Virus record (IMG/VR): IMGVR_UViG_3300028925_004769
Location: 1-26,977 of that record
Reading direction: 5' to 3' (one strand)
Origin: a virus
DNA: 26,977 bases
Both the position numbers and the translations under genes were made by a program. Positions 1-26,977 of this stretch are shown here, piece by piece (the stretch's first letter is position 1; each line of letters begins with the position of its first letter). Below the pieces are notes generated by a model that saw only the letters and a program-made list of their open reading frames with translations, was not told the origin of the DNA and ran no database searches.

Positions 1-217
1 TTGCAGTCCTTTTCTTTATAATATTGTAGATAGCCATTCCATCAAATACATCTCCACCCACACAATTAATGTGCAAATTCATTGGGGAGTCCTTAAAAGA
101 TTTGATTTCTTCAATGAATCCTTGAGCATTAACTCCACCCATTCCTATCTCATCAAAAATATAAACATCAACTACTTTAGATGCTTTTGAATTTATGTTA
201 TACCAATTTTCATTCAT
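1..217 (-). CDS. ClpP-like prohead (head maturation) protease, N-terminal part, cut by window edge
   Basis: Reading leftward from the ATG at 217-215 gives about 72 residues with no stop before the window edge. They show the start of the ClpP/crotonase-type phage protease fold: a beta strand VVDVYIFDEIG, then GGVNAQGFIEEI, a strand MNLHINCVGG, and DVFDGMAIYNIIKK. This matches the I.G.IG...A..F...I and N..GG.V.dG.AIYN pattern of ClpP-like capsid proteases, which mature the prohead by cleaving scaffold or capsid protein. The catalytic Ser and His lie beyond base 1 and cannot be checked. An in-frame stop at 239-241 limits the start, and the leader before the ATG is A/T-rich. It is the only head-assembly gene visible, so portal and capsid genes probably follow to the left. 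Family call fairly sure; activity inferred. Confidence 0.8.
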   Translation of the reverse strand, partial: MNENWYNINSKASKVVDVYIFDEIGMGGVNAQGFIEEIKSFKDSPMNLHINCVGGDVFDGMAIYNIIKKRTA

Positions 218-272
218 AGCAACAAAAATAAATTTATGTTATGACAATCTTACGCAACTTTTGGAACAAATT

Positions 273-593
273 TTAATATGTGATATTTTCTGACTTACTT
301 TGCTTTCTCCTCTCCTTGTAAACCACACTCTGAGCCTGTCTTTCAGATATATCATATTTGATAGATAAGTCCATAAAAGTATGAGTTCTATTGCCTTCAT
401 TGAATCTAAGCATACAGTCAAAATCATAGATTATCATATAATTCCTAAGAATCTTTGGAGCTATAATTCCTTTCTCAATAAGATGCCTTATAGTATCTTT
501 AGATGTAGGATCTATAAATCTTAAAGTAACCTCATCATTTAATAAATCCATGTATTCTTCAACCACATCTATAGTGTTTTGCTTCTTAGCCAT
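273..593 (-). CDS. Putative helix-turn-helix DNA-binding protein, 106 aa
   Basis: This 106-residue protein has a predicted helical C-terminal half. Residues about 73-100 (TFMDLSIKYDISERQAQSVVYKERRKQ, given here in part) read as a helix-turn-helix: a helix, a short turn around DISERQ, then a basic recognition helix AQSVVYKERR. The N-terminal part is acidic, and residues 30-50 (DTIRHLIEKGIIAPKILRNY) form a second helical section. It lies between a small unknown gene (4-base gap upstream) and the prohead protease gene, at the end of the tail block. A role as a late regulator or a small packaging accessory factor is possible, but nothing in the sequence decides between them. HTH likely; function unknown. 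Confidence 0.6.
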   Translation of the reverse strand: MAKKQNTIDVVEEYMDLLNDEVTLRFIDPTSKDTIRHLIEKGIIAPKILRNYMIIYDFDCMLRFNEGNRTHTFMDLSIKYDISERQAQSVVYKERRKQSKSENITY

Positions 594-596
594 AGT

Positions 597-920
597 TTAT
601 TTTTTAGATAAAACTTTCTTCTTTTTTTTGCTTTTAACCTTGACAGTTTCAGGTACTATTTCTTTTTTAATTCTCTCGTTAGAAACAAAGTCAGCAACTC
701 TACTATAAAACTTAATAACAGTTTTTCTACATCCCTTACAATTTATGCTTTGTCTTACACTAGGAAAGTGTATAGCCCATAATCTAAAAAACTCATTTAA
801 TGTAGGAGTGCTATAAAGATTATTCCTCATTTGAATATCATTAGCAGACTTTAAACTTACAATTAAATCTTTTTCTTCTTCTGATAATTTTGATGCAACA
901 GTTTCAATAGGGTTTTCCAT
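597..920 (-). CDS. Hypothetical protein, 107 aa, lysine-rich C-terminus
   Basis: I do not recognise this family. The first 85 residues look globular and helical, with a CKGC pair (about residues 61-64) followed by a basic helix RKTVIKFYSRVADFV. The last 20 residues are almost all Lys, Val and Ser (VKVKSKKKKKVLSKK), a typical disordered nucleic-acid-binding tail. One CxxC pair is not enough for a zinc site unless the protein dimerises. The gene sits between a zinc-ribbon gene and an HTH gene, all in the same direction with short gaps, so it belongs to the late operon after the tape measure gene. DNA binding is only suggested by charge. Confidence 0.6.
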   Translation of the reverse strand: MENPIETVASKLSEEEKDLIVSLKSANDIQMRNNLYSTPTLNEFFRLWAIHFPSVRQSINCKGCRKTVIKFYSRVADFVSNERIKKEIVPETVKVKSKKKKKVLSKK

Positions 921-938
921 TTTATTATTATTTAATTA

Positions 939-1139
939 TTATTCTTTCCATTTGTCTAAAGGACATTCTCCAAGATACTCTTTAGTGAGAGTTGTTTTAG
1001 CATCTAGGAAGCAACTGCATTTACCACATCTTGCTCCCTTAGTCCATTTAGGGTACTTCAGCATTGCGAAGTTCCTGTAAAAGTCGCATTTTTTACAGAC
1101 ATCTATTCTATCTTTCTTTACTTTTTTACTAACAAACAT
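939..1139 (-). CDS. Small zinc-ribbon-like phage protein, 66 aa
   Basis: Six cysteines are arranged as C15-x2-C18, C38-x2-C41-x-C43 and C59, with the ending CPLDKW. The pattern CGKCSCFLDAKT...CPLDKW matches a small, widespread phage protein type (C-G-x-C-x-C-F-L-x-A-K-T...C-P-x-x-K-W; similar to DUF6171-type sequences). Paired cysteines suggest one structural zinc. The role of the family is not established to my knowledge. Here it follows the tape measure gene directly (19-base gap), as part of the tail-to-head transition of the late operon. The start is the only in-frame ATG that keeps the first Cys pair. Family resemblance is good; function unknown. Confidence 0.65.
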   Translation of the reverse strand: MFVSKKVKKDRIDVCKKCDFYRNFAMLKYPKWTKGARCGKCSCFLDAKTTLTKEYLGECPLDKWKE

Positions 1140-1158
1140 TTGTTTATTTTTTTAATTA

Positions 1159-4100
1159 TTAAAAACTTGCGTTATTTTGAATTACACTAACTGTTGATTG
1201 GCTATCTGTTATGTCAGCTTCTACGACAACTACTTTTCTTTGACCTTGCATAGCTCCTAACATTTGAGATTGATTAGATGCGTTAAAATTAGCTTCAGTA
1301 AATGAAGGAGAACTAAGTAGTCCACCATCAGCAAACTTAACACCTCCACCTGCCTCATTCATAGATGATAATTGACCTCTGAACATTGCTGTACTTCTTT
1401 TATTTATAACAGCTTCTCCACCCTCTAATTCATTTACTCTACCACCTACTGCAAACTTAACTCCTCCATTCGCATGACTTGCTCCATGAACCATTCCTCC
1501 ATTAGCAAATTTATTACCATCATCAATTATACCTCCATCTTCAAACATCTTCATAACCTTCATAACCATAGCAGCCATAGCTACCATAGCAATTATACCG
1601 AAAGCCCCTAACCCTTTAGCAGATCCTAAAATAACACTTGTAGCTTTTGGAGCTAGACCGACAGTTTCAACCATAGTTTCAGTTGTTGTTGCTGCAATAT
1701 TTGCTGTTGTAGCTTTTACTCCAAGTAATTTAGCTACTGTAGACTTACCTTCAATAATAACTCCTATTGATTTTTCAAAATTAAATAAAGCTTCTGCTAA
1801 TGCTGCTGCTTTAGTGATAGCTTCTCCTGCTTTTTTAACGCTATTTAAAGCTTTGTTTTCTCCTGCAACATCCTGCAATGCACTTCCTAAATCCCCTAAA
1901 TCTTTTAAATGTTCCTCTCTACTTTTAGCTTGTTTTTTATTATTCTTATCTTCTTCTTTTATGCCTTTCATCTTAAGGTTTTGAATCTTAGTTTCAAGGT
2001 CTAAACGAATATGTAAATTACTTTCTAGAATAGGCAATAAAGCTAATTCGGCTTCAGCTCTACTTATAGCTGCATTTCTTAATTCAACCTCTGCCTCTTT
2101 TAGTGTTTTAGTTCCTGCTAAATAATCTTTCATTACATCTATTCTCTCCTGAGATATAGTATTTTGTAGGTCTTGGTTTTTTTTATCTTCTGCTTCTGAA
2201 TTTAATTTAGCTTGTCCTTTAAGTCTTAAAGACATAATCTTATTATCTATAGCACTAATATCTTCTGAATAATTAACCATTATTTTTCTCATTTTTCTAA
2301 GATGAGTTATTTCTCCATTCAAAAGATTATTATCAAATTCTTCTTTTGTTGTTGTACTGTTAAGGTATTTTTTTTGTTCTGCTTCTATTGATTCTCTAAA
2401 TCTAATATCTTCAGCTTCTTTCTCGCCTTTAAAAGCTTTCTCTAGGGCTTCCCTTCTAATTTGACCCTCCTTTGCTATAATCCTTAGCTTTTTATCTTCA
2501 AACTCCTTAATTGTTGCATCACTATCTTTTACCGTTTTTGCTGCTGCTGCACGTTCTGCTTCGAATACTCCGGCCAATGTTCCTCCCCTAGTTGCATCTT
2601 TTGCTAACATCATCTCCCATTTACCTTTGTCTTTACCAAGTAAGTTTGTCCACTTACCTATAAATTCATCTTCTATTTCTGTCTTTTTATTGCTAAACGA
2701 TTTTATCCATTTATCTGCTTTATCTAAAGCAGGTTGTATTTGGTCTAATGATGTTGGAAGTCCTTCTCCAAGAGCTTTATTAAGTTTATCTTGTGCTTTT
2801 GTAGTTTGTTCTAACTCTCCTCTATAAGCTTCCATTCCACTTGACATACCACCCATTGCATCACTAGCAAAAAAGAATTTTTCTGCTAGAACACCCAATC
2901 CCACTACTAAAGCACCAACACCTGTTCTTATCATACTAGCTCTAGTAATTATAAGCTGTCTATTGAAAAGTTTAGTAGCATTAGTGGCTATAATTGCAAC
3001 TCCTGTATAAGCCATTGTACCTAACTTATAAAGACCTATCCATTTAACAGCATCTACTAGAAGTTTAATCATTTTAACAATACTGTCTGAATTTTTTGTC
3101 ATTGCATTAATAGCTAGAGCTATATTATTGACAAAATCTTGCAAACCACTACCTAGTTTATCAACAAGCTCTATAGACAGACCTTGCGTTGCTGATGTTA
3201 ATCTTAAGAAAGCCCCCTGAAGTGTATCTCCAATAATACTTGCTGCTTCTTTAGCTGCACCTTCAGCTTCTTTTAAATCTTTTGTTAATTGAATGACTCT
3301 TGCACTACCTTTAACCATTACATTAAATGCAGCAACTTGTCTTATATTAACAAGCCCATCTAGAGTATCACTACTAGCAGTATTTAATTTAAGTAAAGCT
3401 TTCTCTAAATCATCAGAACTCCTTACTGTAAATCCTAAAAACTTAGATAAGTCAGATGATGAATCTTTCATCTTTAAGAATATATTCCTCATAGATGTAC
3501 CTGCAATAGAGGCTTCAATACCTGCATCCGTAAGAGTACCCATAATAGCTGCAGTATCTTCTATCTCTATATTCATTCCTGCTGCAATAGGAGCAACTTT
3601 AGTCATAGATGTTTGCCATTTCTCAATATCTAGTGCAGATGAGTTAAATGCAAGTGTCATTACATCAACCACTCTGTTAGTTTCACTAGCATGTAATCCA
3701 AAACCTCTAACTGCTGCTCCTGCTACGATTGCTGCCCTTGCTAAATCACTACCTGTTGCAGTAGCTAATAGTAATGTTGCTTCTTGTGCATTTAATATTT
3801 CACTTGTTGTAAATCCTAATTTAGCAAAATTAGTTTGAAGTTCAGCAACTTGCTGTGCAGTAAAAAATGTTGTACGACCTAAATCTTGAGCTGTTTGAGA
3901 TAATTTTTTAAATTCCTGTTCACTAGCTCCTGTTATTGCTTTAACTTTAGCCATCTGAAACTCAAACTCTGTAAATGTATTCACTACTCCACTTAAAGCT
4001 CTACTTACCATTCTAAACGCACCCACTACAATTCCAATAGCTGCAGCACCTTTAATGAACTGCTTTGCCATTCCATTAGATGACTTAGTGGCTGCTTTTG

Positions 4101-4338
4101 TTGCTTTAGTAGAACCACTTAAATCTTTCTTTAGATTTCTTAAATCCTTAGATTGATTTTTAATTGCTTTAGAAGAATCTATATATCCTTTTGTAGATTC
4201 TTTGGTAGCTTTCTTCCCGTTAGCGATTTCTTTTTCATAATCGCTAGTTTCTTTTCTTAATTCTTTTAATGATTTCTTTAAATCAGCAACCTGCTTAATG
4301 TTTTTGATTTCTACCTCTATTGCTACCTTACTTGCCAT
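1159..4338 (-). CDS. Phage tail tape measure protein, 1059 aa
   Basis: This is the largest gene in the window. Residues about 10-85 form a charged coiled coil (KKSLKELRKETSDYEKEI). Residues about 120-330 hold the conserved tape-measure core: FEFQMAKVKAITGASEQEF, the FFTAQQVAELQTNFAKLGF stretch, and the GTLTDAGIEASIAGTSMRN stretch (TIGR01760-type). Hydrophobic segments follow near 430-490 and 900-945 (GAFGIIAMVAMAAMVMKVM), as expected of a protein that later lines the channel for DNA entry. The C-terminus is Gly-rich with GGMVHGASHANGG and ELEGGEAVINKRST, a motif common at tape measure ends. It sets tail length during assembly with the chaperones encoded at 12465-13402, which is an unusually long way upstream. 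No sheath gene is visible, so a siphovirus is likely. Confidence 0.95.
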   Translation of the reverse strand: MASKVAIEVEIKNIKQVADLKKSLKELRKETSDYEKEIANGKKATKESTKGYIDSSKAIKNQSKDLRNLKKDLSGSTKATKAATKSSNGMAKQFIKGAAAIGIVVGAFRMVSRALSGVVNTFTEFEFQMAKVKAITGASEQEFKKLSQTAQDLGRTTFFTAQQVAELQTNFAKLGFTTSEILNAQEATLLLATATGSDLARAAIVAGAAVRGFGLHASETNRVVDVMTLAFNSSALDIEKWQTSMTKVAPIAAGMNIEIEDTAAIMGTLTDAGIEASIAGTSMRNIFLKMKDSSSDLSKFLGFTVRSSDDLEKALLKLNTASSDTLDGLVNIRQVAAFNVMVKGSARVIQLTKDLKEAEGAAKEAASIIGDTLQGAFLRLTSATQGLSIELVDKLGSGLQDFVNNIALAINAMTKNSDSIVKMIKLLVDAVKWIGLYKLGTMAYTGVAIIATNATKLFNRQLIITRASMIRTGVGALVVGLGVLAEKFFFASDAMGGMSSGMEAYRGELEQTTKAQDKLNKALGEGLPTSLDQIQPALDKADKWIKSFSNKKTEIEDEFIGKWTNLLGKDKGKWEMMLAKDATRGGTLAGVFEAERAAAAKTVKDSDATIKEFEDKKLRIIAKEGQIRREALEKAFKGEKEAEDIRFRESIEAEQKKYLNSTTTKEEFDNNLLNGEITHLRKMRKIMVNYSEDISAIDNKIMSLRLKGQAKLNSEAEDKKNQDLQNTISQERIDVMKDYLAGTKTLKEAEVELRNAAISRAEAELALLPILESNLHIRLDLETKIQNLKMKGIKEEDKNNKKQAKSREEHLKDLGDLGSALQDVAGENKALNSVKKAGEAITKAAALAEALFNFEKSIGVIIEGKSTVAKLLGVKATTANIAATTTETMVETVGLAPKATSVILGSAKGLGAFGIIAMVAMAAMVMKVMKMFEDGGIIDDGNKFANGGMVHGASHANGGVKFAVGGRVNELEGGEAVINKRSTAMFRGQLSSMNEAGGGVKFADGGLLSSPSFTEANFNASNQSQMLGAMQGQRKVVVVEADITDSQSTVSVIQNNASF

Positions 4339-4349
4339 ATATATTTATT

Positions 4350-4874
4350 TTAACCTATTGTTAATTTAATTTCTTTCTTTACTAATTCTTTATCTACAAT
4401 ACCTTGAACATCTTTCACTATTGAATCTTCTATCCTTTTAACTGCTCCACTTTTCTTCCAACTTTCTCTTGCAAAATCTATAAAGAAATACCTTCTTTTT
4501 GCAACTACTTTACCTCCTTCAGTATAATATCCATCTTCTAGTTTCTCCTTAACACTACTTACAAAATTAGCCCTTTCATGTTCACTACCAAATGTTAGCT
4601 CTCCATTTTTTTCCTTATCATAAGTCCAATTGTCTATAGCATTATAACTAGCATTAACACCTGTAGATTTTCCATCATTAACTAACCACATATAAGGAGT
4701 GTCATTAAGAATTTGAAGTGAAATTGAATCAGTCCTATTTACTATGTTATAATAAAATCCATCTCTCAATGTACCTTTTCCTATATGCTTTTGAAGGGTA
4801 AGTTCTTTTTTTAAAGCATCAATAATTGTCTTATTTTCTGTAGCTAAGGCTTGTTTTATTTTTAATAAATCCAT
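4350..4874 (-). CDS. HK97 gp10-like tail completion/neck protein, 174 aa
   Basis: The protein opens with a helical region (residues 1-30), then GTLRDGFYYNIV and SISLQILNDTPYMWLVNDGKS (about residues 34-70). This is the helix, strand, strand, Y-x-x-x-v-n-x-G layout of HK97 gp10-like head-tail joining or tail completion proteins. The C-terminal half is helical and basic, with RRYFFIDFARESWKKSG, again typical (R.F...a..). These proteins sit at the head-tail interface or cap the tail. Its ATG overlaps the stop of the upstream jelly-roll gene by one base, and the tape measure gene follows after 11 bases. Assignment rests on pattern only and would need profile comparison. Confidence 0.55.
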   Translation of the reverse strand: MDLLKIKQALATENKTIIDALKKELTLQKHIGKGTLRDGFYYNIVNRTDSISLQILNDTPYMWLVNDGKSTGVNASYNAIDNWTYDKEKNGELTFGSEHERANFVSSVKEKLEDGYYTEGGKVVAKRRYFFIDFARESWKKSGAVKRIEDSIVKDVQGIVDKELVKKEIKLTIG

Positions 4875-5605
4875 TAATCAGTATAAGGAGGCTCTCCTTT
4901 ATCTAATGGTATAGTAGCACTACCCCTCCTCCTTAATACCTTTGAAATTCCAACTAAAATTATATCAGAAACAACAGGCATTTTATATTCTTTTTTTTCT
5001 TTAACGCTAATTGAAGATATATCAACTGAATTTCCATCAACAGTAGATTCAAAAGTAATACAAATAATATCTGCAGTACTGTAAGCTTTAAAATTAAAAG
5101 TTAATTCACTTGAAGGTATTTCATAAGATTTTATTTCTGACTCGAGTAAGGGATAAGGAAATCGTGAGGATTTATAAACTGTTGAAACCTTTACAGTTCC
5201 TATCTTTGTGTTTTGGTGTAAGTTTATAGTGGCAGAATATTCAGATCCTTTGTATAATTGTTTTAATTCTTGAAATACTCCTGAAACACTAGAAACTCCC
5301 TCTATAGCTGCTGAACTAATCTTTATGATATTATCAACTGATATTGGAGGGGTAACAGAGGTTTGTGAATTTCCATTTGAAGAAAATCTAAACCAACCTG
5401 AACCACCATTATAAGTAGGTAGATTAGCCAACGCCACAGCTTCTGTAGCATAAGCAACAGTTGAGGTTTCTATGTTTTCAACTGATAGCGTTGAAGGTAT
5501 GAACGAAGAACCATAAGATGAATATTCTCCTGATAAGAATGGTGCAGATATGAATACATCTAAACCATCTTCTAATGCTTGCCCTCTACTATTTATTTGT
5601 TCCAT
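4874..5605 (-). CDS. Virion-associated jelly-roll (carbohydrate-binding-like) protein, 243 aa
   Basis: The sequence is rich in Ser, Thr, Gly and beta-branched residues. Residues about 115-215 follow the galactose-binding/CBM-like beta-sandwich plan seen in many phage tail proteins: LYKGSEYSATINLHQN, a middle section of strands, then FNFKAYSTADIICITFES and the ending VDISSISVKEK. The first 110 residues contain tail-fibre-like short repeats (GGSGWFRFSSNGNSQ). The C-terminus (from about 205) is a short separate segment. It lies between a 1032-aa tail protein and the gp10-like gene, with 1-2 base spacing, so it is made with the tail proteins. Probably a tail-tip or fibre-associated lectin-type module; the ligand is unknown. 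Confidence 0.5.
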   Translation of the reverse strand: MEQINSRGQALEDGLDVFISAPFLSGEYSSYGSSFIPSTLSVENIETSTVAYATEAVALANLPTYNGGSGWFRFSSNGNSQTSVTPPISVDNIIKISSAAIEGVSSVSGVFQELKQLYKGSEYSATINLHQNTKIGTVKVSTVYKSSRFPYPLLESEIKSYEIPSSELTFNFKAYSTADIICITFESTVDGNSVDISSISVKEKKEYKMPVVSDIILVGISKVLRRRGSATIPLDKGEPPYTD

Positions 5606-5607
5606 TT

Positions 5608-8600
5608 TTAATTATTATTAAATGATGTGTCAGCAGACAGAAATCCCAAATCCTGCCAAAGAACTAATTCAACTTTAGTGACTTCATTATTATTTGGTCT
5701 ATAGTCTATAATGTTGTTTATCCTGTAATAATACCCATCAATATAAACTAACCTTCTTAAATCTAAAGTATTTATATCAGATAATTTAAGATTAATATAT
5801 ACTGTTTTAATTCTAGGATTTGACTTAACCTGTTCTATCATTTTTTGATAGTAAGTTTGATATAATCCTTTAAAAGGAATGGGAGATGTAACTGTATTAT
5901 TAGCCCTCACAAAAGTACCTTGATTAAGACTATTATATGTTAATGGTTGTCTAGGATTAACAGAATCGGTAAGCGAATCATAACTAGAAGCTACACAAAG
6001 AAATTTATATTGATTAGTACCTGTAAATCCGGGCTTTAAATAAAACTGCTCAGTAGATCCCCAAGACTGAGTCCTTGTTTGAAATCTTTCAGGAGAAGGA
6101 GGAGTAACATAGTCACTCATTTTGACATAATTAAGAAGTCTAGGCATAAAGTCATAAGCATAAGGAGGTCTACAGGAACTTCCGGGAGTTGGAATAGCTC
6201 CTGTATCACAAAGACCCCAAAGATTAGCTCTATATGGTGTTAATGGTGCCATATTTCCAAGCCTAGTACCATAATAACTCTCTCCATCCTGAGAGCTATA
6301 ACTTCCTGCAAAGAATGGGTTTTCAAATAAGGTAGTACCTATTTTAAACTCGGAGCTAAGAAATTCTCTGTAAGGGTGTTCATCATGTATTCCATCCCAA
6401 TAAGTATCTCCATGAGCTTCTACTACCTTATCATTAGAATCCGATTTATATTTAAAAATAAACTCTCTACTTAATTCAGACTGAATCCATTTATCATCTT
6501 GTATTCGAGATAAATCTACCTTATAAGTCCAATCTATAGCTTCATTTTGATTGCTATAGAAATCATCAAATGGTTCCATATAAACAATCTTTGAAACTGC
6601 GTCTGTTGTGAGCTGAAGATTAAAAGCGTGTATAACTCCCTTCAAAAAACCCATCTGAGTGCTTGAGTTATCTATAACATTTTTCAAGTCAAATGTTTGC
6701 CCATACTCAACCCTCTCTCCCTTGTGAATTATACTTATACGACCATTAATAGATGAACTATTACCTGATCCATATCCTGTTGGAGATGAACCACCCCAAA
6801 TAGACAAATCATAACCTATAGTTGCTGATGTAGGTGGATTAAGAATATTTGAATCTGCCCATTCTGCTTGTTTCATACATCTAAATCTAACTCTATCTCC
6901 TTTATTAAGCCATACATCATCTAGTGTAATCCCTGAAAAATTAAAAGATTTATCAGCAGCAGGAGGTAGTCCACCGGGATCAGAACAAGTTTGAGTATAA
7001 GGGTAAGCTGTTTGAGGAAACCCATCCATTCTACCAATATCCACCCATGATGTTGCTGTAGACTGCCCTGCTGTTTGTACTTCAATTCTAATTTGAACAT
7101 AACCAATTGTTTGGTATGCATATGCAGAACTTGTTCCTTCGCATATTGAATTTAACCAACCACCAATATCCGTTGCACTTATCTCATAAAATCCATATTC
7201 TTTAATAGTAAAAAATCCACTACCTGTACTATACATAGAGCCATCATCAATAATATTCATATTTCCTCCTGCGTTCCACTCAATAGTAGATGCACTCCAT
7301 TCAGGGTCGCCTTGACCCACAGGAGTAGTTAAGAGAAAACCTTTTTCTGCTACATAACCATTACCATCAAATGACATATAAACACTATTATCTGAAATTC
7401 TTTTACTTACATTGTTGTGGAGAAAATTAGGAAGAAGCATTACTAGTTTTTTAAAATTTGCTTTTAATCCTGATGCACTCGTTTCTTCCATAAATTTAGA
7501 AACAAGAGTATACCCTTCTTGCAAAAATATTTGCTTCATAATATCATAAATAAATATAGCAGGTCGCCAATTCATTTGAGGTGTTGGAGTTTCCATTTTA
7601 ACTCCATTATTATAGTGACCTGCATAACCAATCTTTGCTGCAATACCATTCCACATCTGAGAAGCAGTCATAAGAAGTTGTAGAGAACCTGATATACCTC
7701 CTACATTTGTAGCTCCATAACCTACTTGAGGGTAAGTTATAGGATTATCGTTTACAGATACAGTTCCTGAAGTATTAGTCTTTGATGTAGCACTATCTGC
7801 ATCCCAAGATTCTATTATTTTATCTCTATTAGCTTTAAGTCCTATTCCTGAATTTCCTGTTCTTCCATTAAGATTATCCCAACCACTTCCATCTTGAATA
7901 CTATTAACACTTAAATCCATTAATAGTTTATTGTCTAATGATGCAGCCCAACTAACATTATTTCCATAAAAAACACAAGAATAATACTTAGGTTCATTTG
8001 CCTTGCTTATTTGAGTTACCTGAAGCAATCCTACTATAGATAGATTACTATCAACAATTATTCTGCATGGTTTTTGATTTGATATTGAATTGGTTCTCAA
8101 ATAAGACCCTTCTTCATAAGAAGATTTCAAAATTATATTATTGTTCTTTGTAGCAGGTATTTTAAATGTCTTACTGTATGTTCCTGTCCTTGAATCTAAA
8201 TTCCTTGCTTCAGATATAGAAAAACTCAATGCAAGAGGAAAATCCTCTGAATCTCCAACATCTAAACTACCTATAACACTTTCATCCCAATTAATACCAT
8301 TTCTTTTGGTTACTCTACAGGTTATAGTTCCTGCTGCAGAAGATTGTGCAAAAATTCTAATACCTTGACTCCCTGCTGCAGTAAAAAACTCAGAATTTGT
8401 ACCATTACTTGCTCTACGCATAGAACTACTAACTCCAATTGCAGTTGTAGCTGAACCAATAGTAGAAATACCTATATCTCCTGCTCCTGACTTATTTGAA
8501 ATAGTCATTGATATTTCATATACTGCACCATCAATTAGATTTCCTGTGCAAGGGGTAATAAATCTAGCAGAAGAACCTCCTGTAGTTATAGATGCAGCTC

Positions 8601-8706
8601 CATCATTAAGTATAGTCCAAGTGCTAGTGCTAGTAGCAAGACTAAAATTTAATTGATTATTAGAGAAATCATCATATTTGTAATCTAAAAGCTGTATATC
8701 AATCAT
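5608..8706 (-). CDS. Large tail structural protein with N-terminal beta-sandwich insert, 1032 aa
   Basis: After a short start (MIDIQLLDYKYDDF), residues about 17-132 are a Ser/Thr-rich beta-sandwich resembling carbohydrate-binding modules (LIDGAVYEISMTISNKSG, then GTITCRVTKR). From about 135 the conserved part begins: SLDVGDSEDFPLALSFSIS, SRTGTYSKTFKIPATKNNN and YYSCVFYGNNVSWAASL. I associate these with a large tail-tip or baseplate-hub protein of Bacteroidota phages. A middle stretch (450-660) has further strand-rich domains. The last 150 residues (KTVYINLKLSDINTLDLRRL, YRINNIIDYRPNN) are typical of hub-like proteins that end against other tail-tip parts. Position between two other tail genes fits. 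Exact role (distal tail, hub or receptor binding) is not decided by the sequence. Confidence 0.65.
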   Translation of the reverse strand: MIDIQLLDYKYDDFSNNQLNFSLATSTSTWTILNDGAASITTGGSSARFITPCTGNLIDGAVYEISMTISNKSGAGDIGISTIGSATTAIGVSSSMRRASNGTNSEFFTAAGSQGIRIFAQSSAAGTITCRVTKRNGINWDESVIGSLDVGDSEDFPLALSFSISEARNLDSRTGTYSKTFKIPATKNNNIILKSSYEEGSYLRTNSISNQKPCRIIVDSNLSIVGLLQVTQISKANEPKYYSCVFYGNNVSWAASLDNKLLMDLSVNSIQDGSGWDNLNGRTGNSGIGLKANRDKIIESWDADSATSKTNTSGTVSVNDNPITYPQVGYGATNVGGISGSLQLLMTASQMWNGIAAKIGYAGHYNNGVKMETPTPQMNWRPAIFIYDIMKQIFLQEGYTLVSKFMEETSASGLKANFKKLVMLLPNFLHNNVSKRISDNSVYMSFDGNGYVAEKGFLLTTPVGQGDPEWSASTIEWNAGGNMNIIDDGSMYSTGSGFFTIKEYGFYEISATDIGGWLNSICEGTSSAYAYQTIGYVQIRIEVQTAGQSTATSWVDIGRMDGFPQTAYPYTQTCSDPGGLPPAADKSFNFSGITLDDVWLNKGDRVRFRCMKQAEWADSNILNPPTSATIGYDLSIWGGSSPTGYGSGNSSSINGRISIIHKGERVEYGQTFDLKNVIDNSSTQMGFLKGVIHAFNLQLTTDAVSKIVYMEPFDDFYSNQNEAIDWTYKVDLSRIQDDKWIQSELSREFIFKYKSDSNDKVVEAHGDTYWDGIHDEHPYREFLSSEFKIGTTLFENPFFAGSYSSQDGESYYGTRLGNMAPLTPYRANLWGLCDTGAIPTPGSSCRPPYAYDFMPRLLNYVKMSDYVTPPSPERFQTRTQSWGSTEQFYLKPGFTGTNQYKFLCVASSYDSLTDSVNPRQPLTYNSLNQGTFVRANNTVTSPIPFKGLYQTYYQKMIEQVKSNPRIKTVYINLKLSDINTLDLRRLVYIDGYYYRINNIIDYRPNNNEVTKVELVLWQDLGFLSADTSFNNN

Positions 8707-8707
8707 A

Positions 8708-10543
8708 TTAGTTTCTTTGAGTTAAAACTCCTTGAGATTCTGTATATTCTATATTAAACATTACTAATCCTTTTTCTTGGTCTAAAGATACAACTTCTGA
8801 ATTAGTTATTATAACAGGTTTATACATTGTTTTATCAGGTCTTAAATATGTGTTTAATGACTGAAGATGATAGGCAGCATCAGCTCTATAGTCCTCCTCC
8901 TCTACAAATGCACTCCTTTCTTCTATCCAAACATTAGGGGATTGAAGGATTTCTCGTAGCCATTTAGATTCTACTGCAGTTAATGGTTCTGTATATGCAC
9001 TACCATTTATTTTCGCATCAACACTTAGAACCTCTGTACCACCTTGATAAGTATTCCAACCTCTCATTCCATCATTATAATAATCTCCTGTACCTAAAGC
9101 AGTACCTCCACTTGTATCATCTTGCATAAAAAATCTATTAGGTAATTTAGTTTCCATGAATGATTTATTTGAGCTTATAGCTTCAACTACATTCCTCCTA
9201 GCAATATAAGTATCTATTCCTCCTGCTGTGTTAAGCCAATGAAATGTAATTGGTTGAAATAATTCTTTTTTATCTGAATTGCTATTATCTTCTCTATTTA
9301 TAGAAAACCAATAAACAGAACTATGCCTCTTAGCTTCCCATACATTAGGGCTACCTACATTAGTGTTATAGTTTCCTCTAACATAAACTCTATAATGACT
9401 TGTATTTGCTGTTATTGGAGTTACTGTAGTTGAATAAGGATAAATAGAATTTTGTGGTGCGTAAGCGTGTGAATTTATATAATCAGGAGCAACATTCTGA
9501 ACAGCTACCTGATTTTGGTTGTGTTTAAAAGCAGTTGCACCTTGTAATTGAAAAGTATGAGATATATCCGAGCATATTATATCAGTTCCTGCAGAATTGT
9601 TCCAATTACTACCCAATACAAAATTTGCTCCAACGCTTCCATCTTTATTATACGCTTGACCATAAACTTCGTACAGATTATAAAAATCTGTGTCATCAGA
9701 ACCGTTTAAAGCTTCTTTAACATAGAAGTATAAATTACAAGATTGACTTGTAGGGTTTAAAGGAAGCATATATTCGGGAGCGCTGTCTACTATTCTTGTA
9801 GAATTTGGACAATTGGTCATAGCCCTCCTTCTGCTTGTTACAGATGGAGCATTTCTATTTAACACTCTCATTTGATTTAAGTATGGATTTTCACTAAAAG
9901 AAGGTACGCTGTTTATAACCCTTATTTTATCTGCTGAAGCTAAGTTATTAGAAGCTAACACTAATTCCCCATTAGCATCTAAAACTTCAAAATCAACATA
10001 AACCTGTATAGTTCTATAACATCCGTTTGCAGTAACATTATAAGGACTTACAGCTTCTGTAACATTATCCTGCTTTTGTTTTCCTCCATTCATTCCACCC
10101 CAATCTGATGTTTCCCACGAACCTTTACCAATAGGGACTAACGAATAAGATAATTGGTCTGCAACCATTCTCTGTATATCTATAGTGAATCTTTGACCTG
10201 TAGCTATTGTACCATTTACTATATTATTGTTGGGTATATCCCTAGACTTTCTTATCTCTCCAATAAAATCCCAATTAGCGTTCAATCCTGTAGGAGTAGG
10301 GTATTTTGAAGTTCCAAATACTCTAAATAAAGCATTAACAACATCTCCTTCTGCAGTAGGTATTGACATTTCATCTATTATAGTACCTGATGTTGTTTTC
10401 CATATTACCTGATAAATAATAGGCATATTAGCTGATACTAAATAATTACCATTAAAACTTTCCTGTTGATTATACATATCATCTCCTGAACCCCATATTG
10501 GTTGCTGACCATATATTACTGTACCTCTTATTGCTGTTGCCAT
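8708..10543 (-). CDS. Putative tail structural protein, 611 aa
   Basis: A strand-rich protein with many Asn, Ser, Thr and aromatic residues and no signal peptide, membrane segment or visible catalytic motif. Recognisable stretches are FHWLNTAGGIDTYIARRN (about 427-444) and LTAVESKWLREILQSPNVWI (about 524-543), followed by KPVIITNSEVVSLDQEKGL and a final beta hairpin. That ending resembles structural tail proteins in which a C-terminal beta-sandwich packs on neighbours. It is followed after 1 base by the 1032-aa tail protein and preceded by the LamG-bearing protein, with almost no spacing. I infer a tail-tip or tail-tube-associated structural protein; I cannot name the exact component. Confidence 0.5.
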   Translation of the reverse strand: MATAIRGTVIYGQQPIWGSGDDMYNQQESFNGNYLVSANMPIIYQVIWKTTSGTIIDEMSIPTAEGDVVNALFRVFGTSKYPTPTGLNANWDFIGEIRKSRDIPNNNIVNGTIATGQRFTIDIQRMVADQLSYSLVPIGKGSWETSDWGGMNGGKQKQDNVTEAVSPYNVTANGCYRTIQVYVDFEVLDANGELVLASNNLASADKIRVINSVPSFSENPYLNQMRVLNRNAPSVTSRRRAMTNCPNSTRIVDSAPEYMLPLNPTSQSCNLYFYVKEALNGSDDTDFYNLYEVYGQAYNKDGSVGANFVLGSNWNNSAGTDIICSDISHTFQLQGATAFKHNQNQVAVQNVAPDYINSHAYAPQNSIYPYSTTVTPITANTSHYRVYVRGNYNTNVGSPNVWEAKRHSSVYWFSINREDNSNSDKKELFQPITFHWLNTAGGIDTYIARRNVVEAISSNKSFMETKLPNRFFMQDDTSGGTALGTGDYYNDGMRGWNTYQGGTEVLSVDAKINGSAYTEPLTAVESKWLREILQSPNVWIEERSAFVEEEDYRADAAYHLQSLNTYLRPDKTMYKPVIITNSEVVSLDQEKGLVMFNIEYTESQGVLTQRN

Positions 10544-10546
10544 ATC

Positions 10547-12463
10547 TTAATATATTTTATATTTTTTATTTAAGTAATCTTGTATCTTTGAGATTTCAGA
10601 TGTACTTAAAGCTCTATTGTAAATTATTATCTCTTGAATATTTCCATCTAAATATCCTAAATGCGTTCCACTTCCTATTTTAAATTTAGCAGAATTATAT
10701 GTTTGTGAAGGGTTGTAACCCGACATAGTGCTACTCATAGTTTCAGCATTATTATACTGAAGGCTTAAATTAGCAGTCGCTGAGTCTAGCTTCATAGTTG
10801 ATATATGATATTTTGAACTATCTCCATTAGATATTCTTCTAGCGTTCCATTCTCCTGCAGCACCTGCACCATCATTTACATGACAATATATTCTCTCAGA
10901 AGAACTCCCTAAACATAACTCTACATTTCCAAATTCATAAGAAAAATATGAACCTTCTTCTGAGTTAGGAGAAAAATCTATTATACTTGAAGCAGACATA
11001 TTTGTCATAGTTGCATCATTAGAATTTGTACTATCATCAGGTATTGTAGGGAATACAGCACCATCTCCCATTCTCCACCAACCAATAAGGTTTGAAGAAC
11101 TAGATGTTAAAGCTGTTAAGTCATTAGGATTTTTTGAATTATAAATCTCAATAACCTCAGCATTACTTAATTGTTTATCGTAAACACTACACTCATCTAA
11201 AAGTCCAACATAAGGATTGGTGTTACCTTGACCTAAGTCAAGATTAGATGTGGTTTGTTGCATACTATTGTAAGTACCAACGGTAGAAGGAGCATCTTGA
11301 GATTCTACTCCATTTATATATATTCTCATTCCTGCAGCAGTACCACTACCATCATAAGTAGCTGTATATAACTCCCATTCCCCTTTCTGCTGACTAGGAG
11401 TTACTTTAGCCTGTATAAGTCCTCCTGTTGCATTATCAAAAATTCTAAACACAATTTGTCCATTTGAATAACCCGGATTAAAAGAATATTCTTTATTATT
11501 AGCTTCCCATTTTTCTAGCCACCCTCTCCATGGTTGTGTAGGGTCATTGTTAGCCCAAACATTAAGACTAAATGGTTTATCAGTCCCTGCTCCATCATTA
11601 AATGAAAAAAGCTGACCTCCTGAGCCTCCTGCAGGATTTCCACAAGTAACAAATTCAGTATATCCTAAAAATCTTGTAGAATATTTATTTTCAAATGCAG
11701 GAGTTACGGGGGTTGCTTGTGCAACTGTAAATACAGTTAAGTCAGTATTTATAGGGCTATTATTAACTGATTCTAATTCATCAGTACTCCCATTAAACTT
11801 TATTCTTGTTTTATCTGAAGCTCCCCCACCATAAGTATATCTTAATGGTTGTCCACTTGAAGATAATTGTGCTACTCCATTAGCATTCCCTGAACCATCT
11901 CCAATAGCACTTACTTTTTTAGTAGGAATACTAAATGTAACATTACTATCTGCCCTTAACCAAGAAGCTAAACCACTTATTTGATTTGGGTAGTTAGATA
12001 CAGGTGCAAAGCACTTACTGAAGATTCTGTACCCAAAATTCATCTTTAATTGAAGAAGTTGGTCATTAGCAACCTCTTTTTTTCTCTCAATAACTAAACT
12101 GCCATCCATTAAGTAAGCTATAGTTGATACATTGCCTGTAGCTCCCCTCATGTAGGTCTTGAGGAACATATCTAGCCACTCGTTAGCTAAATCCTGAAGA
12201 TTATCCCATCTCTGCTCTATACTTTCGTTTTTTTGTGCTGTTCTGTTATATAAGTCTGAAAAATAAACCTCAAATGAGTATTCCTCCCAACCATTTCTAG
12301 GAGTTAATTCAGGGTAAACTGAATCAGGTGGAGTTATAAGTAAAGAAGGGTACTGAGTATTATGATTATCGTTAAATTCATCCGTATATCCAAAGAACTT
12401 ATCTCCATAAGTCCATTTATCCTTCATTGTTGATACTATATCTGTTAATCTTACTATTGCCAT
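10547..12463 (-). CDS. Tail protein with a LamG lectin domain nested inside a second LamG-like domain, 638 aa
   Basis: Residues 1-158 form an alpha/beta domain (YPSLLITPPD, WEEYSFEVYFSD, WDNLQDLANEWLDMF) that looks like a tail terminator or completion protein. Residues about 159-256 start a concanavalin-like lectin domain (ISGLASWLRADSNVTF, TRIKFNGSTDELES, LTVFTVAQA). Before that fold is finished, residues about 257-500 form a complete LamG domain: FLGYTEFVTCG, WELYTATYDGSGTAAGMRIYI, YVGLLDECSVYDKQLSNAEV and NLIGWWRMGDG. The first fold then resumes at about 501 and closes with LDGNIQEIIIYNRALSTSEI. LamG domains in virions usually bind surface glycans, so this is likely a decorated tail protein helping adsorption. 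It starts one base after the stop of the chaperone frameshift frame. Confidence 0.7.
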   Translation of the reverse strand: MAIVRLTDIVSTMKDKWTYGDKFFGYTDEFNDNHNTQYPSLLITPPDSVYPELTPRNGWEEYSFEVYFSDLYNRTAQKNESIEQRWDNLQDLANEWLDMFLKTYMRGATGNVSTIAYLMDGSLVIERKKEVANDQLLQLKMNFGYRIFSKCFAPVSNYPNQISGLASWLRADSNVTFSIPTKKVSAIGDGSGNANGVAQLSSSGQPLRYTYGGGASDKTRIKFNGSTDELESVNNSPINTDLTVFTVAQATPVTPAFENKYSTRFLGYTEFVTCGNPAGGSGGQLFSFNDGAGTDKPFSLNVWANNDPTQPWRGWLEKWEANNKEYSFNPGYSNGQIVFRIFDNATGGLIQAKVTPSQQKGEWELYTATYDGSGTAAGMRIYINGVESQDAPSTVGTYNSMQQTTSNLDLGQGNTNPYVGLLDECSVYDKQLSNAEVIEIYNSKNPNDLTALTSSSSNLIGWWRMGDGAVFPTIPDDSTNSNDATMTNMSASSIIDFSPNSEEGSYFSYEFGNVELCLGSSSERIYCHVNDGAGAAGEWNARRISNGDSSKYHISTMKLDSATANLSLQYNNAETMSSTMSGYNPSQTYNSAKFKIGSGTHLGYLDGNIQEIIIYNRALSTSEISKIQDYLNKKYKIY

Positions 12464-12464
12464 G

Positions 12465-12788
12465 TTACATTATTTTGTTTGGATTGTGAATTTTCTCTTG
12501 AACCTTAGACTCGTATGTGTTTTTTGCTGTTACCCAACTAAGGTATGTCATAACATTATAAAGATTAGTATCTTTTACACTATCTATACCATTTTTACCA
12601 TTTATATTGAATACAGCTTTCTCGGCTAACATATAAAGACTGTTAAGCCAACCAAATGGAGCTATATATGCTTTATATAATCCTGTTGTATTCACAGTTC
12701 CTGTACTTGTAGTTTTTTCTCCGAATATGTACGGAAAAGTGTCGTTAATTTTTCGCTTTGATGAGTCAAAAAAAAACTGAACTCCCAA
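12465..12788 (-). CDS. Frameshift extension of the tail assembly chaperone (gpT-like), -1 frame
   Basis: This frame is open from upstream of the T9 run to a stop at 12465-12467. It has no ATG; the only possible start near its 5' end is a TTG inside the upstream gene, so separate initiation is unlikely. A ribosome decoding 211 codons of the 236-codon gene and slipping back one base on T TTT TTT would add about 101 residues and make a protein of about 312 aa. The extension is Tyr/Asn-rich and contains two short hydrophobic helices (LYKAYIAPFGWLNSLYMLAEKA, given in part). In gpG-T proteins the T part recruits the tail tube protein. It stops one base before the next gene. The ORF coordinates include the TTG. 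Confidence 0.6.
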   Translation of the reverse strand: MGVQFFFDSSKRKINDTFPYIFGEKTTSTGTVNTTGLYKAYIAPFGWLNSLYMLAEKAVFNINGKNGIDSVKDTNLYNVMTYLSWVTAKNTYESKVQEKIHNPNKIM

Positions 12789-13402
12789 ATAATATCCATT
12801 GTAAGTTTTCTGAATTTATCTGCCTTTTCAGGTATTAGTTCTTCATCATACTCCTCATCTGCTCTCCTGCATAGTATCGCCATCTGTTCAGGAAGAATAT
12901 CATACCTTCCGTTCTCCATATCAGTAATATACATTTCTAATTGAGTAGATTCAATAAAATCTCCATAAGTTTCTTTTCTAAAAAACTCAGAAGGGAAATT
13001 ATAAGTTTCTCCATCAAATTCAAATGACTTCATTCCTTTAGGCTCGTATTCCTTAGTCAATGTATTTATACATCCTATAACTTCTGTAATTTGACTCACA
13101 TCAATCAGATCAACTTCTTCTTTTGTTAATCCTGTTATATATGAGAATATATCTGCATTCATTCTCAGTATTTGTGAGTTATTAAGCTCTACACTATCAT
13201 TTAAAACTGACATGTAGTTATCACTAATAAGTTCATGAGTCTTATCTTTCTTTACTCCTGATTCTTCAGAAGCTCTTTCATAATGTTTCTTTATTATTGT
13301 AGATAATTCCCCCCAATACTTAACAGATATATCTTTCCATTCAACAGGAATTACTACATCTCTCTCTATATTTTGGCTTTTCAGGCTAATTGTTATGCTC
13401 AT
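12692..13402 (-). CDS. Tail assembly chaperone, gpG-like, 236 aa
   Basis: A mostly helical, acidic protein without membrane segments. It begins MSITISLKSQNIERDVVIP and has a middle section LTKEEVDLIDVSQITEVIG with repeated short helices. The last 25 codons overlap a -1 frame ORF that stays open for another 100 codons, and a run of nine T lies in the overlap. This is the classical layout of phage tail assembly chaperones (lambda gpG and gpG-T), which coat the tape measure before the tail tube forms. The assignment rests mainly on this overlap geometry, on size and on position just before the tail genes; sequence similarity alone did not tell me. The start overlaps the upstream gene by 17 bases. 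Confidence 0.6.
   Translation of the reverse strand: MSITISLKSQNIERDVVIPVEWKDISVKYWGELSTIIKKHYERASEESGVKKDKTHELISDNYMSVLNDSVELNNSQILRMNADIFSYITGLTKEEVDLIDVSQITEVIGCINTLTKEYEPKGMKSFEFDGETYNFPSEFFRKETYGDFIESTQLEMYITDMENGRYDILPEQMAILCRRADEEYDEELIPEKADKFRKLTMDIIWEFSFFLTHQSEKLTTLFRTYSEKKLQVQEL
12770..12776 (-). promoter_or_regulatory. Probable -1 ribosomal frameshift slippery heptamer T TTT TTT
   Basis: The minus strand has nine consecutive T (12776 to 12768). In the frame of the 236-aa chaperone the codons are AGT TTT TTT TTG ACT, so the heptamer T TTT TTT is in the register needed for a simultaneous -1 slip, and the next frame continues as TTT GAC TCA. I see no convincing downstream stem-loop or pseudoknot, and no clear Shine-Dalgarno-like stimulator upstream, so efficiency cannot be judged. 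The run could in principle be a slippage-prone sequence error, but the overlapping open frames and the tail context favour programmed frameshifting. Confidence 0.6.
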
Positions 13403-13814
13403 TCTGTGTTTTTTGGTTAGTTAGTATTTCTCTCTGTATTTCTTCTTTTTGCTGAATATCATCTAGTATATCTGTTGTTTCTCCTACAAAATCTACTGTT
13501 GTTTCAAACAAATCTTCTGATAATTCATTAATTAAATCGCTGTTTTCATCATTTTTCACTCCCTCCAAGAAACCAATAGTAGCATAAAGCATTAAATTAG
13601 GAGTCATATAAGCCCATTCAGTCCTCCTGTTGGATGAAACCAACATATTGTTAAATGAATTAGTGTATGTTATGATATTTGCTATTATCTCATTGAAACC
13701 TAAGAATTTACTACTCTCATACCCTTCAGTAGCAGTATATACAGTACCTTGAACAAACTTCACATATTTGTGTATCATTTCTTCGTGTTTACCATTTAAA
13801 CTACTTACATCCAT
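13386..13814 (-). CDS. Hypothetical protein, 142 aa, between terminase and tail chaperone
   Basis: I do not recognise the family. The protein is predicted to be helical and acidic, with a hydrophobic core section NLMLYATIGFLEGV (about residues 74-87) too short and polar-flanked to be a clear membrane segment. The last 30 residues are Gln/Glu/Asn-rich and probably a coiled or disordered tail. It overlaps the chaperone start by 17 bases, so translation is probably coupled, and it follows the terminase large subunit gene after 65 bases. A virion-assembly role is suggested by position only. Confidence 0.6.
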   Translation of the reverse strand: MDVSSLNGKHEEMIHKYVKFVQGTVYTATEGYESSKFLGFNEIIANIITYTNSFNNMLVSSNRRTEWAYMTPNLMLYATIGFLEGVKNDENSDLINELSEDLFETTVDFVGETTDILDDIQQKEEIQREILTNQKTQNEHNN

Positions 13815-13879
13815 AATTTATTCCTATTTCTTCGCAATTATATGACTTTTTTTCTTAACAACCTAGTAAAATTAGTAAA

Positions 13880-15343
13880 TCAAGAAAAATAAACTACTTT
13901 TGAGCCACTCCACATATTATTATTTACAGCCATCACTAGACAATCTACCATATCATCATGTTTTGCAGAAGGAAACCTCACTAGCTGCTGTAAAAACTCC
14001 TCGTTCCATTTCCCTTTGAGTAAACTAACTCTACCTGACTCTAAAGAGGCAGAAATATCTTGTACTCTTGCTACTTTATCCTTAGATGGTGGTTTATCTT
14101 CTTTTACATTGAGTCCTGTTTCCTTTTTAAGGGTTTGAACGATAGATTTACCTGATGCTTTAGGTTCAACATATATTCTACTTCTATTTGTGTATCCATT
14201 TTTCGCTACCCATTGCTGAATGAATTTAATTAAGTCAGGAAACTCTTTATAAACATTAATACAATCAATTATCTGCCATTTATTGTTTTTATATGTATAT
14301 GCTAGTAGTGCAGAGGGGTCATTCTTCTCATTTGCAGTATATGCAGGGTCTATAACGAAATCAACTGTAGTTTGTTCTCCCATATCTCCCATCTTATGGT
14401 TATCTATGTTTAGCCACTCTGATTTTATCATTCCTGAGTTTAGAGGTGTAGGAGTTTGCATAAGCTGACCTGCATATCCATAACTTCCTAAAGCTTGCTT
14501 ATAATCATCTAAAATAGCCTTACTGAACCTATCTGTCCAAAACAATCCATTCTCATCATAGTTAGATTCTAGCATTTTAGGCTTAACATCATCTGAAAGT
14601 TCTGCAGGTATGCAAATATGTTGGTATTTCAATCTACTTTGCTTTCCATACAGCAAAAATCCACTTAAATCATCATCATGTATTCTTTGCATAATAATTA
14701 TTCTTACTCCTGTTAGTGGATTATTAAGCCTAGAGTAGAATGTTGTCCTATACCATTCGTTTGCGTTCTCTCTCTCTATCTCTGATGCAGCGTGTTGTGG
14801 GGAAACAGGGTCATCTACAAGTAGAAAGTCCCCTCCTTGCCCTGTAACAGTACCTCCTACTGATGTTGCTCTCCTTACTCCTAAGAAATTATTCTCGTAT
14901 CTTGATTTTAGATTCTGATCTTTCTTAATGTAAAATAAATCTCCCCATCTTGCTTTAAACCATTCTGAGTTTATAATATCTCTACTTCTTGTTGAATGTT
15001 CTATTGAAAGCTCTGCAGAATAAGAGGCTGTTATGAATCTGAACTTAGGGTTCTTTATCCAAGCCCATACAGGAAACATAACAGTAACTAGAAGTGATTT
15101 TGTAGAACGAAATGGTATATTAATTACAATATCTTTCGTTTTAGGTTTATTAGCTATTATTCTTTCTGCTTCTTCTTGTAAAATATCACATAAATATTTA
15201 TGATGCCAATTAGTAGACAATTCAATAGAAGGTTCAACAATATGCCACGCTTGTTGAAAGAACTCATAGAATGATAGTTCGCATAACTTCTTTTCTAATG
15301 CAAATTTTAACTGATTATCAGTTATTGTTGTTAAGCTCATCAA
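13880..15343 (-). CDS. terL: Terminase large subunit, 487 aa
   Basis: The packaging motor ATPase and nuclease. ATPase motifs: a Walker A-like loop INIPFRSTKS (residues about 74-83; RSTKS is a variant of the usual GxGKS), an adenine/strand region FRFITASYSAELS, Walker B FLLVDDP (173-179) and the coupling stretch IIIMQRIHDDDLSG (216-229). The C-terminal RNase H-like nuclease shows acidic residues at D332 (VDFVIDPAYT), E393 (IYVEPKASGKS) and D463, D464 and D467 (HDDMVDCLVMAV). The order and the LVDDP/IHDDDLSG pattern resemble TIGR01630-type terminases. Length is normal. The gene overlaps the small subunit gene by 26 bases. Starts at MMS; the second Met is equally possible. Confidence 0.95.
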   Translation of the reverse strand: MMSLTTITDNQLKFALEKKLCELSFYEFFQQAWHIVEPSIELSTNWHHKYLCDILQEEAERIIANKPKTKDIVINIPFRSTKSLLVTVMFPVWAWIKNPKFRFITASYSAELSIEHSTRSRDIINSEWFKARWGDLFYIKKDQNLKSRYENNFLGVRRATSVGGTVTGQGGDFLLVDDPVSPQHAASEIERENANEWYRTTFYSRLNNPLTGVRIIIMQRIHDDDLSGFLLYGKQSRLKYQHICIPAELSDDVKPKMLESNYDENGLFWTDRFSKAILDDYKQALGSYGYAGQLMQTPTPLNSGMIKSEWLNIDNHKMGDMGEQTTVDFVIDPAYTANEKNDPSALLAYTYKNNKWQIIDCINVYKEFPDLIKFIQQWVAKNGYTNRSRIYVEPKASGKSIVQTLKKETGLNVKEDKPPSKDKVARVQDISASLESGRVSLLKGKWNEEFLQQLVRFPSAKHDDMVDCLVMAVNNNMWSGSKVVYFS

Positions 15344-15725
15344 GTTTAGATCTTAATTCATCAAGACTAACATCATCATTAAGCTCAATCTTAACTTTTT
15401 TGGTTGTATTATCTGTAATTTCAGCAGATGATAATTTAGGAACTGTATAGTTAAGTAGTTTTGAAACTGCATTAATGTAAGCCTCAGGGTTTTGGTCAAA
15501 TAATTTATCTAACGCTAATCTTATCTTAGTTGAATGTCCTTCTAATGCCCAAGTCAAAGCATTTCTGCTAATCTTTGTAGTAACGATATTATTCTTTTCT
15601 CCTTTTTTCCTTCCATCTGTGTTTATCTTACCACCATTTGGAAAGAACTTGTCTGTAGTTTCTTTATAAGGATTGAGTTTATTTATATTGCTCTCTTTAA
15701 GTTTATATCTTTCATCTTCACTCAT
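15318..15725 (-). CDS. terS: Putative terminase small subunit, 135 aa
   Basis: A basic N-terminal half contains GRKKGEKNNIVTTKISRNAL (about residues 38-57), the sort of Gly-Arg-Lys loop followed by helices seen in phage small terminases and DUF5681-like proteins. Then come IRLALDKLFDQNPEAYINAV and KLLNYTVPKLSS (about 68-99), another common small-terminase pattern, and a disordered acidic tail. Small subunits bind the pac or cos site and regulate the large subunit, whose gene overlaps this one by 26 bases. Assignment comes from the motif and the neighbour; sequence divergence makes it moderately sure. Confidence 0.7.
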   Translation of the reverse strand: MSEDERYKLKESNINKLNPYKETTDKFFPNGGKINTDGRKKGEKNNIVTTKISRNALTWALEGHSTKIRLALDKLFDQNPEAYINAVSKLLNYTVPKLSSAEITDNTTKKVKIELNDDVSLDELRSKLDELNNNN

Positions 15726-15728
15726 GTT

Positions 15729-16178
15729 TTATTTATGTAAGTCTTTAATTGAATCTACAATTTTATCTATATATTCATCAAGTTCATCATCTAACATAGA
15801 AGAAGTTAATTTAGCATATTCTCTTTCTTCTTTCTCCTCCTCATCAATTCTCTCATCATCTTCTCTCTTATCTTCTTCTAGCTCCTCCTCTCTTTCTTCT
15901 TCTTTTTCCTCTCTATCATAAGTGAAAAGTAAAGTCATTGATTCTTGTTCTTCTTTTTCAACTTTAACAATAAGTTTACCATCATCATGAAGTTCTTTCA
16001 TTTGTTCTTCAGTAAAGTTGTAAGTCCAATCAATTTCTTCTTCGTATCTTGGCTTTTTTATAGTTTCATCAAGATATTCTTCTTGATTTGCTAATTGGCA
16101 GTCCTCAAGAGTTTCGTACATACACTCTCCGTTCTCTCCCCATTTGTATAATCCTTCTTCGCATTGTTCGCAAGGCAT
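15729..16178 (-). CDS. Hypothetical protein, 149 aa: N-terminal Cys motif, very acidic Glu-rich C-terminal half
   Basis: The first 30 residues hold four cysteines (C3, C6, C19, C27) in MPCEQCEEGLYKWGENGECM..., a CxxC-led start that recurs in proteins of marine Bacteroidota phages as far as I recall. Residues about 88-122 are almost entirely Glu, Asp, Arg and Lys (REEKEEEREEELEEDKRED), probably a charged single helix. The end (LDDELDEYIDKIVDSIKDL) is amphipathic. The mirrored + strand reads as a Ser-rich ORF, a by-product of the GAA/GAG codons. It is the gene just before the terminase pair, at 3 bases spacing. The acidic part might mimic nucleic acid or bind basic proteins, but that is speculation. 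Confidence 0.65.
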   Translation of the reverse strand: MPCEQCEEGLYKWGENGECMYETLEDCQLANQEEYLDETIKKPRYEEEIDWTYNFTEEQMKELHDDGKLIVKVEKEEQESMTLLFTYDREEKEEEREEELEEDKREDDERIDEEEKEEREYAKLTSSMLDDELDEYIDKIVDSIKDLHK

Positions 16179-16212
16179 ATTTTCTATTTTTTAATTTTTT
16201 TTATATTTTTTT

Positions 16213-16611
16213 TTATGATTGGTTGCAATCCCTATAAAGGATTAATGTTCCTGACAGCATATTCACATAGGTAAAGTCAGCCAATATTTCTGAACCTTCC
16301 TTAAATATTAACCCTGAAGTTCCAAACTCAAGTGAAGAAATAATTTGTTCTGATGCTATATTTCCAACTCCAAGAGTTCTAAATTTAGAGTTTTCTAATG
16401 CTACAATTTTATAAACATGAGAATAATCAGCACAGCCCTCTAAGGTAGGTTGCTCTCCCGGAGCATTTGCCCTCCACTCTGTAGTTCCTCCGTTTGAATT
16501 ACTAAGTATTATAGTTTGACAACCACACTTACCATTAACCTCATACGCTAAATCTGCAGTTATAGCAGGAGAAGCTTGTGTAGTTATTATTTCAGGTGGA
16601 TGATAAGCCAT
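16213..16611 (-). CDS. Hypothetical protein, 132 aa, first gene of the late operon
   Basis: A small strand-rich protein with several cysteines (CGCQT, GCADYSH, YRDC) and sections such as SNSNGGTTEWRANAPGEQPT and FGTSGLIFKEGSEILADFTY. It looks like a compact beta-sandwich, and a small virion protein is plausible, but I do not recognise the family. An ATG at 16638 would add nine residues (MFYLCKRKT). I prefer 16611 because the promoter-like site at 16623-16663 would place the transcript start near 16620, downstream of the longer start. The next gene follows after 34 bases. Confidence 0.6.
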   Translation of the reverse strand: MAYHPPEIITTQASPAITADLAYEVNGKCGCQTIILSNSNGGTTEWRANAPGEQPTLEGCADYSHVYKIVALENSKFRTLGVGNIASEQIISSLEFGTSGLIFKEGSEILADFTYVNMLSGTLILYRDCNQS

Positions 16612-16622
16612 AGTTTTTCTTT

Positions 16623-16663
16623 TGCACAAATAAAACAAAATATTTTATATATCCTACGAAACT
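16623..16663 (-). promoter_or_regulatory. Promoter-like site for the late operon (shared with 26628-26665)
   Basis: Reading the minus strand, AGTTTCGTAGG is followed by 18 bases and then TTTATTTGTGCA. The same arrangement (AGTTTGGTAGG, 15 bases, TTTATTTGCACA) precedes the replication operon. TTTATTTG differs by one base from the Bacteroidota -7 consensus TAnnTTTG, and a TTTG-like -33 box lies at a near-consensus distance in the right-hand copy; the left copy has TTTC there. The predicted transcript start would lie about 10 bases before the ATG at 16611. Not proven. Confidence 0.45.
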
Positions 16664-16800
16664 TTAAGAAATTTTATTAACTCTGCTTTATTCATATCTT
16701 TATCTTTCTCTTTATCTTGTTCTTTATCTTTAAGGGTAAAACATACCCTTATGATACCCTTTAAATACCCTTTAATTCTTTTCCATTTATATAATCCCAT
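16654..16800 (-). CDS. Possible 48-aa basic/KD-repeat leader ORF overlapping the repeat element
   Basis: An ATG at 16800-16798 opens a 48-codon frame: a basic start (MGLYKWKRIKGYLKG), then a Lys-Asp/Glu repeat KDKEQDKEKDKD and the ending MNKAELIKFLKVS. The DNA of this ORF contains the hairpin and the hexamer repeats described at 16696-16782, so it may be a nucleic-acid element that happens to be open. The right-hand copy encodes a much shorter version (MVFYTIKDKAKAKVKAKVKD at 26713-26781), sharing the T-[IL]-KDK register. That shared register is a point in favour of translation; the different lengths and lack of upstream homology are points against. Low confidence as a gene. Confidence 0.3.
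   Translation of the reverse strand: MGLYKWKRIKGYLKGIIRVCFTLKDKEQDKEKDKDMNKAELIKFLKVS
16696..16782 (-). repeat. Hairpin plus hexamer repeat element, copy 1
   Basis: On the minus strand, in order: AAAAGAATTAAA (16782-16771), three copies of AAGGGTA spaced 10-11 bases apart, the last of which forms a perfect 7-bp stem with TACCCTT (16750-16732, loop TGTTT), then six hexamers of the type AAAGAT (16731-16696). Any of the three AAGGGTA copies could pair with the single TACCCTT, so alternative hairpins are possible. There is no T-run after the stem, so it is not a normal terminator. A related element lies at 26716-26825. Confidence 0.6.
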
Positions 16801-17303
16801 TCCAAATTTTTTTATAATTTTTTTTTACTTCCAAAAACTGCTGAATATTCCATTTTATTTATTATAACTTTGTATTCCTTAGAATATACTGTTGCTCATA
16901 TCGCAACTAGCATATTTGATAACCTTCCCACTTAACAATATATATTATGTTTAAATTCAGAATAGGTAATGTCTATATACAACTGATCCCCTTTAAGATT
17001 ACTTGGAAGTTTTAATTCTAATGTATCTTTATGAAATTGGATTTAGATTTCTTGTGTTTGTGTGTATATGCTCAAGGAAGTGTATGTTGGAAATTGACGG
17101 AAAATTTTTAATCCCTTTTTTACTCCTTTAATCCTGTTTTTATCTTGAAAATCAACAAAATAAACACTTTTTTAACAAAATAATCATAAAAAAAGTAATT
17201 GTTAGTAAGTTTTGAAGAGAATTTGCTTGTAAAAGAAGAAAAAAAATTGCTTTATAACTAACAATCTTAAAAATATATTGCAACAATTAAAAATAATTAA
17301 GGT
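16801..17303. other. Non-coding AT-rich stretch upstream of the late operon
   Basis: I find no convincing gene on either strand; the longest minus-strand frames are under 25 codons. The minus strand has several T-rich tracts and two similar TTATTTTGTT sequences near 17160-17185 that might be promoter parts, but their spacing does not fit the Bacteroidota consensus. It lies between the terminator at 17304-17338 and the repeat element. Nothing else recognisable. Confidence 0.5.
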
Positions 17304-17338
17304 ATAAAAAAAGCTCACTTAATTAAAAGTAAGCTTTT
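17304..17338 (-). terminator. Intrinsic terminator of the accessory gene cluster
   Basis: The minus strand reads AAAAGCTTACTT, loop TTAATT, AAGTGAGCTTTT, followed by further T residues. The stem is 12 bp with one T-G wobble, ending in a run of seven T. It lies about 95 bases after the stop of the 79-aa gene at 17434 and separates the accessory cluster from the late-operon control region. Confidence 0.85.
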
Positions 17339-17433
17339 GTAGTTTGTTATTGCTTTAAGCTAACAGCTGAACAAAAATAGTAGGAAGATCAGAGCAATTA
17401 TATTGTTGCTAAATGGGATCTTGTCAAATTGAT

Positions 17434-17673
17434 TCATGCAATACAGTTGTTGCCCTCTTCATCAAACTCAAAATTAGTTATCTTTTCAGTGTTTAATCCT
17501 TGAATTTCTGACTCTAGAAATAATTCAGCTCTGTAATTTATTTCTTCTTCTGATAACTCAACTTCAAAATTGGCGCCAACTATCACAAAAATAGTGTTTT
17601 CTTTTTCTTTGTAGGTTGTCGGTATCTCTTGAAGTTTGAACCATTGCTCAGCATAATATGTTTTATTTTTCAT
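17434..17673 (-). CDS. Hypothetical protein, 79 aa
   Basis: An acidic small protein with a start MKNKTYYAEQWFKLQEIPTT and a middle section IFVIVGANFEVELSEEEINY that looks like two strands followed by a helix. No known motif. It is the last gene of the middle cluster, about 50 bases after the preceding gene and about 95 bases before the strong terminator. The leader (AACTTAATAAAATG) is A-rich as in its neighbours. Real gene likely; function unknown. Confidence 0.55.
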   Translation of the reverse strand: MKNKTYYAEQWFKLQEIPTTYKEKENTIFVIVGANFEVELSEEEINYRAELFLESEIQGLNTEKITNFEFDEEGNNCIA

Positions 17674-17722
17674 TTTATTAAGTTTATTTATTAGTTTTTG
17701 TTTTCATTGTTTTATTATTTAT

Positions 17723-17935
17723 TTAATCTATTAAATTAATTGACTGATGATATCCGTTGTCATCATCATAATCATCATAAAAATAACTTACCGAATTTTC
17801 TTCTCTCTCTATTGAAGCAAGACAATCTTCTAAGTCCCTTTTTTTATGGGTTTCATTGTAATGTAGAAATATATCTATATTCCTTGCCTTAATCTTTTTT
17901 AATTCCTTGTATAATCCTTGTAATTTAGTTTTCAT
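17723..17935 (-). CDS. Hypothetical protein, 70 aa
   Basis: The N-terminal half is a basic helix (KLQGLYKELKKIKARNIDIFLH) and the C-terminal half is acidic with an Asp/Tyr-rich stretch (SYFYDDYDDDNGYHQSINLI). The DNA for that stretch is a run of GAT/TAT codons and looks repeat-prone. No family recognised. Its start lies 7 bases after the stop of the 85-aa gene, so the two are probably co-translated. Confidence 0.55.
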   Translation of the reverse strand: MKTKLQGLYKELKKIKARNIDIFLHYNETHKKRDLEDCLASIEREENSVSYFYDDYDDDNGYHQSINLID

Positions 17936-17942
17936 AGTATAC

Positions 17943-18200
17943 TTATAAGTCTTTTATTTTTTCCTTCCATTCTCTTAATGTTGGCTCTGTTTCTCTGCTT
18001 GTTTGACCTGAAAAACCTATAAATACAAATCTTTTTAATTCGTAAGCGTACCAATTCGCAAACCTTATTGTATCTTCATTGCAAATATAATTTTCTTCAA
18101 TAGTCAATACTATATTTTCTATTGCTGTTTCGTGATCATTCATTGAAATACCATCATCATAATGAAGTGCAACCTCTTTTTTTAATTGTTTTTTATTCAT
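17943..18200 (-). CDS. Hypothetical protein, 85 aa
   Basis: An amphipathic, mainly helical protein: MNKKQLKKEVALHYDDGISM, a second helix ETAIENIVLTIEENY, a region TIRFANWYAYELKRFVFIG and the ending TEPTLREWKEKIKDL. No catalytic or metal-binding pattern is visible and I do not recognise the family. It lies about 33 bases after the GP88-family gene and before two other unknown small genes. Confidence 0.55.
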   Translation of the reverse strand: MNKKQLKKEVALHYDDGISMNDHETAIENIVLTIEENYICNEDTIRFANWYAYELKRFVFIGFSGQTSRETEPTLREWKEKIKDL

Positions 18201-18233
18201 TGTTTAAAGTTTAAATTAATTATTTATTTTGTT

Positions 18234-18836
18234 TTAGTGAAATATTAAACCCACTTTTTTATTGCTTGTAATAGCTTGCAAATCGTTTTCTGATGCATCT
18301 ATATAACCTGCAGCCGTTAAGGTTGTGAGGTCTTTAAAAATTCGTGCGTGCCTATGCTCTCTCGCATTAATTAAATGATCCGTTTTTGATCCTTCACTAA
18401 ATATAATTTTCATATTCTCAGGAAGTAATAAACCATCTGTAAAAAATTTTATGCTCTTAGTATATGCGTAAAAAATAACTGAGGGGTTATGCTCTGCAAT
18501 CTGTATCCATTTAGCCAAGTACTTTACACTATAGAAGTCGCCGCTATCATGAATGCGAATATAATTAGCTTTCTTTTTTTTAATCTCTGCATTCATCAAA
18601 CTATTAAAATTTGTTTGTTTGCTTATTTCGTATTTCTTTTCTTGTACCTCCTGAACGATTGGGTACCTTGTATAGTTTCCCTTCTGTGCGTAACAATACT
18701 TTACACAAGCGGCTGCAAATGGGCATGTTACTTTGCCGCTCTTGGTTTTGTATGCCGGTATACTAAAATTATAGATCTTAGTATTATTTTTTAAAGATGT
18801 TTTCTTCATCTTGCTATTCTGAGTTAGTAAATTCAT
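18234..18836 (-). CDS. GP88-family protein (Gene product 88-like), 200 aa
   Basis: Residues about 8-55 give NSKMKKTSLKNNTKIYNFSIPAY then CPFAAACVKYCYAQKGNY, with three cysteines (C38, C44, C48). Residues 94-127 give RIHDSGDFYS, an aromatic helix YLAKWIQIAEHNPS and FYAYTKS. This combination fits the phage and bacterial GP88 family (Pfam Gene product 88), whose biochemical role I cannot state; the Cys-rich motif suggests a metal or iron-sulphur site. Its base composition seems a little richer in CG than that of its neighbours, which could reflect transfer. It sits among small unknown genes in the accessory block. Alternative in-frame starts at M10 are possible. Confidence 0.75.
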   Translation of the reverse strand: MNLLTQNSKMKKTSLKNNTKIYNFSIPAYKTKSGKVTCPFAAACVKYCYAQKGNYTRYPIVQEVQEKKYEISKQTNFNSLMNAEIKKKKANYIRIHDSGDFYSVKYLAKWIQIAEHNPSVIFYAYTKSIKFFTDGLLLPENMKIIFSEGSKTDHLINAREHRHARIFKDLTTLTAAGYIDASENDLQAITSNKKVGLIFH

Positions 18837-18853
18837 TGTAAAAGTGTTTTAAA

Positions 18854-19033
18854 TTAATAATTTTTATTTGTGTTTTTTTCTTCAATTTCTATCAGTTCAA
18901 TAATTTGTAATTTTGTATAGTTTAGAGAGGAAAAAATTATTTTTTGTGATTTTTTCAACTCTTTTTCATTATTACTATTTAGAAATAATAATAAAGCGAG
19001 TTTTTCAATTAAAGTTTGTTTGAATGGGTTCAT
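18854..19033 (-). CDS. Hypothetical protein, 59 aa, short helical
   Basis: Translation from the ATG at 19033-19031 gives 59 residues: MNPFKQTLIEKLALLLFLNS, then a Lys-rich linker and SLNYTKLQIIELIEIEEKN. Predicted two-helix protein, the first helix rather hydrophobic. It fills what would otherwise be a 220-base gap, with 25 bases to the next upstream gene and 17 bases to GP88. No family recognised. The fit between its neighbours argues for a real gene. Confidence 0.5.
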   Translation of the reverse strand: MNPFKQTLIEKLALLLFLNSNNEKELKKSQKIIFSSLNYTKLQIIELIEIEEKNTNKNY

Positions 19034-19058
19034 TTTTTTATATTTTTAAGCTAATTAT

Positions 19059-19271
19059 TTATCTTTCGTTTGCTAAATTCCTACTGTTGCTATTCTCGTC
19101 AATTATTTCTATTTCTTCCATACATTCAAGACACATTTTTTCTTCTATCTCTTCAGGTGTTAAAATGTCGTTATCGCATCTTTTACAGCGTTCAACCTCT
19201 CTTTCGTTAAACTCTGTCGGATCATTGCCATGTGTGGCTCTTGTGCCTTCTGTATATTCTTTAATGTTCAT
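19059..19271 (-). CDS. Small zinc-finger-like acidic protein, 70 aa
   Basis: Residues 29-50 carry two Cys pairs: C29-x2-C32 (RCKRCDND) and, after 14 residues, C47-x2-C50 (CLECMEE). That is a four-cysteine zinc-ribbon pattern similar to small DksA/TraR-type or generic phage zinc fingers, but the conserved helical coiled-coil of DksA is missing. The rest is acidic and Asn-rich. In the accessory cluster between two unknown genes. Zinc binding likely; function unknown. Confidence 0.6.
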   Translation of the reverse strand: MNIKEYTEGTRATHGNDPTEFNEREVERCKRCDNDILTPEEIEEKMCLECMEEIEIIDENSNSRNLANER

Positions 19272-19284
19272 AATATGATTTTTT

Positions 19285-19614
19285 TTATTTTATTTGATTA
19301 ATAAATTTTTTCATTTCGTTTTCCCATTCTTTTAATTCTATAGGATTATTTGACTTATTAAAAGCTGAATCTACTGTACTGTAGTGTAACTCATACAGTC
19401 CCTCCCATTGATTTTTCAGTAAGTCAGTAACTATCTTACCTCCTTTATTCCTTACCCTATAGAACCACGCACTATTTCCTAACGTCCATTTAAAATACAA
19501 TGGTAAATCAGTGCCACTATACATTTTAATCACTGTGTTTGTCTCTGTTACTTCAAAGGTAACGGGACTACTAACCTGTTTTGTTAAACTGTCTTTTATT
19601 TCGTTATTATTCAT
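19285..19614 (-). CDS. Hypothetical protein, 109 aa
   Basis: A mixed alpha/beta protein: SPVTFEVTETNTVIKMY, then YFKWTLGNSAWFYRVRNKGG (two strands around an aromatic turn), a helix GKIVTDLLKNQWEGLYELHY and an ending PIELKEWENEMKKFINQIK. No signal peptide, membrane segment or known motif. It follows the 125-aa gene after a short repeat-rich spacer and has the A-rich leader of this cluster. Unknown function. Confidence 0.55.
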   Translation of the reverse strand: MNNNEIKDSLTKQVSSPVTFEVTETNTVIKMYSGTDLPLYFKWTLGNSAWFYRVRNKGGKIVTDLLKNQWEGLYELHYSTVDSAFNKSNNPIELKEWENEMKKFINQIK

Positions 19615-19621
19615 TTTGTTT

Positions 19622-19653
19622 TATTTATTATTTTATTATTTTATTATTTTATT
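19622..19653. repeat. Short AT repeat with period 8 (TTATTATT)
   Basis: The + strand runs TTATTATT-type octamers about four times around 19625-19655, covering the stop of the 125-aa gene and the start of the spacer to the next. On the minus strand it is AATAATAA repeated, with several TAA stops. Probably a slippage product in the leader of the 109-aa gene; no function seen. Confidence 0.4.
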
Positions 19654-20021
19654 ATTGTTATATCCGAATAAGATATTTTCTCTGTTGTTTTAGTCCCTAG
19701 TAAGTTGTAATCAACTAAAGTTATATACTTAGAACCGAATTTATTTATACTTAATCCGCTAGAGTAGAAATCTGTTTTTTCTCTTAATGTATAGTATTTT
19801 TTATCGTTATGTTTCATTAGGCAAATAGTATATATCCTATCTTCTAAGTAGTTATATTTTAAGTTTGTTAGTTTAATGTCTAGCTTATCGCTATCGTTTA
19901 CCAATAAACTTTTAATAATTTTTGCCGTAACTACTTGATTATCAGTAGTAGTTGTTGAAGTATTACTTGAGTTGATCTCTGTAACTTCTTGGTTTTCAGC
20001 GTTTTGTGTAAATAAATCCAT
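19644..20021 (-). CDS. Hypothetical protein, 125 aa, first gene of the accessory cluster
   Basis: The first 30 residues are low-complexity (Ser, Thr, Asn: NSSNTSTTTTDNQ) and probably disordered. From about 33 (VVTAKIIKSLLVNDSDKLDI) the sequence alternates as expected for a beta-rich domain: IYTICLMKHNDKKYYTL, FGSKYITLVDYNLL and ISYSDITIIK. No motif known to me. It opens the middle transcription unit after the long non-coding region, so its promoter should lie in 20022-20690, where I find no convincing match to the Bacteroidota -7 box. The stop overlaps the octamer repeat. Confidence 0.55.
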   Translation of the reverse strand: MDLFTQNAENQEVTEINSSNTSTTTTDNQVVTAKIIKSLLVNDSDKLDIKLTNLKYNYLEDRIYTICLMKHNDKKYYTLREKTDFYSSGLSINKFGSKYITLVDYNLLGTKTTEKISYSDITIIK

Positions 20022-20214
20022 TTTTGTTAGTTTTTTAATTAATATGGTGCAATATATACAAATAATTTACAATAAGATATTAAATTAATACAAATGTTTG
20101 TTCTTGTTTACTAGAGTAGAAAACACTTTTTTTAATTTTTTTTAAAAATAGCTTTTTTTTAATCTCTTTTCTTGCCTCTTTTTATTTGGTTGGTTGTGGT
20201 TTTGTGCTTTTTGT

Positions 20215-20246
20215 GGTTGGTTGGTTGGTTGGTTGGTTGGTTGGTT
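20215..20246. repeat. (GGTT)8 tandem tetranucleotide repeat
   Basis: Eight exact GGTT units on the + strand, preceded at 20188-20200 by further GGTT units broken by GTG. On the minus strand it reads (AACC)8. GG runs spaced by TT can fold as two-layer G-quadruplexes on the + strand. It is the most G-rich part of a very AT-rich non-coding region. Confidence 0.9.
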
Positions 20247-20573
20247 CTTTTTTTAAGTAATAGAACGCATGCACGTGATAACAATTTTTTTAATATAAAC
20301 AAGTAAAAAAGTAATTATTTTTTAATTTAGAATGATTCTAAATAATGAAGTAAAATTTAAAATAAAATTTATTTTCTAATGTCGAGAAACTGAACGAAAA
20401 AAAATCTTATATAAAAATATTCCACTTAAAAAAATCTTAATACATCAGGTTATCAACAAAAATTTTTGCACCTCCAAAAGTTGAAAAAAAAAATTTCACT
20501 TTTATAAAAAAAAATTATTGATTTGTAAAACTGATTTGCAAAAAATTTCTCATTTACACCACCTATATACCTA

Positions 20574-20629
20574 GCAGTTTCATGGCAGTTTCAGCAGACT
20601 CAGCAGTTTCAGCAGATTTGGCAGTTTCA
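20574..20629. repeat. Six 9-bp iteron-like direct repeats (GCAGTTTCA)
   Basis: Units starting at 20574, 20585, 20594, 20603, 20612 and 20621 read GCAGTTTCA four times exactly, with variants GCAGACTCA and GCAGATTTG in third... fifth positions (20594 and 20612), and a 2-base insert after the first unit. Period 9 over 56 bases, GC-rich against an AT-rich surround, and placed just after the terminator of the replication operon. Iteron-like binding sites or a recombination site are possible. Confidence 0.8.
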
Positions 20630-20679
20630 GGGAGAAATTAAAAAATAAAAATATTTTTAAAATAAAAAATAAAAAATAA

Positions 20680-20719
20680 AAAAATAAAAAAAAGCCAAGA
20701 AAAATTAATTCCTTGACTT
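20680..20719 (-). terminator. Intrinsic terminator of the replication operon
   Basis: The minus strand reads AAGTCAAGGAA, a short AT loop, then TTCTTGGCTT followed by T-rich sequence (TTTTTTATTTTTTTATT, 20691 leftward). The stem is about 10 bp with two G-T wobbles (20692-20719). It lies some 26 bases after the stop of the HTH gene at 20745 and would end the long leftward operon starting at 26595. Confidence 0.8.
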
Positions 20720-20744
20720 CTTCAAACTAAAACAAAACTAACAA

Positions 20745-20945
20745 CTAAATCTTTACATAGGTCTTGAACCTTAATATCTTATTGATTATAGATTGACTAA
20801 CTCTATAGGTTGATGCTAACTGATGCTGAGTAAACTCTCCTGTCTTGTAGTCAGCTCTAACCTTCTCTGCTTCTTCATAGGTAAACTTACGCTTTGCATA
20901 ACCTCCACCTCTCCTGTCCTTCCTGTCGTATATATTTACACTCAT
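20745..20945 (-). CDS. Small helix-turn-helix protein, 66 aa
   Basis: A basic start (YDRKDRRGGGYAKRKFTYEE) is followed by an HTH: EAEKVRADYKTGEFTQHQLA, STYRVSQSIINKILRFKTYV. The phrase TQHQLASTYRVSQSIINKIL is the helix-turn-recognition helix arrangement of the resolvase/Hin or homing endonuclease-associated HTH, in which a short protein recognises DNA. It overlaps the nuclease gene by 4 bases (ATGA) and is the last gene before the terminator. A DNA-binding regulator or a helper of the preceding nuclease is plausible. Confidence 0.65.
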   Translation of the reverse strand: MSVNIYDRKDRRGGGYAKRKFTYEEAEKVRADYKTGEFTQHQLASTYRVSQSIINKILRFKTYVKI

Positions 20946-21346
20946 ATCGTTTTATTAAAGTAGGCATCTATAACCTCTAATGATTGATCTAATCCTTTAG
21001 TAACCCTAGCACAATACCCTTGTTCGTTTAAGTATGCTATCCATTCTTTTTGTTCTTTGGTTGGGTAGGACTTCTTATCCTTTTTTATTTCAAGAAACAA
21101 TCCATGATACATTTCTCCTTTAAGGGTACCCCCCCCATCCCCCTTATCCCCCTCTACCCCCCTCTCCATAGGGAAACAGATTTGTAGGTCAGGGAAGCCT
21201 TTTACATAACCTGTAGCCTTAGCCTTCACAGCTTGTTTAAATGATGTCCTGATACCTCCTAAAGAAGCACAGTACATTACTTTAGGGTACTTAAGCTTTA
21301 GGTAAGTGATTACGCTTTTTTGTACTTCTTCTTCTTGATTTCTCAA
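20942..21346 (-). CDS. VRR-NUC domain nuclease, 134 aa
   Basis: Matches the VRR-NUC fold of PD-(D/E)XK nucleases: E5-E7 in a leading helix (NQEEEVQKSVITYLK), a basic middle section, GYVKGFPDLQ with D53, FLEIKK with E86 and K88, then Q99 in the helix TKEQKEWIAYLNEQGY and the ending ARVTKGLDQSLEVIDAYF. Phage VRR-NUC proteins are typically structure-specific or Holliday junction-type nucleases in replication modules. Between the D53 and E86 strands is an unusual Gly/Asp/Lys-rich insert (about residues 61-77) encoded by G-runs (see 21129-21162). It overlaps the upstream gene by 56 bases and the downstream HTH gene by 4. Confidence 0.85.
   Translation of the reverse strand: MRNQEEEVQKSVITYLKLKYPKVMYCASLGGIRTSFKQAVKAKATGYVKGFPDLQICFPMERGVEGDKGDGGGTLKGEMYHGLFLEIKKDKKSYPTKEQKEWIAYLNEQGYCARVTKGLDQSLEVIDAYFNKTI
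21129..21162 (-). other. G-quadruplex-forming motif inside the VRR-NUC gene
   Basis: On the minus (coding) strand the order is G6, TAGA, G5, ATAA, G5, AT, G8. Four runs of five or more G with loops of 2-4 bases is a very strong quadruplex motif, in an otherwise AT-rich genome. The G8 run is also a candidate for slippage and frame variation in this gene. Confidence 0.85.
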
Positions 21347-21527
21347 CTTTAGTTTTTTTAATTGATTGCTTGATTTCTCTACGAATCTCCATCATCTTAT
21401 TGTAGACTTTGATTTCTAACTCTGCATTATCTAATCCGAGTTCAATGATTTCTTCCTGAGCTTCTCTTAGTCTTAGGTTGAGGTAGATGCAATAGAACAG
21501 TACAACTACAAACAGTATGATTTCCAT
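21291..21527 (-). CDS. Small membrane-anchored coiled-coil protein, 78 aa
   Basis: An N-terminal membrane segment (residues about 2-17, EIILFVVVLFYCIYLN) is followed by a charged coiled coil (LREAQEEIIELGLDNAELEI, then KMMEIRREIKQSIKKTK) and a strongly basic tail KSRRRSTKKR. The layout, one N-terminal anchor then a coiled coil, is that of an inner-membrane spanin, but it lies inside the replication operon, not near lysis genes, so I do not call it one. It overlaps the VRR-NUC gene by 56 bases. Function unknown. Confidence 0.55.
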   Translation of the reverse strand: MEIILFVVVLFYCIYLNLRLREAQEEIIELGLDNAELEIKVYNKMMEIRREIKQSIKKTKVEKSRRRSTKKRNHLPKA

Positions 21528-21538
21528 ATATTGTTTAT

Positions 21539-21778
21539 TTAATAATTAGTATTTCCATATTGACCTTCAACATAGATGCTCTTGAACATGATGTCCATTT
21601 CTTTATTCCCTGATTTTAACTGCCTTATGATTCTTGCATTAATATTAGCATCCTTCTTAATCATCTCAATGTTATCAGTTAAGACAAATGTATCAATTCT
21701 TTTGAACTTATAGTGCATTGCCGAACCTTTCTTGCGATAACCATACTCTATCATAACCCTATAGATAGGGCTAGACAT
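21539..21778 (-). CDS. Hypothetical protein, 79 aa
   Basis: A beta-rich start (IYRVMIEYGYRKKGSAMHYKFKRID) and then a helix DNIEMIKKDANINARIIRQL. The ending IMFKSIYVEGQYGNTNY may be a further strand. The gene overlaps the previous one (ATG TCT AG), so the two are likely co-translated. No family recognised. Confidence 0.55.
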   Translation of the reverse strand: MSSPIYRVMIEYGYRKKGSAMHYKFKRIDTFVLTDNIEMIKKDANINARIIRQLKSGNKEMDIMFKSIYVEGQYGNTNY

Positions 21779-21935
21779 TAATTTCTTTTAATCTGTCTTG
21801 AGTTATTTCGCAAAGCTCATTGCCATTTTCATCCTGCAATATATCCTTATACATTCCGTTCTGATACCACTCACTAACAACAGTTAGCACCTCTTGTTCA
21901 GTTAGCTTTAATCTTTCAATTATATTTTCTTCCAT
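21771..21935 (-). CDS. Hypothetical protein, 54 aa, short acidic
   Basis: Translation from the ATG at 21935-21933 gives 54 residues in two helices: MEENIIERLKLTEQEVLTVVSE and, after a turn with NGMYKDIL, CEITQDRLKEINV. Its stop lies inside the ATG of the next gene (overlap of 8 bases), and it fits into an otherwise empty gap after the DUF3310 gene. That compact packing is the main reason to believe it. Function unknown. Confidence 0.5.
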   Translation of the reverse strand: MEENIIERLKLTEQEVLTVVSEWYQNGMYKDILQDENGNELCEITQDRLKEINV

Positions 21936-21939
21936 ATAG

Positions 21940-22251
21940 CTATTCTTTAATTTTCTCTAACTCGAACTCTAAGTGAGCTATAGCTTTGGTAAGGCAGTCA
22001 ATAGGTGTGTCGTGCTTATGATAAGCTCTCAAGATGTAGGTAGTGGCTGTGGCAAGGTGGTAAGGTAAGTCAAAGTTATCACAAACCTTTCTAGCTTCAT
22101 ACCCGTTCTTTCCTTTATAGTAACTTGGAACTCTTTTGTCCCATAATCCTAACTCCTCTTTAGTTAGTTTCATCTTAGGATTAACCCCCCACTTGTTATC
22201 CTTATCACTAACTACTACATCTTTCCAATCTTCAATTTTATTGTCTTTCAT
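21940..22251 (-). CDS. DUF3310-family protein, 103 aa
   Basis: Residues about 42-101 show the family pattern: P-S-Y-Y-K-G-x-N-G-Y-E-A at the start, a middle helix VCDNFDLPYHLATATTYILR with the conserved Y/TxxYxxR, then KHDTPIDCLTKAIAHLEFEL, which matches the D-L-x-K-A-x-x-Y-L-E ending. DUF3310 includes T7 gp1.7, a nucleotide kinase-like protein, and others of unknown role. Here it lies in the replication operon. The Glu/Lys-rich first 40 residues are extra to the family. Good family match; activity not shown. Confidence 0.7.
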   Translation of the reverse strand: MKDNKIEDWKDVVVSDKDNKWGVNPKMKLTKEELGLWDKRVPSYYKGKNGYEARKVCDNFDLPYHLATATTYILRAYHKHDTPIDCLTKAIAHLEFELEKIKE

Positions 22252-22429
22252 TTAATCTATCATTTTCTAGTCCTCCTGTTCGTGTAACAACTCTATCCCT
22301 TTTATCCATTTGATCCATCCTCCATATAATCTTTTCATTTCTTTTGCTCCTTATTATTCCCTCAATAATACTCATAAATATAAGCATAGAAATTATAAAA
22401 ACTATAACACATCCTATTAATAATATCAT
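22238..22429 (-). CDS. Single-pass membrane protein, 63 aa
   Basis: Residues 2-24 are a strong hydrophobic segment (ILLIGCVIVFIISMLIFMSI), followed by a basic soluble part (IIRSKRNEKIIWRMDQMDKRD). With the positive charge after the segment, the C-terminus is probably inside the cell. It starts within the stop of the previous gene (ATGA) and overlaps the DUF3310 gene by 14 bases. Function unknown; superinfection exclusion or membrane signalling would be guesses. Confidence 0.6.
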   Translation of the reverse strand: MILLIGCVIVFIISMLIFMSIIEGIIRSKRNEKIIWRMDQMDKRDRVVTRTGGLENDRLNERQ

Positions 22430-22605
22430 TTTGTTAAGATTTTTAGTAATTGGCTTGAGGTATATATTCTATCCTCGCCTGAATAATTCTCATATATCAT
22501 TGTAAAGTTATCATCTTTCCAAGTCCATAAAGACCTTACATTCTTTTTGATATTGTCTTTCAATATCCACTTAATTGTTTTGTATGTTCTTTCTAGTTCG
22601 GCCAT
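22426..22605 (-). CDS. Hypothetical protein, 59 aa
   Basis: Translation from the ATG at 22605-22603 gives 59 residues: MAELERTYKTIKWILKDNIK, an aromatic stretch SLWTWKDDNFTMIYENYSGE and a final helix IYTSSQLLKILTK. The stop overlaps the membrane protein start by 4 bases (ATGA), the usual coupling in this operon. No family recognised. It accounts for what otherwise seems an empty gap. Confidence 0.5.
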   Translation of the reverse strand: MAELERTYKTIKWILKDNIKKNVRSLWTWKDDNFTMIYENYSGEDRIYTSSQLLKILTK

Positions 22606-22647
22606 ATTACTATTATATTCATTATTACTATTTTAGTTAATTGTATT

Positions 22648-22669
22648 GGGGAGGTAACCACACCCCCCC
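22648..22669 (-). other. GC-rich hairpin in the spacer after the zinc-ribbon gene
   Basis: Minus strand GGGGGGGT, loop GTGGTT, ACCTCCCC: an 8-bp stem with one G-T wobble, in AT-rich DNA. The wobble pairs only in the minus-strand transcript, the opposite strand having an A-C mismatch, so it may act in RNA. There is no T-run after it, so attenuation or RNA processing seems likelier than termination. Confidence 0.55.
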
Positions 22670-22725
22670 TCTACTACTCAGGTCTGAAAAATTAAAAGCT
22701 TTTAGGTCTTACCCTATATTTATTA

Positions 22726-22890
22726 TTAGTTATTTCCTGAGTGTTCTGTATATATTATTACTGATTCAACATCACATTCTTCATTAAAGCAGGTGCTGTT
22801 AGAAACTATACCATCTCCTTCCCTTCCATAATCTTCATAGTCATTATCTCCACCCCATATTAGTTCTTGTTCGCATTTTGGACATTTCAT
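22726..22890 (-). CDS. Small zinc-ribbon protein, 54 aa
   Basis: The ATG at 22890-22888 gives 54 residues with C3-x2-C6 (MKCPKCEQELIW) and, after GGDNDYEDYGREGDGIVSN, C34-x4-C39 (TCFNEECDVES). The pattern CPxCxxxLIWGGDxDYEDYG...C..xEC is one I have met in phage small zinc-ribbon proteins. The start is 14 bases after the helicase loader stop, in the same operon. Zinc binding likely; role unknown, perhaps DNA or protein contact. Confidence 0.6.
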   Translation of the reverse strand: MKCPKCEQELIWGGDNDYEDYGREGDGIVSNSTCFNEECDVESVIIYTEHSGNN

Positions 22891-22904
22891 ATTATTATTG
22901 TTTT

Positions 22905-23483
22905 TTATTTTCTTAAACTATCTCCCTTCATAAAAACTACCTTGCACAATCTTCTTATTCTATCATATATTCTATCTCCGTACCTCTCCTTAATAGAACT
23001 CGCATCCAAATTAGATGTCAATAATAGTAATTTTAAATCATCTTCAGCCTCAAATATTGCATTTTCTACTGCATCTATCTTAGTCCCATAGTTATTTACA
23101 ATTTCTTCTGTGCCAATATCATCAATTACAATGAACGGAGTTTTGTATTCTGTAACTGTATGTAACTTCCTAGCAGGAATAGGCTTTAGTATCTTACCTA
23201 TCCTAGCATTGAATATCAATGGTATAACTCCTGTAAGTATTATAGACTTACCTCTACCACAGTTTCCTATCAAGAACAATCCCTTACCATCTGTATCTGA
23301 CAACCAATCTATAACATTATCATACTCAGGTAGATGCTCGTATTCTTTAATTGTTTTATCCACTAACATAAACGCTTCAATGAATAATGCTTTACATTCC
23401 TCCTTGCTACCAAAGGAATATCTTTTGTAATCCCTAATGTGAATGTGAGTTGCGTTCTTTAATGTTTCCTCTAGTGTTCTCAT
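22905..23483 (-). CDS. DnaC/IstB-like helicase loader ATPase, 192 aa
   Basis: An AAA+ type ATPase of the DnaC/IstB group: Walker A GNCGRGKS (residues 73-80), Walker B FIVIDD (117-122) followed by GTEE, sensor 1 LLLTSN (153-158) and an arginine-rich stretch RYGDRIYDRIRRLCK (167-181) typical of box VII with the Arg finger. It has a short N-terminal region of 60 residues, less than E. coli DnaC. It probably loads the replicative helicase (phage or host DnaB) at the origin. Located with the nuclease and SSB-like genes; overlaps the nuclease gene by 4 bases (ATGA). Confidence 0.85.
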   Translation of the reverse strand: MRTLEETLKNATHIHIRDYKRYSFGSKEECKALFIEAFMLVDKTIKEYEHLPEYDNVIDWLSDTDGKGLFLIGNCGRGKSIILTGVIPLIFNARIGKILKPIPARKLHTVTEYKTPFIVIDDIGTEEIVNNYGTKIDAVENAIFEAEDDLKLLLLTSNLDASSIKERYGDRIYDRIRRLCKVVFMKGDSLRK

Positions 23484-23899
23484 GATTTAATTCTAATTAG
23501 ATTTTTGATTAATACTTTAACAAGTTGTTCTTGATCAAATGTACTTCCTTCTCTTACTTTTCTACCACCATAATAAAAGATTCCTTTTAAGTTGTTTATT
23601 CTCTCATAGACAATAGCATCATCAAATGCCCATAAAATAGCTACAGGTAAATTACTCTGTACTTGTAGCATTTGACCTCTTACTATCTTCCTCATTGAAA
23701 CTATAACATCATTAGAATCCTCTATGCTTTTATGAACTCCTTTTACTTCTGCAAATCCTATAAGACTTCCGTTATTATAAAGTGCTGCATCTATATGAGC
23801 ATACTCAGGATGTTTAGCAAATGTCAATCCAAAATGATTACTAAATATTTTAAGGGTTTCTTGTTCCCTTAACTTATTTTCTTTGTTTTCAAACTTCAT
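23480..23899 (-). CDS. Putative PD-(D/E)XK nuclease, 139 aa
   Basis: The sequence HIDAALYNNGSLIGFAEVKG has the core D37-x13-E51-V-K53 layout of PD-(D/E)XK nucleases: a strand, a turn, and the E-x-K strand. A Glu in the leading helix (E14, REQETLKIFSNHFG) fits the fold. Residues 60-95 are a helical stretch (NDVIVSMRKIVRGQMLQVQ) and residues 96-115 a further strand pair. It may act as a phage exonuclease or a recombination nuclease partner of the annealing protein. Its stop overlaps the helicase loader start; it is preceded by a short acidic gene with one base overlap. Substrate unknown. Confidence 0.6.
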   Translation of the reverse strand: MKFENKENKLREQETLKIFSNHFGLTFAKHPEYAHIDAALYNNGSLIGFAEVKGVHKSIEDSNDVIVSMRKIVRGQMLQVQSNLPVAILWAFDDAIVYERINNLKGIFYYGGRKVREGSTFDQEQLVKVLIKNLIRIKS

Positions 23900-24084
23900 T
23901 ATTGTAAGTAATCCATTATATGTCCATAAACATAATCTCCATCTTCATTAAGTTGATCTAACTGCTTAGCAGTCATTGGAACACCATCATAGTCGGCACT
24001 TGATATGTATGCATCACAGAAGTCAGGATAGTCTTTAGTATCTATTCCATCTATTTCAATATTGTCTATTTTTTTATAGTCCAT
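23899..24084 (-). CDS. Conserved acidic small protein, 61 aa
   Basis: Contains the sequence DYPDFCDAYISSADYDGVPM followed by LDQLNEDGDYVYGHIMDYL. I recognise this DYPDFCDAYI...LNED..YV pattern from small proteins found in phages and bacteria, whose function is not known to me. It is strongly acidic and could mimic DNA, a guess from charge only. One base separates it from the initiator-like gene; its end touches the nuclease gene start. Confidence 0.65.
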   Translation of the reverse strand: MDYKKIDNIEIDGIDTKDYPDFCDAYISSADYDGVPMTAKQLDQLNEDGDYVYGHIMDYLQ

Positions 24085-24085
24085 T

Positions 24086-24709
24086 TTAAAATTTATTATA
24101 ATCTTTATTAGCTAATTGTTTTCTGCCTGACTTGTCTTTAATTGTATTTTTCTCCCAAGTCCTAACACAAGCTCTCCAATCCTTCATCTTTCCTTTACCT
24201 ATCATCCAACCTTTACTCGCATAGAAGTCTACAAAAGTATCAGCACAGACCTTGTTTTTTCTCTCATTGCAGTATTCATGTACTTCTTCTACTGTAGGTT
24301 CCTTAAATCGCTTTATAATAGGCTTCTTTATCTCGTTAGGAAGTCCTGCTACATCAACAGGGCTAATACCTTCAATGTTATATACATCATACTTGTCTAA
24401 TGCTTTTATAACTGACTGATGAACTCTTGAATTTTCATTTAGATTTACATATTGAAAGTCAATAAAGCTTGGAATAAACCATTTGTTTCCTCCATCAAAT
24501 ATCTTTATCTGACTAGCCATTACAGTAACAGCTTCAGCTTCAGTTATCTTACTTCCTATTCTTATTGATGCTACCTCAAAATCAGTTTCCCATATTCCTG
24601 CATGGGTACAATCATCTAATATGTATAGCCAAAACAGTTTATACTTAGGAACTAGTCCTCTTATGAAACCTTTCTTCCATTTGTCTGAGTCTGTCATTCT
24701 TTTTGCCAT
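24086..24709 (-). CDS. Putative replication initiation/replisome organiser protein, 207 aa
   Basis: The N-terminal part (residues about 1-110) looks like a winged-helix DNA-binding domain: KYKLFWLYILDDCTHAGIWE, TDFEVASIRIGSKITEAEAV and KWFIPSFIDFQYVNLNENSR. The C-terminal part from about 138 (PTVEEVHEYCNERKNKV..FVDFYASKGWMIGKGKMKDWRA, given in part) matches the motif of phage replication initiators and DnaD-like proteins ending in WRAxVRTWEKN. Those proteins bind the origin and recruit the helicase loader, whose gene lies two positions on. A hairpin at 24745-24767 separates it from the SSB-like gene. Confidence 0.65.
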   Translation of the reverse strand: MAKRMTDSDKWKKGFIRGLVPKYKLFWLYILDDCTHAGIWETDFEVASIRIGSKITEAEAVTVMASQIKIFDGGNKWFIPSFIDFQYVNLNENSRVHQSVIKALDKYDVYNIEGISPVDVAGLPNEIKKPIIKRFKEPTVEEVHEYCNERKNKVCADTFVDFYASKGWMIGKGKMKDWRACVRTWEKNTIKDKSGRKQLANKDYNKF

Positions 24710-24744
24710 TGTGTTTTCTTTAATTAGTTAATAGTTAGAATATA

Positions 24745-24767
24745 AGGGGGAGTAGTTAATTCCCCCT
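24745..24767 (-). other. Inverted repeat (7-bp stem) between the SSB-like and initiator genes
   Basis: Minus strand AGGGGGA, nine-base loop, TCCCCCT, exactly complementary and GC-rich. It lies 8 bases after the SSB-like stop and 35 bases before the next start. Only a few T follow, so it is a weak terminator at best; it could lower expression of the downstream genes relative to the SSB-like protein. Confidence 0.5.
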
Positions 24768-24774
24768 ATATTAT

Positions 24775-25026
24775 TTAAAAAGGTAAGTCATCTTCTTGTT
24801 TAACTTTATCTGAAGTTGTTTCCTTTGGTGGTTCGTAAGTATTCTCATAAGCATAATGTGTTGCTCCTTTTTCTGAAGGCTCTCTCCTTTCTGCTATTGT
24901 AATGTTTACCCAACCTCTTTTAGCGATTTTCTGCAACTCATCCATCTTAAAGTTTGCATTAAATAAATCTCCATACTGCGTAGTTACTTTCTTAATACTA
25001 CTTACTACATAATTTTTTTCTGCCAT
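24775..25026 (-). CDS. Mini single-stranded DNA-binding-like protein with DDLPF tail, 83 aa
   Basis: The last residues, KQEDDLPF, are the acidic-Pro-Phe tail of bacterial and phage SSBs, by which SSB recruits replication and repair partners. The body (residues 1-65) is short and beta-rich: YVVSSIKKVTTQYGDLFNAN, GWVNITIAERREP and THYAYENTYEPP, a length too small for a full four-chain SSB OB-fold of E. coli type but similar to short phage SSB-like proteins. The DDLPF tail is the strongest evidence. It lies between the DnaA-like and initiator genes. The cell or phage partners cannot be named from the sequence. Confidence 0.7.
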   Translation of the reverse strand: MAEKNYVVSSIKKVTTQYGDLFNANFKMDELQKIAKRGWVNITIAERREPSEKGATHYAYENTYEPPKETTSDKVKQEDDLPF

Positions 25027-25037
25027 TTTTTTACTTT

Positions 25038-25472
25038 TTATTTATTAATTAATTTACTCTTATACTGCTCTTTCTTTTCCAACAAATCATCAAGCTTTTT
25101 ATACAACTCATCAATCTTTCTCTCTATGTTTACTATCTCGTGTATATAGTAATTATCATCCTCTATAAGCATAGCTTCAATTTCTTCAAAGTTTAACCTA
25201 TAAGATTTTAATATTTTTATAAAGTTGTTGTGTTGATTTACATTATGAAGTATTGTAGCATGATTCTTGTTAAGTATCTTTGCTATTAGAGTATATGTAA
25301 TTCCAAATGTATTTCTTAATATTCCACAATACATTCTCCTAGCATCTACTACAAGTCTTACTCTACTCTTAGACTCTATACTAATCCAACTTACATCATA
25401 CCTTCTGCATATCTCAGATTTGATTTTATCATCTCTTTCTTTAGTAAGTTCAAATGAATAATTACGCTTCAT
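25038..25472 (-). CDS. Free-standing DnaA domain IV-like DNA-binding protein with coiled-coil end, 144 aa
   Basis: Residues about 20-87 fit the C-terminal DNA-binding domain of DnaA: KSRVRLVVDARRMYCGIL (with the R-rich helix), FGITYTLIAKILNKNHATIL and HNVNQ. The (D/N)H-x-T-x-x-H signature is visible as NHATILH at 70-76. DnaA uses this part to bind 9-mer DnaA boxes at oriC. There is no AAA+ ATPase domain, so this protein alone cannot load helicase; residues 107-141 form a coiled coil (IERKIDELYKKLDDLLEKKE), perhaps for dimerising. It may bind the phage origin or compete for host boxes. It overlaps the XRE-type gene by 11 bases. Confidence 0.75.
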   Translation of the reverse strand: MKRNYSFELTKERDDKIKSEICRRYDVSWISIESKSRVRLVVDARRMYCGILRNTFGITYTLIAKILNKNHATILHNVNQHNNFIKILKSYRLNFEEIEAMLIEDDNYYIHEIVNIERKIDELYKKLDDLLEKKEQYKSKLINK

Positions 25473-25776
25473 CTTTTCTCTCTTTAATCATTTGATCTAC
25501 ACCTTTATAGCCTTCCTCTCCTTCTACCACAATAACCTCTCCTTTTAAATCAACTTCTATTATGTCAATAATATCTTTTACATCTACATTTAAAAATTGT
25601 GCAAGTCTTTGCATTTGGTAGTACCTTAAGTGATATGGGTTATCTAAATATTTTTCAATGGTTGAGCCTTTAATATTTAATATTCTTCCAAATCTTTGTT
25701 TTGATATACCTCTTATTCTGAGGATTGCTTCAAGTTCGTTTCTTGAAGTTCTTACTTTATCGTAATCATTATTCAT
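25462..25776 (-). CDS. XRE/Cro-type helix-turn-helix regulator, 104 aa
   Basis: Residues (counted from the longer start) about 22-80 make a Cro/C1-type HTH: SRNELEAILRIRGISKQRFG, RILNIKGSTIEKYLDNPYHL and MQRLAQFLNVDVKDIIDII. The tail is acidic and basic mixed (GEEGYKGVDQMIKERKDEA). It probably regulates the early operon or a lysogeny-type switch; no partner repressor of opposite direction is in the window. I chose the ATG at 25776, one base after the upstream stop and with an A-rich leader; an alternative ATG at 25806 would add ten residues and overlap the upstream gene by 29 bases. Confidence 0.75.
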   Translation of the reverse strand: MNNDYDKVRTSRNELEAILRIRGISKQRFGRILNIKGSTIEKYLDNPYHLRYYQMQRLAQFLNVDVKDIIDIIEVDLKGEVIVVEGEEGYKGVDQMIKERKDEA

Positions 25777-25777
25777 T

Positions 25778-26041
25778 TTAATATTGTTTTTCGTTAAACA
25801 TTCCATTTTTTCTCATTGCTTCATACTGATGTTTTGGGTCGGAGTGAACTTCATTTTCTTTTATATACTTAATAATTTTATCTGCTTCTAAGTCTGTCAT
25901 ATCTATTAAAGAATTAAGTATCTCGTTCTGTTCTGATGTAGAAATAGATGTTCGGTGTACGAGGTTCTCAATATATCCTATCTTCCACATCTCTGCTTCC
26001 AATGGTTTTCCATCAAGAACCTCATCCATCCAATCACTCAT
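25778..26041 (-). CDS. Hypothetical protein, 87 aa
   Basis: A helical acidic protein: MSDWMDEVLDGKPLEAEMWK, EILNSLIDMTDLEADKIIKY and HSDPKHQYEAMRKNGMFNEK. No motif recognised. It starts with an ATG touching the stop of the annealing-protein gene (one base overlap), so they are likely translated together, and it leads into the XRE-type gene. It could be an accessory factor for recombination; unproven. Confidence 0.55.
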   Translation of the reverse strand: MSDWMDEVLDGKPLEAEMWKIGYIENLVHRTSISTSEQNEILNSLIDMTDLEADKIIKYIKENEVHSDPKHQYEAMRKNGMFNEKQY

Positions 26042-26595
26042 TAGTTATCCATTTCATCTTGACCCTTCACTCCTTGTGCATACAGTCCACAAATTTTTAG
26101 AACAGCTCTACTCATACCTCTTTTTTCTGCCATAGCAACAGGAAATTTCTTACCACCTCCAATTAAGTTGTCATCACTTGCTTCTCCAAAAGTCATTACA
26201 TTTCTAACATCATGCTCTCCTGTTCCTGTTCTCATACTAGCAATAACCTTTACAACTACCCAAACTGTTATTTTTTTGGTTTCAGGGTCAATCTCTCTTA
26301 TCATTTTTATAGGCTCGTATGCTACTTGAATGTTTTGTTTAGCAACAATCTTATCAATTCCTTCTCTTTTGATAGTCGCAAAACCTCTAGGGTCTTTATA
26401 AACATCATCCTTAATTAAGCCATTCTCTAGGAATAATCTTTTTAATGTTTCTTGTTTGGTTTCTTTTACCATAGTTGCTTCTTCTACATTTACTTTTTTC
26501 ACTTTATTATTGATTTGGTTAATACTCTCTTTTGGTTCTAAGTTATATTGCATTTCTTCTTGCATTTGGATGTACTGTTCTTTCATCTTTCCCAT
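26041..26595 (-). CDS. Putative single-strand annealing protein, 184 aa, first gene of the replication operon
   Basis: Residues about 68-184 include GFATIKREGIDKIVAKQNIQ, a strand region TVWVVVKVIASMRTGTGEHD and the conserved-looking ending GGGKKFPVAMAEKRGMSRAV then LKICGLYAQGVKGQDEM. The motif of a patterned AMAEKR-x-x-x-R-A-V-L helix is one I know from phage ssDNA-annealing or Rad52-like proteins, though I cannot assign the family surely. With the two nucleases it could form a recombination system that pairs DNA ends. The N-terminal 60 residues are charged and probably flexible. Starts at ATG 26595, about 30 bases downstream of the predicted transcript start. Confidence 0.5.
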   Translation of the reverse strand: MGKMKEQYIQMQEEMQYNLEPKESINQINNKVKKVNVEEATMVKETKQETLKRLFLENGLIKDDVYKDPRGFATIKREGIDKIVAKQNIQVAYEPIKMIREIDPETKKITVWVVVKVIASMRTGTGEHDVRNVMTFGEASDDNLIGGGKKFPVAMAEKRGMSRAVLKICGLYAQGVKGQDEMDN

Positions 26596-26627
26596 TTTAA
26601 ATTGTGTTTTAGTTAATAGTTAATTTC

Positions 26628-26665
26628 TGTGCAAATAAACAATTAATTTATTAACCTACCAAACT
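26628..26665 (-). promoter_or_regulatory. Promoter-like site for the replication operon (shared with 16623-16663)
   Basis: On the minus strand: AGTTTGGTAGG, 15 bases, TTTATTTGCACA. Its TTTG to TTTATTTG spacer is 20 bases, near that of Bacteroidota promoters (-33 TTTG/TTG and -7 TAnnTTTG, here one mismatch in the -7 box). The predicted transcript start is near 26625, about 30 bases before the ATG at 26595. The left-hand copy of the same arrangement precedes the late operon, which suggests that both are real control sites. Confidence 0.5.
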
Positions 26666-26712
26666 ATTTACAATGTTTCTTTAAAATAATATTAGAAAAG
26701 TTGATATTTAAC

Positions 26713-26825
26713 CTAGTCTTTATCTTTAACCTTAGCTTTAACTTTAGCTTTAGCTTTATCTTTAATGGTATAGAACACCATTAGTTAAGGGTTTATAAAG
26801 GGCTTGTAAAGGGTTTAATTCTTTT
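26713..26825 (-). repeat. Hairpin plus hexamer repeat element, copy 2
   Basis: On the minus strand: AAAAGAATTAAA (26825-26814), three CCCTT-type units about 10 bases apart, a hairpin AATGGTG, TTCTA, TACCATT (26782-26764), then eight hexamers of the AAAGNT type (26763-26716) and a TAG stop for the 22-codon frame MVFYTIKDKAKAKVKAKVKD. The stem matches copy 1 in place and size but not in sequence. The upstream gene stop at 26824 overlaps the element start. Confidence 0.6.
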
Positions 26826-26977
26826 AAAAGTAGTGAACTAGTCTTGCTATCTGACCTGAGCTTTTTGAATGAATAAATCCTTCAACTGCAGGAGATGAAA
26901 TGAATCCTTTACCTGCGTGCCAACTATCAGCAGCAGAAGGACTACGCATATACTCAACAGTACAACCTATAAAGTCT
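26824..26977 (-). CDS. C-terminal end of an unknown protein, 5' end outside the window
   Basis: The last 50 or so codons of a gene entering from the right: residues before the stop include EYMRSPSAADSWHAGKGFIS and SPAVEGFIHSKSSGQIARLV then HYF. No motif I can name, although the aromatic- and Gly-rich pattern suggests a globular domain rather than a tail region. The stop (TAA at 26826-26824) overlaps the start of the repeat element by two bases. It is presumably part of an upstream operon outside the window. Confidence 0.6.
   Translation of the reverse strand, partial: DFIGCTVEYMRSPSAADSWHAGKGFISSPAVEGFIHSKSSGQIARLVHYF

What the first reader, a model, noticed from the sequence alone, without database searches (positions are those of the whole stretch)
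20574..20629. Six 9-bp iteron-like repeats in a long non-coding region
Seen: period-9 GCAGTTTCA-type units in AT-rich DNA, next to A/T runs and the replication operon. Known: iterons of this type often mark initiator binding at origins, and initiator-like and DnaA-like genes are close by. They also read as a 19-codon + strand frame, probably by chance.
Basis: partly seen in the sequence, partly recalled or inferred. Interest (0 to 1): 0.52.

Follow-up and report, generated by a model that had tools for sequence, protein, structure and literature searches.

The report
Phage binding-site array beside replication genes
A run of short repeated DNA words beside a marine phage's replication genes is conserved across a large group of uncultured phages together with one small DNA-binding protein, so it is a real control site, perhaps the start point of DNA copying, although that role is not proven.

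Summary
The repeat is real. Window 20574-20629 holds four exact GCAGTTTCA and two degenerate copies; no shuffle gave four. Read on the coding (-) strand the unit is TGAAACTGC. It is not private to this contig. Of 80 relatives found only by the neighbouring nuclease protein, 49 carry at least two exact copies at the same place, 12 are too short to tell, 4 carry 1-mismatch variants and 15 have none. A DNA-only search led back to the same place in 88 of 113 new loci. The array tracks a 66-aa arm-plus-helix-turn-helix protein (HTH66, 20745-20945). Three lineages with altered repeats have private changes at near-invariant HTH66 residues, a pattern not seen in the 207-aa initiator-like protein. So the best-supported binder is HTH66, not the 207-aa or DnaA-like protein. 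Origin function is plausible (AT-rich flank, helicase loader, initiator-like gene, SPP1-like layout) but unproven. GC skew is uninformative. A Bacteroidota-type promoter lies downstream in 69 of 85 relatives (not in the window), so an operator role is a close rival. Some relatives also carry many single copies in genes, on one strand, unexplained. A new variant of a known kind, moderately interesting.

The parts
20574..20629 (-). array of six 9-bp units (TGAAACTGC on the - strand = GCAGTTTCA on +); four exact, two degenerate (TGAGTCTGC, CAAATCTGC)
20630..20692 (.). A+T-rich stretch (94%) flanking the array; possible unwinding element
   Evidence: lowest-GC 120-bp window of the contig lies here
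20688..20723 (-). terminator-like hairpin with T tail ending the replication operon
20745..20945 (-). HTH66: 66-aa protein, basic RKDxRGGGYxKRKF arm plus three-helix HTH; best-supported binder of the array
20942..21346 (-). 134-aa VRR-NUC-type nuclease / Holliday-junction-resolvase-like protein; its ORF overlaps the HTH66 ORF by 4 bp
22905..23483 (-). DnaC/DnaI-like helicase loader
24086..24709 (-). 207-aa initiator-like (replisome-organizer-like) protein
25038..25472 (-). 144-aa protein with DnaA domain IV (Bac_DnaA_C)
20326..20342 (.). palindrome TTTAGAATGATTCTAAA, which in the genomes examined occurs only 86-287 bp downstream of the array
19644..20021 (-). first ORF downstream of the array (125 aa, no family); found in very close relatives only

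Best explanation
The repeats are an iteron-type array: several same-way-round copies of a 9-bp site read by the small phage protein HTH66, which binds as a monomer through a basic arm and a helix-turn-helix (inferred). The array sits at the end of the replication operon beside A+T-rich DNA. Its most likely job is as the phage's origin or replication-control site, where bound HTH66 forms a nucleoprotein block that helps the 207-aa initiator-like protein and the DnaC-like loader open DNA and load helicase, much as gp38 does at SPP1 origins. Shown here: the array, its conservation, its location, and its linkage to HTH66. Inferred: binding, and the replication role. My confidence is about 0.75 for 'HTH66 recognises the array' and 0.45 for the full statement including the origin role.
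For: Conservation: 49 of 80 protein-retrieved relatives have >=2 exact copies at the same place (12 too short); 88 of 113 new loci retrieved by the DNA pattern lie just after HTH66/nuclease genes; reversed-pattern control 0 of 50 records. Linkage to HTH66: of 31 genomes scanned, 23 of 24 with HTH66 have an array (the exception G028 has degenerate copies); of 7 without it, 6 have none, and the seventh (G033) is cut 498 bp upstream of its array. Variant lineages: TGAAATTGC x5 (L038), TGAAACTGT x3-4 (L055/L056), degenerate (L126), with A44G, Y47C and S50D, each the only deviation among 87 distinct HTH66; near-invariant deviations in variant lineages 4 of 10 for HTH66 against 2 of 40 for the 207-aa protein and 2 of 16 for the nuclease. 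Origin role: the same 6 genomes also lack the 207-aa protein; the lowest-GC window of the genome lies within -400..+500 bp of the array in 12 of 22 genomes; helicase loader and DnaA-domain gene in the operon.
Against: No binding or replication data. Raw detrended GC skew has its maximum (not minimum) at the array in 15 of 21 genomes, while four-fold sites put the minimum 4-22% downstream in most; the two disagree. In 10 of 22 genomes the lowest-GC window is elsewhere. A promoter motif follows the array in 69 of 85 relatives. Extra arrays lie upstream of HTH66 itself (L057, L058) and of the first early-operon gene (G017), which looks like transcriptional control. The HTH66 fold matches are weak (best E 0.24). 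The 207-aa protein co-occurs equally well with the array.
Confidence: 0.45

Rival explanations
1. Operator array for a transcription switch: HTH66, last gene of the early operon, binds the array to activate or repress the next operon (and in some phages its own gene or the early operon).
For: A Bacteroidota-type -7 element (TAnnTTTG) lies between array and next ATG in 69 of 85 relatives, 15.1 expected, 47 with a -33 element too, mostly 20-60 bp before the ATG (consensus recalled). Copies sit 21-57 bp upstream of the HTH66 start codon in L057/L058, and a second array begins its last copy 15 bp before the first early-operon gene in G017. HTH66 shows weak likeness to transcriptional regulators.
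Against: The -7 element lies mostly 100-200 bp from the array with variable distance, and the array sometimes lies inside the 3' end of the nuclease gene; the window itself has no TAnnTTTG in this gap; sites upstream of HTH66 occur in 5 of 115 distinct upstream regions, 3 of these single sites apparently inside the preceding gene.
Confidence: 0.33
2. Packaging, recombination or concatemer-resolution site: HTH66 guides the adjacent VRR-NUC nuclease to the array.
For: The HTH66 and nuclease ORFs overlap by 4 bp in the window and the genes stay adjacent or close in relatives; HTH66 resembles the DNA-binding end of HNH homing endonucleases; HJ-resolvase likeness of the nuclease.
Against: The nuclease is kept in all 6 genomes without HTH66 or array; two relatives close into circles by end overlap away from the array (G010, G045); terL lies about 3-6 kb away.
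Confidence: 0.1
3. The binder is the 207-aa initiator-like protein, not HTH66 (a variant of the best explanation, so it overlaps with it).
For: It is present in all 25 genomes that have an array or HTH66 and absent from all 6 others; initiators of this kind bind direct repeats in SPP1 (PMC6316719 passages).
Against: Private changes in variant-site lineages are not enriched in it (2 of 40); Pan5 has a homologue but no site.
Confidence: 0.2
4. Chance or low-complexity artefact.
For: A+T-rich, repeat-laden gap; bacterial genomes do contain tandem TGAAACTGC by duplication (19 of 112 pattern hits outside long ORFs, 93 inside).
Against: 0 of 2000 shuffles; cross-family conservation with changing spacers.
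Confidence: 0.01

Closest known systems
SPP1 oriL/oriR with gp38 (Bacillus phage)
   Same: direct repeats plus A+T-rich stretch, one of them in a long intergenic region, in a phage with a replisome-organizer-type initiator, helicase loader and Holliday-junction resolvase (PMC6316719, passages read)
   Different: different repeat; evidence here points to a 66-aa arm-HTH protein rather than the initiator; origin activity untested; no named phage with HTH66 found apart from homing-endonuclease likeness
Iteron origins of plasmids and phage satellites (for example PLE RepA_N)
   Same: tandem direct repeats at an initiator-coding replicon (PMC7145576, passages read)
   Different: no RepA_N or Rep protein found among the window proteins scanned; sites are non-palindromic 9-mers with 0-3 or 8-9 bp spacers
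CENP-B / Brinker-type arm plus HTH DNA-binding domains; C-terminal HTH of phage HNH homing endonucleases
   Same: predicted three-helix HTH with basic N-terminal arm
   Different: free-standing 66-aa phage protein; similarity weak (E 0.24 structural, 3e-3 sequence)

Membership tests
Iteron-type replication origin | tandem direct repeats near an initiator gene | tested here: met
Iteron-type replication origin | adjacent A+T-rich unwinding region | tested here: met
   12 of 22 genomes have their lowest-GC window by the array
Iteron-type replication origin | repeats conserved in relatives with the same replication genes | tested here: met
Iteron-type replication origin | skew change at the site | tested here: inconclusive
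   raw and four-fold skew disagree
Iteron-type replication origin | initiator binds the repeats | not testable with these tools
   only indirect linkage, and to HTH66
Iteron-type replication origin | DNA synthesis starts there | not testable with these tools
   no replication data
DnaA-box origin | exact TTATCCACA-type boxes by the array | tested here: not met
   TTATCCACA within 900 bp downstream of 0 of 112 arrays; the window has TTATCAACA at 20450, a pattern (TTATCNACA) found 4 times in the window
Phage operator array | promoter next to the sites | tested here: inconclusive
   69 of 85 relatives yes, the window no
Chi/KOPS-type dispersed oriented motif | over-represented on one strand through the genome | tested here: inconclusive
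   yes in a sub-lineage, no in the window; other 9-mers reach similar scores

The most novel reading that the evidence does not exclude
That would be a phage-encoded analogue of KOPS, Chi or uptake-type motifs, steering replication restart, nuclease action or packaging.
Probability: 0.18. Interest if true: 0.8.

Novelty: new variant of a known kind. Interest (0 to 1): 0.52.

Why it matters
It names a likely cis-element and its probable binder for a large group of uncultured marine phages of probable Flavobacteriia (host inferred), a group for which I found no described origin in the papers searched. It gives a simple testable pair (66-aa protein, 9-bp site), and it exposes an unexplained spread of the same site through genes in one sub-lineage.

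Tried and rejected
GC skew as an origin test: in the ten relatives first examined, genes are almost wholly co-directional and cumulative skew is monotonic; detrended and four-fold results disagree. Host Chi motif: 91 copies in a 4.2-Mb Maribacter genome, both strands, not Chi-like. Structured RNA or tRNA: none in the window. Bacterial genomes with triple sites: 93 of 112 inside long ORFs, 19 not, no neighbouring nuclease or 207-aa homologue, one marginal HTH66 hit (E 0.0021). Downstream palindromes as host dif sites or host operators: XerD-arm-like palindrome in 0 of 31 genomes of one host family; TTTAGAATNATTCTAAA in 3 of 31, once each; dropped. Other lineages with a replacement array: none found in gaps of 6 array-less genomes.

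Full report
WHAT IS THERE. Window 20574-20629 holds six 9-bp units, four exact GCAGTTTCA and two degenerate. On the - strand, the strand of the surrounding genes, the unit is TGAAACTGC. The array is 2 bp out of phase after the first unit. It lies in a 723-bp gap without ORFs of 50 aa or more, between a 125-aa ORF and the 66-aa HTH66. A terminator-like hairpin (20688-20723) and a 94% A+T stretch (20630-20692) separate it from HTH66. The contig is a 26,977-bp virus record classed linear, probably a fragment. Its terminase is nearest to Croceibacter phage P2559Y (43%). The upstream operon codes for a VRR-NUC nuclease, a DnaC-like loader, a 207-aa initiator-like protein and a stand-alone DnaA domain IV.

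IS IT CONSERVED. I fetched 80 loci by homology to the nuclease alone (the best 80 of 104). Of these, 49 have >=2 exact TGAAACTGC within 1.2 kb after the nuclease/HTH66 genes, 12 end too soon, 4 have HTH66 and 1-mismatch variants, and 15 have no HTH66 in the locus and no copy even with one mismatch. Of the 113, 88 lie right after HTH66 or the nuclease; of the other 25, 17 are in ORFs and 8 are not (several near a stretch end or in a short coding repeat). Among 112 distinct arrays the start-to-start steps are mainly 11 (92), 12 (38), 18 (37), 9 (31) and 17 (29), with 2-7 copies, mostly 3 or 4; the 9-mer stays fixed while spacers change. The reversed pattern was found in 0 of 50 records; the true pattern in 36 of 50.

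WHO READS IT. In 31 genomes (30 relatives fetched as whole contigs and the window), HTH66 is found in 24. Of these, 23 have an array (including G032 and G046, where it starts inside the 3' end of the nuclease ORF); the other, G028, has degenerate copies (TGAGTTTGC, TGAGTCTGC, TGAAATTGC). Of the 7 without HTH66, 6 have no array; G033 has one but its contig ends 498 bp upstream. The 207-aa protein tracks equally well (present in 25, absent in the same 6). The DnaA-domain protein does not: it is present in 4 of the 6 and missed in G013, G016, G028 and G032. To separate HTH66 from the 207-aa protein I looked at lineages with changed sites. Of 150 loci with HTH66 and enough downstream DNA (a set that includes pattern-selected loci and several loci from one contig), 141 have >=2 exact copies. 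Three lineages have changed sites and each carries the only deviation at an otherwise invariant HTH66 residue (A44G, Y47C, S50D; 86 of 87 distinct proteins agree at each). L053, too short downstream to be in that set, shares S50D and has mixed sites. L017/L096 have changed sites without such a change, and L229 has its array in an ORF instead. Near-invariant deviations falling in variant lineages: HTH66 4 of 10 (two of the four are one lineage), 207-aa protein 2 of 40, nuclease 2 of 16, DnaA-domain protein 0 of 5 with only two variant lineages represented. This is three events, so it is suggestive, not proof. HTH66 is predicted as a low-confidence basic arm plus three helices (mean pLDDT 79); structural matches to CENP-B and Brinker domains are of the right kind but weak (E 0.24 and above).

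WHAT IT DOES. For an origin: the operon, the A+T-rich flank (12 of 22 genomes have their lowest-GC 120-bp window within -400..+500 bp), the association with the 207-aa type of initiator, and the likeness to SPP1 oriR/oriL (PMC6316719 passages). Against or neutral: skew. For an operator: a TAnnTTTG promoter element between array and next ATG in 69 of 85 relatives against 15.1 expected, 47 with a -33 element (the consensus is recalled, and the window lacks it); copies directly upstream of HTH66 in L057/L058 and of the early operon in G017. The two roles are not exclusive. I put origin at 0.45 and operator at 0.33.

AN UNEXPLAINED RESULT. In some relatives single TGAAACTGC copies are spread through genes on the coding strand. 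Genomes with HTH66: 76 seen against 8.5 (codon-order shuffle) or 13.8 (synonymous shuffle); without: 4 against 2.1, 3 of the 4 in G033, which has an array (tandem copies counted once; at least two of the 76, in G032 and G046, are first copies of arrays overlapping the nuclease gene). Counting every copy, frame 2 has 82 against 10.3 and frame 1 has 12 against 0.11; frame 0 would be a stop. The 87 coding sites fall in 27 gene families. On the other strand 12 were seen against 4.0, on the coding strand 84 against 7.9. Only 2 of 79 lie in the first fifth of the genome after the array. Cautions: relatives are not independent; unrelated 9-mers reach similar scores in other genomes (GAGGGGTTA in G018, TTGCGGGTG in G026); the window itself has none on the coding strand, and genomes such as G002, G004, G007, G010 and G011 have 1-3. 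TGAAACTGC ranks 2 among 9-mers seen three or more times in G045, G042 and G043.

NOVELTY. The library search for the 9-mer with 'phage' gave no paper. tblastn of HTH66 in 50,697 phage records gave only matches in seven Bacillus phages, most annotated as homing endonucleases. Papers seen: passages of PMC6316719 and PMC7145576; others only as search listings.

Noticed in passing
window 20326-20342; relatives 86-287 bp downstream of the array: Palindrome TTTAGAATNATTCTAAA; the looser form TTTAGAAYNATTMTAAA occurs in 7 of 22 genomes and only in this gap. Other relatives carry different palindromes there (CTATGCGTGCATAG, AACATAATA..TATTATGTT, TGACAAATTGTC).
   Followed up: partly
relatives G045, G042, G043, G047, G048, G031, G035, G039: Single TGAAACTGC copies enriched in coding genes on the coding strand.
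   Followed up: partly
L163 (1491), L202 (462), L205 (1368), G035 (4590): A short gene has three to five abutting TGAAACTGC copies in frame, coding an (ETA)n-like stretch, about 8-9 kb upstream of the noncoding array.
   Followed up: partly
window 16639-17433: Second long noncoding gap upstream of the terminase genes, with TATCTT and ATACCCTTTAA repeats; a gap of similar size lies about 1.5-3 kb after the array in most of the ten relatives first fetched.
   Followed up: no
window 20214-20246: Eight-copy TGGT tetranucleotide run inside the same intergenic gap.
   Followed up: no
window 26707-26817: Period 6/12/18 CTTTAG-type repeats in the gap before the start of the replication operon.
   Followed up: no
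G016 and G017 contig ends: Both contigs begin and end in or near the array with two slightly different alleles, so the circular genome probably broke there in assembly; the region looks polymorphic in the population.
   Followed up: partly
L057, L058: HTH66-nuclease gene pair flanked on both sides by TGAAACTGC copies; the downstream array lies before the terminator there.
   Followed up: partly
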